A stretch of 64,000 nucleotides of DNA from Leptolyngbya sp. KIOST-1 (GTDB taxonomy: Bacteria > Cyanobacteriota > Cyanobacteriia > Phormidesmidales > Phormidesmidaceae). The notes beneath the pieces are model-generated. The model ran no database searches and had not been told where the DNA came from. It saw nothing but the letters and a program-made list of their open reading frames with translations. Shown in pieces: positions 1 to 64,000 of the stretch. Location of the stretch: NCBI RefSeq assembly GCF_000763385.1, contig NZ_JQFA01000002.1, positions 2,418,001-2,482,000 on the forward strand, written 5' to 3'. Made by a program: the position numbers and the translations under genes. Numbering within the stretch: position 1 is the stretch's first letter; each line of letters begins with the position of its first letter.

Positions 1-340
1 GGCCAATGTTGAACAGCCGATTGATGATGCGAATGTTGGGGTTGAGGATGCGCGCTTGGGTCAGGATGGCCAGGTTGAGAGCGTCATCAGAGGTGGCCAG
101 CACCAGGGTGTGGGCCTGGTGAATGCCCGCATGGGTGAGCGTAGTGGGCGATCGCAGCTCCCCCACCACAATCTCGCCGCCCACCTCTGGCATCGGATGG
201 TAGCTCACCCCCACCACCCGGGCCCCCTGCTGCCGCAGCAGGCCAAAAATCCGCAACCCCGTGCGACCCAGGCCGCAGACAATGATGTGGGGACGCTGGG
301 ATGAGGGCAGTTCCCGAGGCGTTAAGGATGTCACGGCCAT
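1..340 (-). CDS. TrkA-N (RCK) NAD-binding protein, 5' part only
   Basis: The gene reads leftwards from an ATG at 340 and is cut by the window edge after about 113 codons. Residues 17-25 carry a Rossmann-type dinucleotide-binding loop (IIVCGLGRTG). It is followed by a short acidic-strand region (VVGVSYHP), and later by the ATSDDALNLAI segment typical of TrkA-N domains that gate potassium channels or transporters. The visible part has no membrane helix, so a channel domain, if any, would lie outside the window. The family assignment is good; the transported ion and partner are inferred only. The gene lies about 190 bp downstream of the small gene ending at 527 and is read in the same direction. 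Confidence 0.75.
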   Translation of the reverse strand, partial: MAVTSLTPRELPSSQRPHIIVCGLGRTGLRIFGLLRQQGARVVGVSYHPMPEVGGEIVVGELRSPTTLTHAGIHQAHTLVLATSDDALNLAILTQARILNPNIRIINRLFNIG

Positions 341-438
341 AGCCAGCCAACACAGATACTATGTTCTGTTGTCGAGGCTGGAGACTGAAGCCGCTGTAGT
401 CTGAGGCACGTTGTCGTAAAAGTTTGAGCAATGGGAAA

Positions 439-496
439 ATGAATTCAAAGTTCAGAATTGAGAATTCAAAATTTTGCATTTTGAACTTGAATTTTT
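439..496. repeat. AT-rich imperfect inverted repeat followed by C/T-rich low-complexity DNA
   Basis: The stretch is built from AATTCAAAGTTCA-like words on the left and their complement (TGAACTTGAATT) on the right, with a GAATTC/AAATTTTG core between. It could fold into a long A/T hairpin. It is followed to about 562 by pyrimidine-rich CCCATCTCCTCATC-like words. Such low-complexity pairs are common between genes of filamentous cyanobacteria. It lies between the small gene at 527-742 and the gene starting at 340. No function is visible. Confidence 0.5.
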
Positions 497-526
497 TCCT
501 CGGCATCCCCTCATCCCCCCATCTCC

Positions 527-742
527 TCATCCCTCCCCCGGTGGCTCCCCAATCTCCTCACTCTTACCCCGCACTGGCGGCAGCTTCTCCACCAGCCCCA
601 TCTCAAAGGCAGAGTCGGGCAGCTCGCCCGCCAGGTATTTTCCCGGTTCAAACACACGACCGGGGGTGAGGCACATCTGCCGCAGTTCCACCACTTCTTC
701 GCTCAGAAACATGGTGCGAGATAAACGTCGTTCCAGGCCCAT
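527..742 (-). CDS. Small hypothetical protein in an operon with raf1
   Basis: This 71-residue reading frame starts 9 bp after the raf1 stop codon, so the two are probably co-transcribed. The N-terminal half (MGLERRLSRTMFLSEEVVEL) is charged and compact. The segment LTPGRVFEPGKYLAGELP looks like a genuine conserved block, while the C-terminal 20 residues are rich in Pro, Gly and Glu and are probably disordered. There is no signal peptide or membrane segment. I do not recognise a family. Tight spacing, a normal ATG start and cyanobacterial-like composition support a real gene. Confidence 0.6.
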   Translation of the reverse strand: MGLERRLSRTMFLSEEVVELRQMCLTPGRVFEPGKYLAGELPDSAFEMGLVEKLPPVRGKSEEIGEPPGEG

Positions 743-751
743 AGCGGTCTC

Positions 752-1828
752 CTATTCGTCTAGCTGCCAGAGTTCACGGTTGTAGTTTTCGTCGAGAATG
801 CGTTTGGGCCGCAGAATCAGGATGATTTTGCCCAAAATGGGGGTTTCGATCGGGCTGGGCGACCAGACCAGGGTGAGCTGATCGGCTTCGGCGGTGAGAA
901 AGTAGCCGTCGTCGTCCCAGGTGCGATCGCTGCGATCGACCACCACCAGCACCGTCTCATCGGCAGCCTCAGCAGGATAGTTGGGTAGCAATCGCGATTG
1001 AGCCAGCAGCCCCACCGGGTCTTCGGCCCGAAAGATCACCTGCCAGCCGGGCACCGCAATCCAGGCGCTGGCCCCGCTGGCGCTGACCATGCTGAAGGGC
1101 CCCTCGGGCACCACCACCGGCACCGCCTTCAGGTCTTCCACCGTCAGGGGCATCTGCCCAACCACGGGGATCACGCGCGGTAGCTCGGTTTCAGTCTCCA
1201 GCCGGTAGAGGGGCAGCCGGGGGGCAGGGCGGCTTTTGACCACAGTAAAGTCGGTCAGCAGCTTTTCGAGCTGCTGGCGGGCGGTGGGACTGTCGGCAAA
1301 GCGCAGCCCCTGGGCAATCAGCCGAGAGCGGTCCTGCAGGTCGTCTTTTTGGCGAGCCAGCTTCCAGAAGTGGTAGGCGATCGCATCCCCCGGCCGATCG
1401 CCAAAGCCCGGCGGGTTCTCCTTGCGGTAGGAATATTCTTTAACGGGCTTGACCAGGTCGCGCACCGCCTCGGAGTCAAGCCCATGCTGTAGAGCGAAGT
1501 CGGCCATGGCGGCGCGATCGCCCTGGGAGAGCAGCCGCAGTTCGTAGAGCGAATCGCTGCCCTGCCGGGTAAAGTGGGCCTGGGTGGCCTCTTTCACTCC
1601 GGCCTTGAGCGCCGACTGGTAGACCTGCTCGGCCACCACAATTTGGTTTTGCTGGATGGGCTCAAAGCCCGTTTCCTCAAAAATTTTCTGGGGGGTGAGG
1701 CCCGCCTTTTGCAGCGCCTGGCAGCCCTGGGCCCAATCAACCCAGGTGCCTTCCTTGCGCCGCAGCCGCAGCAGGATGTCCTGTACGGCAGCGGCATCGG
1801 GGGGAGACGAAGAACCGGGGAAAACCAT
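752..1828 (-). CDS. raf1: RuBisCO accumulation factor 1 (Raf1)
   Basis: Raf1 is a soluble chaperone that holds folded RbcL dimers and helps assemble the Rubisco L8 core in cyanobacteria and plants. The N-terminal helical domain is recognisable by RLRRKEGTWVDW and GFEPIQQNQIVVAEQVYQS. A flexible linker near residues 190-215 precedes the C-terminal beta domain (PRVIPVVGQMPLTVEDLK). At 358 residues it has the usual length. An upstream in-frame GTG at 1840 would add four residues (MAIA), but the ATG at 1828 fits the family better. The reading frame is intact. The small gene at 527-742 follows at 9 bp. Confidence 0.93.
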   Translation of the reverse strand: MVFPGSSSPPDAAAVQDILLRLRRKEGTWVDWAQGCQALQKAGLTPQKIFEETGFEPIQQNQIVVAEQVYQSALKAGVKEATQAHFTRQGSDSLYELRLLSQGDRAAMADFALQHGLDSEAVRDLVKPVKEYSYRKENPPGFGDRPGDAIAYHFWKLARQKDDLQDRSRLIAQGLRFADSPTARQQLEKLLTDFTVVKSRPAPRLPLYRLETETELPRVIPVVGQMPLTVEDLKAVPVVVPEGPFSMVSASGASAWIAVPGWQVIFRAEDPVGLLAQSRLLPNYPAEAADETVLVVVDRSDRTWDDDGYFLTAEADQLTLVWSPSPIETPILGKIILILRPKRILDENYNRELWQLDE

Positions 1829-2050
1829 TGCGATCGCCACGTCAATGCTACATTCTCCCTGACTCTATCGCGGATAGCTGCCCTTCACCGCTACCGTGAG
1901 ACAAAACTTGGGCCAAAACGTGAGACAAAATCGGGGCCGAAAATCGGGCTAAAACTGGAGCCAAAAATAGGGGTTGACGATGGTACCCCCCTTGCGTCAC
2001 TATTGTTGATGCGCTCAACGCCGCCGTTGACGCGCTTAAATGAATCCCTC

Positions 2051-2123
2051 GGGGCTATAGCTCAGCTGGTAGAGCACTTGCATGGCATGCAAGGGGTCAG
2101 CGGTTCGAATCCGCTTAGCTCCA
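2051..2123 (+). tRNA. trnA: tRNA-Ala (anticodon GGC)
   Basis: The 73-base sequence folds into a full cloverleaf. The acceptor stem is GGGGCTA paired with TAGCTCC (one G-T pair) with discriminator A. The anticodon stem CTTGC/GCAAG closes the loop ATGGCAT, giving anticodon GGC. The T arm contains GGTTCGAATCC. No CCA is encoded. A 128-bp repeat element begins seven bases after the 3' end. Confidence 0.96.
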
Positions 2124-2130
2124 TAAGTCA

Positions 2131-2258
2131 TATAGCGATGGCCATTGCGCTTAGGACATTGGCCTCCTCTAAAGGCAAAAACTGGGGCAGCGCAATGGCG
2201 TATAGCCATTAGTTTTAGGGGCATTGGTCATGTCCTAACGGTTCTGGCGATGGCTATA
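2131..2258 (+). mobile_element. MITE-like element, family 2, full copy
   Basis: This 128-bp non-coding element matches 38871-38997 (opposite strand) at roughly 94%, with a few substitutions and one single-base gap. The ends are imperfect inverted repeats. The left end reads TATAGCGATGGCCA and continues into CTTAGGACAT. The right end, read on the other strand, is TATAGCCATCGCCA and continues into GTTAGGACAT. It encodes nothing of length. Similar length, sharp ends and opposite orientation of the two copies indicate a mobilised element rather than a duplicated gene. Its mobilising transposase is not in the window. Confidence 0.75.
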
Positions 2259-2296
2259 AACATGGCTATAAACAAAGAGTCATAGACAAACCATAG

Positions 2297-2329
2297 AAAA
2301 GGGCTCGGTGGTTAAACCACTGAGCCCTT
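2297..2329 (-). terminator. Rho-independent terminator after the barrel-like gene
   Basis: The stem AAGGGCTC-G-GTGG pairs with CCAC-T-GAGCCCTT around a five-base loop, with one G-T pair. Read on the minus strand it is followed by TTTT. It lies about 40 bp after the stop of the gene at 2372-2860. The A/T arms at both ends would also let it work on the plus strand. Confidence 0.75.
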
Positions 2330-2371
2330 GTTTACAGGTTCAGAACGGTCGATTTACGGAGGGTCTAGGGA

Positions 2372-2860
2372 CTAGAAGGTGTAGCCCAGACCGATGGTGC
2401 CGTTGACGCGGCTGTTGCCGTGCAGCGACCAGTTGACGCCACCGTTGGCCACAATACGGTCGGTGATGCGGTAATCAACGCCACCGGTGACCAGCGGGCC
2501 GACGGTGGTCGAGCCTTCGGTAGCCACCGACAGGCCAGCGCCCACGTAGGGTAGCAGACGACCGTTGTTGGTCACGGGGTTGAAGTCGTAGGTGACGGGC
2601 AGCAGGAAGGAGGTTTCACCATTGCCGCTGAAGTTGAGGTCGGTGATCACACCGGGGCGCAGCGAGATGTTGTCAGCCACGGTGAACTTGCTGTTGACCG
2701 ACAGGCCCACGTCGCTAGTGCCCACGTTGCCGATGCCGACGCCAGCGCCGACGTAGTTGTAGTCCGTGGGAGCCTGCTGAGCGTTAGCGGCCATGGGCAG
2801 GGCAACCATAGAAGCAGCGGTAAGACCCAGGGCGATCGCAGCGATAGAACGGGTTTTCAT
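2372..2860 (-). CDS. Secreted outer-membrane beta-barrel-like protein
   Basis: The product of about 162 residues begins with a clear signal peptide (MKTRSIAAIALGLTAAS, cleavage after ANA). The rest alternates short glycine-rich strands such as YVGAGVGIGNVG, LPYVGAGLSVAT and VNGTIGLGYTF, and ends in an aromatic residue as porin-like barrels do. ATG codons at 2866 and 2860 are both possible. A GGAGA sequence directly abuts the first and sits about six bases before the second, so 2860 is preferred. It is a single-gene unit with its own terminator. The substrate is unknown; a small barrel or membrane-attached stress protein is inferred. Confidence 0.72.
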   Translation of the reverse strand: MKTRSIAAIALGLTAASMVALPMAANAQQAPTDYNYVGAGVGIGNVGTSDVGLSVNSKFTVADNISLRPGVITDLNFSGNGETSFLLPVTYDFNPVTNNGRLLPYVGAGLSVATEGSTTVGPLVTGGVDYRITDRIVANGGVNWSLHGNSRVNGTIGLGYTF

Positions 2861-3261
2861 AGTCATTCTCCAAATGCAAACTGTGTGTTGTTGTGGTTGA
2901 GGCCCACCCAAACCGGCCAATGCGATTTAGAGTCGGTGCCATTCGGTCGGGACGGGTATGGCGGTGAAGCAGTTGTCTTCGCTTTCGCCATGACACTGTT
3001 GTAGCGCTGGGGCCCAGGTACCCTTGAGCGGGGCCATGACACTTTGTGTAGTGGGTGATACTCACCTACCAACCCAAAAAACGCGGCAAGTTTTCCAAAC
3101 CCTTACCTGGCAAGGGCTAACGAGCTTAGGGTGGGGGCAAAAGGGCGATCGCTATTTCCCAGCCAGCGACGGAATTGACCCACGTTTGCAGGCAGGCTGC
3201 CAACTGGCACAGCCAACTGGCATATTGCAGGCGGTTCCCGGATTCGCCGTTGGGAATGAAC
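2861..3261. other. Gene-free stretch, about 400 bp
   Basis: This lies between the start of the barrel-like gene (minus) and the 3' end of the DsbA-like gene (minus), so it should hold the promoter of the former. The words GCCATGACACTGT and GCCATGACACTTTGTG recur 40 bp apart near 2988 and 3033. I see no tRNA, riboswitch or convincing terminator. Confidence 0.5.
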
Positions 3262-3978
3262 CTACTGACCCTGGCCTTGAATCAGGCTATTGATCTGGCT
3301 AAAGATTTCCTCAAACAGCTGGGGTGGTGCCCCGCCTGAAATCAGCAGGTCGTTCATGATAAACGAGGGAGTGCCCTGGAGCCGGAGCTGCTCGGCCAGG
3401 TCCAGGTCCTGCTGAATAGCGGCCTCGGCTTCGGCGCTGGCGCGATCGCGGTTAAACTGCTCCACATCCAGGCCCATGGCCTCGGCCAACTCCACATAGA
3501 GTTCCTCGCCCAGGCGGGCCTGGTTGGCAAACAGGCCGTCGTGGTACAGCCAAAACTGGCCCTGCTGCTGTGCTGCCCAGGCCGCCTTGGCCGAGGGCAT
3601 GGCCTCAGGGTGAATTTGCGTCAGCGGAAAATGCTTATAGACATAGAGCAGGTCATCTTCGTGGTTGCCCACGAAGGATTTCATGTTGCCCGCCGCGACC
3701 ACACAGTAGGGACACTGAAAGTCTGAAAACTTAAACAGCACAATCGGGGCGTTGGGGTTCCCTCGGGTCGGCGAATCCCCCAGCAGGCTGGCCCGATCCA
3801 TAGACCCAATCACCTGAGTAACGATGGTCTGGTGGGCCTCGGGACTCTCCGGGGGACCGGCCTGGTTGCGCCGGGGCACCAGGAGCAGCAGCGGAATCAG
3901 CATGCCGACCACCAGGGCACCCACAATGCCCCACAGGACAAGTTTGGAATTGCGCAGCCGGGTCAACAGATTGTCCAT
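3262..3978 (-). CDS. Membrane-anchored DsbA-like thiol oxidoreductase
   Basis: The 238-residue protein has one N-terminal membrane helix (about residues 14-35) and then a DsbA/thioredoxin fold facing the periplasm or lumen. The redox motif CPYC is at residues 89-92 (FSDFQCPYC), and the cis-proline loop is GTPSFIMN near the C-terminus. The family (Pfam DSBA/Thioredoxin_4) makes or shuffles disulfide bonds in exported proteins. The annotated start MDNLL is preferred over one two codons upstream. It lies about 75 bp downstream of the sigma-like gene on the same strand, so the two are probably one operon. Confidence 0.85.
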   Translation of the reverse strand: MDNLLTRLRNSKLVLWGIVGALVVGMLIPLLLLVPRRNQAGPPESPEAHQTIVTQVIGSMDRASLLGDSPTRGNPNAPIVLFKFSDFQCPYCVVAAGNMKSFVGNHEDDLLYVYKHFPLTQIHPEAMPSAKAAWAAQQQGQFWLYHDGLFANQARLGEELYVELAEAMGLDVEQFNRDRASAEAEAAIQQDLDLAEQLRLQGTPSFIMNDLLISGGAPPQLFEEIFSQINSLIQGQGQ

Positions 3979-4052
3979 GGCCAAAGGCTCCCTGTGCTAA
4001 TGCCACCCCCATCATGCCGTTCCGGGGGGCGCCTGGCCAGGGGCCAGGCGCT

Positions 4053-4760
4053 TTACTGCCGCCGTTCAGGCAGGGGGGAGGGCAGCCTGAACAGCGCCAT
4101 CTCCTGATCGATGCGCTGCCAGAAGATGTCTCGCAGCCGACGCTTGGCCCGCGAGGCCCGCTGGCGCAGGGCAGCTTCGGTGGCAGCGGGCTGACCGTCG
4201 GCCACCAGCCACTGGCTGATCCTGGCCCACGACCAGTCGCGCACGGTGCGCAGGTAGAGCAAACAAGTGGCTTCAGGGTCTTCCTGGTTGAGCAAGTCCA
4301 GGGCCTGGTAGAGCAGATCCAGTTCCTCCACAAAAACCTGCTGCTGCATCAGGGTGAGGCGGGGATCGGGCAGGACGGCCTCCATCACTTGGGGATCGGT
4401 GGCGCTCTCCCGGTGCTTACGCTTGCGTTCGTAGATCACATTGAAGGCCGTGGCCTTGAGCCAGGCATGGGGATTGCGGATGACCTCGCCAGCCTGGAGC
4501 TTTTTTTTGCCCCGCAGGTAGGCCTCGTGGAGAATTTCGTAGGCTTCGTACTGAGTTTCCAGGTGGTACTGCTTGAGGGTTCTTTGAATAGCGCTCAGAA
4601 TCGGGTAGGCGTGGGGGTTGTCTCTGCCCAGAATTTCACTCAGCGCTTGATCGAAGACGTCTGGGGCTGGAGCATCGGCGGGCGGGCGGAACTCATTCAA
4701 ACCACTGGCGTCGGCAGATTGGCTCATATTCCCTGGGGCGTTAGGTGAGGCATCACTCAC
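4053..4760 (-). CDS. Sigma-70-family (group IV/ECF-like) RNA polymerase sigma factor
   Basis: The 235-residue protein has a region-2-like block (YEAYEILHEAYLRGKKKL, then NPHAWLKATAFNVIYERKRK). A C-terminal helix-turn-helix follows (CLLYLRTVRDWSWARISQWL ... LRQRASRAKRRLRDIF), as expected for region 4. This matches the general layout of short alternative sigma factors found in cyanobacteria. No separate anti-sigma gene is adjacent. The next gene in the operon is a membrane-anchored DsbA-like protein, so a link to envelope redox stress is possible but only inferred. The first 30 residues are probably disordered, and a later ATG (residue 12) could be used. Confidence 0.72.
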   Translation of the reverse strand: MSDASPNAPGNMSQSADASGLNEFRPPADAPAPDVFDQALSEILGRDNPHAYPILSAIQRTLKQYHLETQYEAYEILHEAYLRGKKKLQAGEVIRNPHAWLKATAFNVIYERKRKHRESATDPQVMEAVLPDPRLTLMQQQVFVEELDLLYQALDLLNQEDPEATCLLYLRTVRDWSWARISQWLVADGQPAATEAALRQRASRAKRRLRDIFWQRIDQEMALFRLPSPLPERRQ

Positions 4761-5086
4761 TTAACAAGTGATATAAGCTGCTCCAATGTGACATATCCAA
4801 ATTGCGGCCACGACAGCAAATTCCAAAGAAACGTAACGCGCCCCTGTCACAACTCCAGGGGTCGGGGCACTAATACACTAGCGTGGCGATCGCCAGGCCC
4901 CTGTGCCCCGTTAAACCCTGAGGCCCGTGGGCTGGGCGCTGGGCTGCGGCGCTGGGCATCGCGGCGGATATGCCATGGGCGCTCAGTTTGGCTGTGCTTT
5001 GGCCAGGCTACGGGTTCGAGGGAGATCGGTGCAACCCTGATTCGAGACTGATTTGAAGCTGTTCTCTACTACGGCACGCGAGGAGT
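4761..5086. other. Gene-free divergent promoter region, about 325 bp
   Basis: It separates the sigma-like gene (minus) from the PG-binding gene (plus), so it should carry both promoters. An A/T-richer patch (AACAAGTGATATAAGC) lies just upstream of the sigma gene. I cannot assign boxes with confidence. Confidence 0.4.
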
Positions 5087-5638
5087 ATGAACACAGAACA
5101 CGCAACGGCACCCCAAGACAAGCTTCACCATCCGTCGATGGCGACGGCGGCCAGTTGCCCCGGTCCCACAAACCCCGCCCTGCTGGCGGTCGAAGGCGAG
5201 GTTCCCCTCGATGGTCTCAGGCTGGCGTTGCAACAGTACCGCTCTACCCTGGTTCACTACTGCACCCTGGCCCTCCAGCCCGACCTCAGTGCCGACGATG
5301 AAACCCGTTTGGGCCGCATTCTGGCCCAGGCAGTCGATGACCCCCTGCTCAGTTTTTGGCTCGATGAGGCCGACAGTTGGGTGGCCAAACATCTGGACCT
5401 ACTCCCCGAGGAAACCCTCCAGCAACAGCAGGGTAAGCTGCGGCGGATCCTTGGCCAAACCTGGGTCGATACCCTCTGGCAGGATTTGCAGCATCGCACC
5501 AAGGCCCTGCAGGCCTATCTCAAACGGGTGGGGGTCTACAGCGGTGCGATCGATGGCGTGATGGGGCCAACTACCCAGCACGCGATAGAATCCCTCAAGA
5601 CGGCGTACCCCGACGACTGGCCGCTGGGGTACCTGTAG
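5087..5638 (+). CDS. Peptidoglycan-binding-domain protein (putative)
   Basis: The 183-residue product has no signal peptide. The C-terminal 45 residues (LQAYLKRVGVYSGAIDGVMG, then PTTQHAIESLK) are a PG_binding_1-like repeat of three helices: the Gly-x-Asp-Gly-x-x-Gly turn is the family's signature. The central part is helical and acidic (LSADDETRLGRILAQAVDD) and I do not recognise it. Absence of an export signal is odd for a wall-binding protein, so the domain may serve another binding role. It lies 31 bp upstream of the cupredoxin gene on the same strand. Confidence 0.65.
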   Translation: MNTEHATAPQDKLHHPSMATAASCPGPTNPALLAVEGEVPLDGLRLALQQYRSTLVHYCTLALQPDLSADDETRLGRILAQAVDDPLLSFWLDEADSWVAKHLDLLPEETLQQQQGKLRRILGQTWVDTLWQDLQHRTKALQAYLKRVGVYSGAIDGVMGPTTQHAIESLKTAYPDDWPLGYL

Positions 5639-5669
5639 GCACTGGCACAGCGGTAGGGATACAATCGCC

Positions 5670-6164
5670 ATGAAGCAGTTAGCGGTAAAGGCTAAGACCT
5701 GTCTAGAACAGGCTATTTTACTCGTTCTTGGGGTCAGTTTGGCGATCGGGCTTGGGCTTACCCTACACCCCCCGATCGCGATCGCCGCCCCCACGTCTTC
5801 TACCGGGCCCACGCCCCTCACGATTCACCTGGGCACCACCGACGGCAGCCTGCGGTTTGAGCCCGACCACATCCAGTTTGTGGCCGGCCAGCGCTACAGG
5901 CTGGTGCTCGACAACCCCAGCCCCGAGAAGCACTACTTTACCGCCAAGGACTTTGCCGATGGCATCTGGTCGCAGAAGGTACAGGCCGCAGGCGTGGAGG
6001 TCAAAGGTGCCATCCACGAGCTAGAACTCAAGCCCGGGGCGATCGCCGAGTGGGTGTTTGTGCCCGAGCGCCCGGGCGTCTACGAGCTGCACTGCGCGAT
6101 CGCAGGCCATGCCGAAGCCGGCATGGTGGGGCAGCTAGAAATCGTAGCGAACCAGGGGTTGTAA
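5670..6164 (+). CDS. Exported cupredoxin-like copper protein
   Basis: The 164-residue protein has an N-terminal signal/anchor helix (residues about 15-40, ending AIAA). A plastocyanin-type fold follows. The expected type 1 copper ligands are all present: His88 (EKHYFT) and the cluster Cys142, His147 and Met152 (ELHCAIAGHAEAGM). It probably carries electrons or binds copper in the periplasm or thylakoid lumen. It is not plastocyanin itself: the surrounding loops differ and the sequence resembles the sulfocyanin/plastocyanin-like group with long first strands. It follows the PG-binding gene closely. Confidence 0.82.
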   Translation: MKQLAVKAKTCLEQAILLVLGVSLAIGLGLTLHPPIAIAAPTSSTGPTPLTIHLGTTDGSLRFEPDHIQFVAGQRYRLVLDNPSPEKHYFTAKDFADGIWSQKVQAAGVEVKGAIHELELKPGAIAEWVFVPERPGVYELHCAIAGHAEAGMVGQLEIVANQGL

Positions 6165-6254
6165 TACCAAACGTCCATACCGCTGGCGTGGCTTGGACGT
6201 TGGCATCCTCCTGGAACCTTGGGCCAGCAGCAGCTAGTTGACGACAGCGGGTCA

Positions 6255-6284
6255 AAAAAAAGGAGGTGAGTAATCTCACCTCCC
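6255..6284 (-). terminator. Rho-independent terminator of the PEP-CTERM gene
   Basis: The perfect 9-bp stem GGAGGTGAG/CTCACCTCC encloses a 4-base loop. Read on the minus strand it is followed by eight T residues. It lies about 70 bp after the stop of the gene at 6356-7159, and also between two convergent genes. Confidence 0.9.
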
Positions 6285-6355
6285 ATGGACCATTAGGATG
6301 CATTTAAGTCTGTTGGAGCGCCAGGGAACCAGCGCTACCACTATTGGGCCACTTA

Positions 6356-7159
6356 CTAGGCAGAGAGCTTGCGGCGGCGCAGGGTCGTAAACCCACCGAC
6401 GCCCAGGACGACCATGCCCAGCAGGGCCGAAGGTTCGGGAACATCTGCGGCCGGAGGCGCTCCGTGCTGAATACCGCGCACCGCAAAGATGACGTCGTTG
6501 TAGTCGCGATCGCCGCCGCCAACAATATCTTCAAAGCCCAGAATGATCCAATCCTTGTGCTGGAAGGCCACCACGTGCTGAAGCCCAAAGGGGTTTGCGG
6601 CCGCATTGGTGCCCAGCATGGTGGTGCCGCCATTCTTCCCGTTGGACTTGATCATGAAGTCGAGCTGGGTGGGGCCGACGAACCCGCCCAGGCTCACCCC
6701 CTGGCCCAGCACCAGCGGGCCATCCTTTTCGCTCAGCTTGCTGAAGGGGGAGGAGACGTCCTCAAAGATCATCCCGCCGCCGGTCTGGTTGCCATTGAGG
6801 TCTTTAGCGGTGAAGAATAGCTGGTTGCGGTAGCCAGCGCCCTCATTGATGAAGTAAACCTCAACCGGGTCAACGCCGTTCCAGAACAGCTTACTGGTGT
6901 CGAGCTGGTACTGGGACAGAAAGCTCTGGGACAGGGCATTGGCTTCGTTGTTGATTAGCTTTTTGAGCTCTTCCAGGGTGGCCGAGGGCTCCAGCAAATT
7001 GAGGGACTTGAGGTTGTCAAACCCAAGCTCGGTGGAAAACTGCTCGGGACTGAGACTGGCTGCGGGCAGCTGGGCGTGGGCGGGGGCAGTAGCCACAATG
7101 CTAACGGACATGGCAGCGGCGGCCAGTCCGGCTTCTAAGAGGTGACGGTTAAAAAACAT
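6356..7159 (-). CDS. DUF4114 protein with PEP-CTERM sorting signal
   Basis: The 267-residue protein has a signal peptide ending AHA (residue about 29). It then has a unique region with a helical segment (LEELKKLINNEANALSQSFL) and a DUF4114 domain recognised by WIILGFEDIVGGGDRDYNDV. The C-terminus is a textbook PEP-CTERM tail: VPEP, a hydrophobic helix, then RRRK. Such tails are cut by an exosortase during export to the envelope or extracellular polysaccharide. No exosortase gene is in the window. DUF4114 is often found in surface proteins and may bind calcium through its Asp/Asn-rich loop. The gene has its own terminator. Confidence 0.88.
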   Translation of the reverse strand: MFFNRHLLEAGLAAAAMSVSIVATAPAHAQLPAASLSPEQFSTELGFDNLKSLNLLEPSATLEELKKLINNEANALSQSFLSQYQLDTSKLFWNGVDPVEVYFINEGAGYRNQLFFTAKDLNGNQTGGGMIFEDVSSPFSKLSEKDGPLVLGQGVSLGGFVGPTQLDFMIKSNGKNGGTTMLGTNAAANPFGLQHVVAFQHKDWIILGFEDIVGGGDRDYNDVIFAVRGIQHGAPPAADVPEPSALLGMVVLGVGGFTTLRRRKLSA

Positions 7160-7604
7160 CTCCTGATACCTGAGTAAATATTAGTGTGGTTACATAGAAC
7201 ACCCACCGCTATGGGAGGGTCGAATAGAGCAGCCTGGAGCCGATGGGACATCCCCTTGGATATTGAGCGGGGCCTACCATCCTCCAGACGTTCTTTAGAC
7301 AAGGGCTAAAGTTGATCTGACATAGGTCCAATTTACTCGACCGGCCGTGGACCAGCCTGAGTAAATGCCCCCATCGCCTCCTCCAAAAATCAGTAATTCA
7401 AGCGACGTCTAAGTAAAAAATACTGCTAATTATACGGATCTAACCCTGGTGTTGGAGCAACTGTTCTGCCTGGTTCTCCCAAAGGAGCCCGGTAAGCCAG
7501 AGGCAATACCCGGGCGTCTGGCGGGCAATTTAAAGAAAATCGCTTTCCCCAGCGATGCTTCAAAGGTTAGTGTCTAGCTTATCTAGATCGATGAGGACGG
7601 CGCA
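7160..7604. other. Gene-free divergent promoter region, about 445 bp
   Basis: It lies between the starts of the PEP-CTERM gene (minus) and the LysR gene (plus). An A/T-rich patch at 7405-7440 (AAAAAATACTGCTAATTATACG) could be promoter DNA for the plus-strand gene. No RNA gene or repeat is apparent. Confidence 0.4.
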
Positions 7605-8549
7605 ATGGCTAAAGCTGACCCCCACCGCCTCAAGCTCTCCCAGCTTCGAGCCCTGGTGGCCATTGTCGACCAGGGCTCGTTTAGCGATGCTGCGCTGCAC
7701 CTGGACCTGTCCCAGTCCGCCGTCAGCCATGCCATTGCCACCCTGGAGGACGAACTGGGGGTGTTGCTGCTGCACCGGGGCCGACAGGGGGCGGTGCTGA
7801 CTCCAGTGGGCGAGCAGATTACCGAAGATGCGCGGCAGGTGCTGCGATCGCTCGATAGCCTGTGCCACAAAGCCGAAGAGGCGAAGGGCCTCCAGGCTGG
7901 GGAAGTGCGCATTGCCGCCTTTCGCAGCGTGGCTACCCACATCCTGCCCGAGGTGATTCGCCAATTTCGGCAGCAGTACCCCGGCGTAACCATCGCGATT
8001 GACGAAAAATCCCACTACGAAATGGTGGAAAACGACCTGCGCCAGGGGCGCGCCGACGTTGGCTTTACCTACCTGCCCAGCCGCGAGGAGTTCGACCAGT
8101 GGGAACTGCTGCGCGATCGCTACATCATGCTGCTGCCCCCCAGCCCCCAGCCCCCGGCCCAGCCGCTTGAGTGGGCCGATCTGGCCGCCTACCCGCTGAT
8201 CTTGACCCCGGCAGACGACGGCGATCGCCAGCACCTCGACCGCCTGCTGCACCGCTGCGGCCAGCAGCTCCACCCCGACTATGTCGTGCGCGAAGATTCG
8301 ACCATTCTCAGCATGGTGGAACGGGGGTTGGGGGCTACCATCATGGCGGCCCTGGCGGCGGAGCCAATTCCGCCCGGTTTGCGGGTGGCTGAACTGCCCC
8401 AGCCCCTGGAGCGGGTGATTGGGGTAATTGTGCTGCGCGAGGCCCTGCTACCGCCCCCGGTCTATGCGTTTTTAGAACGCCTCAAAACCGTTTGGCTCCA
8501 GTCAGAGACCCGACGCACAGCGGAATCTTTAGCCGTAGAAGGACGTTAG
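7605..8549 (+). CDS. LysR-family transcriptional regulator
   Basis: The 314-residue protein has the family's winged helix-turn-helix at residues 11-70 (SFSDAALHLDLSQSAVSHAI, then LEDELG). A substrate-binding-like effector domain follows (VRIAAFRSVATHILPEVIRQ onward). Members bind a co-inducer and activate a nearby, often divergent, gene. The divergent neighbour here is the PEP-CTERM/DUF4114 gene, 445 bp away, which makes it the first candidate target. The effector is unknown. The ATG at 7605 leaves the usual short N-terminal tail. Confidence 0.9.
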   Translation: MAKADPHRLKLSQLRALVAIVDQGSFSDAALHLDLSQSAVSHAIATLEDELGVLLLHRGRQGAVLTPVGEQITEDARQVLRSLDSLCHKAEEAKGLQAGEVRIAAFRSVATHILPEVIRQFRQQYPGVTIAIDEKSHYEMVENDLRQGRADVGFTYLPSREEFDQWELLRDRYIMLLPPSPQPPAQPLEWADLAAYPLILTPADDGDRQHLDRLLHRCGQQLHPDYVVREDSTILSMVERGLGATIMAALAAEPIPPGLRVAELPQPLERVIGVIVLREALLPPPVYAFLERLKTVWLQSETRRTAESLAVEGR

Positions 8550-8569
8550 CGGGGTGCAGGACGCCGGGC

Positions 8570-8584
8570 ATGGCCATCGCTATA
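8570..8584 (-). repeat. Terminal fragment of the family 2 MITE-like element
   Basis: ATGGCCATCGCTATA is identical to one end of the 127-128 bp elements at 2131 and 38871. Only the end is recognisable, so this may be a deletion remnant or chance. Confidence 0.35.
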
Positions 8585-8587
8585 AAA

Positions 8588-8610
8588 TGCCCCAGCGGTC
8601 AGCCGGGGCA
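8588..8610. terminator. Hairpin between convergent LysR and thrC genes
   Basis: TGCCCC pairs with GGGGCA, with two further pairs after a mismatch. On the minus strand it is followed by ATTTTATAG and on the plus strand by a T-rich stretch a few bases later. It is a plausible weak bidirectional terminator. Confidence 0.45.
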
Positions 8611-8716
8611 GAAAGTCGTTGTTGTTTTGGAGAAACGCGGTTCACAGTCTCCAGCTATACCTACAGAGACGCCAGCACCAATTACGGACGATTGATGATA
8701 GGGAGAATAACCTTGC

Positions 8717-9835
8717 CTAAAACCCCATAGCTTTTGCCAGGGTCGTCGGGTCGGGGTTGAGGCCACCCTTGACCTGGTTATTGCTGTGGGCGATCGCGGT
8801 GTCAGGGTCCTTCAAGCCATTGCCGGTGAGCACACAGACAATATTGATCCCAGCGGGCACCTGATCTTTGACCTTGAGCAGGCCCGCCACCGATGCGGCG
8901 CTGGCGGGTTCACAGAAGACTCCCTCCAGGGCCAGCAGGCGATAGGCATTGAGAATTTCTTCGTCGGTGACGGCGTTAAACTGGCCCTGGCTGGCATCGC
9001 GGACGGCCTCGGCCTTGGTCCAGCTGGCGGGGTTGCCAATCCGAATGGCCGTCGCCAGCGTTTGCGGATCGCGCACCACGTGACCGCTGACCAGGGGAGC
9101 AGCCCCAGCGGCCTGAAACCCCATCATGCGGGGCAGACGGCTGCACTTGCCCTGCTGGTGGTACTCACAGAAGCCCATCCAGTAGGCGGTAATGTTGCCC
9201 GCGTTGCCCACCGGAATGCACAACCAGTCAGGGGCGTCACCTAGGGCGTCGACCACCTCAAAGGCTCCGGTTTTTTGCCCCTCCAGGCGGTAGGGGTTGA
9301 CGGAGTTGACCAGGGTGATGGGGTAGTCCTTGGCCAGCTCGCGCACCATGGCCAGGGCGTCGTCAAAGTTGCCGTTGATGGCCAGCACCTCGGCCCCGTA
9401 CAGCAGCGCCTGGGCCAGCTTGCCCAGGGCGACATAGCCGTCGGGGATCAGCACAAAGGCCCGCATACCGCCCCGGCGAGCGTAGGCGGCGGCGGCGGCG
9501 GAGGTGTTGCCGGTACTGGCGCAGATGACGGCTTCGGCTCCGGCTTCTTTAGCTTTGGAAATGGCCATGGTCATGCCACGGTCTTTGAAGCTGCCGGTGG
9601 GGTTGAGCCCGTCGTACTTGACCCAGACCCTGACGTCTTTGCCGATGTGCTCCGCCAGGGCAGGCATGGGAATCAGAGGGGTATTGCCTTCGCACAGGGT
9701 AACCACCGGAGTCTGATCGCTCACGGGCAGGTAGGCCCGGTACGCTTCGATCAGCCCTGGCCAGGGCTGGAGCCCGGTGCTCGGTGGCCGAGAGGCGGGG
9801 GTGACGGCGGTGGCAGACGGTATGCTTAGGGTCAC
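8717..9835 (-). CDS. thrC: Threonine synthase
   Basis: This enzyme converts O-phosphohomoserine to threonine with pyridoxal phosphate. The PLP lysine is Lys84 in [10 protein letters not shown]. The phosphate-binding loop appears as [13 protein letters not shown], and the glycine-rich loop PVGNAGN is also present. At 372 residues it is of the compact class II type usual in cyanobacteria and Gram-positive bacteria. The N-terminal 20 residues (Ser/Pro/Thr rich) are not part of the fold. It is a single-gene unit, convergent with the LysR gene. Confidence 0.95.
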
Positions 9836-10149
9836 GATAGGTCGAGAGTATTAATAGTTAAGGGATTGAGCGACAGTTACAGGCTCAGGTGAGCGCCAGC
9901 CCAACCCAAACCTCAGCCTCTGTTTGTTTCCTAGTTTACCGTGAGCCTTGCCCCCCGGCGGAGCAACTGAGTGGTTTTGACCAGCCAAGGGGGGATGAGC
10001 CGCAGTCAGGGGCCACCCAGTTAGCAAACTGACCCATTTTGGTCGGCGCTTGGGGGGGAGCTTAGTTTAAGCTTACCCTCTGGACAGGATGGTTAAAATG
10101 CCTTAACTTTCTGACTGAGTACAATTTCTTAATTTTAATAAAATCTTCC
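9836..10149. other. Gene-free divergent promoter region, about 310 bp
   Basis: It lies between the starts of thrC (minus) and the 90-residue gene (plus). The right 60 bp are A/T-rich (ACAATTTCTTAATTTTAATA near 10121-10141) and look like promoter DNA for the plus-strand gene. No riboswitch fold is apparent upstream of thrC. Confidence 0.4.
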
Positions 10150-10422
10150 ATGAATGCCCCTTTAGACCATGCTAGTGCCTCGGCCATGTCTGCGAGTGGG
10201 TCTGCACCGGAGGCGGCGGCGCTGGCCTCGGTAAGTCGCGAGACCGCTCCTGCCCCCGATGACAAGATTTGCTGGGTCGAGCTGCGCCAGGTTCCCTATC
10301 CTCCCGATCAGCAGGTTGAGCTGCTGCACCTCCAGGCTGAGGCCGAGGCGCTGCTGCTTCAGCTACAGGCCCTGCACCAGCGGCGGCAAAGCGGCCTGAC
10401 TGACGTCGGGGAGTCTGTCTAA
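10150..10422 (+). CDS. Conserved cyanobacterial small hypothetical protein
   Basis: The 90-residue protein has a low-complexity Ala/Ser N-terminus. Then comes a compact block ICWVELRQVPYPPDQQVELL leading into a leucine-rich amphipathic helix (LQAEAEALLLQLQALHQRRQ) that could form a coiled coil. I recognise the block as recurring in cyanobacterial hypothetical proteins but know no function. It starts 10 bp after an A/T-rich patch and stands alone. Confidence 0.65.
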   Translation: MNAPLDHASASAMSASGSAPEAAALASVSRETAPAPDDKICWVELRQVPYPPDQQVELLHLQAEAEALLLQLQALHQRRQSGLTDVGESV

Positions 10423-10565
10423 GTTCAGGTATTCAAGTCCTGGGACCAGGGCGTGTCATCAACTCTTCGGGTTGGCCCCGCGATCGCGGGCCTGACTTTA
10501 GCGAAAGTGCGCCACTTTTTCAAGAGTTCGCTACTGTTAGGAGAAAATTGTGGGGAAATGCTGCG

Positions 10566-11447
10566 ATGACCTACTCTGCCAAGCCCAGGCAAGCTGGGAA
10601 AACTAAGCTCCATGGCCTATCCAAGCGGAAGCTGTACGCGGCTGTTTCGGGCGGTTTGCTGCTGGCGATCGCGGCAGGCGCGGCCCTCAAGCTCACCCTC
10701 GGTGGCTCTAGCTCGCCCCAGGTGGTTGGGACAGTCCCAGCCGGCACAGACCTGAGCGCCACCGATGGGACCGCTGACGATTCAGCCACCGCCCTGATCC
10801 CACAGACCGGCGAAGCGGCTACTCCATTTCAGTCCCAGCCCTTCTTTCAACCCTCGGCTCCCCTGCGCTTGGCCGAACCCAACCTGCTGCGGTCGACCTC
10901 CTCCCAGGCTCGGGTAGAGACAGTTACGGCCGGTCGTCCCGATCCCTTTGCCTCAGTGGTGCTGCCGGGTCCCCGGTCAGGGCGTGCCAGCGCTGCCGCT
11001 GCGGCAATTACCCCAGTTCCTGCGGCGATCGCCGCCGAGGGACTGCCGACCGTGCCCATAGCCGCCACCCAGAACTTGCCCCCCCTACCCCAGGCACCGG
11101 TGCAGTCGGTGGCGCTGCCCAACCTACCCGCCCCATTCCTGCCGGGTAGCGTTCCCCCCAGCCCCACCGACATTGCCGTTGCCCCCACCGGTAGCCCAGT
11201 CTTTCAAAATCTTGTGGATCAAGTGGTGGTCAGCGGTGTGGTGCAGGTGGGCAGCGGCGTCAGCGTCATTGTCACCGAGCCAGGCAGTGCTGTCAGCCGC
11301 CGGGTGAGCCAGGGCGACATGCTGGCTGGCGGTCGAATCAAGGTGAAGTCGGTGGATGTATCGGGCCAGGAGCCGGTTGTGGTGCTGACCTACGACGGTC
11401 GGGACTACACCCGCACCGTGGGAGCCCCGATGGTCAGCTCCTTGTAG
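10566..11447 (+). CDS. Membrane-anchored Pro/Ala-rich protein with GspC/PilP-like C-terminal domain
   Basis: A short cytoplasmic N-terminus is followed by one membrane helix (about residues 26-46). A long Pro/Ala/Ser-rich linker comes next, then a folded C-terminal segment of about 75 residues (VVVSGVVQVGSGVSVIV, SRRVSQGDMLAGGRIKVKSV, VVLTYDGRDYTRTVG). The layout and the strand pattern resemble inner-membrane pilus or type II secretion alignment proteins (PilP, GspC). That is an inference; no pilus genes are adjacent. A TTG at 10548 with AGGAG four to five bases upstream is an alternative start that adds six residues. Confidence 0.65.
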   Translation: MTYSAKPRQAGKTKLHGLSKRKLYAAVSGGLLLAIAAGAALKLTLGGSSSPQVVGTVPAGTDLSATDGTADDSATALIPQTGEAATPFQSQPFFQPSAPLRLAEPNLLRSTSSQARVETVTAGRPDPFASVVLPGPRSGRASAAAAAITPVPAAIAAEGLPTVPIAATQNLPPLPQAPVQSVALPNLPAPFLPGSVPPSPTDIAVAPTGSPVFQNLVDQVVVSGVVQVGSGVSVIVTEPGSAVSRRVSQGDMLAGGRIKVKSVDVSGQEPVVVLTYDGRDYTRTVGAPMVSSL

Positions 11448-11649
11448 CGCTCCCTGATCGACCTGCCCGAACGAGCAGCACCCCCCAGGGAAAACTCCCC
11501 CAGGCAGGTCAGGCCCGGCGGCATCGTTTAGACTTGAGAGGGCTGTGGGCTAGATTGACGCCTGAACTGACCTGGCACCCTTCGGTCTGCTTTAGCGATC
11601 CGGCCAGCACCATAGCTCATACTCAAGAAAATTGGGCTGAGGGTTGGCA

Positions 11650-12168
11650 ATGGGCAGCGGTGAACTTAGGTCTGGCAGGCAAAAAATGCCTCGGGTGCTC
11701 GCGCTTGACGGTGCTGATACCTATGACTGCCCGGTGTGTCGGCACGGGCAAATGCAGCCCATGGCCCTGATGGACGCCTGTGCCTGTAGCTTTTGCCGCC
11801 ATATTTTTGATGTCAACCTGGACCAGCAGACCGTGCACGTGGTGGACAGCGTGCAGCCGATGGGCTGGCGCTGGCAGGGGTGGCGCTGGCAGCCTCTCTA
11901 CCAGAGTCGCAGCGACATTACCCTCACCCTGTGGCTGGTGGGGCTGGCCCTGGTAATTTTCCCTGCCGGCATCGTGGCGCTGGGGGGATACGTGTTTCCG
12001 CCCCTCGATGAGAGCGTGGGGATTAACTGGTCCATAGCCTGGGCTTTGGGCACCCTGGTGGCCCACACCACTATGGTGAGCTGGCTGGTGGCGGAGCACT
12101 ACCAGTTTCCGTTTTACGTGATGACGAAGATTCGTCTGCAACGGCTGCTGGAGCGGCTGCCCGGCTGA
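11650..12168 (+). CDS. Membrane protein with N-terminal zinc-ribbon-like motif
   Basis: The product of about 172 residues has four cysteines in pairs near its N-terminus (CPVC ... CACSFC), like a zinc ribbon. A Trp-rich stretch follows (GWRWQGWRWQP). Two membrane helices come next (about residues 95-120 and 130-150) and then a basic tail. The combination occurs in uncharacterised cyanobacterial proteins. Metal binding is inferred from the cysteine pattern only. The start is uncertain: ATG at 11650 or 11686. It is convergent with the next gene, 14 bp apart. Confidence 0.7.
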   Translation: MGSGELRSGRQKMPRVLALDGADTYDCPVCRHGQMQPMALMDACACSFCRHIFDVNLDQQTVHVVDSVQPMGWRWQGWRWQPLYQSRSDITLTLWLVGLALVIFPAGIVALGGYVFPPLDESVGINWSIAWALGTLVAHTTMVSWLVAEHYQFPFYVMTKIRLQRLLERLPG

Positions 12169-12182
12169 AGGCGAGGGTTGAG

Positions 12183-13103
12183 CTAGCAGTCGGTGGCAGA
12201 GAACCAGACCAGGGGCATGTCGGCGTCGCTACGCCAGCGCACCCAGCCCTCTGAGGTGCTGGAACCCGGGAGTGGGGTACAACCCTGAACAGGCTGGGTG
12301 ACGCGAACCCGCAGCCAGTCGCCCTCGAGATCCAGCGGTTGAATGATGCTGTTTGGCCCTACCAGCGCCTGGAGTGGAGCGCTCCCTGTGGGAGCCAAAC
12401 GCATGGGCTGGGACAGGCCGGGGCGGCGGAACTGGAGCCGCGTCGCGCTTTGCATTGAGGTTTCCCAGGGTTCCACCGTCAGGGAGACAGCCCCCAAGCC
12501 CAGGTGGGAGGTGTGGGCCCAGGCGGCCCCGGCAGGGGTGTACTGAAACTGAAACCAGCCGTCAGGGCGAACTTCGAGTACCGGAAATGTGTAGACTTGC
12601 TGCTCGGTCTGCACCATGGAAAAGGCGGCATCGCGACCGATGGCCAGGGGCTCCCCTTCGTTGGGCACCAGCCAGCCGTTGATCAGCCAGCCCCAGTGGG
12701 GACTGTCGGGGGTGGGATAGATGGGTAGGGCGATCCCCTGGAGCCACTCAGCCCCCAGGGGCGAAGGGTCTGGTCCAGGGGCGAAGGTTAGATTGGTGGG
12801 GCGCAGATGGCCGATGCCGACGTTGTCCGTAGGGGCAGGGGTGAGGCCGAGGATGCCAGTCTGCTCTGGGGCGATCGGAGCGGGGACGGTGACGGGCAGG
12901 GGCGGCACGGCGGGAACCGCTGCGTCCTGCTTGCTGTGAACCGCTACCCCGGTGAGGGAGGCCGGACCGTGGGCCGGAACCGTGGCCCCTGGGAGCGCGA
13001 TCGCCGCGACGAGCCCCCCCGCGATCGCGGCCCTGCTGCCAACGGCCATCAGCGGTTTCCAAACCCGTTTGGGGACAGGGGGAAGGGAGGTAAGTCTATT
13101 CAT
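12183..13103 (-). CDS. Secreted hypothetical protein with SH3-like C-terminal region
   Basis: The product of about 306 residues begins with a basic N-terminus and a hydrophobic segment (AAIAGGLVAAIALPG) that looks like a signal or anchor. A Pro-rich linker and a domain with many short aromatic strands follow (WLQGIALPIYPTPDSPHWGW). The end carries a segment LDLEGDWLRVRV ... EGWVRWRSD reminiscent of bacterial SH3-like domains. Two cysteines near the end (QGCTPL and the terminal ATDC) could form a disulfide. The ATG at 13103 places the hydrophobic segment correctly; a longer frame to 13208 is unlikely. No family is recognised. Confidence 0.6.
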   Translation of the reverse strand: MNRLTSLPPVPKRVWKPLMAVGSRAAIAGGLVAAIALPGATVPAHGPASLTGVAVHSKQDAAVPAVPPLPVTVPAPIAPEQTGILGLTPAPTDNVGIGHLRPTNLTFAPGPDPSPLGAEWLQGIALPIYPTPDSPHWGWLINGWLVPNEGEPLAIGRDAAFSMVQTEQQVYTFPVLEVRPDGWFQFQYTPAGAAWAHTSHLGLGAVSLTVEPWETSMQSATRLQFRRPGLSQPMRLAPTGSAPLQALVGPNSIIQPLDLEGDWLRVRVTQPVQGCTPLPGSSTSEGWVRWRSDADMPLVWFSATDC

Positions 13104-13354
13104 GGCAGCGGCTGGGGGCAACATCAACAACGTGGGGTGAGCACCTGAGTCGGTACGGGGGCGATGGCCATTTGGATGTGACCAGGGCGATCGCGCAATC
13201 AGCGTCATGCAACCTCACCCTACTCCGGCTAAGCTACCCATTTCAGACAAAATCAGTTCAAAATGAGTTGGTTCGCCACGGTCTGGGTCTCGGTCCCTTG
13301 ACTCACACCTAGATTCTATTGTGCCTATTGTGCCCGATGCGACACGTTTGACCC

Positions 13355-14020
13355 ATGCAGTACTCCGTTCTGGCTACCGACTATGACGGCACCCTGGCTA
13401 CAGAGGGCGCTGTCGATAGCGCTACCCTGACCGCCCTGGAGCGCTACCGCCACCGGGGCGGTCGGCTGCTTCTGGTGACGGGGCGTCAGCTCGATGAGTT
13501 GCTTGAGGTATTTCCCCACGGGCACCTGTTTGCAGGCATTGTGGCCGAGAACGGTGGGGTGTTTTACCAGCCTGCCCAGGGAATCACGCGACGGCTGGCC
13601 GAGCCGCTGCCGCCGGTACTGATCGATACGCTGAAGGCCCGAGGGGTTGGCCCCATCAGCCAGGGGCAGATCGTGGTCGCGACCTGGGAACCCCACGGCG
13701 AAACCGTAGAGCACACCGTGCGGGAACTGGCCCTGGCAGCTACGGTGATTCGCAACAAAAAAGCGGTCATGGTGCTGCCCCAGGGGGTCAACAAAGCCAG
13801 CGGACTGGCCGTGGCGCTGGCAGACCTGGGTGTGGAGCCAGCGCAGGTGGTCGGCGTTGGCGATGCCGAAAACGATCGCAGCCTGCTGGAGAGCAGTGGT
13901 CTGGGGGTGGCGGTGGGCAACGCGGTGCCAGAGCTCAAGGCCCTGGCGGACCGGGTAATGACGGGCGATCGCGGCGCAGGCGTTCAGGAGCTGATCGCCT
14001 GGCTGCTGACGCAGGCGTAA
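13355..14020 (+). CDS. HAD-superfamily (Cof-type) phosphatase
   Basis: The 221-residue protein shows all four HAD motifs. The nucleophile motif is ATDYDGTLA (Asp9, Asp11). Motif II is LLLVTGR. The lysine is in GVNKASGL, and motif IV is VGVGDAENDRSLL. A C2-type cap lies between motifs II and III. Relatives include sucrose-phosphate and other sugar-phosphate phosphatases; the substrate cannot be read from the sequence. It is convergent with the pseudouridine synthase gene, 12 bp apart. Confidence 0.88.
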   Translation: MQYSVLATDYDGTLATEGAVDSATLTALERYRHRGGRLLLVTGRQLDELLEVFPHGHLFAGIVAENGGVFYQPAQGITRRLAEPLPPVLIDTLKARGVGPISQGQIVVATWEPHGETVEHTVRELALAATVIRNKKAVMVLPQGVNKASGLAVALADLGVEPAQVVGVGDAENDRSLLESSGLGVAVGNAVPELKALADRVMTGDRGAGVQELIAWLLTQA

Positions 14021-14032
14021 CCGCCCCCGGTC

Positions 14033-15010
14033 CTAGACCACCCGACTCCGCAGCACTGTCAGCAGCTTGAGAAAGTGCTCCGGCAGGGGGGCGATCGCCA
14101 TCACCGTTTCCCCGGTGGCCGGGTGGCGCAGGGTCAGCCGCTCGGCGTGGAGCGCCTGCCCCGGCAGGTTGACCCCCACATCCCGACCCGACCCGTAGGT
14201 GGGGTCCCCCACGATGGGGTGGCCGATGTGGGTGCTGTGGACGCGGATCTGGTGGGTGCGGCCTGTCTCCAGGCGAAACCGGAGCAGCGAAAAGTTGCCC
14301 AGGCGCTCTTCCACCTGCCAGTGGGTGATGGCGGTGCGGCCTTTCTCTAGCGGCACCACGGCATTTTTTTTGCGATCGGCGGGATGGCGACCCAGGGGCG
14401 CATCGATGGTGCCCGAGTCGGCTTTGGGGGCACCGTAGACCACCCCCAGGTATTCGCGTCGGGCGGTTTTGGCCTTCATCTGGGCCTGGAGGTCGCTGTG
14501 GGCCAGATCGGTTTTGGCCACTACGATTGCTCCGGTGGTGTCTTTGTCCAGCCGGTGTACAATGCCGGGGCGCTGCACGCCGCCAATGCCCAGGAGCTGA
14601 TCGCCGCAGTGGGCCAGTACCGCATTCACCAGGGTGCCGCTCATGTTGCCGGGAGCGGGGTGGACCACCAGGCCGGCGGGCTTGTTGAGAATAATCAGGT
14701 GCTCGTCCTCGTAGAGAATGTCGAGGGGAATGGCCTCGGGGGTGAGCTCCAGGGGGCGGGGTTCGGGGATGGTGAGCTGGATGCGATCGCCCACCTGCAC
14801 CGCCTCTTTTTTGTTAGTGCAGAGCTGGCCGTTGAGCTGCACGTATTCCCAGTCGATCAGCTTTTGCACCCGGTTGCGGGACAGTTCCTTGACGTTGGCG
14901 GTGAGCCAGCGATCGAGCCGGTTGGGGTCGGGGTGATCAACGGTGAGGGTGAGGGTTTGGTCGGCGATGGCTGAACAACTGAGCGCGTTAGGATTTCTAT
15001 AATTAATCAT
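14033..15010 (-). CDS. rluD: RluA-family 23S rRNA pseudouridine synthase
   Basis: The 325-residue protein has an N-terminal S4 RNA-binding domain (about residues 32-78, NRLDRWLTANVKELSRNRVQ). The catalytic domain has the signature HRLDKDTTG with nucleophile Asp155. It isomerises uridines in rRNA (RluD modifies helix 69 of 23S rRNA). The family is certain and the exact target is inferred from S4 plus length. The gene is divergent from the VOC gene by 28 bp. Confidence 0.9.
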   Translation of the reverse strand: MINYRNPNALSCSAIADQTLTLTVDHPDPNRLDRWLTANVKELSRNRVQKLIDWEYVQLNGQLCTNKKEAVQVGDRIQLTIPEPRPLELTPEAIPLDILYEDEHLIILNKPAGLVVHPAPGNMSGTLVNAVLAHCGDQLLGIGGVQRPGIVHRLDKDTTGAIVVAKTDLAHSDLQAQMKAKTARREYLGVVYGAPKADSGTIDAPLGRHPADRKKNAVVPLEKGRTAITHWQVEERLGNFSLLRFRLETGRTHQIRVHSTHIGHPIVGDPTYGSGRDVGVNLPGQALHAERLTLRHPATGETVMAIAPLPEHFLKLLTVLRSRVV

Positions 15011-15038
15011 AGTTCGCCGCTGTGCTCAGATCAGTCCT

Positions 15039-15497
15039 ATGAACCCCAGCCCCGCAATGGCTCCTGCCCTGGCCCCTGGCCAGCTGCGCCGCATTCACCA
15101 CCTGGCGCTGAATGTGAAGGATATGCAGGCCTCGCGCCAGTTCTACGGCGGGCTGCTGGGGCTGCGGGAGCTGACCGGCGACGAGGTGGACGACACGCTA
15201 AAGGACTTGGTGGCGACGGGTAAGGTGGCCAACTTTGTGCTGCCCGATGGGCTGATTCTCGACCTGTTTGGGGCCCCCGACCTGGAGCCGCCCCATCCCG
15301 ACCCCGAGCAGTCCTTTACCCGCGCCTACCACCTGGCCTTTGACATTGACCCAGCCGAGTTGGATGGCGCTCTGGCGGTGCTGGACGAGAATCAAATCGC
15401 GATCGCCCACGGCCCGGTCACCCGTCCCACCGGGCGCGGCGTGTACTTCTATGACCCCGACGGCTTCATGGTCGAAATTCGCTGCGACCCGGCATAG
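15039..15497 (+). CDS. VOC-superfamily (glyoxalase/dioxygenase-like) protein
   Basis: The 152-residue protein has paired beta-alpha-beta-beta-beta modules. Candidate metal ligands are His20-His21 in RRIHHLALNV, His102 in AYHLAFDI and Glu148 in MVEIRC, consistent with a metal-binding VOC enzyme such as glyoxalase I or an extradiol dioxygenase. The C-terminal signature GRGVYFYDPDGFMVEI is typical. The substrate is unknown. The YihY gene follows on the same strand at about 170 bp. Confidence 0.85.
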   Translation: MNPSPAMAPALAPGQLRRIHHLALNVKDMQASRQFYGGLLGLRELTGDEVDDTLKDLVATGKVANFVLPDGLILDLFGAPDLEPPHPDPEQSFTRAYHLAFDIDPAELDGALAVLDENQIAIAHGPVTRPTGRGVYFYDPDGFMVEIRCDPA

Positions 15498-15670
15498 CAG
15501 GAGGGGTAGTAGGGCAAGTAGTGACTGGTTAGGTTTGGGATGGGCCTTTGGACTGGCACATTCTCCCGGAAGAAGGACGAATTTTACCGGGCAGCCTGAT
15601 ATTTTCGACTTGTTACTGTAGGTCTATTGGCCAGTCCTGCTACCCCTGCACCCATCACCCCAACATTCCC

Positions 15671-16801
15671 ATGAAAGCTGCTTCCATCGTTCCACTGTTG
15701 AAAGAAACCTTTGCTGAGTGGACGGAGGACAAGGTATCTCGACTGGCGGCAGCGCTAGCTTATTTCACTATCTTTTCCATTGCACCGCTGCTGATCATTG
15801 CGATTTCTGTGGCGGCGTTCTTTTTTGGTGAGGAGGCAGCCCGGGGGCAAATTGTGGGCCAAATTCAGGGGCTGATGGGTCAGGAAGGGGCCAGCGCCAT
15901 TGAAAGTATGATTGCCAACGCCAACCAGATGGAAGGGGGCGTGATCTCCACCATTATTGGTATCGTCATTCTGCTGTTTGGGGCGTCGGGGGTGTTTGGA
16001 CAACTGCAAGATGCCCTCAATACTATTTGGGAAGTTGCCCCCAAACCAGGGCAAGGGATTATGACCTTTATTCGATCGCGGTTTTTGTCCTTTGGAATGG
16101 TGCTGGTCATTGCATTTTTGCTGCTGATTTCCCTGGTAATCAGCGCCGCCATTGTGGGGGTGAGTAGCTACGTGAACGATGTTGCACCGGCCATGGGCGC
16201 GCTGTGGGAAGGGATTAACTTCCTGGTCTCCTTTGGAGTGATTACGCTGCTATTTGCCCTGATCTATCGGGTGCTGCCCGATGTCAGAATTGCCTGGGGC
16301 GATGTTTGGATTGGCGCAGCGGTAACGGCGTTGCTCTTTACCATTGGCCGCACACTGATTGGCCTGTACCTGGGCAACGCGGCGGTGGGCTCGGCCTACG
16401 GTGCCGCTGGTTCTCTGGTGGTGCTTTTGATCTGGATCTTCTACTCAGCACAAATTCTGCTGTTTGGGGCGGAGTTTACCCAGGTGTATGCCCGCCGCTA
16501 CGGTTCTCATATTCGTCCGGCCTCCTTTGCGGTGGACCTGACGACGGAGGATCGGATACAGCAGGGGGTGCCGCGATCGGAGTATGTGGCCGCGATCGCA
16601 GAGCAGGAGGAAGCCCGTGGCACTAAAACAGATGCCGCTGATGGCACCCGGGAGACTGCCCGCCCCCGACCTGCTCGGGACTCCCGAGCACAGCGGACGA
16701 CTCCGCCTCTGCCAGTGGTAGTGGTAGGAGCCCTGGCCGCCATCGTTGAAGCCGTGGGCCACCGGAGCCGGGGCAGTCGCCGCCGCGATCGCCGTCGGTG
16801 A
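15671..16801 (+). CDS. YihY/BrkB-family inner-membrane protein
   Basis: The product of 376 residues has about six membrane helices. The family's N-terminal motif is DKVSRLAAALAYFTIFSIAP, and the later conserved block is YLGNAAVGSAYGAAGSLVVL with IFYSAQILLFGAEFTQVY. The function of YihY proteins is not settled (once mis-named RNase BN). The C-terminal 90 residues are cytoplasmic and very rich in Arg, Pro and Thr, ending in an Arg cluster, beyond the usual family length. The ATG at 15671 is preferred over an upstream frame that carries no family sequence. Confidence 0.88.
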   Translation: MKAASIVPLLKETFAEWTEDKVSRLAAALAYFTIFSIAPLLIIAISVAAFFFGEEAARGQIVGQIQGLMGQEGASAIESMIANANQMEGGVISTIIGIVILLFGASGVFGQLQDALNTIWEVAPKPGQGIMTFIRSRFLSFGMVLVIAFLLLISLVISAAIVGVSSYVNDVAPAMGALWEGINFLVSFGVITLLFALIYRVLPDVRIAWGDVWIGAAVTALLFTIGRTLIGLYLGNAAVGSAYGAAGSLVVLLIWIFYSAQILLFGAEFTQVYARRYGSHIRPASFAVDLTTEDRIQQGVPRSEYVAAIAEQEEARGTKTDAADGTRETARPRPARDSRAQRTTPPLPVVVVGALAAIVEAVGHRSRGSRRRDRRR

Positions 16802-16973
16802 ACCCGCTGGGAAGGAGCCGAGGCGTCTTCCTCCAGTGATTTCTTCAGTGAGCCGAACCGGCAAGCGGTGGGAAGTTGGCCAGGGCTGAGCAGCAAAAGC
16901 ATTCGCCCCGTGGGCTAGTCGGGAGTATCTCCTAAAGCAATCCCTGTGAACCTGCGGAATCTCAGTGATCTAG

Positions 16974-17591
16974 CTATGGCTCAGCTATTTGCCAGTTCGA
17001 GTTGATCAAGCTGGTCAGCACGTGGTCTTGCCACTGGCCATTGATAAACAGGTAGTCGCGGGCAGTACCTTCAATTTGAAACCCCAGGCGCTTGAGCACG
17101 TTGGCGCTACGGTGGTTATGGGGCATGTAGTTGGCCATGATTCTGTGCAGGTTTAGCTCGTCAAAAGCGTAGGTAATCAGCCGCTGACCCGCTTCGGTCA
17201 TGTAGCCCTGGCCCTGGTGCTGGGCCGAGAGGCTGTACCCGAGGGTGGCCCCGTGGAGGGCTCCCCGCACAATCGTATTGAGGTTGATGGTGCCAATCAG
17301 CGTTTGAGGTTCTGACTGAAGCCACATCAGCAGCTTGACCCCAGAACCGTTGAAAAAGTCGGTTTCCCTTGCCGCCAGCACCGTTTGCCAGAATTCGTGG
17401 GTGTAGAAATTGGCCGGGCGCTGAGGCTCAAAAGGTTCTAGGTAGGCGCGATTGAGCTGGTAGTACTGCAAAATGGCCGGAATGTCGGCGGCGGTGCCCA
17501 GGCGCAGCAGCAGGCGCTGGGTCTTTAGCTCAGGTCGTTTGGTCACGATCGCCGCCCATAGTAAGGGTTCACCGAGGTTTGAGTTGATCAT
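16974..17591 (-). CDS. RimJ/RimL-type GNAT N-acetyltransferase
   Basis: The 205-residue protein carries the GNAT fold. The opening strand is LKTQRLLLRLGTAADIPAIL. The acetyl-CoA loop is QHQGQGYMTEAGQRLI, and the C-terminal block is NLHRIMANYMPHNHRSANVL. These are typical of RimJ/L-like enzymes acetylating ribosomal proteins or other amino termini. The substrate is not determinable. It is divergent from purH by about 100 bp. The likely ATG leaves a nine-residue leader before the fold. Confidence 0.87.
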   Translation of the reverse strand: MINSNLGEPLLWAAIVTKRPELKTQRLLLRLGTAADIPAILQYYQLNRAYLEPFEPQRPANFYTHEFWQTVLAARETDFFNGSGVKLLMWLQSEPQTLIGTINLNTIVRGALHGATLGYSLSAQHQGQGYMTEAGQRLITYAFDELNLHRIMANYMPHNHRSANVLKRLGFQIEGTARDYLFINGQWQDHVLTSLINSNWQIAEP

Positions 17592-17692
17592 CTGGGCTTA
17601 TCCGCTGGTGGGGTAAGTGGGTAGGTGGGAGGGGCGGGTGGGGTGGGCTTTTTCGGTATAGTAGGGGTCTGCAAAATCGAGGATAGAGAGCT

Positions 17693-19240
17693 ATGGCGCG
17701 CCTGGCACTGTTAAGCGTATCGGATAAAACCGGGCTAGTGGAGTTGGCCAAAACTCTGGTGGAGGAGTTTGAGTTTGATCTGATCAGCAGTGGCGGGACG
17801 GCAAAGGCGATCGCAGCGGCCAATCTCCCCGTTACTAAAGTATCGGACTACACCGGGTCGCCGGAAATTCTCGGCGGTCGGGTGAAGACGCTGCACCCCA
17901 AGATCCACGGCGGCATTTTGGCCCGGCAAAATTTACCAGAAGACCAGAAAGACCTGGCCGACAACGGCATTCGCCCCCTGGACCTGGTGGTGGTCAACCT
18001 CTACCCCTTTGAGCAGACGATCGCCAAAGACGGTGTGACCATGGCCGAGGCGATCGAGAACATCGACATTGGTGGACCGACTCTGCTGCGGGCGGCGGCA
18101 AAGAACCACGCCCACCTGACGGTGCTGTGCAGTGCCGAGCAGTACGGGCCGTACCTGGAGGCGCTGCGGACCAGCGAGGGACAGGTTCCCCTGACCTTTC
18201 GCCAGGAGTGTGCGCGGGCGGCCTTTTGGCACACCGCCAGCTACGACCAGGCGATCGCCACCTACCTCACCGCAGCGACCGGCGAACCCGACACCCTACC
18301 CCAGCAGTGGGCGCTGACCGGTCGCCAGCAGGCTACCCTGCGCTACGGCGAGAACCCCCACCAGACAGCCGCCTGGTACCGCACCGGCTCGGTGCCCACC
18401 GGCTGGGCCGGAGCCGAGCAACTCCAGGGCAAAGAGCTGAGCTACAACAACCTGGTGGATCTCGAGGCGGCCCGGCGGATGATTGCAGAATTTCCGAGCG
18501 ATCGCCCTGCTGCTGCCATCCTCAAGCACACCAACCCCTGCGGCGTTGCCATGGGCGACACCCTGGCCACCGCCTACCGCCGCGCCTACGATGCCGACGA
18601 TGTCTCAGCCTTTGGCGGCATTGTGGTGCTCAACCGCGCCATCGACGCCGACACGGCCCAGCAGCTCACGGGTACGTTCCTGGAGTGCATCGTCGCGCCG
18701 GGATGCGACGGCACGGCACGGGAAATTCTGGCCAAAAAGCAGAACCTGCGGGTGCTGGTGCTGGAGGATCTGCTCACCGGGCCGAAGCAGGTGGTGAATG
18801 CGATCGCAGGCGGATTTCTGCTGCAAGCCCCCGACACCTACCGCGACGACCCCGCCACCTGGCAGATTGTCACCGAGGCCCAACCCACCGAGGCCGAACT
18901 AGCCGAAATGCTGTTTGCCTGGCGGGTGGTGAAACATGTGAAATCGAATGCGATCGTGGTCACCCATCAGCAGCAGACCCTCGGCATTGGGGCCGGGCAG
19001 ATGAATCGGGTAGGCTCAGTCAGTATTGCCCTGGCCCAGGCGGGGGGCAAAGCCCAGGGTGCGGTGCTCGCCAGCGACGGCTTCTTTCCCTTTGACGACT
19101 CGGTTCGCACCGCAGCGGCAGCGGGCATTCGTGCCGTGGTGCAGCCCGGCGGCAGCCGCCGCGACGAAGATTCAATTAAAGCCGCCAACGAGCTGGGCCT
19201 GATCATGGCCATGACCGGCGTGCGGCATTTCCTGCATTAA
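17693..19240 (+). CDS. purH: Bifunctional AICAR transformylase/IMP cyclohydrolase
   Basis: This enzyme performs the last two steps of IMP synthesis. The N-terminal MGS-like cyclohydrolase domain (residues 1 to about 190) shows ISSGGTAKAI and GGRVKTLHPKIHGGIL. The C-terminal transformylase domain has the signature AAAILKHTNPCGVA, with the catalytic Lys-His. At 515 residues the length is normal. The last residues (MTGVRHFLH) match the conserved end of the family. It is a single-gene unit; yidD is convergent downstream. Confidence 0.97.
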   Translation: MARLALLSVSDKTGLVELAKTLVEEFEFDLISSGGTAKAIAAANLPVTKVSDYTGSPEILGGRVKTLHPKIHGGILARQNLPEDQKDLADNGIRPLDLVVVNLYPFEQTIAKDGVTMAEAIENIDIGGPTLLRAAAKNHAHLTVLCSAEQYGPYLEALRTSEGQVPLTFRQECARAAFWHTASYDQAIATYLTAATGEPDTLPQQWALTGRQQATLRYGENPHQTAAWYRTGSVPTGWAGAEQLQGKELSYNNLVDLEAARRMIAEFPSDRPAAAILKHTNPCGVAMGDTLATAYRRAYDADDVSAFGGIVVLNRAIDADTAQQLTGTFLECIVAPGCDGTAREILAKKQNLRVLVLEDLLTGPKQVVNAIAGGFLLQAPDTYRDDPATWQIVTEAQPTEAELAEMLFAWRVVKHVKSNAIVVTHQQQTLGIGAGQMNRVGSVSIALAQAGGKAQGAVLASDGFFPFDDSVRTAAAAGIRAVVQPGGSRRDEDSIKAANELGLIMAMTGVRHFLH

Positions 19241-19278
19241 GAAATCCTCAAGCGGTGCGATCGCTGCGCGGATGCACC

Positions 19279-19515
19279 CTACTCCTGGGATGACTCAGCC
19301 GCCCCCTCCGGCACGGGGTCGTAGCCACCGGGGTGAAAGGGGTGACAGCGCGTGATCCGCCGCGCCGCCAGCCAGCTACCTTTCACAGGGCCAAACCGCT
19401 CGATCGCCGTCAGCGCATACTGGGAACAGGTGGGGTCAAACCGACAGGTAGGCGGAAACAGCGGCGAAATCAGCCGCCGATAGCCGTGGATGAGCAGGAG
19501 TAAAAGACGCTTCAT
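19279..19515 (-). CDS. yidD: Membrane protein insertion efficiency factor YidD
   Basis: The 78-residue protein has the family's amphipathic N-terminal helix ([17 protein letters not shown]). The three conserved cysteines lie in [10 protein letters not shown] and [15 protein letters not shown]. YidD assists YidC-mediated insertion of membrane proteins and acts at the inner face of the membrane. It is usually next to rnpA/yidC, which are absent here. The start is ATG at 19515. Confidence 0.94.
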
Positions 19516-19527
19516 GCGTCTATTTTA

Positions 19528-19568
19528 TCGGGTGTCGGGTGTCGGGTGTCGGGTGTCGGGTGTCGGGT
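19528..19568. repeat. Tandem heptanucleotide repeat (TCGGGTG)
   Basis: Five perfect copies of TCGGGTG plus six bases of a sixth run without interruption just upstream of yidD. Short tandem heptamers of this kind (STRR) are known between genes of filamentous cyanobacteria. It is not a CRISPR, since there are no spacers. Confidence 0.9.
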
Positions 19569-19602
19569 CTACGGTTTGCGGTGTACGGTGCACGGCAAAA
19601 CC

Positions 19603-19644
19603 GAAAACCGTGAACCGAAAACCGTGAACCCAAAACCTGAAACC
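19603..19644. repeat. Tandem 14-bp repeat (GAAAACCGTGAACC)
   Basis: Two perfect copies and a third diverged copy (CAAAACCTGAAACC) stand in a row. The preceding bases (CGGTTTGCGGTGTACGGTG) are partly complementary, so the region could fold back. It lies between the heptamer run and the coiled-coil gene. Confidence 0.8.
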
Positions 19645-19659
19645 CGATCCTCCCCCCCC

Positions 19660-20016
19660 TCAATAGTCCAGCATCAACGTGTTGTAATCCTCCGGAACCT
19701 GGCTGCTGCGCTCGGGCAGGTAGACATTGGCGCTGGGGGCGAAGTGGGCGTTCTGGGGTCTGGCGGCGGCGGGAGCCTGGGTTTTCTGGCGCAGGTGGAT
19801 GGCCTGGACATCCAGGCCCTCGGTGGCCTGCTCGATTTCGGCCAGGCGATCGCACAGCCGCTGGCGGCGCTCGTCGATGTATTCCAGCTCCTGCTGGAGG
19901 CGCTTTTTCTCGACGGTGAGCTTGTACATATCGAGGTACTGGGCCGCTTCAGTCTGCTGGCGCGGCATGGTGCTCACTTTGGGGAAAATTCGGCGAGGAG
20001 CGCGTTTGGCGTTCAT
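19660..20016 (-). CDS. Small basic coiled-coil protein, possibly GvpV-like
   Basis: The 118-residue protein has a basic N-terminus (MNAKRAPRRIFPKVSTMPRQ). A strong coiled coil follows at about residues 25-75 (YLDMYKLTVEKKRLQQELEY, then IDERRQRLCDRLAEIE), and the Pro/Ala-rich tail is probably disordered. The STMPR motif followed by tyrosine and a heptad coil recalls the cyanobacterial gas vesicle accessory protein GvpV from memory. No other gvp gene is in the window, so any gas-vesicle role is unproven. An internal ATG at the STMPR motif would remove 16 residues. Confidence 0.65.
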   Translation of the reverse strand: MNAKRAPRRIFPKVSTMPRQQTEAAQYLDMYKLTVEKKRLQQELEYIDERRQRLCDRLAEIEQATEGLDVQAIHLRQKTQAPAAARPQNAHFAPSANVYLPERSSQVPEDYNTLMLDY

Positions 20017-20111
20017 GGCAATATCGGGGGGCTAGGTCTCACAGCGTTATCTTGCCCATTGGGGTCAGCCAATTCCCAGCGCTGCACATTTTTTAGCAAT
20101 ATTGCCAGGGG

Positions 20112-21161
20112 TCACGCCTCGGCCAGCACCCGGGCCACCGCATCGACCACATCCAGCCCCACGTTGTCGCCCTCCCGGTTGGTGGCGGCGGCGATGGTAG
20201 TGGGGCGACCCGCCAGCGCCGAAAAGTGAAAGGCCGCGATCGAATAGCCTGGCCCGCCGCCATTGTGCCCCATCACTCTGCCGTAGGGCGAGGCCGTGTC
20301 TATAAATAGCCCCAGCCCGCAGCCTACATTCTGGAGCGGTGGATGAGCCCCCAGACTGTGCACCGGCTGAGCCATCTGCTCTACCAGGGATGGATCGAGG
20401 ATCTGCCCGGTGAACAGAGCATCCACCATCGCCGCCAGCTCGGGCGCGGTGGAAACCACCACCCCGTGGGATACCCAGCCGGGATGGTAGCGCTGGGACA
20501 TATCCTGCAAGTCTTCGCCAAAGGTCGAGGTGTAGCCCGGCATTAGCCCTCTGACGTCATCGAGAGAGGTGGCGACAAAGGTGTGCTTCAACGCCAGGGG
20601 GGTAAAGAACACCTCGTCTAAGCAGGCCTGCAGCGATCGCCCCGTGACGGTTTCCAGAAGCAGCTTCAGCGCCAGATAGCCCAGGTTGGAGTAGGCCCAG
20701 CCCTGGCCGGGCTCAAATAGCAGCCCCCGCGCCTGAATCACCGCCAGAAACCGATCCACAGACCAGGGCTGCTCGGGGATTGTCTTCACCGCCTCGCTGT
20801 AGGCGGGCAGACCACCGTAGTCGGGCAAACCGCTGGTGTGGCTCAGAAGTTGGCGCAGGGTCAGCGGCGTTGCCACCGGGAAGTCGGGCCAGTAGCGCTG
20901 AAGGGGGGCTTCGAGATCAAGCTGACCCTGGTTGACCAAATGCAGCACTGCCGCTGCCATCAGGGTTTTGGTGACGCTGTAGATGTAGAAGCTGGCATGC
21001 TCAGGCAGGGGCTGGGTCTGGGAGAGGTCTCGATAGCCCACGCCGAGGTTGAGCCAGGGCTGGTTGTCAATGCGGAGGGCGATCGCCGCCCCCGGCATTT
21101 GCGCCTGAGTCAGAACACGCTCCACCGCTGCCACAATCGCCGCCCGCCTACTTGAATCCAC
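20112..21161 (-). CDS. Serine hydrolase of the beta-lactamase/PBP-like family
   Basis: The 349-residue protein has the class C motifs. SVTK at residues 62-65 supplies the nucleophile Ser62 and Lys65. YSN is at 157-159, and the KTG-like element is HNGGGPG near the C-terminus. There is no signal peptide, so it is probably cytoplasmic and acts as an esterase or D-aminopeptidase-like enzyme rather than a beta-lactamase. The stop of the adjacent LysR gene is only two bases from this start, so the two form one minus-strand transcript. Confidence 0.87.
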   Translation of the reverse strand: MDSSRRAAIVAAVERVLTQAQMPGAAIALRIDNQPWLNLGVGYRDLSQTQPLPEHASFYIYSVTKTLMAAAVLHLVNQGQLDLEAPLQRYWPDFPVATPLTLRQLLSHTSGLPDYGGLPAYSEAVKTIPEQPWSVDRFLAVIQARGLLFEPGQGWAYSNLGYLALKLLLETVTGRSLQACLDEVFFTPLALKHTFVATSLDDVRGLMPGYTSTFGEDLQDMSQRYHPGWVSHGVVVSTAPELAAMVDALFTGQILDPSLVEQMAQPVHSLGAHPPLQNVGCGLGLFIDTASPYGRVMGHNGGGPGYSIAAFHFSALAGRPTTIAAATNREGDNVGLDVVDAVARVLAEA

Positions 21162-21163
21162 AC

Positions 21164-22081
21164 CTAAACCTCAGTGCTTTGACAGACCGCTTGAATAATT
21201 TGCCGCAGCCAGAGGTTGGCGGGATCGCGGTCTTTGAGCTTGCTCCAGGCCATGGAGATCGGCCAGGTCGGCAAGTTTAGTGGAATCTCAAACGACTGTA
21301 CCTGATAGTGCTGAACAAAGTGTTTTTCTAAACAGGAGGGAATGGCGGCTAGCAAGTCAGAGGCGGCGATCGCCGAGGGTAGCGCAAACCAGAAGGGCAC
21401 CGTCAGCGCAATCCGCCGCTGCAACCCCTGTTCTGCCAGGGTCTGATCCACAATGCCCGTGGCATCGCGCCGCAGGGTAAAGAGCGCGTGGGGGAAGGCA
21501 ACAAATTTTTCCTGGCTAACGCTGCCTTTTTGGAGGGCGGGGTGCCCCCCTCGACAGACCCCAACAAACCGCTCTGACAGCAAATTCTCCTTGAGAATGT
21601 GATTGGGCAACTGGGCAAACGTTCCTAGCGCCACGTCAATTACTCCGCCTTCGAGGAGTTCTACGAACGACTCTTTCTCCACAGTGATGAAGCGCAGATC
21701 AATGAATGGAGCTTGATTGCTAAGCAACTCCAGCAGTTTTGGCACGACCAAACTGGCGAAATAGTCGGAGGCGGCCAGGGTAAACACCTGCCGTGAATTT
21801 GCTGGACTAAAGGTTGGGAATGCGGCGAGGGCGGCCCGGATGGTATCCAGGGCGGCGGCAACCTGGGGGGCGATCGCATCGGCCTTTGCCGTGGGTTTCA
21901 TCTCACGCCCCACACGCACAAACAGGTCATCACCAAGCAGCGATCGCAGCCGACCCAGGGCTGCACTCATAGCGGGCTGTCCGACGTGGATGCGCTGGGC
22001 CGCCCCGGTAACGCTGCGCTCAGCGTGCAGCGCCTCAAAGGCCACCAGCAGGTTCAGATCAATGGCACTCAAATCCATCAC
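21164..22081 (-). CDS. LysR-family transcriptional regulator (NodD/LinR-like)
   Basis: The 305-residue protein has an N-terminal winged helix-turn-helix (RSVTGAAQRIHVGQPAMSAA, then LGRLRSLLGDDLFVRVGREM). The GDDLFVR-type wing is typical of the NodD/PcaR-like branch. The effector domain is complete. It is divergent from two tandem SDR genes with a 105-bp gap, which suggests it controls them, and it is co-directional with the serine hydrolase gene downstream. Tandem ATGs at 22081 and 22078 are equivalent. Confidence 0.9.
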   Translation of the reverse strand: MMDLSAIDLNLLVAFEALHAERSVTGAAQRIHVGQPAMSAALGRLRSLLGDDLFVRVGREMKPTAKADAIAPQVAAALDTIRAALAAFPTFSPANSRQVFTLAASDYFASLVVPKLLELLSNQAPFIDLRFITVEKESFVELLEGGVIDVALGTFAQLPNHILKENLLSERFVGVCRGGHPALQKGSVSQEKFVAFPHALFTLRRDATGIVDQTLAEQGLQRRIALTVPFWFALPSAIAASDLLAAIPSCLEKHFVQHYQVQSFEIPLNLPTWPISMAWSKLKDRDPANLWLRQIIQAVCQSTEV

Positions 22082-22092
22082 GCAATCATTGA

Positions 22093-22107
22093 ATCAATTT
22101 GACTGAT
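22093..22107. promoter_or_regulatory. Candidate LysR-type binding box
   Basis: ATCA-N7-TGAT is a dyad of the T-N11-A type that LysR proteins bind. It is 12 bp upstream of the LysR start and about 80 bp upstream of the first SDR gene. Short dyads arise easily by chance. Confidence 0.3.
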
Positions 22108-22186
22108 GGTTTTTATCTTGAATATCGATTTGATTTATCTATAGCTTCCTATTAGGTTAGGAATTAAGCAAGCTAGGAAACCAGAA

Positions 22187-22837
22187 ATGACTGAACTGTG
22201 TGTGATTTTGGGCATGGGCGAGGGCAACGGTATGGCGATCGCCCGCCGATTCGCCCGAGAAGGCTTCACCATCGCCATGGTGGCCCGCAACGAGGACAAG
22301 CTCCGGGGCTACCAGTCCACGCTGCAAAGCGAGGGCATCACCGCCCACTATTTTTTGGCCGATGCCGGGGATGAGGTGGCGCTGACGGCGGCTTTTGAGC
22401 ACATTCAGGCCCAGCTGGGTACGCCGAGGGTGCTGGTCTACAACGCCGCCGTGCCCCGCATGGAGAGCGTTTTGCAAACCAGTTACGACACCCTGGTGAG
22501 CGACTTTCAGGCTAATGTAGCGGGGGCGATCGCCTGCGTCCAGGCTGTTCTCCCCGCTATGCAAACCGCTCAAAAGGGGACAATCTTGTTCACGGGCGGC
22601 GGCTTTGCCCTCTATCCCCATCCCGACTTTGTGTCCCTCGCCATCGGCAAGGCGGGCCTGCGCGTGCTGGCCAACACCCTCCACGCGGCCCTGGCCGACT
22701 CGCCTATCAAGGTGGGCACCATCACCATTACAGGCACGGTCAATGGCGACGACCCCAGGTACAGCAGCGACCTGATCGCCGAAGAGTACTGGAAACTCCA
22801 CACTGCGGATAATGGGGAGTACGAAACCATCTATTGA
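22187..22837 (+). CDS. Atypical short-chain dehydrogenase/reductase (SDR)
   Basis: The 216-residue protein has a Rossmann fold with a modified cofactor loop (VILGMGEGNGMAIARRF). The NAA-type motif appears as VYNAAVP. At the catalytic site the usual Tyr-x-x-x-Lys reads Leu-Ala-Ile-Gly-Lys, and the usual Ser lies in a TGGG segment. Thus Lys is kept but Tyr and Ser are missing. It may bind a nucleotide without classical reductase activity, or use another residue. The next SDR gene begins 10 bp downstream. Confidence 0.85.
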   Translation: MTELCVILGMGEGNGMAIARRFAREGFTIAMVARNEDKLRGYQSTLQSEGITAHYFLADAGDEVALTAAFEHIQAQLGTPRVLVYNAAVPRMESVLQTSYDTLVSDFQANVAGAIACVQAVLPAMQTAQKGTILFTGGGFALYPHPDFVSLAIGKAGLRVLANTLHAALADSPIKVGTITITGTVNGDDPRYSSDLIAEEYWKLHTADNGEYETIY

Positions 22838-22847
22838 GGAGTCGCCC

Positions 22848-23549
22848 GTGGACCAAGCCGCCAAAACCGTTGTCGTTGTCGGTGCCAGTCGCGGCATTGG
22901 GGCAGCGGTGGCCCAGCATTTTGCCGACCGGGGAGACACCGTTTGGTCAGTATCCCGCAGTCCGGCGGTGGCAGGGGAGTGGATCCAGGCAGATATTTCC
23001 GGCCCGGAGGGGATTGGGGCGATCGCCCGCGCCCTGGGCAACACCCCCCTCGATGCCCTGCTGTTTATGGGCGGGGTGTGGGAGGAGGGGGCGTTTACCG
23101 ACGCCTACGACTTCAGGGCCAGTTCCGACGCCGAAACGCGGTTTGTGATCGCCGTCAACACCATTGCCCCGATCGAGATCACCCGCGCCCTGGCGGCCAA
23201 CCTGGCCCAGACAGCCAATCCCCGCGCCCTCTACATCGGTGCCCTCACCGGCCTGGACAACTGCGCCTCGCCGGAGGTGGCCAACACCGCCGCCAAGTTT
23301 GGGCTGCAAGGGGCGGTGCAGTCGCTGCGGCTGGCGCTGGGCGTTCAGAATATTGGTTTCACGGTGATTAACCCCGGCAACGTGGCCACCGAGGAAGTCC
23401 TGCTCGACATTGAGGAAGGGCGGTTCGGCCCGCAGACGCCGATTCCGATGGCGGTGATCACCGGGGCGATCGACTGGCTGCTGAGCCTGCCGCCTGCGGT
23501 GGATGTGCCAGAGTTGAACCTGTGGCAGCGATCGCCCGGGAACAGCTAG
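22848..23549 (+). CDS. Second atypical SDR-family protein
   Basis: The product of about 233 residues starts with a typical cofactor loop (VVVGASRGIGAAVAQHF). The Tyr-x-x-x-Lys position reads Asn-Thr-Ala-Ala-Lys, so the catalytic Tyr is absent here too. The later PG motif (VINPGNVATE) is kept. A GTG start at 22848 has GAGGAG seven bases upstream and follows the first SDR stop by 10 bp. A longer frame from 22812 would overlap the first gene and has no ribosome site. The pair is probably one operon under the divergent LysR. Confidence 0.84.
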   Translation: MDQAAKTVVVVGASRGIGAAVAQHFADRGDTVWSVSRSPAVAGEWIQADISGPEGIGAIARALGNTPLDALLFMGGVWEEGAFTDAYDFRASSDAETRFVIAVNTIAPIEITRALAANLAQTANPRALYIGALTGLDNCASPEVANTAAKFGLQGAVQSLRLALGVQNIGFTVINPGNVATEEVLLDIEEGRFGPQTPIPMAVITGAIDWLLSLPPAVDVPELNLWQRSPGNS

Positions 23550-23622
23550 AACGGCCCCACTCACCCGTGCACCGCCCGCACCAGCAGCGGCGATCGCCGC
23601 AGACCTGGGGTAGAGTAGCATC

Positions 23623-23660
23623 GTCTCAACCCCCATCCTCCAACCCCATGGCGTTGAGAC
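23623..23660. repeat. Short inverted repeat GTCTCAAC ... GTTGAGAC
   Basis: Eight-base perfect arms are separated by 22 bp in the gap between the SDR pair and the small membrane protein. It could be an operator or a loose hairpin; there is no T-run. Confidence 0.35.
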
Positions 23661-23820
23661 AAATCTCTCAGAAGCTCCAACGTCCTCTAAACGGGAGCAT
23701 CGGCACCCCTAGCCGGTAGGCGTACTACTGTCCAACCAGGGCTGTTGGTCGTCTTCGGGGTCTCCATGATAGAAAAACGTCCACTCTCATTGGCTCGCGT
23801 CTGCGCCTAGGGGTACAAGC

Positions 23821-24192
23821 ATGGCTCGTTTCTACCGCTCCTGGGATCGCACCCTGGTCTTGATTGGCCCCCTCTCTTGGCCCGTGGCAGTGATGGGTGT
23901 CCTGGGTACTATCCTGCTCATCCGATCACCCTGGATCGAGCTAACGGCCGCGTCCTATGCGTTCGCCCTGCTGGTCTGGCTGCATGGGCTGCTCACTGCC
24001 GTCCTGATCGGGCGGGTTGTCCTGAGCTGGTTCCGTGGACGGCGGCTGGGCAGCTGGCTTCGCCGAGGCCTGGCATATTACCTGGGTATGCCGCTGATTA
24101 CCCTGGGGATGTTGTGGCTGACAGTCGGTCCCCGCGGTACCGCAGGCGTAATCCGCTATATATTGCGCTTTCCGCTACTCATTGGGCGATGA
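23821..24192 (+). CDS. Small hypothetical membrane protein
   Basis: The 123-residue frame predicts three membrane helices (about residues 13-34, 42-70 and 88-103) separated by Arg-rich loops (SWFRGRRLGSWLRR), consistent with the positive-inside rule. I recognise no family. It begins 270 bp after the SDR pair and its stop overlaps the start of the decayed lipocalin-like gene. Real-gene status is moderately supported by the coherent hydrophobic pattern. Confidence 0.5.
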   Translation: MARFYRSWDRTLVLIGPLSWPVAVMGVLGTILLIRSPWIELTAASYAFALLVWLHGLLTAVLIGRVVLSWFRGRRLGSWLRRGLAYYLGMPLITLGMLWLTVGPRGTAGVIRYILRFPLLIGR

Positions 24193-24535
24193 TTCCCACT
24201 GACCTCCACCTGGGCACCTGGCGGCTGGTCGCCGTCCGCGCCATCCACCCCCACGGTTCCGTAGTGCCCGACGCCTCGGGTCCCAATTCCAGCGGATTGC
24301 TCACCTACACCGCCAACGGGTAACTGCTGGGGCGATCGCCAGAGGGAATCGTGCCCCCTTTAGCCAGCCCGTAAGATCGCCCTTCAGCAGCGAAATGGAG
24401 CAGATCTCCCTCGCCGAACTGGCCCAGGCCTTCACAGCTTCAGCGCCTACGCGGGCACCTAAGCGTTCGACGGCAATAGGGTCACCCACCACCTGACGGT
24501 GGCCTCCATTCCCAATCGAACGGGCTATAACCGAC
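24189..24535 (+). pseudogene. Decayed lipocalin-like (Lipocalin_5-type) gene
   Basis: An ATG at 24189 opens LHLGTWRLVAVRAIHPHGSV and continues to GLLTYTANG, then stops at 24321. Homologous sequence resumes in shifted frames: ISLAELAQAF near 24400, then HSFSAYAGT, an in-frame TAA, and AFDGNRVTHHLTVASIPNRT. The order and wording match the small lipocalin-like domain (Lipocalin_5), where Gly-Thr-Tyr would stand at the stop. At least one early stop or frameshift, one more frameshift and one nonsense codon are needed to explain this. The end is lost at the convergent ffh gene. Loss of function is near certain if no sequencing error is involved. Confidence 0.7.
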
Positions 24536-24548
24536 GGGCCGGGGGCGT

Positions 24549-26024
24549 CTACAGTTCGCCAAAGCCCTTCTTTTTCTTCTGAGTTTTCTGCTTTTTGTTG
24601 CTGGGAGCACGAAAACCGGGCTGTGGCCTGCCGCCCATGCCGCCCATCCCCGGCATGCCGCCGCCCATGCCCGGAAAACCGCCACCCATGCCTGGCATGC
24701 CACCGCCCATGCCGGGGAGCCCCCCGCCGCGCCCCATCTGCTGCATCATGGTGCGCATTTTGGTGAAGTCGCTGACCAGCTTGCCCACGTCTTTTTCCTG
24801 GTGGCCCGAGCCTTTGGCAATCCGGCGGCGACGGCTGGGAGAGCTAGAGAGCAGGTTGGGGTGCTTGCGCTCCTCGGTGGTCATGGAGTTGATCATGGCT
24901 TCGCAGCGCTTGAGCTGCACTTCGCCCTGCTCCAGCATTTCACCCGAAATTTGCTTGCCCATGCCGGGGATCAGCTTCATGATGCTGCCCAGGGAGCCCA
25001 TGCTCTTCATGAAGCGCATTTGCTTGAGGAAGTCGTCGAAGTCAAACTCCGCTTCGAGGATTTTTTGGGTCAGCTTTTCGGCGTCGGCAATGTCCACAGC
25101 CTCCTGGGCCTTTTCCACCAGAGTAAGCACATCGCCCATGCCCAGAATGCGGGAGGCCATCCGGTCAGGGTAGAAGGGCTGGAGCGCCTCCACCTTTTCG
25201 CCCACGCCGATGAACTTGATCGGTTGTCCCGAGATCTGACGGACAGAGAGGGCGGCCCCGCCCCGAGCGTCACCGTCCATTTTGGTGAGAATGGCCCCGG
25301 TAATGCCGATCTGGTCGTGGAAGGTGCGGGTCAGGTTGGCGGCCTCCTGGCCGGTCATGGCATCGACCACCAGCAGCACTTCGTCGGGGTCGATGGCGGT
25401 CTTGATGTCGGCCAGCTCGGCCATCATCTTGGGGTCGATCTGCAAACGGCCCGCCGTGTCCACAATCACGGTGTCTACGCCGTCGGCCCTGGCCTTTTCG
25501 ACCCCCTGGCGGGCGATGTCCACGGGGTTGGCGTCGGTGCCCAGCTCAAACACGGGCACGTCGATCTGTTTACCGAGGGTGATCAGCTGATCGACGGCGG
25601 CGGGGCGGTAGACGTCGGTGGCCACCAGCAGGGTGCTGCGGTTTTCCTTGCGCAGGTGCAGGGCCAGCTTGGCGGTGGCGGTGGTTTTACCGGTGCCCTG
25701 GAGACCCGCCATCAGCACCACGGTGGGCTTGGTGGGGGCGTCGGCCAGGGGGGCGTTGGTGTCGCCCATCAGCCGCACCAGTTCGTCGTTTACCACTTTG
25801 ATAAACTGCTGGTCGGGGCTGACCCCCTTGACCACCTCAATGCCCAGGGCGTTTTCTTTCACCTGGGCGATAAAGTCTTTGATCACCTGGAGGTTGACAT
25901 CGGCCTCTAGCAGGGCGCGGCGCACCTCGCGGAGGGCACCGTCTATATTGGATTCGCTGATTTTGTCCTGGCCACGCAGGCTTTTCCAGGCAGACTCAAG
26001 GCGATCGGACAGGGCTTCAAACAT
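24549..26024 (-). CDS. ffh: Signal recognition particle protein Ffh
   Basis: Ffh binds signal sequences of nascent membrane proteins and, with SRP RNA, targets them to FtsY. The N domain spans residues 1 to about 90. The GTPase domain has G1 GLQGTGKTTATAKLA, DTAGRLQID and TKMDGDARGG. The methionine-rich M domain follows (MRFMKSMGSLGSIMKLIPGM, SPSRRRRIAKGSG). The C-terminal 60 residues are Gly-Met-Pro repeats (PGMGGGMPGMGG), then Lys-rich, as in other cyanobacterial Ffh. At 491 residues the length is normal. No SRP RNA is seen here. Confidence 0.97.
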   Translation of the reverse strand: MFEALSDRLESAWKSLRGQDKISESNIDGALREVRRALLEADVNLQVIKDFIAQVKENALGIEVVKGVSPDQQFIKVVNDELVRLMGDTNAPLADAPTKPTVVLMAGLQGTGKTTATAKLALHLRKENRSTLLVATDVYRPAAVDQLITLGKQIDVPVFELGTDANPVDIARQGVEKARADGVDTVIVDTAGRLQIDPKMMAELADIKTAIDPDEVLLVVDAMTGQEAANLTRTFHDQIGITGAILTKMDGDARGGAALSVRQISGQPIKFIGVGEKVEALQPFYPDRMASRILGMGDVLTLVEKAQEAVDIADAEKLTQKILEAEFDFDDFLKQMRFMKSMGSLGSIMKLIPGMGKQISGEMLEQGEVQLKRCEAMINSMTTEERKHPNLLSSSPSRRRRIAKGSGHQEKDVGKLVSDFTKMRTMMQQMGRGGGLPGMGGGMPGMGGGFPGMGGGMPGMGGMGGRPQPGFRAPSNKKQKTQKKKKGFGEL

Positions 26025-26318
26025 GGTTTAACAGGGAGAATTATCCTGGGGCGGAAATTCCATTCTAAAGGGTGAACGTCCCAGCAGGCGTGCAGCCCGT
26101 TGCACAACCGGTTAGCTCCCGCAATTGGGTACCATGGGCTCTAGGGGTGAATGGGGCCGCCAGAACAGGACGCACGAACCCATCCAGGGGTGCATCACAA
26201 TAGGAAGAGTTCATGTCCTCTCTACTTAACCCTCGGATTCCGCAAAGATTCTAGCCGTAATTCGGAATTCGCTTGGATTGCCTTGTAAGACGTTGTGAAG
26301 GGTGAACCAAACGCAACT

Positions 26319-28622
26319 ATGGCTAACGAATCATCTCGCTGGCTCAATACAGATTCCGTCATCAGGGCTATGCCTGTGGTTGACCTTGACTACACTGTGG
26401 GCAATCGCAGGCCCGGTAGCCAGGGGGGTGATACCCCTGATCAAAACCCTCCGGGCGATCGGAGCACCCCTCATCCTGCCCTGCCCTGGCTGGATTTGAT
26501 TCAGCACTATAGCCGCCTGGTGATGGCGGTCGTCGATGTGGCCACCGAGCTGGGAGCGGCCCCGCAGCCCCATCCGGTGCTGTTCGCCAACCGCTATTTC
26601 TGCCGCCTGACGGGCATTGAGGCCGAGGGGGGACACCTGGACCTCAGCTTTTTTGACCGCCTTTCCCTCACCCACCAGAAGGCGCTGCGGGAGCGCTTTC
26701 GTCGTCACTTTTTGAGCGCGTTGCTTCACTACGCCTACGGGCAGGCCAATCTGGTGTCCCAGCGGCTGCTCCACGAGCCCCTGGTGGTGACCCTGAACGA
26801 CTCTGAAACCGGACAGCAGCGGCAGATTGAACTGCGGCTGCGGACTGCCAAGGAAGGTCTGCGGATCGCGGCGATCAGTCCTGAGCTACAGACCTGTTTG
26901 TCTGACTGCTGGGCCGAGGCCCCCAGTCGGGAGCAGGTGGCCATTCAGCTGCTCAGCAAAGAGCCCACCTTCAGGCACCTGCTGGCGGCCCTCAAGCCGG
27001 GGAACTACACGGTGAGCGGCTGCATCCTGATCGAGGGCATTGACGTTACCGAACGGGAGACCTCCAAGGCCCTGATTGAACTCCTGGTGGGCCACGAGTC
27101 AGTGCTGGGGACGCAGCGCTTTGATCAGGCGAACGTGCTGATGAAGCAGCTGTTTGGGGCCGCCGACAGCTTTTTGCTGAGCGCCGAGAACAGCCAGGCG
27201 CAGCTGTTTACCCAGCTTGACCAGCCCGAGTGGCAGACGGCCAGCTACCGGGTGGAGGACCTGCAGGGTTCGGCCTTTCTGCGCGCCACCGATCGCCGGG
27301 AGGTGGTCAACGTGCCCGACCTCAGCCTCGACTGCCCTACGCCCTGCGAGGTGGATATGCTGAATCGGGGGGTGCGATCGCTGCTGCTCATTCCCCTGGT
27401 CATGCGCACGGCGCGGCTGGGCGACGGCAACGTCCAGATGGTCGGCCTGGTGGGCCTCTCCAGCCCCACCCCCTACGCCTTTGACCAGGCCGATTGCAGT
27501 CGCGCCACCACGCTGATGCCGGCCCTGACCGCCGCCATGCGCCACAGCGTCCAGGACCGTTTCACCAACATTCACCCCTCGGTGCGCTGGCGGTTTGAGC
27601 AGGAGGCCGAACGGCTGAGTCTGGGGCTGCCACCTGCGCCAATCGTCTTTGAGGGGGTCTATCCCCTCTACGGCATCTCCGACATTCGCGGTTCATCGGA
27701 CGAGCGCAACCGGGCGATTCAAAAAGACCTGCTGACCCAGTTTCGCCTCGCCCTGGCTGTGGTTGAAGCCGCAGGCCACTCGGTAAGCAACGCCCTGGTA
27801 GGGCAGCTGGCGCTGGATCTGGCCGACCACATAGTCACCCTGGAGGCCGGGGTGACGGTCGATTCGGAGGTGACGCTGCTGCGCTACCTGCAGCGGGAGG
27901 TGGAGGTCCATTTCGCCTACTTTGCCCAGCACAGCCCCGAGGCTGAGGCCGCGATCGCCCAATACAGAGCCACCATCGACCCAAACCACGACTGTGTCTA
28001 CACCGCCCGCGCCGTGTACGACACCACCATTGGCCATATCAACGGGCTGCTGCGCGACACCTGGAACCACTGGCAGCAGTCCATGCAGGCCATTACCGCC
28101 CACTACTGCGATCTGGAGGCCACCGACGGCATTGACCACATGATCTACGCCGGTCAGGCCATTGACAGTACCTTCACGGAGTTTCAGCTCAAGTCGCTGC
28201 GCTACGAACAGCTGCGGGCGGTGTGTGACTGCGCCCGCAAAGGGTTTGCCCTCAAGGCCATCTACGACACCGACATGACCGTCACCCACCTGGTGCTGGT
28301 GCAGGGCTACACGGTCGATATCGTCCACGACGAGACCACCGAGCGTCTGTTCGACGTGCGGGGCACCCGCGACACCCGCTACGAAATCGTCAAAAAGCGC
28401 ATTGACAAGGCCTGCGATGCAGAAACGGGCGATCGCATTACCCAGCCCGGTAGACTGACGGTGGTCTACTCCACCAGCGAAGAGTGGCAGGAGTACGAGC
28501 GCTACCTGCGCTACCTGCACCGCGAGGGCCTGATCGAGGATGAGATCGAACAGGGCACCGTCGAACCACTCCAGGGGGTCAACGGGCTGAAGTTTGCCCG
28601 GGTGCGGGTAAGGCCTGAGTAG
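26319..28622 (+). CDS. Large GAF-domain-containing protein
   Basis: The product of about 767 residues is soluble. The N-terminal part (about 60-250) resembles a PAS-like fold (VLFANRYFCRLTGIEAEGG). A GAF domain follows at about 270-430 (SFLLSAENSQAQLFTQLDQP, RGVRSLLLIPLVM, ILIEGIDVTERE). The C-terminal 330 residues contain YPLYGISDIRGSSDERNRAI and a helical region that I do not recognise. No kinase, GGDEF or DNA-binding domain is seen, so its output is unclear. An upstream GTG at 26295 would add eight residues. It probably senses a small ligand or redox state. Confidence 0.75.
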   Translation: MANESSRWLNTDSVIRAMPVVDLDYTVGNRRPGSQGGDTPDQNPPGDRSTPHPALPWLDLIQHYSRLVMAVVDVATELGAAPQPHPVLFANRYFCRLTGIEAEGGHLDLSFFDRLSLTHQKALRERFRRHFLSALLHYAYGQANLVSQRLLHEPLVVTLNDSETGQQRQIELRLRTAKEGLRIAAISPELQTCLSDCWAEAPSREQVAIQLLSKEPTFRHLLAALKPGNYTVSGCILIEGIDVTERETSKALIELLVGHESVLGTQRFDQANVLMKQLFGAADSFLLSAENSQAQLFTQLDQPEWQTASYRVEDLQGSAFLRATDRREVVNVPDLSLDCPTPCEVDMLNRGVRSLLLIPLVMRTARLGDGNVQMVGLVGLSSPTPYAFDQADCSRATTLMPALTAAMRHSVQDRFTNIHPSVRWRFEQEAERLSLGLPPAPIVFEGVYPLYGISDIRGSSDERNRAIQKDLLTQFRLALAVVEAAGHSVSNALVGQLALDLADHIVTLEAGVTVDSEVTLLRYLQREVEVHFAYFAQHSPEAEAAIAQYRATIDPNHDCVYTARAVYDTTIGHINGLLRDTWNHWQQSMQAITAHYCDLEATDGIDHMIYAGQAIDSTFTEFQLKSLRYEQLRAVCDCARKGFALKAIYDTDMTVTHLVLVQGYTVDIVHDETTERLFDVRGTRDTRYEIVKKRIDKACDAETGDRITQPGRLTVVYSTSEEWQEYERYLRYLHREGLIEDEIEQGTVEPLQGVNGLKFARVRVRPE

Positions 28623-28646
28623 GACGGGGTACCCTCAGCCCCGCGC

Positions 28647-28776
28647 CTGAGATCTGTCATCCCTTATTCTCTGCAGCCTAAGCTCCAAGGGCCGCAGCCC
28701 CTGATGCGTAGTTTTTGAGTCGGGCGTAGCGATGCAGGGGATCAGGGGATTTAGCCAGAATGCATAACACCGCCTA
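28647..28776 (+). mobile_element. Degenerate copy of the stop-codon (TA-flanked) element
   Basis: CTGTCATC near the left, a GGGCCGCAGCCCC hairpin, then TTTTTGAGTCGGGCGTAGCGA aligns in order with the element at 30194-30322, and a CACCGCCTA-like right end closes it. Ends are worn and the boundaries are approximate. It lies between the GAF gene stop and the Crp-family gene. Confidence 0.5.
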
Positions 28777-28880
28777 AAGCTTGGCCCTGCTTCGGTCTGC
28801 CCCAGGTTTCTGGGTACCATGGAAGCGTACCTCGTCACGGCTGGTCAGCTCTAACCAACCCTGGGCGTCACGTTTCCACC

Positions 28881-29573
28881 ATGCTTTCTATGCAAGCCGA
28901 CACGCTAAGTGAACTGTACCCTCTATTCCATGCTGCCAGCCCCGAAACCATTGACTGGCTGATCTCTGTCGCCACCCACCACGACTACCCTGCCAACCGG
29001 GCTGTAGTCATGGAAGATGCCTGGGGCAACGCTGTTTATTTCATTGAGTCTGGCTGGGTCAAGGTGCGTCGCCACGCCGAAGAGAGCTCCATTACCCTGG
29101 CGGTGCTGGGCAAAGGTGACTTCTTTGGTGAAATGGCCATTTTGGACGAGTCACCCCGGTCTACCGATGTGGTTGCCATGACCGCGGTCAAGCTGATGAG
29201 TATATCGGCGCAGCGGTTCATTCAGACCCTGTTTAAGGATCCCCAGCTCCACCATCGGCTGCTACAGCTCATGGTGCAGCGAATACGCCAGACCAACCTG
29301 CGGTTTCAACTCCTCCATCAGCCCCCGGCCGTGAAGTTAGCCAATACGCTGACCGCCATTCAGGAGGCCTACGGCGAAGCAGTGGCAGACGGGGTAGAAC
29401 TGTTTAATATTCCCCGCAAAGACCTGGCCGACCTAGCCGGTATCACCCGCGAAGAAGCCGAGAAGATCATGGGCAAACTGGCCGAAAAGGGCTGGATCGT
29501 TGAGGATGCGGTGCGATCGGTTCTGCTGCTCAAAAATACGCGCCAACTCGCCCACTTGGCCGGGCGGCTGTAG
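28881..29573 (+). CDS. Crp/Fnr-family transcriptional regulator
   Basis: The 230-residue protein has a cyclic-nucleotide-binding-type beta barrel (about residues 20-130, with VLGKGDFFGEMAILDESPRS). A dimer helix follows, then a C-terminal winged helix-turn-helix (FNIPRKDLADLAGITREEAE). The phosphate-binding cassette reads GEMAILDESPRSTDV, close to that of cAMP-binding Crp proteins, so cAMP or a related nucleotide is possible. The alternative start at the fourth codon makes no difference to the fold. Its targets are unknown. Confidence 0.9.
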   Translation: MLSMQADTLSELYPLFHAASPETIDWLISVATHHDYPANRAVVMEDAWGNAVYFIESGWVKVRRHAEESSITLAVLGKGDFFGEMAILDESPRSTDVVAMTAVKLMSISAQRFIQTLFKDPQLHHRLLQLMVQRIRQTNLRFQLLHQPPAVKLANTLTAIQEAYGEAVADGVELFNIPRKDLADLAGITREEAEKIMGKLAEKGWIVEDAVRSVLLLKNTRQLAHLAGRL

Positions 29574-29707
29574 AAACGGTTTGCAGCAGTAGGTAGCCAG
29601 GATCTCTAAATTTGTAGAGAATGCTTAAGTTAACCAACCCCTTAAGTTCCCCGTGGTAGGTTGTCAACATCAGCTACCTGACGTGGTTCAGTACCTGGGA
29701 ACCTGCT

Positions 29708-30196
29708 ATGCCTCTACAACCGCCTTCACCTCCCTCCATCAGCCCCAGCCAGATGACCTTGCTGCGCATTGTGTCGACCATGGCCTGGAGCGATGGGCAT
29801 CTTGCTGACGAAGAGGTCGGCGTCATGCTGGATCAGTTTAGCCAACTGTTTGCCAGCAATCCTGGGCAGCAGTCCGCTCTACGCGATGAACTGCGCGACT
29901 ACCTGATGCAAAACTTGCCCCTGGAAGAACTGGTGCCCAAGCTCACCAACCCGGCAGAGCGAGAGCTTGTCCTCAAGCTGGGCCACCAGGTGATCAGCGC
30001 CAGTGCCCGCACCCCTGGAGAAGACCTGATCAATCAAGAGGAGGCGGACGCTTACAGGCACCTGGTCTCACTCCTCAACCTGCCCGAAGATGTGGTGGCA
30101 CGAATCGAGCAGGAAAGCGGTCAACCAGCCACTGACAACACCAATCTAATTGAGCAGTTGACCGCTGAGATCAAGACCTTCGTCGACGAGCACTAG
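29708..30196 (+). CDS. TerB-like (tellurite-resistance/DjlA N-terminal-type) protein
   Basis: The 162-residue protein is all helical. SQMTLLRIVSTMAWSDGHLA and DEEVGVMLDQF form the TerB signature of a helix pair with an acidic loop (Asp-Gly-x-x-x-x-Glu-Glu). A second, similar acidic helix pair follows (GEDLINQEEADAYRHLV). TerB proteins are small metal-binding or envelope-stress-related proteins; no function is established for this one. The TAG stop at 30194 coincides with the left end of a MITE-like element, and nadA is convergent. Confidence 0.75.
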   Translation: MPLQPPSPPSISPSQMTLLRIVSTMAWSDGHLADEEVGVMLDQFSQLFASNPGQQSALRDELRDYLMQNLPLEELVPKLTNPAERELVLKLGHQVISASARTPGEDLINQEEADAYRHLVSLLNLPEDVVARIEQESGQPATDNTNLIEQLTAEIKTFVDEH

Positions 30197-30322
30197 GGGC
30201 TGTCCTCAATTAGCTGCCAAACGCCTAAAAGTTAAGGGTTGCAGACCCTAGCCTGTTTTTTGGGTCGGGCGTGGCGAAGCGTGATATACCGAGCTTTTGA
30301 CCACAATTGGTGACACGCCCTA
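30194..30322 (+). mobile_element. TA-flanked MITE-like element between two stop codons
   Basis: This 129-bp non-coding element fills the entire gap between terB-like and nadA. The left end TAGGGGCTGTCCTCAATT and the right end, read on the other strand, TAGGGCGTGTCACCAATT match at about 14 of 18 positions. The TAG of the left end is the terB-like stop; the TAG of the right end is the nadA stop. TA occurs at both borders, as expected from TA target duplication (IS630/Tc1-type). An internal hairpin (GGGTTGCAGACCC) is followed by CCTGTTTTTT, like an intrinsic terminator. Relatives are at 31362 and 59574. Confidence 0.75.
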
Positions 30323-31282
30323 GGCGCTCATCTCCAGCATGCGCTGAATGGGCCTGAGTGCCTGCTGCTGTAACCCTGGCTCGAGAACAATCTCGGGGGC
30401 GCGATTTTTCATCGCTAGGTAGAGCTTCTCAAGGGTGTTGAGCCGCATGTGGGGGCATTCGTTGCAGGCGCAGGTCGCCGTTGTGGGCGGGGCCGGGATA
30501 AACCCTTTGTCTGGAGCCTGTTTCTGCATTTGGTGGATGATGCCAGGCTCGGTAACAACAATAAATTTAGGGCTGCTACTCCGCTGGGCATAGTTGAGCA
30601 GGGCCGTGGTGGAACCAATGAAATGGGCGTGGCGGAGAACGGCCTCTTCACACTCTGGATGGGCAATCACCTCTGCCTCAGGATGGGCCTGCTGCAACTG
30701 CACCAGTTTTTTTTCTGAAAAAGTTTCGTGAACTATACAGCTTCCCTGCCAGAGCACCATGTCGCGGCCGGTCTGCTGCATTACGTAGCGACCCAGATTG
30801 CGATCGGGAGCAAAGATGATTTTTTGCTCGGGGGGCAACTGCTGGACAATGCTCACGGCATTAGAGCTGGTGCAGATAATATCGCTCATGGCCTTGATCG
30901 CCGCTGTGCAGTTGATGTAAGAAATGACCAGGTGGTCGGGATGGGCAGCCTTAAAGGCTGCAAAGGCATCGGGAGGGCAGCTGTCGGCCAGGGAACACCC
31001 GGCCTCGAGATCGGGCAGTAGCACCTGCTTCTCGGGGTTGAGAATTTTGGCGGTTTCGGCCATGAAGTGCACGCCCGCAAAGACAATCACATCGGCATCG
31101 GTTGCAGCGGCCTGGCGAGACAGGCCCAAGGAATCGCCAATGTAGTCAGCTAAGTCTTGAATATCAGATTCTTGGTAGTAGTGAGCCAAAATGACGGCAT
31201 TGAGCTCGCGCTTGAGCCTCTCAATCGCGTCAAACAAATCGTAGGTGGGAAGCGCAGCAGCAGGCGATAGGGTGGTGAACAC
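30320..31282 (-). CDS. nadA: Quinolinate synthase A
   Basis: NadA condenses iminoaspartate with dihydroxyacetone phosphate to quinolinate, the second step of NAD synthesis, using a 4Fe-4S cluster. The N-terminal motif is [20 protein letters not shown], and [14 protein letters not shown] follows. Cysteines available for the cluster are in [17 protein letters not shown] and CNECPHM. At 320 residues it is of normal length. The start is ATG at 31282. The stop lies on the right border of the adjacent MITE-like element. Confidence 0.96.
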
Positions 31283-31361
31283 GGTAGTAGACAGGCCGAA
31301 AACAAGTGCACTTCGAATTATAGTTCATTTCACCAAAATTCACCACGACTCCCTCTCCCAC

Positions 31362-31487
31362 TAGGGCGGATGGTCAATTCCCGCTAAAATCCGTGTGCTC
31401 AGGGCCCACCACGCCTGAACCCCAAAAAAAACAGGGGCCGTAACCACTGCCTTTGGGCCATTAGAGGCTAATTGATGACAGCCCCTA
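31362..31487 (-). mobile_element. TA-flanked MITE-like element at the response-regulator stop
   Basis: This 126-bp element is read on the minus strand. Its left end TAGGGGCTGTCATCAATT begins exactly at the TAG stop of the OmpR-type gene. The far end, read on the plus strand, is TAGGGCGGATGGTCAATT. A GGGGC/GCCCC hairpin is followed by TGTTTTTTTT, a good terminator for the regulator gene. The internal order, including TTTTTGGGGTTCAGGCGTGG, parallels the element at 30194. Confidence 0.72.
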
Positions 31488-32234
31488 GCTCAGCGAGGAG
31501 GAGGCCAGACTGGGGCTCACCCGGGGACTATGGCCGTTAGATTCAGCGGAGGCGCGCTCGACATTGAAGCGGTAGCCAACATTGCGGACGGTTTGAATGA
31601 TGTTCGGCTGCCTGGGATCGACCTCGATCTTTTTGCGCAGAGAAAGAATGTGAGTGTCCACCGTCCTGGGGTTATCGATCGCATCGGGCCAGGCCCGGCG
31701 CAGGAGATCGGTGCGGCTGAGAGGGGCGCCAGCAGCCTGGGTAAGAACGTACAGCAGGCTAAATTCCTGGGGGGTCAAATCAATGTAGTCGCCGCGAAAG
31801 TTGACGCGCCGCTGCACCAGGTCAATGTTCAAGTCGCCGTAGGTCAGAGAGGCCGGGGCGCTCATCAACCGCACACGTCGGGTCAGCGCTTCAACGCGGG
31901 CCAAAAACTCCTGCATGCCAAAGGGCTTGGTGAGATAGTCGTCGGCCCCTGCTCGCAGCCCGGTGACGATGTCGGTTTCGGTGTTGCAGGCGGAGAGAAT
32001 CATGATCAGCGGTTGTCCCTGACTGTGCAGCCATTTACACAGCTCTACGCCATCGCCGTCGGGCAGCTGAGAATCTAAAATCACCAGGTCAGGCTGGCGG
32101 CTCTGAAACACATCACGGGTGCGAACTAAATCTGACGACTGAAAAACCCTATAGCCCGCCTGCTGAAGATGCCAGCCTAGGAGCGATCGCAAATGGGGAT
32201 TGCCCTCAATAATCTGTACAGATACAGAGCCCAC
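31485..32234 (-). CDS. OmpR-family response regulator
   Basis: The 249-residue protein has a receiver domain (residues about 5-118) with phospho-acceptor Asp in LVILDSQLPDGDG, Ser in MILSACNTETD and Lys in YLTKPFG. The N-terminal acidic pair is only partly kept (IIEGNP instead of Glu-Asp). A winged-helix DNA-binding domain follows (about 125-225, DLTPQEFSLLYVLTQ, RTVDTHILSLRKKI, TVRNVGYRFN). The Ser-rich tail is disordered. I could not decide between named cyanobacterial regulators. No histidine kinase is adjacent. Confidence 0.9.
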   Translation of the reverse strand: MGSVSVQIIEGNPHLRSLLGWHLQQAGYRVFQSSDLVRTRDVFQSRQPDLVILDSQLPDGDGVELCKWLHSQGQPLIMILSACNTETDIVTGLRAGADDYLTKPFGMQEFLARVEALTRRVRLMSAPASLTYGDLNIDLVQRRVNFRGDYIDLTPQEFSLLYVLTQAAGAPLSRTDLLRRAWPDAIDNPRTVDTHILSLRKKIEVDPRQPNIIQTVRNVGYRFNVERASAESNGHSPRVSPSLASSSLS

Positions 32235-32612
32235 TGGGTTTCGTCATAAACGGCAATTTTTATTCGCTAAACATAGCAAAGCCCTTCAGGGAATTTTGTA
32301 GCTAGGGTTACCCAACCCTGAGGTCCAGTCTCAGGCTCCAGCCCCACCGCTATCGGTACAAAATGTTACCAAGGGTAGATGAATCGCTGATTTTAGAGCA
32401 TTAATTCGTATAACTTAAACATAGTTTGAGATTCGAAAGAATACGGCTTTGGAAAGCCTTTAGAGAGGCTAAAAAAAACAAAAGAACCGATATCGCCTAG
32501 ATTCAAAAAAAATCTGAAAAACCCTGGCCTGTGGGCAAAAGAGCAGTTGCGTAAGTAAAAATTTGATTTTGAAGCTTAGGTATTATAAAAGTCAACTGCG
32601 TCGTTTCTAATC
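32235..32612. other. Gene-free A/T-rich divergent promoter region, about 380 bp
   Basis: It separates the response regulator (minus) and the pseudo-receiver (plus). It is clearly richer in A and T than its neighbours, particularly at 32395-32600, with AAAAAAAACAAAAG and CAAAAAAAATC runs and TATTATAAAA just upstream of the plus-strand start. It should hold both promoters. No RNA gene is recognised. Confidence 0.5.
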
Positions 32613-33002
32613 ATGAATGTGACCCGAGGCTATATTCTTGTGCTCGATCCAGAGTGTCAACAGGTTGAGGACGCTCATCCCCTGGAGGCCAACCTGCAGT
32701 ATCCGGTGTTTGTGGCCAAGTCTACCGAGCAGGCGGTCACTCGAGTTAGCCAAGCGCCCCCCTGTCTGGTAATTTTGGTGGGCAATAACTTTCAGACTTG
32801 GTCGCAGCCGCTGGTGCATCAGCTGCGCCAACACAGCCATGCTCCCGATATGACCATTGTGGCGCTCACCGATTCTACCAGTCCCCAGTGGAATTACAGC
32901 GAGGATACCCCCGGGGTCGATGGGCTGCTGGTGCAGCCTCTCAGTATGGACATTCTGCGCTCCCTGGTGGAGTCGGCTTTTGCCCGCAGCATTTGCCACT
33001 GA
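32613..33002 (+). CDS. Degenerate receiver-like protein lacking the phospho-acceptor
   Basis: The 129-residue protein follows the CheY fold pattern: strand YILVLDPE, helix EQAVTRVSQ, strand CLVILVGNN, then TIVALTDST and VDGLLVQPLS. At the strand where phospho-Asp should stand the sequence is VILVGNNF, so Asp is absent. The Lys of the KP motif is replaced by Gln (LLVQPLS); only Thr in VALTDS survives. It probably cannot be phosphorylated normally and may act through protein contacts. It is divergent from a DNA-binding response regulator. Confidence 0.7.
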   Translation: MNVTRGYILVLDPECQQVEDAHPLEANLQYPVFVAKSTEQAVTRVSQAPPCLVILVGNNFQTWSQPLVHQLRQHSHAPDMTIVALTDSTSPQWNYSEDTPGVDGLLVQPLSMDILRSLVESAFARSICH

Positions 33003-33127
33003 CCTGGCTAGGGAATAACCCGTTTTGGACGATGAATTGTAGCGCTGGCAACCTAGCTTATCTAGCCCAGCATCAGCATTTCCCAGGTCAGCTGGGTATG
33101 CTGAAACTAGGTTAACAGAGAGCCTTC

Positions 33128-33424
33128 ATGCTGCCTAAGGTTTTGCCCGAAAGTCGAATTCAGGTGTTTAAATTCTGGTTCAATGGCGCGCTACAGGACG
33201 GCACTCACTACTCTAACGAGCTGTACTACCGAGCGTTGACCGTTGAAGCCGAAAAACGCACCCGCCTGTATCACCTGGCCTGCAAATTTTCGGAACAGCA
33301 GGCGGGGGCGCTGGTCTCCCTTGCCGATGACCAGTGCAGCCTGTGGATTAGCCTACGCAGCCAAATGATGGCCGCTCAACTCATGCAGCAAAGGGTTGCC
33401 GGTCTCCCCCGCCCTCGGCTTTAG
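33128..33424 (+). CDS. Conserved hypothetical protein, 98 residues
   Basis: The protein has no signal peptide or membrane helix. The block RIQVFKFWFNGALQDGTHYS followed by ELYYRALTVEAEKRTRLYHL and CKFSEQQAGALVSL looks compact and conserved, of a mixed beta/alpha kind. I know the type from cyanobacterial genomes but not its function. An ATG at 33128 follows AACAGAGAGCC. It ends five bases before the convergent nagA stop. Confidence 0.65.
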   Translation: MLPKVLPESRIQVFKFWFNGALQDGTHYSNELYYRALTVEAEKRTRLYHLACKFSEQQAGALVSLADDQCSLWISLRSQMMAAQLMQQRVAGLPRPRL

Positions 33425-33428
33425 CCCA

Positions 33429-34670
33429 TCAGTTGGCTATAGGGTGGACAAAATCAGCGCTCGCCCAGGCTAAAGATCCCTGGGCAATGCAGGCTTTGAC
33501 CACAAAATTGACCGGGTCAAACAGGGTGAGATTCGCTGTGTAGCCCGGCTGGAGCAGCCCGAGGCAATCGTCTACTCCGATCGCCCTGGCTGGGTAAAGG
33601 GTAGCCATCCGCAGGGCTTCCTCTAGGGGAATGCCCACCTCGCGCACACAGTTGCCCACGGCTTCAATCAGCGTTAGCGCCGCGCCCCCCAGGGTGCCAT
33701 CCGCCGAGATGCACTTGCCGTCGCGGTAAAACACCTGCTGACCGCCGATCACAAAGGAGTCGATCGCAGCCCCAACCGGGGGAGTCGCATCACTGACCAA
33801 CACCAGGCGGTCCTGCTTGAGGGTTTTGGCCAGGCCGACGGACCCGTAGTGGACGTGGTGCCCGTCTACAATGACGCCCGCATAGATATCGGGTTGGCTA
33901 AAGACAGCCCCCACCAACCCTGGGCTGCGTCCCTGCCACGGCGACATGGCATTAAACAGGTGGGTCACCATGCCGACGCCGGCCTTAAACCCGGCCAGAG
34001 CCTGCTCAAAACTGGCGTCGGTGTGCCCAGCGGCGACCAAAATGCCGGCCTGGGCCAACCGCCGAATACAATCCTCAGGCACCATCTCCGGGGCCAGGGT
34101 AACCAGCTTTACCACCGCTGGCCCCGCCTCGACCAGGTGACTGACCATGGCAGAATCCGCTGGGCGAACGTAGGCTTTGTTGTGAATACCGCTGCGCTTG
34201 GGGTTGAGATAGGGGCCTTCCAAATGCAGGCCCAGCACCCGCTGGGGAAAGCGATGGCGGTACTGGGTTACCAGGGCGATCGCCTCCTGCATGGCCCGAT
34301 CTGAGGTGGTAATCAAGGTCGGCAAAAAGCTGGTAGTGCCGCTGCGCAGATTGGTTCGGTGCAGGGTATCTAAGGTGTTGGCCGTAATGGCATCGTTGAA
34401 CATCACGCCACCACAGCCATTGAGCTGTAGATCGATAAACCCAGGCGCTACGGCCCAGCCCTGGCCATCTAGCTGGGGCACATCGGAGGCCAGGTGAGCC
34501 GTGGGTACTGCTCCCACCAGGGTAGCCCCTTCAATAATGAGGGCGTGATCCCTCAAAATTTGATGCCCGGTGTAGAGGGTACAGTGGGTGAGGGCGTAGC
34601 GGTCACAGGGTTCCTCACTGGCCCGGCTCAACGTCTCGGCAGTCAACTCCGTCGTCACCCTAGAGGGCAT
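33429..34670 (-). CDS. nagA: N-acetylglucosamine-6-phosphate deacetylase
   Basis: NagA removes the acetyl group from GlcNAc-6-phosphate during amino-sugar recycling. The amidohydrolase fold shows the metal ligands LHLEGPYLNP, AAGHTDAS and THLFNAMSP, and the catalytic Asp in LVSDATPP. At about 413 residues it is slightly long: the fold begins at RYALTHCTLYTGH, so 25-27 residues are extra. Its ATG choices (34676, 34670) collide with the start of the divergent VOC gene at 34675. An internal TTG (34646 or 34631) could be the true start. Confidence 0.92.
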   Translation of the reverse strand: MPSRVTTELTAETLSRASEEPCDRYALTHCTLYTGHQILRDHALIIEGATLVGAVPTAHLASDVPQLDGQGWAVAPGFIDLQLNGCGGVMFNDAITANTLDTLHRTNLRSGTTSFLPTLITTSDRAMQEAIALVTQYRHRFPQRVLGLHLEGPYLNPKRSGIHNKAYVRPADSAMVSHLVEAGPAVVKLVTLAPEMVPEDCIRRLAQAGILVAAGHTDASFEQALAGFKAGVGMVTHLFNAMSPWQGRSPGLVGAVFSQPDIYAGVIVDGHHVHYGSVGLAKTLKQDRLVLVSDATPPVGAAIDSFVIGGQQVFYRDGKCISADGTLGGAALTLIEAVGNCVREVGIPLEEALRMATLYPARAIGVDDCLGLLQPGYTANLTLFDPVNFVVKACIAQGSLAWASADFVHPIAN

Positions 34671-34674
34671 AGTC

Positions 34675-35097
34675 ATGCTTCGTCCATTTCATGTCGCGTT
34701 TCCAGTGTACGACCTGTCTAGCACCCGTCACTTCTACGAAATCGTGCTGGGCTGCTCCGTAGGGCGTACCTCCGATCGCTGGATTGACTTCAATCTGTTT
34801 GGGCACCAGATCACTGCTCACTTGGTCGATCAGAACCGACCGGAGGTGCCCACCAATGCCGTCGATGGTCACGGCGTGCCGGTCAGCCACTGGGGGGTCA
34901 TTCTCACCCCAGCGGAGTGGCAGGTTCTGGCCGATCGCCTGCGCCAGCTCCAGGTTAAATTCCTGATTGCACCCTATCAGCGCTTTGTCGGTCAGGTGGG
35001 CGAGCAGGCGACGCTGTTCATCACCGATCCCAGCGGCAATGCCCTCGAGTTTAAGGCCTTTGCCCAGGACGAAAGCATTTTTGCCCAGGCTGAGTAG
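34675..35097 (+). CDS. VOC-superfamily dioxygenase-like protein
   Basis: The 140-residue protein has the VOC pattern: FHVAFPVYDLSSTRHFYEIV, VGRTSDRWIDFNLFGHQITA, HWGVILTPAEWQVLADRLRQ, and the closing LFITDPSGNALEFKAF. Candidate metal ligands are His6, His70 or His93, and Glu133. Ring-cleaving or fosfomycin-type members share this size. The substrate is unknown. The start codon overlaps the first possible ATG of divergent nagA. The stop TAG at 35095 is followed by ATGACATGCCCTAG, a possible remnant of the stop-codon element. Confidence 0.82.
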   Translation: MLRPFHVAFPVYDLSSTRHFYEIVLGCSVGRTSDRWIDFNLFGHQITAHLVDQNRPEVPTNAVDGHGVPVSHWGVILTPAEWQVLADRLRQLQVKFLIAPYQRFVGQVGEQATLFITDPSGNALEFKAFAQDESIFAQAE

Positions 35098-35121
35098 ATG
35101 ACATGCCCTAGGCGGGGTCGT

Positions 35122-35553
35122 CTACCGGTGCCACGGTTGCCCCCGATAGATGCCAGCCGTGGACGAGTCTGTGGACGAGGGTTCAGAGGTCGGTTGAGAC
35201 ACACGGTACCGAATGCCTCGGTAAATCAACTCATACTCCTGGGGAGCAGTTTCGGCAGCGGTTTCTGGGGTATCGGTTTCGGCCACATTTTCAGAATCGC
35301 CACCGCTGCCCTCGGGGGAGGCCACCGGGGCATAGCCTGCGGGAGGAACCTGAGCCGCGATCGTCTCCGCCATACCGCTATCAGCCCGTTGCTCCATGGC
35401 TTGAATGGCCCACATTTGCCGCTGTAGGCCGTAGAGAGCCGCCAGCAACCCCAGCAGCAGTAGCTGCCACGGAGCTTCTACCAGGCCCACAATGACCAAA
35501 GCCAGGGCAGAAACGACTCCTACGGTAAGCGCTAATAAGGTAATGAAAGCCAT
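35122..35553 (-). CDS. DUF4278-containing membrane protein
   Basis: The 143-residue protein has two closely spaced N-terminal hydrophobic helices (residues about 3-25 and 27-43). A Glu/Ala/Thr-rich linker follows. The C-terminal DUF4278 motif (YELIYRGIRYRVSQPT) ends with GIYRGQPWHR, typical of many cyanobacterial small proteins. The role of DUF4278 is unknown. The start at 35553 has no obvious ribosome site. It is convergent with the VOC gene 25 bp away. Confidence 0.75.
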   Translation of the reverse strand: MAFITLLALTVGVVSALALVIVGLVEAPWQLLLLGLLAALYGLQRQMWAIQAMEQRADSGMAETIAAQVPPAGYAPVASPEGSGGDSENVAETDTPETAAETAPQEYELIYRGIRYRVSQPTSEPSSTDSSTAGIYRGQPWHR

Positions 35554-35629
35554 ATTTTTTCACTGTTCACCAGGGGCCTAGACGTCCCTAGTATGCTGCT
35601 GCCAGCCCCGTTGGCACTGACCAGCCAAC

Positions 35630-35716
35630 TTGAAGCGATGGCGATAGACCGTTGCACTGCCCCAGTTAACAACCGCAGCCGAGAAAAATATTTTGAGCGA
35701 AATGGCCATCGCTATA
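35630..35716 (-). mobile_element. Truncated and diverged family 2 MITE-like element
   Basis: TGAAGCGATGGC, TTGCACTGCCCCAGTT and GCGAAATGGCCATCGCTATA appear in the same order as in the full copy at 38871-38997. The middle has drifted and the left third is missing. The intact end is on the right. It lies 124 bp from tRNA-Glu, downstream of that tRNA's 3' end. Confidence 0.6.
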
Positions 35717-35804
35717 CCTCTTACCTTAGCGGAAGTGCCTGGGCTTGTCATCCGCCAGTCCCTTGCCCCTGGGGTGTAGTTTGAACCATAGTGCTTTAAA
35801 GAGC

Positions 35805-35834
35805 AAAACCCTGCAGCAATTGCTACAGGGTTTT
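35805..35834 (-). terminator. Rho-independent terminator after tRNA-Glu
   Basis: AAAACCCTG pairs with CAGGGTTTT, and the inner AGCAATTGCT is itself palindromic, so the 30 bases form an almost complete hairpin with T residues at either side. It begins five bases after the tRNA 3' end on the minus strand. Confidence 0.85.
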
Positions 35835-35839
35835 GACTA

Positions 35840-35912
35840 TACCCCCAGGGGAATTCGAATCCCCGTCGCCTCCGTGAAAGGGAGGTGTCCTAGGCCTCTA
35901 GACGATGGGGGC
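35840..35912 (-). tRNA. trnE: tRNA-Glu (anticodon TTC)
   Basis: On the minus strand the 73 bases read GCCCCCATCGTCTAGAGGCC onward, with anticodon loop CTTTCAC (anticodon TTC). The T arm is GGGGATTCGAATTCCCC, and the acceptor 3' strand is TGGGGGT plus discriminator A. The cloverleaf is complete. In cyanobacteria this tRNA also feeds tetrapyrrole synthesis through GluTR. No CCA is encoded. Confidence 0.96.
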
Positions 35913-36203
35913 CTGTTTTTTAACAATCCTCAGTATAGATAAAGGGGATGCCCTTGTCAAACTGGGACGTGTCTATTTAGACCGTTTGCTTGGGGAGAAT
36001 GCCGGAGCAAATTAACTCCTCCAAACTTGGTCTCTGACTATTCTAAACGATAGGGGTACTCTGTACCGACGAAGTTGGCAGGATAACCGCGATCGCAAGG
36101 TGGATGTCCCTGCCGGGCAAACCTCCAGAGCGGCACTTGCGATCGCGGTAAGGCTGGCCCGGCCAGCGATGGATCTCGGTCATTTCCACCGCTGGCTGGG
36201 GCC

Positions 36204-38642
36204 TCAGGCCAGGACCTGTACCGTCACAACCATATCGTTGAAGTCGTTGTCGCCGCCGCCAAACTGATCCTCAAAGCCAATCGCCCCATCGGCAAAGCGG
36301 ATATGCTCAACGCCATCGGCATTGGCCGCTCCAAAGGCGAAGTACACCCGATTGGCGTTAAAGCGATCGAGATTACCGTTGGCAATCAGGAAGGGAGCGT
36401 AGAGGCTGCCGCCCGCCACAGTGGACTCAAACACCGACTCTGTGAGGTTGAGGGTAGTCAACGCCACATCCGTCGCCCGAGCGCCGAGGGCCGCAACCGT
36501 GTAGCCCGACTCCCCAGGCCGCACGTTGGCTAGGCCGTCGCCCGTGAGGTCGATGCCGCCATCGGTGTCGGTGACCCGGTAGAAACCCACAAAGTTGTCG
36601 AAGGCCGCCTCGCGGTTGACCGTAAAGGCAGTCCTCACATCCCCAGCGAACTCGCGCAGATCGAGAAATAGGCCCGAGAGCCCGGTTCCAGGTCCGCCGG
36701 GCAGACCGGTGAGATCGTCGATCACCGTGTCGCTGCGGAAGGCCAGGTTTTGAATTCGGGTATCCAGTTCTCTGGGAGTATCTTCGATGGCAAAGGGGGT
36801 TTCAGCACTGCCAAAGTTGGCCAGCAAAAATTCTGCCAGGGCATCCTGCTCTGAGAAGTCGGGGGCAAAGGTAGCATTACCAGTGCGAGGGGCATCCACG
36901 GGTTGAACCAGGTCAACCCGGTTAGCTGCTTCCCCAGTGGGGAAGGGGTAGCCGTCGCCACCGCCAGCCAGGAAGTTCAGGGTAACCATGCGGAAGGTGC
37001 GGCTGGGATCGCCGACAATTTCGCCGTTTTGCACCACCACATCGATGTCGTTGCCCTCGCTATCTTCGATCGCTAACGACTGCACCCGGCGACCGGCGGG
37101 GGCTGTCGCGTCAAAGCTAAAGGCAAAGCCCCCAATCTGGGGAAACGCGCCGGGGGTAGCGCTGTCGTCGAGACGAATGCCCGAGATACCGTGCTCAACT
37201 AGGGCCAACAATTCCTCAGCAGTAACGGTTACCAGGGAGAGGCCATTGTTGAATCTCAGCGCGTTCTGAATATCGGTCTGGGAAATGCCGCCCTCGGGTT
37301 TCAAGCCAGGAATCTCTTCGGTGGGGAGAAACTCTACTTCGCCTACGCTGCCAGTGGGAGCCAGCACGCGGCCAATGTTGTCGCGAATGCCACCGCCATT
37401 TTTGAGGGAGATGACCACGGTGGGGTCAACCTCTTGGGCGATGGCCAGGTTGGCATCGGCGGTCAGGTTGCCCAAGTTGGTCTCCTGGCGGCGCACCGCA
37501 TCGCGGCGACCGTCTAAAAACACCTCGCTAAAGCCAAACACATTGCTCTCACCAGCAATGACGACCTCTTGCAGGGCCGCTAAAATCTCCAAAATCTCGG
37601 GATCGGCCAGCCCCTCGCCGCCCACGGCAGCCACGCCCTCGTCGTCGGTGGCAAAGGCACCGCTGATGGTGGGGTCGTAACTTTCGGGAATGATCAAACC
37701 GTTTTCGTCAAAGTCAATCACCAGGCGGCCCACATACCTGTAGTTGCCGTCGGTATTGACCACGGCCACCGGGTTGCCGTCGCGGTCGGTTTGAATAATC
37801 GGGTAAGGCCCCTGCACCGTATCGCCCGCCCGGGGGCGATCGTTCTCGTCAAACAGGCGGGTGTTGGAACCACCGGCCACGATGATATCCACGTTGGAGA
37901 GCCGCTCTGCCAGTTCCAGCTCAATGGCCAGCTGCTGCATGTGGGCCAGCAAGATCACCTTGTTGACGTCGGGGTTAGCGGCCAGCAGGGCGTCCACATC
38001 CGCCTGAATTTCAGCCGCCAGAGCGTCGAGCTGCGCAGGGGTGGGGTTGGCGTCAAACGGCCGGGGCAGTACTGTGACATCGCCGGGGCTAGAGATTTGC
38101 ACGTTGACGTTTCTGATCGTAGGAGTCGTCGCTCCCACCACGCCGATTTTCTCACCGTTGACTTCGATCACCGTCGAGGCGGCAATGCTATTGGGTAGAG
38201 GGGCCTGGGCATCGGGCACCACTAGCGGGGCCAGAAAGCGGTCGGTGCTGAAGTCGAGGTTGCTGCTCAGGAAAGGAAAGGCGGTACCGGGAAAGCCATC
38301 AGCAGAATTGCCACGAATGAGATTTCCGACCAGTTCGGTACCGAGATCAAACTCGTGGTTGCCAAAAGCGATCGCCTGAAATCCCAGTTGATTTTGAATG
38401 AGAATGTCAGCGCGCCCTACTCCGCCAAAGGCAGTCTCACTGGCGTTTAAAAATACCCCAGGAATGTAGGCATCACCAGAGGAGAGGATCAGCGTATTGG
38501 CAAAGCCTTCTACGCCATCGCCATCGATATCTTCGGCTAGGAGTGCATTTAAAACCGCCGAAAACCTCGGAATATCTGCAAACGCGGGAATACCTGCCTC
38601 TTGGTCGGCAGCGTGGAAGAGTTGGAGGGTGAAGTCAGCCAT
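36204..38642 (-). CDS. Metallophosphatase/5'-nucleotidase with C-terminal DUF4114 domain
   Basis: The 812-residue protein has a calcineurin-like metallophosphatase domain (residues 1 to about 330). It carries SSGDAYIPG, GNHEFDLG at 94-99 and the AHMQQ-type histidine. A 5'-nucleotidase C-terminal domain follows (about 390-600) with NLTADANLAIA and LKNGGGIRDNIG. The last 190 residues are Asp/Asn/Gly-rich and end in FGGGDNDFNDMVVTVQV, a DUF4114-type motif. There is no N-terminal signal peptide. Repeat-poor C-terminal secretion through a type I system is the usual route for such proteins and is inferred here. It probably scavenges phosphate outside the cell. Confidence 0.86.
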   Translation of the reverse strand: MADFTLQLFHAADQEAGIPAFADIPRFSAVLNALLAEDIDGDGVEGFANTLILSSGDAYIPGVFLNASETAFGGVGRADILIQNQLGFQAIAFGNHEFDLGTELVGNLIRGNSADGFPGTAFPFLSSNLDFSTDRFLAPLVVPDAQAPLPNSIAASTVIEVNGEKIGVVGATTPTIRNVNVQISSPGDVTVLPRPFDANPTPAQLDALAAEIQADVDALLAANPDVNKVILLAHMQQLAIELELAERLSNVDIIVAGGSNTRLFDENDRPRAGDTVQGPYPIIQTDRDGNPVAVVNTDGNYRYVGRLVIDFDENGLIIPESYDPTISGAFATDDEGVAAVGGEGLADPEILEILAALQEVVIAGESNVFGFSEVFLDGRRDAVRRQETNLGNLTADANLAIAQEVDPTVVISLKNGGGIRDNIGRVLAPTGSVGEVEFLPTEEIPGLKPEGGISQTDIQNALRFNNGLSLVTVTAEELLALVEHGISGIRLDDSATPGAFPQIGGFAFSFDATAPAGRRVQSLAIEDSEGNDIDVVVQNGEIVGDPSRTFRMVTLNFLAGGGDGYPFPTGEAANRVDLVQPVDAPRTGNATFAPDFSEQDALAEFLLANFGSAETPFAIEDTPRELDTRIQNLAFRSDTVIDDLTGLPGGPGTGLSGLFLDLREFAGDVRTAFTVNREAAFDNFVGFYRVTDTDGGIDLTGDGLANVRPGESGYTVAALGARATDVALTTLNLTESVFESTVAGGSLYAPFLIANGNLDRFNANRVYFAFGAANADGVEHIRFADGAIGFEDQFGGGDNDFNDMVVTVQVLA

Positions 38643-39318
38643 AAATAATACTGGGGGGCACGTCTTGTAGCCATTGCTACGGGGCTATCTTCGACCATTG
38701 CGCCATCTGAAGCTTCATGGGAGAGCTAAGCCAGCGGTAAGTTTTAGTTAAAACCCACTTAAGATGTGTCATCAATTCTGGCCAACCACCCTTCACCACC
38801 AGCGTTGACACGCTCCATCTCAAGTATCTGCTAAGGGCTGTAACTGTTGATTCTTGGGTCCAGCAGCAGTTATAGCCATCGCCAGAACCGTTAGGACATG
38901 ACCAATGCCCCTGAAGCGATGGCTATACGCCATTGCGCCGCCCCAGTTTTTGCCTTTGGAAGAGGCCAATGTCCTAAGCGCAATGGCCATCGCTATAACT
39001 ATTGCTAGACTCCAGCTAGTCAGGCCTGCCCCTGTCATCCTGAATTCGCCCTGGCTAGCTCTAGTGGGGGTGAACCAACATCGTTGGCCCCTGCGCAAGC
39101 CGCCTGTTTTGAATCGGAGTTATGCGATTCGGGTCTGGTATCCGAGCCTGAGAGGGGAGTTCTGTACGATAACCTTGTCTAGACATAAAAAGTTCGTAAC
39201 CCTGCCCTTGGGGCGCAGGACAAGGCCAGGGCTAAAGCTAAAATGGCATCACTTAGCCAACACGTAACTCAGCCTGTGGCTTAACGCGTTGGTCCTAAAC
39301 ACCCTAGAGATATCTTCT
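38643..39318. other. Gene-free region upstream of galE and the nucleotidase, about 675 bp
   Basis: It contains an inverted repeat at 38762-38820 (AGATGTGTCATCAA facing TTGACACGCTCCATCT) and the full family 2 element at 38871-38997. It should also hold both divergent promoters. An ORF at 38905-39267 runs through the element and is not considered coding. Confidence 0.5.
38871..38997 (-). mobile_element. MITE-like element, family 2, full copy
   Basis: This 127-bp element is the reverse-orientation twin of 2131-2258. Differences are confined to a few bases near the middle (such as ATCGCTTCA instead of ATTAGTTTTA) while both ends are identical. It stands about 320 bp upstream of galE. Confidence 0.75.
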
Positions 39319-40317
39319 ATGACAACTGATACAAAATTAATCCTGGTGACAGGAGGAGCCGGTTATATCGGCAGCCATGCCGTGATGGCGCTTCAGCAGG
39401 CAGGTTATCGAGTGGTGATTTTAGACAACCTGGTCTACGGCCATCGCGATCTGGTAGAGAACGTTCTAAAGACCGAGCTGATTGAAGGCAGTACGCTCGA
39501 TCGGGGGCTCCTAAAGGAAGTTTTCAATCGCTACGACGTTAGCGCCGTCATGCATTTCTCGGCCTACGCCTACGTGGGTGAATCGGTTAGCGATCCGAGC
39601 AAATACTACGAAAACAATGTCGTCGGGACGCTATCGCTACTGGATGAAATGGTCGCAGCCGGAGTCAAAAACATCGTTTTCTCCTCGACCTGCGCCACCT
39701 ATGGCGTGCCCGAGGAAATGCCGATTACCGAAACCCATCCCCAAAACCCGATCAACCCCTACGGGGCCACCAAACTCATGGTGGAGCGCATCTTGACGGA
39801 CTACGATAAAGCCTACGATCTCAGGTCGGTGCGGTTCCGCTATTTCAACGCGGCGGGGGCTCATCCCGGCGGCCAACTGGGCGAAGACCACAACCCCGAA
39901 ACTCACCTGATTCCGCTGGTGCTGCAAACGGCGTTGGGCAAGCGAGAATCCATCAGCGTCTTCGGTACCGACTACCCTACTTCAGATGGCACCTGCGTGC
40001 GCGACTACATTCACGTCTGCGACCTGGCCGATGCCCACATTTTGGGCCTGGAATACCTGCTCAAGGGCGGCGAGAGCAACGTCTTTAACCTGGGCAACGG
40101 CAGCGGTTTCTCGGTGCGACAGGTGATCAAGGCGGCAGAGCGAGTGACCGGCAAGAGCATCCCGGTGGTGGAAGTCGAGCGCCGCCCTGGCGACCCACCA
40201 GCGCTGGTGGGCGGCAGCGATCGCGCCCGCAGCGTCCTGGGCTGGAACCCCCAGTACGCCGACATTGACACCATTCTGGCCCACGCCTGGGCCTGGCACC
40301 AGACGCGCCACGGATAA
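39319..40317 (+). CDS. galE: UDP-glucose 4-epimerase
   Basis: GalE interconverts UDP-glucose and UDP-galactose with bound NAD. The 332-residue protein has the Gly-rich loop TGGAGYIGSH at residues 11-20. The catalytic Ser/Thr is in SSTCATYG and the Tyr-x-x-x-Lys motif is NPYGATK. The C-terminal block DGTCVRDYIHVCDLADAHIL is characteristic of the epimerase rather than other extended SDRs. Length is normal. An upstream TTG frame start at 39289 has no family sequence. A strong terminator follows. Confidence 0.95.
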   Translation: MTTDTKLILVTGGAGYIGSHAVMALQQAGYRVVILDNLVYGHRDLVENVLKTELIEGSTLDRGLLKEVFNRYDVSAVMHFSAYAYVGESVSDPSKYYENNVVGTLSLLDEMVAAGVKNIVFSSTCATYGVPEEMPITETHPQNPINPYGATKLMVERILTDYDKAYDLRSVRFRYFNAAGAHPGGQLGEDHNPETHLIPLVLQTALGKRESISVFGTDYPTSDGTCVRDYIHVCDLADAHILGLEYLLKGGESNVFNLGNGSGFSVRQVIKAAERVTGKSIPVVEVERRPGDPPALVGGSDRARSVLGWNPQYADIDTILAHAWAWHQTRHG

Positions 40318-40331
40318 TACCCACCAATAGA

Positions 40332-40361
40332 AAAAGCCCGACACAGCTGTGTCGGGCTTTT
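40332..40361. terminator. Bidirectional terminator between galE and the atp operon
   Basis: AAAAGCCCGACACAG is followed directly by CTGTGTCGGGCTTTT, a perfect 30-base palindrome with A and T runs at its ends. It can end galE on the plus strand and the atp operon on the minus strand. Confidence 0.9.
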
Positions 40362-40455
40362 GAATCGTGTCTGTAGGTTAGTTGCTAGCTGTGGCCAGAG
40401 GGCCTGAGCAACAGCCAACGGGGCAACAGGCCAAAACCTAAACCCCAACCTTGGC

Positions 40456-41406
40456 TTAGCCCAGGGAGTTGGCCCCAGCCACCACTTCCAGAATCTCCTG
40501 GGTAATAGCGGCCTGACGGGCTTTGTTGTAGGTCAAGTTGAGGGACTTGGCCAGTTCCTTAGCGTTATCGCTGGCGTTGTTCATGGCGGTCATCCGAGCC
40601 GCCAGTTCGCTGGCCGCTGACTCCTGCAGGGCGCGCAGGATCTGGTTGTTCAGGTACAGCGGCAGCAGCGCATCCAGAATTTGCACCGGATTTTGCTCGA
40701 AGATCATGTCCTGGGGGAAGTCGGTCGGGGCTGGGCCCGCCACTTTCTCCCGCTCCACCTGGAAGTTGCCGCCGCGAGTGGTGAGACGGAAAATTTCGTC
40801 ATCGGAGACCTCAAGCCCCTGGGGGTCGAGGGGCAGCAGGGTTTGAATCACCGGGCGAGAGCTGACCAGGGACACAAACCGGGTGTAGATCAGCTCAACG
40901 CGATCGACTTCGTCGGACAAAAACAGCGACAGCAGTTCGTCGGCGATGGTCGAGGCTTCATCGGCGGTGGGAATTTGCTCCATGCCGATGAAGCTGGCCT
41001 CAATGGGCTGATCACGGCGCTTAAAGTACTGATTAGCCTTGCGGCCAATAATCACAAACTTGTAGTTCAAGCCCTCAGCGGCCAGCTCCTGGGCGCGGAT
41101 TTCGGCTCGACGAATAACGTTGGTATTGTAGCCACCGCAGAGGCCGCGATCGCCCGAAATCACCAGCAGGGCAACGGTTTGCACGTCACGCTGCTTGAGC
41201 AATGGCAAATCGGCATCCTCGAACCGGAGGCGGCTTTGCAGGCCGTATAGCACCTGGGCCAGGCGATCGGCAAAGGGCCGAGTGGCAATCACCTGTTCCT
41301 GGGCGCGACGCACCTTAGCCGCAGCCACCAGGCGCATTGCCTCGGTGATCTTGCGGGTGTTTTTAACGGATTTAATGCGGTCTCGAATCGCTTTTAGGTT
41401 AGGCAT
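40456..41406 (-). CDS. atpG: ATP synthase gamma subunit
   Basis: The gamma subunit is the central rotor shaft. The N-terminal coiled coil ([20 protein letters not shown]) and the closing block ([20 protein letters not shown], then [20 protein letters not shown]) are conserved. The segment with [20 protein letters not shown] near residues 190-225 is the cyanobacterial/chloroplast insertion; the regulatory cysteines of plant chloroplasts are absent. At 316 residues the length fits. It is the last gene of the operon; beta and epsilon are not here, as usual in cyanobacteria. Confidence 0.97.
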
Positions 41407-41475
41407 AGTGGGTCCCTAGGGGGTCGTCGAGGGCCAGGGCACCGCATCGAGCGGTACCCCAGCCGAAACAGGAGA

Positions 41476-43628
<2,153 letters not shown>

Positions 43629-43630
43629 GG

Positions 43631-44152
43631 CTACTCTCCTTTGAGCAGGGCGATGCTGGAATCAACCAGACGCCGCTGCAGATCATCATTGAGCTGGCCA
43701 GGCAGGGCTGCTTCGCTGCGCTCGATCGCCAGGGCAGCAATGCGCTGCTGCAGTTCCCGCATCACCCGGGTCTCCTGGGAGCTGAGGTCCTGGGCGGCGG
43801 TGGCTCTCATCCGCTCCACATCGACCTGAGATTGAGCCAGTATTTCCCCCCGAGTCCGTTCCGCTGTCGTCTGGGCCTCGGCCAAAATTCGCTTAGCTTC
43901 CTCCTGAGCCTGGGCCAGCTTCTGCTGCTGCTCCGCTAGCGCGGCGGCGGCCTCCTGCTTGCGCTGCTCAGCCTCAACAATGGCTGTCTTAATCGCTGAC
44001 CGGCGAGTCGAGAGGGTGTTCCCTAAAAACTTGCCGCCAAAGTAGTACAGCACACCAATAATAATGACCAGATTAATCAGGTTGGTTTCAAGGATATTGA
44101 AATCCACACCAAACCCACTTCCTTCCGCCGCCAGTAACCAACCAATAGTCAT
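43631..44152 (-). CDS. atpF: ATP synthase subunit b
   Basis: The 173-residue protein has one N-terminal membrane helix ([20 protein letters not shown]). A long charged coiled coil follows ([20 protein letters not shown]) and forms half of the peripheral stalk with b'. The GKFLGNTL segment after the helix is conserved. It lies between the b' gene (68 bp) and the delta gene (2 bp). Confidence 0.95.
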
Positions 44153-44220
44153 ATTCCCTACTTTCCGTCAACGACGCGGGCAATGCCGGGAGCCTAGGGC
44201 ACCCCTCCATCGCCAATAGC

Positions 44221-44712
44221 CTAGGCTGCCAAGGAACCCAGCAGCTTGTCTAAAATTTGTCGGCTCAGGCCATCCACCTGTTGCTCCAGGGTGGCCATGG
44301 CCTGGCTCTTCTGCTCGTCCAGCTCCCGCTGGACCTGCTCCCGCTGGGCCTGGGCCTCCTGCTGGGCCGAGGCAACGGTTTGGGCCGCAATCTTCTGGGC
44401 TTCTTCCTGAGCCTCAGCAATCACCGTTTGGGCCTGACGACGGGTTTCGGCCAGCTCTTGCTGGTACTGCTGGGCAATCTGCTCAGCCTTTGCCAGTCGC
44501 TCGGCCGCATCCACCTGATTGGAACTGATGTAGCCGTCGCGCTCGTCTAAAACTTTGCCCAGGGGTTTATAAAACAGCGCATTGAGCGCCACCGCCAGCA
44601 GCACAAACTGAACCGCCATCAGCGGCAGAGTAGCGTCGAGGTCAAACAGACCGCCGCCCTCTTCAACCGTTTCAGCGGCCTCGACCGCCAGTAACCAAAC
44701 AAAATTCATCAT
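44221..44712 (-). CDS. atpF2: ATP synthase subunit b'
   Basis: The 163-residue protein is the second, diverged b-type subunit found only in photosynthetic organisms. It has an acidic N-terminus ([20 protein letters not shown]), one membrane helix and a Gln/Glu/Ala-rich coiled coil. The motif [16 protein letters not shown] is diagnostic of b'. Tandem ATGs at 44712 and 44709 are equivalent. Confidence 0.95.
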
Positions 44713-44849
44713 TGTGGGTATGCCCTTCTACTCGGCCCAGGGCCAGCACTACAAGGTGAAATTTCCAAGGAGTGAAATTCCGAAGATGAAGATCGCGAAC
44801 CTGATGGATTGGGGACAGGTTGCTCACCTATCCCCAATCCAAGGGAGGG

Positions 44850-45098
<249 letters not shown>

Positions 45099-45244
45099 TT
45101 ACCTCGATTTGGACAATCAACAACTCGTTAATCAGGTCGTAGACAACGCTCGATTGGCGTCTCTTGTCAGTGCGGCCCTAGGACCACGTCGGCTGGCAGC
45201 ACCTGCCCTACCAGCCAATGCCAAACTGAATGCCCCCGCAGGGA

Positions 45245-45994
45245 TCATTCATGCCCTTCACCACCATGCCCCTCGATGGCCTCACCGATGTAGGCCGCTG
45301 CCAGGGTTGCAAAGATCAGCGCCTGAATCGCGCTGGTGAACAAACCCAGAACCATGACCGGCAGCGGTACGAAAAGAGGTACCAGCAAAACCAGCACAGC
45401 GACCACCAGCTCATCGGCGAGGATGTTTCCAAACAGACGGAAACTGAGGGAGAGGGGCTTGGTGAAATCTTCCAAAATGTTGATGGGCAGCAAGATGGGC
45501 GTAGGCTCGATGTACTTGGCAAAGTACCCCAAGCCGCGCTTGCTAAACCCAGCGTAGAAATAGGCCAACGACGTCAACAGGGCCAGGGCCACGGTGGTGT
45601 TAATGTCGTTGGTGGGAGCGGCTAACTCGCCTGAAGGTAGGTGAATTAGCTTCCAGGGAATCAGCGCCCCGGACCAGTTAGAGACGAAAATGAATAGGAA
45701 CAGTGTGCCTACAAAGGGCACCCAGGGCCGATACTCTTTTTCGCCAATCTGGTTTTTGGCCAGGTCACGGATGAACTCCAGGGCGTACTCCATGAAGTTC
45801 TGTAAGCCAGAGGGCACCCGCTGAATGTTGCGAGTGGCCAGGAACGACACCAGCACCAGCACGCCAATCACAAACCACGAGGTCAGAAACACCTGACCGT
45901 GAAGCTTGAGACCTCCGATTTGCCAGTACAGATGCTGGCCAACCTCTAGCTCTGCCAGGACTAAGGGATGAATCATTAGCATATTGAGCGCCAT
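45245..45994 (-). CDS. atpB: ATP synthase subunit a
   Basis: The 249-residue membrane subunit forms the two proton half-channels beside the c-ring. The essential arginine lies in [18 protein letters not shown]. The C-terminal helix [20 protein letters not shown] is conserved. A later ATG (residue 5) is also possible. It lies 66 bp after the Atp1 stop and about 150 bp before the c gene. Confidence 0.96.
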
Positions 45995-46059
45995 CTCTTA
46001 AATCGACTTCTCCTTCAGACCTACCAGGAAAAAGCATGCTATGCTAGGGAACCACCGAT

Positions 46060-46545
46060 CTAAGGAGAACCAGGCTCCTGGTAAGACTCCGACGGTGATT
46101 TAGGCAGCACTGCAGTCCAGAGGGTGTAAGCAATTAACGCCCCCTTGTAGGTCAAAAATCCCAAAAAAACGGGTACGACCTGAAGCTGCTGCCACTGGGT
46201 AGCCACTAAAACCAGACCGACCACAAGGGCCAATCGGCCACTGCCTAACTTTTGGCTGCCTCGCCCAATGTTGGCCACACTTTTTGCCAACATCCTCAAG
46301 TAAACCACACCACCGCACGCTCCTATTAAATAATTCAGAGCAATTGGGAGAGAATAGGCCAACCAGACGGAGACAAAGATCACACCGGTAAAAGCCAGGG
46401 TGGTGAGCAGCAGGTTTTGCTGCAGCTGGTAGTACTCTGCCATAGCATTTTCTGAGGCTGGGCCCAGCCCAGGACCGCTGGTCTGACCTGGGCCTACCTC
46501 TGCCGGAGCAGTAGAGTCGGTGTGTTCGGAGGGCAATGGGGCCAC
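46060..46545 (-). CDS. atpI: ATP synthase protein I (Atp1)
   Basis: The 161-residue protein heads the operon. It has four membrane helices (LLLTTLAFTGVIFVSVWLAY; IGACGGVVYLRML and two more). It is an assembly factor for the c-ring, not a structural subunit. The GTG at 46545 gives a Pro/Ser-rich 34-residue leader that is not conserved. The ATG at 46443 (MAEYYQLQQNLLLTTL) may be the true start. Confidence 0.88.
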   Translation of the reverse strand: MAPLPSEHTDSTAPAEVGPGQTSGPGLGPASENAMAEYYQLQQNLLLTTLAFTGVIFVSVWLAYSLPIALNYLIGACGGVVYLRMLAKSVANIGRGSQKLGSGRLALVVGLVLVATQWQQLQVVPVFLGFLTYKGALIAYTLWTAVLPKSPSESYQEPGSP

Positions 46546-46689
46546 GAAAGCGCCTAATCCTTAGCCGTTAAAGGGTTTAGCCCGCTCGTGCAGGCCATTG
46601 CAGATCATATCACGGCAATAATACTTAATAGACCCTTCTCAAAAGTAAATCGCCCATCGTCCGATCGCCGCTGCTGATATCCACCGCGA

Positions 46690-47901
46690 TTAGCGCAGCA
46701 GAATCAGCTGTCGCTGCTGCATTTGCTGGACGTCCTGCAGGGTAAATCCGGATTCTGCCACTAGATCGGCCACGGTGGCGGGGGGTTGCCCTGAGCCGGA
46801 GCCGTTGTGATGGTCGCAAGCCTTGAGAAAGTCGACCTCCTGGGGGGTCAGCGTGACGAACTGATAGTTTTGATCAAAAATGCTCTGGCTGGGCCAGCCC
46901 TCCATGCAGGGGTTGCGGGTGGGGACTGCGGCCAGCAGGGCGGCATTGTCTTCCCAGTTCCACCGGGGGTAGGGCGGTCGAGCCAGAAACCACTCAAAGT
47001 GGGTGATTTCCGGGTCGAGTAGTTCGATCAGCCGATACTGGTCCGGTTGGGGTAGCTGCCGGGCGCGCTCCAGCAGGGCGGGGTCTGCGGCCAGCAGGCG
47101 ATCGAGCTGCCACACCTCGGGGTTGGAGAAGCCGACAAACTCCAGGCCCGACTGGTCGATTAGCTCGAACAGACTGTCGAGGGTGTAGTCCACTTCCTGC
47201 GGATGCACGTACATGTCGGCAAAGCACTCGTCGCGCTGGTTCTCCATGGCCCAGCGATCGCGCTCCCGCTGCTTGAGGCGGTTGCCCTCCGGCAGGCTGG
47301 CAAAAAGCTGTCGCCCCACCTGCACGCCGTCGCGGTAGTCGCCCCGCTGGCGGCCCTGGACAAGGGCGATCGCCCGCTGCATCAGCGAAATTTCCCAGCG
47401 ACCAATGGCGGCGTACACAAATAGATGGATAAACCCACCGGGGGCCAGTTTTGTCGCCAGCGCCTGCAGCCCCCGCAGCGGATCGGGCATGTGGTGGATA
47501 ACACCAACGCAGTTGATCCAGTCAAAGTCTCCCTCAAGCTGGTCGACGTCGTAGATGCTGAGCTGGCGAAACCGGACGTTGGTGGCTCCGGAGGACTGGC
47601 AGCGCTGGGTGGCGGTGGCGATCGCGCGATCGCTCAGATCAATGCCCAGCACCTCGGCCTGGGGATTGAGGTGAGCGATGTACTCAGTGCTGACTCCAGT
47701 CCCACAGCCTGCATCCAGCACCCGTACCGCACCCGAGGCTGGGGCGGCCCCGGTACAAAAACTGTGTACCGTGGGCCAGTACCAGCGCCAGTTATACCCC
47801 GGCGGAGCCTGATCCAGAATGGGTTCTGGGGGAAACGGATAGGTGTTGTAAAGGCGGGCTACCGCATCGCTGACGGTTTGGGTTGTGGTCGGGTCGTCCA
47901 T
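46690..47901 (-). CDS. Class I SAM-dependent methyltransferase
   Basis: The 403-residue protein has a Rossmann-like methyltransferase domain at about residues 55-190. Motif I is VLDAGCGTGVSTEYIA, with acidic LGIDLSDRAI and the post-I motif INCVGVIHHMPDP. The N-terminus YNTYPFPPEPIL and the C-terminal 200 residues (ITHFEWFLARPPYP) occur in cyanobacterial relatives of unknown substrate. It is divergent from apcE with a 494-bp gap. Confidence 0.88.
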   Translation of the reverse strand: MDDPTTTQTVSDAVARLYNTYPFPPEPILDQAPPGYNWRWYWPTVHSFCTGAAPASGAVRVLDAGCGTGVSTEYIAHLNPQAEVLGIDLSDRAIATATQRCQSSGATNVRFRQLSIYDVDQLEGDFDWINCVGVIHHMPDPLRGLQALATKLAPGGFIHLFVYAAIGRWEISLMQRAIALVQGRQRGDYRDGVQVGRQLFASLPEGNRLKQRERDRWAMENQRDECFADMYVHPQEVDYTLDSLFELIDQSGLEFVGFSNPEVWQLDRLLAADPALLERARQLPQPDQYRLIELLDPEITHFEWFLARPPYPRWNWEDNAALLAAVPTRNPCMEGWPSQSIFDQNYQFVTLTPQEVDFLKACDHHNGSGSGQPPATVADLVAESGFTLQDVQQMQQRQLILLR

Positions 47902-51629
<3,728 letters not shown>

Positions 51630-51637
51630 GTTCCGCT

Positions 51638-51672
51638 CGGCATGGGGATGGCTTGTAGCTGTCCCCATGCCG
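51638..51672 (+). other. Perfect 11-bp hairpin after apcE
   Basis: CGGCATGGGGA pairs with TCCCCATGCCG around a 13-base loop, 8 bp after the apcE stop. There is no T-run, so it may be an RNA-stability or partial-termination element that lets apcA-B be more abundant than apcE. Confidence 0.6.
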
Positions 51673-52097
51673 TTAGCTGGCTTGGCTAGCGGCGGTGGCG
51701 GTATAGCCGTGCGCCGGCTTTGTGGATAACGGTATTCGTGGATAAGCAGATAGCTGGGAGTTAGCCGATTTTTTCAACCTAAGACAGCGACTCTGCCCCG
51801 AGACCTGCAAACTTGTTGCGAAATATTAAAGCCGGATGCTAAACAGTCTCCGGTTTACAGTTTTTTGAAGCTTTGGATCTGGGCCAGGGCCTCAGGAAGG
51901 CCTTGCCATCAGCCCTTACAGAATCTGAGGGAAACTGTTACAAAATATTTCGCTGCTTTGAAGAAGGCTGACACGATACCGGACAATTAATCGGGAAGGC
52001 CGCCAGATCTGAGGTTCTGTTTAGAGTTGGCTCTGGCCCTGCACCCTTAAATGCCAGTTTCATACCACCTGGTCATATTTTTCGGAGGAATCCATCA
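51673..52097. promoter_or_regulatory. apcA leader and promoter region, about 425 bp
   Basis: This long gap argues for a separate strong apcA promoter. It contains CTGTTACAAAATATTTCGC at 51937-51955, with a GTTACA word as in the apcE leader. It ends with a strong ribosome site (GGAGG, nine bases before the ATG). Confidence 0.55.
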
Positions 52098-52583
52098 ATG
52101 AGTATTGTCACGAAGTCAATCGTGAATGCCGACGCTGAGGCTCGCTACCTCAGCCCTGGTGAACTGGATCGCATCAAAGGTTTTGTTACCTCTGGCGAGC
52201 GCCGTCTGCGGATTGCTCAGGTGCTGACCGAATCCCGCGAGCGCATCGTTAAGGAAGCCGGCAACCAGCTGTTCCAAAAGCGCCCCGACGTTGTTTCTCC
52301 CGGTGGCAATGCCTACGGCGAAGAAATGACTGCCACCTGCCTGCGCGATATGGACTACTACCTGCGTCTGATCACCTACGGTGTGGTCGCTGGTGATGTC
52401 ACCCCCATCGAAGAAATCGGTCTGGTGGGCGTGCGCGAAATGTACAACTCCCTGGGCACCCCCATTCCCGCCGTAGCTGAGGCTGTGCGCTCTATGAAGG
52501 CTGTCGCCACCGGGCTGCTGTCCAGCGACGATGCTGCTGAAGCCGCATCCTACTTCGACTATGTTGTCGGCGCTATGCAGTAG
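52098..52583 (+). CDS. apcA: Allophycocyanin alpha subunit
   Basis: The 161-residue subunit carries one phycocyanobilin on Cys81 ([20 protein letters not shown]). The globin-like fold and length are exact for ApcA. A GGAGG ribosome site lies upstream. apcB follows after 64 bp. Confidence 0.98.
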
Positions 52584-52647
52584 TCGCCGCTGCGCTACTC
52601 CGTCGATTCGTTGTTGAGATTACGTCAGTTCTAAGGAAGCTTCACCC

Positions 52648-53133
52648 ATGCAAGACGCAATTACTTCTGTTATCAATTCCTCCGACGTGCAGGGCAAGTA
52701 CCTGGACGGGTCCGCCCTCGACAAGCTCAAGGCTTACTTCCAGACCGGTGAACTGCGGGTGCGTGCCGCCAGCACCATCAGCGCTAACGCCGCTGAAATC
52801 GTGAAGGAAGCCGTGGCTAAGTCCCTGCTGTACTCCGATATCACCCGCCCCGGTGGCAACATGTACACCACCCGTCGCTATGCCGCCTGCATTCGCGACC
52901 TCGACTACTACCTCCGCTACGCCACCTACGCCATGCTGGCTGGGGATCCCTCCATTCTGGATGAGCGCGTGCTCAACGGTCTGAAGGAAACCTACAACTC
53001 CCTGGGTGTACCCATCGGTGCTACCGTCAACTCCATCCAAGCCATGAAAGAAGTGACCGCCAGCCTGGTGGGCGCTGATGCCGGTAAGGAAATGGGCGTT
53101 TACTTCGACTACATCTGCTCTGGTTTGAGCTAG
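52648..53133 (+). CDS. apcB: Allophycocyanin beta subunit
   Basis: The 161-residue subunit binds phycocyanobilin on Cys81 ([20 protein letters not shown]). It keeps Asn71 (RPGGNMY), which is normally methylated in beta subunits. It forms the core disc trimer with ApcA. A hairpin follows the stop. Confidence 0.98.
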
Positions 53134-53149
53134 TCCAGGCTCATCCATA

Positions 53150-53174
53150 GCGCTTTGGCCTGTGGCTAAAGCGC
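53150..53174 (+). other. Hairpin between apcB and apcC
   Basis: GCGCTTTGGCC pairs with GGCTAAAGCGC around TGT, an 11-bp stem with one G-T pair and no T-run. A stem here usually protects apcAB mRNA and reduces read-through into apcC, which is needed in smaller amounts. Confidence 0.7.
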
Positions 53175-53314
53175 ACCTAGGCCAGAGTCAGGGGTGAGTG
53201 TTGAGGACACTGGGTTGTGCTGTATTGTCTTCCTGCTGTCCCTAGCATTGACTTTCGACTCTGGCTTTTCAGTGTTTACGTCTGTCCAGTGAGATAGCAG
53301 GAGAGTTTTTGGCC

Positions 53315-53518
53315 ATGCGCATGTTTAAAGTCACCGCCTGTGTTCCCAGCCAAACCAGGATTCGGACCCAGCGCGAACTTCAAAATACCTTTTTTACCAA
53401 GCTGGTACCCTACGAGAACTGGTTCAAAGAGCAGCAGCGGATTCAAAAAATGGGTGGCAAAATCGTTAAGGTTGAGTTGGCGACGGGGCGGCAAGGGGCC
53501 AACACTGGTCTGCTATAA
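53315..53518 (+). CDS. apcC: Phycobilisome core linker ApcC
   Basis: The 67-residue linker caps the core cylinders (CpcD-like fold). MRMFKVTACVPSQTRIRTQR is the canonical start, and ATGRQGANTGLL the typical end. A TTG two codons upstream (53309) is a poor alternative. GGAGAG lies about 11 bases before the ATG. Confidence 0.97.
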   Translation: MRMFKVTACVPSQTRIRTQRELQNTFFTKLVPYENWFKEQQRIQKMGGKIVKVELATGRQGANTGLL

Positions 53519-53755
53519 CTCGCTAACGTCTGGGGGCGTTCCCCAAGCGTCCAGAGCAGAGCATTTGACAAAAATTTTTACTGCATTTTCAATGCTGCGA
53601 TACGTGCAGGGTGGGCCTAGGGGCTAGCCCTGCCGTTGTGTTTTATAAGGAATAACCTTTGTAATTCTTAGTCAGCTCAACAATCACCAAAAATTGCCGG
53701 CTCCGCTATACTTGGCCCTTGAAAGAGTTGGCCCTTGGGCACGCGGGGTAGCAGG

Positions 53756-54973
53756 GTGAATTTTGCTCGATTGGTTCCATGGGTTGACTCCACGGTAGCG
53801 CAGTGGTCGGCGGAGGCGCGCTGGTTACGGTGGCTCACCTTTATCTGGCTGGGAGGCGGGCTACTGATTCTGTTTTCCGCCTCCTATGCCGTGGCGGTGG
53901 CAGAGCACGGTTATGGCCTGCACTACGTCATGGTGCAGTTGCTCTGGGCCGTCATTGGTCTGGTAGTTTTCAATCGGATTGTGCACACGTCCCTGGATCG
54001 TTTGCTTAAAGGGTCAGGCATTGTACTCCTGATCCTGGTGGGGCTGGTGGCTCTAACTCTGATTCCTACTCTGGGCGTGACGGTCAATGGGGCGACCCGC
54101 TGGCTGCCCCTGGGACCATTCATGATTCAGCCATCGGAGCTGATTAAACCCTGCCTGGTTTTGCAGGGGGCGCGGCTGTTCGGGCGTTGGCCACAGCTCA
54201 CCTGGGCCACTCGTCTCACCTGGCTGGGTGTCTTTACGGCCATTCTGGGGCTGATATTAATGCAGCCCAACTTGAGTACAGCGGCCATTTGTGGGCTGAC
54301 GCTCTGGCTGATTGCCCTAGCGGCTGGGCTTCCCTACACCTACCTGTGGCTGACCGCTGGCGGAGGGCTACTGACCGCCGGGATCAGCATTAGCCTCAAG
54401 ACCTATCAGCGCCAGCGAATTGTTTCGTTTCTAAATCCCTGGGCCGATCCGGGGGACCAGGGCTATCAGCTGGTGCAGAGCTTGCTGGCGATTGGGTCTG
54501 GGGGATTGTGGGGGCAGGGGTTTGGGTTATCGCAGCAGAAGCTGTATTCCCTGCCCATTCAGTACACCGATTTTATATTTGCGGTGTTTGCTGAGGAGTT
54601 TGGCTTTGTAGGGTGTCTGGTACTGCTGATGCTGCTGGCTGGTTATGCCTCCGTAGCCCTGCTGGTAGCCCTACGGTTGCAGCATCCGCTCCATCGGCTG
54701 GTGGCGGTGGGGGCGATGGTGGTTTTGGTGGGCCAGTCTCTGTTGAATATGGGGGTGGCCACGGGGGTATTGCCGACGACGGGGCTGCCCTTCCCACTGC
54801 TGAGCTACGGGGGTAGCTCGATGGTAGCCAGCCTGGCGACGGCGGCTTTGCTGGTGCGGGCGGCGCGAGAAATTAACCTGACCGAGCCAGTAGCAATCCA
54901 GGACAGGGCAAAACCTAAGCTCCGGGAAGGGGTGTCGCTACGCGTGATGGATGGCGGCCATCTGCTTTCCTGA
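53756..54973 (+). CDS. ftsW: Cell division protein FtsW (SEDS glycosyltransferase)
   Basis: This protein of about 405 residues has around ten membrane helices and polymerises glycan strands of peptidoglycan at the septum. The SEDS signatures ATRWLPLGPFMIQPSELIKP and TTGLPFPLLSYGGSSMVAS are present, and the N-terminal EARWLRWLTFIWL is typical of cyanobacterial FtsW. A GTG at 53756 fits the family; an upstream TTG (53735) would add seven residues. It follows the apc operon after a 237-bp gap. Confidence 0.92.
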   Translation: MNFARLVPWVDSTVAQWSAEARWLRWLTFIWLGGGLLILFSASYAVAVAEHGYGLHYVMVQLLWAVIGLVVFNRIVHTSLDRLLKGSGIVLLILVGLVALTLIPTLGVTVNGATRWLPLGPFMIQPSELIKPCLVLQGARLFGRWPQLTWATRLTWLGVFTAILGLILMQPNLSTAAICGLTLWLIALAAGLPYTYLWLTAGGGLLTAGISISLKTYQRQRIVSFLNPWADPGDQGYQLVQSLLAIGSGGLWGQGFGLSQQKLYSLPIQYTDFIFAVFAEEFGFVGCLVLLMLLAGYASVALLVALRLQHPLHRLVAVGAMVVLVGQSLLNMGVATGVLPTTGLPFPLLSYGGSSMVASLATAALLVRAAREINLTEPVAIQDRAKPKLREGVSLRVMDGGHLLS

Positions 54974-55016
54974 AGCTGGGTTCTGAGAGTGGGTTGAAGG
55001 ATTGTTACAATAGTGG

Positions 55017-55787
55017 ATGCTTCTGCATTCCAGCCGTCGGTCGATGTTCCAAACCCTCCAGCTCTATCTGTACGATCTGGCCCAGTGGGCTAACCAACTG
55101 GTGAATGATCAGCTCACCCATGTGTCTTGGGTGAGCCTGTCTGTGGTGGGGGTGGCCGGTCTACTGACGAGCCTGTCGCCCTGTCTGCTATCCATGCTGC
55201 CCATCATGGTGGGGTATATGGGGGGCTACGCGAGCGATCGCAGAGGAGATACCCTTCTGCGATCGCTCGCCTTTGCGCTGGGGCTAGCCACAACCCTGGC
55301 GCTGCTGGGTCTGGGGGCCGGTCTGTTTGGCCTGGTCTACGGCCAGGTGGCCTGGGGGCTTCCCCTAATCGTGAGTTTAGTGGCCATCGTCATGGGCTTA
55401 AACCTGCTGGGGGTGGTGCCTTTGGCCCTACCCGCCGGGGCTGGCCCCAGTTTCGACAGCCTCAACCTGCCCCCCTGGCTGCGCGCCTACGCCCTGGGTC
55501 TAACCTTTGGCATTGTGGCATCGCCCTGTAGTACCCCGGTGCTGGCCACCCTGTTGGCCTGGATTTCCGCCACCCAAGATCCGCTCCTAGGCAGTGCCCT
55601 GCTGCTGGCCTATGCCACAGGCTACGTTGCGCCGCTGGTGCTGGCTGGCACCTTTACCGCCAGTCTCAGGCGACTGCTGGCGTTGCGCCAGTGGTCGAGT
55701 TGGGTGACCCCCGCCAGCGGAGCGCTGCTGTTGGGGTTTGGTGTCTTTTCGCTGCTGTCGCGGCTGCTGCCGTCTACTCTGGTTTAA
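55017..55787 (+). CDS. ccdA: Cytochrome c biogenesis protein CcdA
   Basis: The 256-residue protein has six membrane helices. The two redox cysteines lie in SLSPCLLSMLP and VASPCSTPVLA. It transfers electrons from stromal thioredoxin across the thylakoid membrane to keep apocytochrome c cysteines reduced. The start may be ATG 55017 or 55044 (MFQTLQL). GTTACAATAG just upstream recalls a -10 or regulator box. It is followed on the same strand by ccs1. Confidence 0.93.
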   Translation: MLLHSSRRSMFQTLQLYLYDLAQWANQLVNDQLTHVSWVSLSVVGVAGLLTSLSPCLLSMLPIMVGYMGGYASDRRGDTLLRSLAFALGLATTLALLGLGAGLFGLVYGQVAWGLPLIVSLVAIVMGLNLLGVVPLALPAGAGPSFDSLNLPPWLRAYALGLTFGIVASPCSTPVLATLLAWISATQDPLLGSALLLAYATGYVAPLVLAGTFTASLRRLLALRQWSSWVTPASGALLLGFGVFSLLSRLLPSTLV

Positions 55788-55870
55788 AGTGTTCCAGCTA
55801 AATACTTTCCAGGGTTTTACACCAACAGGCCCAGCGGGCCGAGTTTGCGACCTCAAAGGGGACGTTTATT

Positions 55871-55902
55871 TAGATGGAATACTTTTTAGATGGAATACTC
55901 TT
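55871..55902 (+). repeat. Tandem 16-bp direct repeat upstream of ccs1
   Basis: TAGATGGAATACTTTT is directly followed by TAGATGGAATACTCTT. Fifteen of the sixteen positions agree. It lies about 50 bp before the ccs1 start and could be a double regulator site, or a slipped duplication. Confidence 0.8.
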
Positions 55903-55954
55903 AGGCCTCATGTCACGGTTCTAAGCTGACCTGTTTTGGGATACGAGGGATACT

Positions 55955-57358
55955 ATGACTCGATCTGACACTCCAAACGATTCCCTCTGGAACGGGTTGC
56001 GCGACTACTTTCGCCAAGACCTGCTGCCGCTGTTGGCCGATTTACGGTTGGCGATTCTCCTGTTGCTTGCGATCGCCGCATTCAGCGTCAGCGGCACCGT
56101 GATTGAGCAGGGGCAAACCCTCGAGTTCTACCAGGCTAACTACCCCACCGATCCGGCCCTGTTTGGCTTTTTGAGCTGGAAAGTGATTTTGACCGCCGGA
56201 CTGGATCACGTCTATCGCACCTGGTGGTTTTTGGCCTTGCTGATCGTCTTTGGGGCCAGCCTGGTGGCCTGCACCTTTACCCGGCAGTTTCCGGCGCTGG
56301 GGGCAGCCCAACGGTGGAAGTACTACACCCAACCGCGCCAGTTCCAAAAGCTAGCCCTCAGCGCTGAGCTTTCCGCCACCGACCTGGCTACCCTCTCAAT
56401 GCGGCTGACCCAGCGGCGCTATCGGGTGTTTCAGGATGGCCCCCAGCTTTACGGGCGCAAGGGAATCGTGGGGCGCATTGGCCCGATTGTGGTCCACGCC
56501 AGCATGATTCTCATTCTGCTGGGGTCGATCTGGGGAGCCATGACCGGCTTCTTTGCCCAGGAAATCGTGCCCAGTGGCGAGACCTTTCAGATTCGCAATG
56601 TCTTCGATGCTGGCCCCTGGGCGGCGGCTCAAATTCCCAAGGACTGGGCGGTGCGAGTCAACCGATTCTGGATCGACTACACCCCCGAAGGCACCATTGA
56701 CCAGTTCTACTCCGATCTGTCCGTGCTGGACCTGGCGGGGACCGAGATCGATCGCAAAACCATTTACGTCAACGAGCCGCTGCGGCACCGGGGAGTGACC
56801 CTCTACCAGGCTGACTGGGGCATTGCGGCGGTGCGGGTAAAGCTCAACAACAGCCCCATTCTGCAACTGCCCATGCAGCTGCTGGACAATGACGGCCCCA
56901 GGTTTTGGGGCACCTGGCTACCCACCAAACCCGACCTGAGCGCAGGGGTTACGCTGCTAGCCAGCGACCTGCAGGGATCGGTCCTGATCTATGACAATGC
57001 CGGACAGCTGATCTCCACTGTGCGCCAGGGTATGGCTGCGGAAATTAACGGGGTGACGCTAACACTGGTGGATGTTGTCGGCAGTACCGGTCTTCAGATC
57101 AAGGCCGACCCCGGCATTCCCCTCGTTTATGGCGGCTTTGGCCTGCTGATGTTGGGGGTGATCATGAGCTATGTCTCCCACTCCCAGGTGTGGGCTCTGG
57201 AGCAGGGGGAGACCGTCTATATCGGTGGCCGAACCAACCGGGCCCAGGTCGCCTTTGAGCGGGAACTGCTGGCTCTGTTAGCAGAACTCTCTGCTGAATC
57301 CAGTGGGGAGTTCTACGGCGATACTGGAGTTACTCCCCAGCCCGTGGTTAGCAGATAA
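55955..57358 (+). CDS. ccs1: Cytochrome c biogenesis protein Ccs1 (ResB family)
   Basis: Ccs1 is half of the system II haem-ligating complex with CcsA. The 467-residue protein has three N-terminal helices ([20 protein letters not shown] onward), a large lumenal domain, and a last helix ([20 protein letters not shown]) with a conserved His. [16 protein letters not shown] is typical. ccsA itself is not in the window. It works together with CcdA just upstream. Confidence 0.94.
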
Positions 57359-57470
57359 GGTAAGGTCAACACCATCGACTATCATCTATTTCCCCAGGCA
57401 GGTTGGCGGCCTAGCCTCTGGATGGTGATATAGATTGGGTATTTCAAAGCAGCTCCCTACCAAGCAGGTT

Positions 57471-59576
57471 ATGACGCATTTCGGGTTGGATTTTTTTGCG
57501 GCGATCGCCGCGTCAGGAACCCTTGCTAAGGTCGTTCCCCTGCCCCTGGGGCAAATTTTGCAGGAGCCGATTACCGATCCGGTCGCTATCTTTCTGACCA
57601 TTTTGGCGATCATGCTGGTGGCCCCCCTATTAGTTGAACGGCTGCGGCTACCGGGCATTATTGGCCTGATTTTGGCCGGGGTTTTAGTTGGCCCTTACGG
57701 CCTGGGCATTTTAGAGCGCGATAGCACCATTGTCTTGCTGGGCACCATCGGGCTATTGTTCCTGATGTTCTTGGGCGGACTTGAAACCAGCCTCGATGAC
57801 CTCAAGCGCAACGCCGACAAACCCATTATTTTTGGTCTGGCTACCTTCGTTGTGCCCATGGTGATCGGCACCGGGGTGATGGTGGCTTTGGGCTACGGTT
57901 TTTGGGCGGCGGTGCTGGTGGCATCCTGCTTGGCCTCTCACACCCTGGTGGCGCTGCCGGTGCTCAACAAACTGGGCATCATGCGACACCCCTCCTCCAC
58001 CGCTACTCTGGGAGCCACGCTAATCACCAACGTACTGGCGCTGCTGGTGCTGGCGGTGGTGGTCAAGGCCGACCAGGGCGATCTAACCCTGGGCTTTTGG
58101 CTGTTTTTAATTCCGGCCCTGACGATCTATACCTTTGCGGTGCTGTGGGGGGTGCCCAGGCTGGGCCGCTGGTTTTTTAAAAAATTTGGCCACGATGAGG
58201 GGGCTGAGTTTACGTTTGTGCTGGCGGCCCTCTTTGTCGCCTCCTACCTGGCCAGCCTGATCGAAATCGAACCGATTGTAGGGGCTTTTTTGGCGGGGGT
58301 GGCCATCACTCAGATCATCCCTCGCCTCAGCCCGCTGATGAACCGGGTCCAGTTTATTGGTAATACCCTGTTTGTGCCCATCTTTCTGATTTCGGTGGGC
58401 ATGCTGGTAGATCCGCTGATTTTGCTCCGCGAGCCCCAGTCGCTGGTCTTAGTCGCCATCATCGTGCTGGCTGAGCTCCTCAGTAAGTTTCTGGCCGCCT
58501 GGGGATCTGCCCGCTGGTTCAAGTGGCCGTTTCCCAGCACCATGGTGATGTTTGGCCTATCCATGGCCCAGGCGGCCTCTACCCTGGCCGCCATCACCAT
58601 TGCCTTTGACATTGGCCTGGTAGACGAGGTGGTGGTCAATGCCATCATTCTGATGATTCTGGTCAGCTGCGTGTTGTCGCCGTGGGTGGTGGCCCGCTGG
58701 GGTGGTCAGCTTCAGACTCAGTCCGTTGAGGCGGCCCCGGCCCCGGCCAGTGACCAGCAGGCCCCAGCCGTGCTGCTGTTGGGCAAGCGCGTTTTGATTC
58801 CAGTGGCAAACCCTAGCACCGAGGACAATCTGCTGCAGCTGGCGATTATTCTGACCAAGCGGGTTGGGGGGACGCTGCTGCCCCTGCATGTGCTGCCCGA
58901 CCGCAACCAGCCCATTGCAGAGGCCGACAAAAACCGCCAGGAACGGCTGCTCGATACCGCCGAAACCATTGCCCATGCCGCCGCAATTCCGGTCGAAACC
59001 ATTGGCCGCATTGACGACTCCATTGCTTTGGGCATTTTGCGCACCATTCAAGAGCGCAATGCTGACCTGCTGATCTGCGGGTGGAAGGGCTTTTCGACCT
59101 ATCAGGAAAATTTCTTTGGCAGCGTTATCGATACCATCGTGCGATCGGCCACCATTCCAGTGTTGATCAGCCGCTTTCCACAGCCGATCGAGAATACCGA
59201 AAAGGTGGTGCTGGCGATTACCGGTCGGCAGGCGAGCCTGGGCCAGATCAAAAAGACCCTACCGATCACCCAGTCCCTGGCCGAAGAGCTCAAGGCTCCC
59301 CTGCATGTCGTGCAAGTGGCCGTTAGCTCGGCCCGCGATCGCAAGCTCACGGCCCTACTCCAGGAGAAGGACATCTCAGCACAGTTGGTGCATGGCAACA
59401 CGGTCAAGCGCGTCACCGAGGCAGTTCAGCCCAACACCCTGCTGGTTCTCATCGCCAGCACCCACATTGTTGGCCAGTCTGCCCTGGGTCGCGAGCCCGA
59501 AGCCATCGTTCGCGCCAACTGGGATACCAACATTCTGGTGCTGCACTTTCCCGCCAAACCGCGCCAGAAATCCTAG
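57471..59576 (+). CDS. Cation:proton antiporter (CPA2 type) with universal stress protein tail
   Basis: The product of about 701 residues starts with an antiporter domain of around 12 helices (residues about 30-420; LPGIIGLILAGVLVGPYGLG, GLLFLMFLGGLETSLDDLKR). The cytoplasmic C-terminal half has two USP-like folds (RVLIPVANPSTEDNLLQLAI; ADLLICGWKGFSTY). It exchanges Na+ or K+ for protons, and the USP part probably senses nucleotide or stress. The ATG at 57471 is preferred to a TTG at 57435. The TAG stop coincides with the border of a MITE-like element. Confidence 0.88.
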   Translation: MTHFGLDFFAAIAASGTLAKVVPLPLGQILQEPITDPVAIFLTILAIMLVAPLLVERLRLPGIIGLILAGVLVGPYGLGILERDSTIVLLGTIGLLFLMFLGGLETSLDDLKRNADKPIIFGLATFVVPMVIGTGVMVALGYGFWAAVLVASCLASHTLVALPVLNKLGIMRHPSSTATLGATLITNVLALLVLAVVVKADQGDLTLGFWLFLIPALTIYTFAVLWGVPRLGRWFFKKFGHDEGAEFTFVLAALFVASYLASLIEIEPIVGAFLAGVAITQIIPRLSPLMNRVQFIGNTLFVPIFLISVGMLVDPLILLREPQSLVLVAIIVLAELLSKFLAAWGSARWFKWPFPSTMVMFGLSMAQAASTLAAITIAFDIGLVDEVVVNAIILMILVSCVLSPWVVARWGGQLQTQSVEAAPAPASDQQAPAVLLLGKRVLIPVANPSTEDNLLQLAIILTKRVGGTLLPLHVLPDRNQPIAEADKNRQERLLDTAETIAHAAAIPVETIGRIDDSIALGILRTIQERNADLLICGWKGFSTYQENFFGSVIDTIVRSATIPVLISRFPQPIENTEKVVLAITGRQASLGQIKKTLPITQSLAEELKAPLHVVQVAVSSARDRKLTALLQEKDISAQLVHGNTVKRVTEAVQPNTLLVLIASTHIVGQSALGREPEAIVRANWDTNILVLHFPAKPRQKS

Positions 59577-59695
59577 GGGCTGTCATCAATGGGCTGCTAA
59601 CCGCTCAAAAAGTAAGGGTTACAGCCCCTAGTTAGCCTTGTTGGGTTCTGCTAACGCACCACCTAACCTACAAACTTAGGTTTGACAGAGCCCTA
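59574..59695 (+). mobile_element. TA-flanked MITE-like element between antiporter and amidase stop codons
   Basis: This 122-bp element has the left end TAGGGGCTGTCATCAAT and, read from the other strand, TAGGGCTCTGTCAAACC at the right. The first TAG is the antiporter stop and the second is the amidase stop. An internal perfect arm pair TAGGGGCTGT/ACAGCCCCTA forms a hairpin, without a long T-run here. It occupies the whole gap between two convergent genes, as at 30194. Confidence 0.75.
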
Positions 59696-61354
59696 GGGGC
59701 GACCGTTTAGGTAGTTGACAATCCCCTGGGCGATCGCCTGGCCCATCTGGGCCTGCCAGCGGGGGTCGCGCAGCTTGGGTGCATCGATGGCCCCGGTGAC
59801 AAAGCCAATTTCGATCAGGGCTGAGGGCATAGAGGTCCGCCGCAGCACTAAAAACCGGGCCTGGCGCACGCCGCGATCGTTCATGGCCAGGGTACTCAAG
59901 ACCTGATTTTGTAGGGCGGTGGCCAGCACCCGCCCCGCCTCCGAGTAGTAGTAGGTCTCCAAACCGTTGACCTCCGAGCGCTGCATGCTGATCGCGTTGG
60001 CGTGAATGCTGACAAAGACCGTCGCTCGGGCGGCCTCAGCCATAGTGGCCCGGGGCTGCAAATCCACCGTTTGATCGCTCTGGCGCGTCATCTGTACCGC
60101 GATGCCCTGAGCCTGAAGCGCCGCCGCCGTATGCTGGGCCACCGCCAGCACCACGCCTTTTTCCTGCAGACCGCCAATGCCAACGGCCCCAGGGTCGGCC
60201 CCACCGTGGCCGGGGTCGAGCATGACCAGCACTTGGCCCCGGTTGGGCCGCTGGGCTGTGACTACCGGCTGAGGGGCTGGACTCGCCACCGCCGGAGGTG
60301 CTACGGCGTGGTGCACGGGCGCTGGTGCTGCCGCTGAGTTGATCACCGGCAGCACTACCGTTGTGGGCGGTGCGGCAATCTGGCTGGGGGCAACGCCGAT
60401 GGGGGTCAGCCAAATGCCGCCATTGGCCAGGGGCGTAATCTGCCAGTCGGGGCTATACCCGTCCAGGGTCAGGGTAACGCGCACGGCGGGGGGCGCGGTG
60501 GCAAACTGAGTCAGGCTCCAGCGGTGAACCCCGTAGCGCCCCTGGGGCAGGGCCTCGGCGGACAGCCCCTGGGCGATCGCCGCATCCAGCAGATCGATCA
60601 CAATTTGTCGCGCCTGGTTGGCATCGCGGGTGCGGTAGACCTGCACCTGGGGGGCCGCTCCAGCCGTGGGGATGAAAAACCCCTCGGCGGTCGCCTGAAC
60701 CCCTCGCAGCACCGTGGCCGTGGCCCTGACCGCTGCCGGGTTGACCTGATTGCGGCTGATCAAGGGCGGCAGCGGCTCGGCCCCTACGGTTGTTAAGGGG
60801 CGCAGGGTCGCCGCCTTCGAGAGATCGGGAATGGTCAATGGACTGTTGGGAAAGTCTCCACCGGCGATCGCGCCAAGGCTACCCGGCAGCTGGACAACCC
60901 ACTGTTGGGCGGTCATACCCCACACTTTGACCTGCTTGGGGTCCAGGTTGTAATCGGGGCTGAGATCCAGCACCAGGCGGGTGGTGTGGGCGTCGGCCTG
61001 AATCACCCGTACCGCCTGCACCGTACCGCCAATGAACTGATCGCCCAGGGCATCATTTGACACGATACCGGGCAGATCAATGACCAGCTGATGGCTAGGC
61101 CACAGGCTGACCTGTGGCTCTACGCTGCTCTCGGTGGTGAAGACAAGGCGGTTCTGGCCGGGGTCAAACTGCCAGGCCTGGAGCCGCGCGCTGGCTTTTG
61201 CCGGCAGGCTGCCCAACAGACACACCCCGGCTATACTGACCACTCCCGAAAAAAACTGCCTTAGCCGCAATTGGGTCGATCTCCCCCGTACCACAGAAGT
61301 TAGCTCGGCGCTTGGTCCGAAGTTGGGCCCGCTCCGATGGCGATCGCGGGCCAT
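59693..61354 (-). CDS. N-acetylmuramoyl-L-alanine amidase with AMIN domain
   Basis: The 553-residue protein has a signal/anchor (FSGVVSIAGVCLLGSLPAKA) and an AMIN domain (about residues 55-155) for septal or pore localisation. A Pro/Ala-rich linker and a C-terminal Amidase_3 domain (about 375-550) follow. Zinc ligands are His in LDPGHGGADPG, Glu in LQEKG and His in VSIHANA; the catalytic Glu is in ALIEIGF. It cuts the amide between MurNAc and the stem peptide, as AmiC does in filamentous cyanobacteria. Confidence 0.93.
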   Translation of the reverse strand: MARDRHRSGPNFGPSAELTSVVRGRSTQLRLRQFFSGVVSIAGVCLLGSLPAKASARLQAWQFDPGQNRLVFTTESSVEPQVSLWPSHQLVIDLPGIVSNDALGDQFIGGTVQAVRVIQADAHTTRLVLDLSPDYNLDPKQVKVWGMTAQQWVVQLPGSLGAIAGGDFPNSPLTIPDLSKAATLRPLTTVGAEPLPPLISRNQVNPAAVRATATVLRGVQATAEGFFIPTAGAAPQVQVYRTRDANQARQIVIDLLDAAIAQGLSAEALPQGRYGVHRWSLTQFATAPPAVRVTLTLDGYSPDWQITPLANGGIWLTPIGVAPSQIAAPPTTVVLPVINSAAAPAPVHHAVAPPAVASPAPQPVVTAQRPNRGQVLVMLDPGHGGADPGAVGIGGLQEKGVVLAVAQHTAAALQAQGIAVQMTRQSDQTVDLQPRATMAEAARATVFVSIHANAISMQRSEVNGLETYYYSEAGRVLATALQNQVLSTLAMNDRGVRQARFLVLRRTSMPSALIEIGFVTGAIDAPKLRDPRWQAQMGQAIAQGIVNYLNGRP

Positions 61355-61658
61355 TGACTACATCAACTCCAGCTCCCCAACATGTCCCATTTGAGCCTAA
61401 AAATTGGCTCTCAAGCTTCAAAATGTCGCTTCAAGCGGCTCTTGAGGGGCTGAATCGGCTTAGATATTAGCTCACTTTTCATGAAGCAAAGCCCCAATTG
61501 TTTAGCTGCCGTAAAACTTTGGTTAGCTCTTCTAAAGCCTCCCCACACCCTTGTTCAGGAGTGGCTACGATCGCCCGAGAGCGTTGGGCCAACCCCCGGG
61601 TTCAAGCTGGGGCAAGCCCAACCGCGTCAGGGAAATGGCCGAGAAGAGGATTTAAAGC
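61355..61658. other. Gene-free divergent region, about 300 bp
   Basis: It separates the amidase (minus) from the GH9 gene (plus) and should carry both promoters. GAGAGGA-like purines lie before the GH9 start. Nothing else is recognised. Confidence 0.4.
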
Positions 61659-64000
61659 ATGGGGTTCGCAATCAATCGCTGGCCGCGTCGGGTAGCGCTG
61701 TGGCTGGGTCTACTGGCTTTTGCGGTAGCCTGTGGCACAGGCACATTGGGGCGTCTGCCCAACGCCAGCGCCGATCAACCCGAGGTGAGCATAGCCGTGG
61801 TCAGTCCTGAGGTGGTAGAGATTACCGTGCACCAGGGAGAAGTAATCCACGCCCGCCAGGTTCCTTACCAGCCTCAGCCCCAAGACCGACTGGAAACCGA
61901 AGGCTTTAACACCTGGCTCATTCGGCAGGGGGAAGCCCTGGGAACGCTGGTTAGTCCCAGCCAAGACATCCTTTACGGATTCGATCGATTTATTGACACC
62001 CCGTTTAACGCCAATCGCGCCAGCCAACCCCGCAGCTACCGCATACAGTCCGGGAACGCCCCTGGTTATCGGCAGTCTACTCCCCCCGTGGAGGTGTACC
62101 GCAAGAGTAAACCCGTGGATCTGGCCCGCATAGACCGCCGTGGCAATTTGCGCTGGGCGATGGAGCATCGCTTTTACTTGCGCCTGCCAGCTCCCCTGTC
62201 GCCGGGACAAACCTATCAAATTCAGTCGGTCGGACAAAATTTGCCCCCGTTGAGGCTAACCTACCAGCCCGAACACCAGCTGAGTGAGGCCGTCCATGTC
62301 TCAGCGGTGGGTTTTCGCCCCGACGATTCGCTCAAAGTTGGCTTTTTATCGACCTGGATGGGAACAGGGGGCGGACTGAGTTACCCGGAGGGCCTACCGT
62401 TTCGGGTGATCGACGAAGCCACCGATCAGGCCGTATTCACCGGGCAGGCCCAACGCCGCCACCACAGCGGCGACATCGAAGACCCCCGCGATCGCACCTA
62501 TACCCTCGCCGACGTTGACGAACTCGACTTTAGCACCCTCGACCGGCCCGGTCGCTATCGCCTCTGCGTCGACACTGTGGGCTGCTCCCACCCCTTTGCC
62601 GTCGCCGAGGATGCCTGGCAGCAGGCTTTTTACCTGGCCGCTCGGGGGTTTTATCACCAGCGCAGCGGCATTGCCCTGGGTCCCCCCTACACCGATGTGG
62701 TACGTCCCCGCCCCTTCCATCCCGACGATGGGGTCACCGTCTACCATTCGAACACAGGGCTGATGGACACGGGCAACGGCCTCAACGCCCAGGGCACCGA
62801 TGAAGGCAACTTTGCCAACCTGGTCAAAGGCAAAACGACGATTCCGGTCGACAATGCCTGGGGCGGTTACTTCGATGCGGGCGACTGGGACCGCCGCATT
62901 CAGCACCTGGAGGTAGCCCGCTGGTTACTCGAGCTGATCGAACTGTTCCCCCAGCCGATGGAACTGGCCCTCAACATTCCAGAGTCCGATAACGACCTCC
63001 CCGATCTGCTCGACGAAGCGCTATGGGGCGTTGACTTCTTCCGCCGTCTGCAAACCCCTGAAGGTGGAATTCGCGGCGGCATTGAGTCGGAGGAGCATCC
63101 CAGGCGCGGCGAGACCAGCTGGCAGGAGTCGCTGTCGATTATGGCCTATGCCCCCGACCCCTGGAGCAGCTACATCTACGCTGGGGTCGCCGCCCGCACC
63201 GCCCGACTACTCGGCACCTACGCCCCCGACCAGGTCCAGGGCTACCGCGACAGCGCCCTGGCGGCCTGGACCTGGGCCGAAGACCGCCATTGCCAGGGCA
63301 TTGAGGCCCTGGACTGGGTGGGCGATCGGATTGAGGCCGATCGCGCCCTGGCCGCCCTGGAGATCTATCGCCTGAGCGGCGATCGCGCCTGGCACGATCG
63401 CTTCCTCGCCGCCCACTCAGCCATCCCCGCCGATGCCCGTGACAACCACCTGGTCGCCCCTCCCCGGCAGGAAATCGATTTTCTCTATGGTTCCATGCCC
63501 GCCGACCAGGTTGATGCCGATCTGCAAACAGATTTGCAAGCCGAGCTTCTGGCCGAAGCCGATGCCGCTATGGCAACTGGCCAAACCACTGCCTTTGGCT
63601 GGGCCAAGTCCCACCCCTACGCCCCGGTGGGCTGGGGCAACGGCCTAGGGGCACCGAAGGCGCGCACCCTGCTGCGGGCCCACGCGCTGACGGGTCAAGA
63701 CCGCTATCTCAATGCGGCCCTCCTGGCCTGCCAGTTCTCCGCCGGGGCCAACCCCGACAACATGACCTATACCACCGGTCTGGGCCACAAATCGCCCCAG
63801 CACCCGCTGATTGTCGATCAGCGCATCACTGGAGACTTGCTGCCGGGCATTACTCTTTATGGTCCCATCGACACAGGGTTCTACGGCGATGAATGGCACT
63901 TTGGAGTGCTGGAGTCAGTGACCGTGCCTCCGGCCCGCCAGTGGCCCTCCGTTGAGACCTACTTAGATATTTACTTTGTGCCCAGCATCAACGAGTTCAC
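61659..64000 (+). CDS. Glycoside hydrolase family 9 (endoglucanase-type) protein, 3' end cut
   Basis: The open frame of over 780 codons reaches the window edge. The N-terminus has a basic start and hydrophobic segment ending FAVACGTG, a possible lipoprotein signal with Cys25. An immunoglobulin-like CelD_N domain appears near residues 205-320. The (alpha/alpha)6 catalytic domain begins around 325 and contains DAGDWD at 406-411, where the family has its base and metal-binding Asp residues. The catalytic Glu lies beyond the window. GH9 enzymes cut beta-1,4-glucans; remodelling of the organism's own cellulose is possible. Confidence 0.85.
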   Translation, partial: MGFAINRWPRRVALWLGLLAFAVACGTGTLGRLPNASADQPEVSIAVVSPEVVEITVHQGEVIHARQVPYQPQPQDRLETEGFNTWLIRQGEALGTLVSPSQDILYGFDRFIDTPFNANRASQPRSYRIQSGNAPGYRQSTPPVEVYRKSKPVDLARIDRRGNLRWAMEHRFYLRLPAPLSPGQTYQIQSVGQNLPPLRLTYQPEHQLSEAVHVSAVGFRPDDSLKVGFLSTWMGTGGGLSYPEGLPFRVIDEATDQAVFTGQAQRRHHSGDIEDPRDRTYTLADVDELDFSTLDRPGRYRLCVDTVGCSHPFAVAEDAWQQAFYLAARGFYHQRSGIALGPPYTDVVRPRPFHPDDGVTVYHSNTGLMDTGNGLNAQGTDEGNFANLVKGKTTIPVDNAWGGYFDAGDWDRRIQHLEVARWLLELIELFPQPMELALNIPESDNDLPDLLDEALWGVDFFRRLQTPEGGIRGGIESEEHPRRGETSWQESLSIMAYAPDPWSSYIYAGVAARTARLLGTYAPDQVQGYRDSALAAWTWAEDRHCQGIEALDWVGDRIEADRALAALEIYRLSGDRAWHDRFLAAHSAIPADARDNHLVAPPRQEIDFLYGSMPADQVDADLQTDLQAELLAEADAAMATGQTTAFGWAKSHPYAPVGWGNGLGAPKARTLLRAHALTGQDRYLNAALLACQFSAGANPDNMTYTTGLGHKSPQHPLIVDQRITGDLLPGITLYGPIDTGFYGDEWHFGVLESVTVPPARQWPSVETYLDIYFVPSINEF

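What the first reader, a model, noticed from the sequence alone, without database searches (positions are those of the whole stretch)
59574..59695. Second convergent gene pair with both stop codons inside element ends
The antiporter TAG and the amidase TAG lie at the two ends of a 122-bp relative of the 30194 element. Two independent cases of both stops being supplied at the element ends in one window are hard to ascribe to chance. It suggests target selection for CTAG at overlapping stops or strong purifying selection against other insertions.
Basis: partly seen in the sequence, partly recalled or inferred. Interest (0 to 1): 0.6.

Follow-up and report, generated by a model that had tools for sequence, protein, structure and literature searches.

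The report
Mobile DNA scraps at stop codons
The 122-base stretch is a fusion of halves of two small mobile DNA families that insert at the letters CTAG, often exactly on a gene's TAG stop codon without changing the protein, so finding both neighbouring stops at its ends is a normal by-product and not a special signal.

Summary
The two TAG stops do lie at the ends of 59574-59695 (antiporter and amidase genes, Nodosilinea-group cyanobacterium). But the stretch is not one element related to 30194. Its left 57 bp is the 5' half of MITE family A (93% to consensus; 30194-30322 is a full 129-bp copy); its right 65 bp is the 3' half of another MITE, family B (91%). This junction is unique among 28 genomes.

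Family A inserts at TA, mostly in CTAG or CTAA. It begins with G and ends with C, so insertion into a C-TAG stop rebuilds the stop on both strands. In the home genome 38 genes reading into a copy stop exactly on its TAG and 2 out of frame; elsewhere 25 and 2.

Both stops coincide in 3 of 28 convergently flanked copies, about 5 expected from one-sided rates. At another locus (C2:2659398) a relative has the predicted uninterrupted geneA-CTAG-geneB overlap, and three relatives hold copies there in the opposite orientation.

At the focal site nine of ten relatives have separate stops; one overlaps in CTAA. The simplest history is two insertions, one per stop, fused by a deletion; a single insertion into a shared site remains possible. 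Ordinary MITE biology with an instructive stop-codon twist.

The parts
57435..59576 (+). Na+/H+ exchanger + Usp domain gene (antiporter); TAG stop 59574-59576
   Evidence: ORF; PF00999 1.9e-54, PF00582 7.6e-22; ends AKP + 4 residues + stop, the same length as in G003, G008, G015, G017
59573..59576 (.). left CTAG: target/stop junction, holds the antiporter TAG
   Evidence: sequence
59574..59630 (+). 5' half of a family A MITE (TAGGGGCTGTCATCAA...TTACAGCCCCTA)
   Evidence: 93% identity to the A consensus, z 15.8; 94 related 5' ends in the genome
59628..59631 (.). internal CTAG at the A/B join (about 2 bp overlap, AG)
   Evidence: A and B alignments overlap here; exact junction found only here in 28 genomes
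59631..59695 (+). 3' half of a family B MITE (AGTTAGCCTTGTTGGG...TTTGACAGAGCCCTA)
   Evidence: 91% identity to the B consensus, z 16.3; about 40 related matches in the genome
59693..59696 (.). right CTAG: holds the amidase TAG (minus strand); CTAG is also present at this stop in G004, G015, G017, G008, G001, G011
59693..61354 (-). AMIN + Amidase_3 (N-acetylmuramoyl-L-alanine amidase) gene
   Evidence: ORF; PF01520 3.3e-53, PF11741 4.7e-14
30194..30322 (+). full-length family A MITE (129 bp) between a + ORF and nadA, both stops at its ends
   Evidence: 88% / 93% identity of its halves to the A consensus; site lacks the element in G003, G004, G017
31362..31487 (-). divergent family A copy; its 5' end is the stop of a response-regulator gene
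   Evidence: 76% / 59% identity of its halves to A; gene 31485-32234

Best explanation
59574-59695 is the fused remnant of two miniature transposable elements (MITEs). Shown: the left half is the 5' half of family A and the right half is the 3' half of family B; both families are scattered in tens of copies and are bounded by TA, mostly within CTAG or CTAA. Shown: family A copies often sit exactly on a TAG stop codon and leave the protein unchanged. Inferred mechanism: a transposase acting in trans, of IS630/Tc1-mariner type, inserts the element into the TA of C-TA-R and duplicates TA. Because the element begins with G and ends with C, C-TA-[G...C]-TA-G rebuilds CTAG on both sides, so a TAG stop on either strand survives. 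Inferred history at this site: an A copy entered the antiporter's CTAG stop and a B copy entered the amidase's CTAG stop in the short convergent spacer. A deletion then removed A's 3' half, the spacer and B's 5' half, joining the remnants at a 2-bp overlap. That leaves one stop at each outer end with no need for overlapping stops.
For: Half-by-half identities: 93% to A and 91% to B, each near chance against the other family. Many full-length A (129 bp) and B (about 135-145 bp) copies. Chimeric junction unique in 28 genomes. Left base C in 82/94, right base G or A in 36/38. In-frame exactness 38:2 at home and 25:2 in other genomes. Empty/filled pair: G003 ACCACCTAGAGCTGG against G004 with a full A copy in that CTAG stop. 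Double-stop locus C2:2659398: empty CTAG in G002 with both proteins ending in it; filled in G000, and filled in reverse orientation in G003, G004, G017 with the same protein ends. Focal relatives: stops 11-232 bp apart in nine of ten; in G008 and G011 both stops are CTAG and separate (63 and 45 bp), the arrangement the two-insertion history needs. Two stops of one spacer taken separately in different species: the L156 site in G000 and G004.
Against: No autonomous element with these terminal repeats was found in the home genome or four relatives, nor among 125 further copies of the end, so the transposase type is inferred from the target only. The two-insertions-plus-deletion history is not observed in any intermediate, and one relative (G025) has overlapping stops in CTAA. 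The flank pairs are asymmetric (C/A 13, T/G 0), which a strand-symmetric target does not predict. Gene calls come from a simple codon score, not a curated annotation.
Confidence: 0.62

Rival explanations
1. One family A element inserted into a single CTAG (or CTAA) shared by both stops. A later exchange with a B copy, or nesting of B followed by deletions, replaced its right half.
For: Joined flanks read GAAATC-CTAG-GGGCGACC, a valid overlapping double stop. In G025 the antiporter and amidase stops overlap by 4 bp in CTAA. A CTAG overlap is seen uninterrupted at another locus in G002 and filled in four species. One element-free CTAG/CTAG overlap also exists in the home genome sample.
Against: In nine of ten relatives, including the closest by identity (G003, G004, G015, G017), the stops are separate. 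It needs an extra exchange or two deletions to make the A/B chimera.
Confidence: 0.28
2. The elements are kept at 3' ends because they work as two-way transcription terminators between convergent genes, so position is under positive selection.
For: 27 of 94 copies lie between convergent genes and 15 between divergent ones; the focal stretch holds one weak terminator-like match on the minus strand.
Against: 50 of 94 copies lie between tandem genes. The baseline is 25 convergent and 25 divergent of 119 pairs, so the shift is small. The consensus fold over 61 copies has almost no covariation support. One terminator-like match against 0.3 by chance.
Confidence: 0.07
3. Element ends truncate or extend genes, and the TAG at the end simply becomes the new stop by chance of frame.
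For: The ends do carry TAG in one frame.
Against: Frame counts 38:2 and 25:2 where about one third in frame is expected, P about 3e-16 for the home genome. Protein ends are unchanged against element-free relatives at C2:2659398 and have the same length at the focal site.
Confidence: 0.03

Closest known systems
IS630/Tc1-mariner family insertion sequences, e.g. IS630 (Shigella, CTAG preference) and ISY100 (Synechocystis)
   Same: Insertion at TA; CTAG preferred by IS630 (Tenzen and Ohtsubo 1991, cited in PMC2170065 and PMC6811581); TA duplication shown for ISY100 (PMC2170065).
   Different: No transposase is encoded and no parent with the same terminal repeats was found.
MITEPsy1 (Pseudomonas syringae), a 100-nt MITE inserting at CTAG or YTAA
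   Same: Short, non-coding, 18-nt terminal repeats, CTAG or YTAA target (PMC3189936).
   Different: Suggested to derive from ISPsy2, with a 4-nt duplication; here copies with left CTAG and right CTAA fit a TA duplication better, and the end sequences differ.
Small palindromic repeats of cyanobacteria (SDR-type repeats, GTAGGTTGGG...AACCCAACA repeats)
   Same: Short palindromic repeats scattered between genes; family B carries such a palindrome. The resemblance is from memory and was not tested here.
   Different: Family B as defined here is a two-hairpin unit with TA-flanked ends.
MITEAba12 (Acinetobacter)
   Same: MITE mobilised in trans; read-through into a copy can alter a gene's end (PMC6382973).
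   Different: 9-bp duplication and ISAba12 parent; no CTAG or stop preference in the passages read.

Membership tests
MITE (miniature inverted-repeat transposable element) | Short, multi-copy, no transposase gene | tested here: met
   129-bp full A copies; 94 5' ends in the home genome
MITE (miniature inverted-repeat transposable element) | Terminal inverted repeats | tested here: met
   TAGGGGCTGTCATCAATT / TAGGGCGTGTCATCAATT on opposite strands in full A copies. The focal chimera has one A end and one B end, so it is not a complete member itself
MITE (miniature inverted-repeat transposable element) | Precise insertion shown by an empty site | tested here: met
   G003 empty / G004 filled at the L156 site; G002 empty / G000 filled at C2:2659398. 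Not shown for the focal site
IS630-type MITE | 2-bp TA duplication at TA targets, CTAG preferred | tested here: inconclusive
   Flanks fit TA, but C before and G after the site leave TA, CTA and CTAG duplications hard to tell apart in the empty/filled pairs
IS630-type MITE | Resident IS630-family element with the same terminal repeats | tested here: not met
   DDE_3 loci read in the home genome and in G002, G003, G004 lack matching ends; G017 has no DDE_3 hit
IS5-type (MITEPsy1-like) MITE | 4-bp CTAG/YTAA duplication | tested here: inconclusive
   13 of 38 copies have left CTAG and right CTAA, against an exact 4-bp duplication; the one DUF4096 locus in the home genome has unrelated ends
Conserved structured RNA or terminator | Covarying stems | tested here: not met
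   Alifold over 61 copies: covariation term near zero; no Rfam match at gathering score other than two tRNAs

The most novel reading that the evidence does not exclude
A group of interchangeable two-hairpin MITEs, sharing one unknown transposase, is specialised on TAG stop codons: its end bases rebuild the stop on both strands, so gene ends act as a safe landing zone that is refilled again and again, in either orientation, in different species.
Probability: 0.2. Interest if true: 0.55.

Novelty: new member of a known kind. Interest (0 to 1): 0.33.

Why it matters
It shows with counts and empty sites how a CTAG-targeting element can insert exactly on stop codons without changing proteins. That explains why these repeats look as if they supply stops. 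It also warns that recurrent insertion at the same CTAG can mimic conservation of a functional spacer element.

Tried and rejected
Single 122-bp element hypothesis: rejected by half-wise alignment and by the unique junction. Autonomous parent: DDE_3 loci L126 and L123 looked promising because family A ends flank them, but they are other IS630-type elements inserted inside A copies; L125 has ends CTA-GTACTCTGAGGCG, only loosely like B; TTAA-ended and GCCGTC-ended variants in relatives are mostly about 129-bp MITEs again; 125 end matches in other cyanobacteria gave no full-length element. Functional RNA: no covariation, no Rfam match. Terminator: one weak match. An earlier reading of mine, that no relative has overlapping focal stops, was corrected (G025 overlaps in CTAA).

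Full report
What was checked. The focal stretch 59574-59695 lies between a + strand gene with Na_H_Exchanger and Usp domains and a - strand gene with AMIN and Amidase_3 domains. Both end in a TAG that is part of a CTAG at the outer edge of the stretch.

Anatomy. A search with the focal region against 28 genomes of the genus already split it: one set of repeats matches about 59572-59631, another matches about 59630-59696. Reading copies with their flanks gives two families. Family A is about 129 bp: TAGGGGCTGTCATCAATTAG...GGTTACAGCCCCTAGCCTGTCGTTTGGGTCGGGCGTGGC...CAATTGATGACACGCCCTA. Family B is about 135-145 bp: TAGTGCAGCGTCAAAGC...GTAGGTTGGGT...AACCCAACGGCAGTCAGCCTTGTTGGGTTCTGCTAGCGCGCCACCCAACCTACAAACTTAGGTTTGACAGAGCACTA. 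The focal left half is 93% identical to A and the right half 91% identical to B; the crosswise comparisons are near chance. 30194-30322 is a full A copy and 31362-31487 a divergent one. Other A/B mosaics exist (L053/L063, L064, L070, L073, L075, L078), but the exact focal junction occurs nowhere else in 28 genomes.

Target. In 94 family A 5' ends the base before TA is C in 82, T in 9, G in 3. In 38 copies with a clear 3' end the base after TA is G in 22, A in 14, C in 2. This fits insertion at TA in CTAR, as known for IS630 (CTAG) and ISY100 (TA) (PMC2170065, PMC6811581). A 4-bp CTAG/YTAA duplication, as in MITEPsy1 (PMC3189936), fits less well but is not excluded.

Gene context. With a simple codon-score gene caller, 22 of 58 genes reading into a left end and 13 of 29 reading into a right end stop exactly on the element's TAG. 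After adding the 30194 copy and using a slightly different gene filter, 23 left and 15 right stops are exact, and only 2 genes stop elsewhere inside an element. Truncation in random frame predicts about one third in frame; P is about 3e-16. In 115 copies from other cyanobacterial genomes the same test gives 25 exact and 2 out of frame. So the insertions sit on stops that already existed. Compared with other non-coding CTAG sites that a gene reads into (23 of 169 are stops), exact stops are enriched (odds ratio 4.3, P 3e-6). This control shares loci with the test set and depends on the gene calls, so only the direction is claimed. No family A copy lies inside a called gene in the home genome, whereas 259 of 589 control CTAG sites do.

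Both stops at once. In the home genome this holds for three of 28 convergently flanked copies (59574 as a chimera, 30194, and C2:2659398). The product of the one-sided rates predicts 5.1. In other genomes it holds for 2 of 33, where the one-sided rates (13/63, 12/62) predict about 1.3. The ends therefore behave independently, and two such cases in one window (P about 0.03 given two convergent copies) need no special selection.

Empty sites. At C2:2659398 the relative G002 has ...GCCTAGCGCACC..., with the left gene (260 codons) and the right gene (171 codons read) both ending in that one CTAG. G000 carries an A copy there in one orientation. G003, G004 and G017 carry A-type copies at the same CTAG in the other orientation, all with essentially the same protein ends. 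The copies are 58-72% identical to each other, so at least two insertions or an inversion are needed. At the L156 site G003 is empty, G004 has a full A copy in the left gene's CTAG stop, and G000 has one at the right gene's stop. At 30194 the relatives G003, G004 and G017 have no element; by reading the aligned junction their stops (TAG and TGA) are 4 bp apart, and both protein ends keep the same length in G000.

Focal site. In ten relatives where the two genes adjoin, none has this element. Nine have separate stops, 11-232 bp apart; the amidase stop is CTAG in six of them, and in G008 and G011 both stops are CTAG. One, G025, has the stops overlapping by 4 bp in CTAA (antiporter TAA, amidase TAG). 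The antiporter ends with AKP plus four residues in G000 as in G003, G008, G015 and G017, and the amidase ends in the same place, so neither protein was truncated or extended. G004 and G017 hold another, unrelated insert in the spacer. The history that needs fewest steps is an A insertion at the antiporter stop, a B insertion at the amidase stop, and one deletion with a 2-bp overlap. A single insertion into a shared CTAG or CTAA followed by exchange with B remains possible, and G025 shows that such a shared site can arise at this junction.

What was not found. No autonomous partner with these ends was found. No conserved RNA structure was found, and only weak terminator likeness at the focal site. 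The transposase type is therefore an inference from the target.

Verdict. The stop positions are real and the CTAG idea is broadly right for the family. The focal stretch is, however, a chimera of two MITE families, and the double coincidence is what independent insertions at stop codons predict.

Noticed in passing
window 1-64000: TAG is the commonest stop codon (31 of 50 called genes) and 15 of 50 genes end in CTAG, although CTAG is under-represented overall (111 against 172 expected).
   Followed up: partly
L126:1248-2697: An IS630-type element (DDE_3) sits inside a family A copy, between GGGTTA and AGCCCCTAG; the same element, 99% identical over 1324 bp, occurs in L127 without A flanks.
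   Followed up: partly
L123:1006-2106: A second, different IS630-type element (ends TATAGCTATAGCC) is inserted in another family A copy.
   Followed up: partly
L053, L064, L070, L073, L075, L078: Mosaics of families A and B with swapped halves or swapped ends, as if hairpin modules were exchanged or nested at internal CTAG sites.
   Followed up: partly
family A copies in G000: Flank pairs are C/G 20, C/A 13, T/G 0, T/A 1: more asymmetric than a strand-symmetric YTAR target predicts. Unexplained.
   Followed up: no
L003 and L004 (G004, G017), antiporter-amidase spacer: A different insert of about 150 bp with GGACTGGCGATTTT...AAAATCGCCAATCC ends occupies the same spacer in two relatives.
   Followed up: no
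G002 (Nodosilinea nodulosa PCC 7104): 27 DDE_3 transposase loci, several with identical scores, in a genome with 27 strong family A 5' ends; none of those read has matching terminal repeats.
   Followed up: partly
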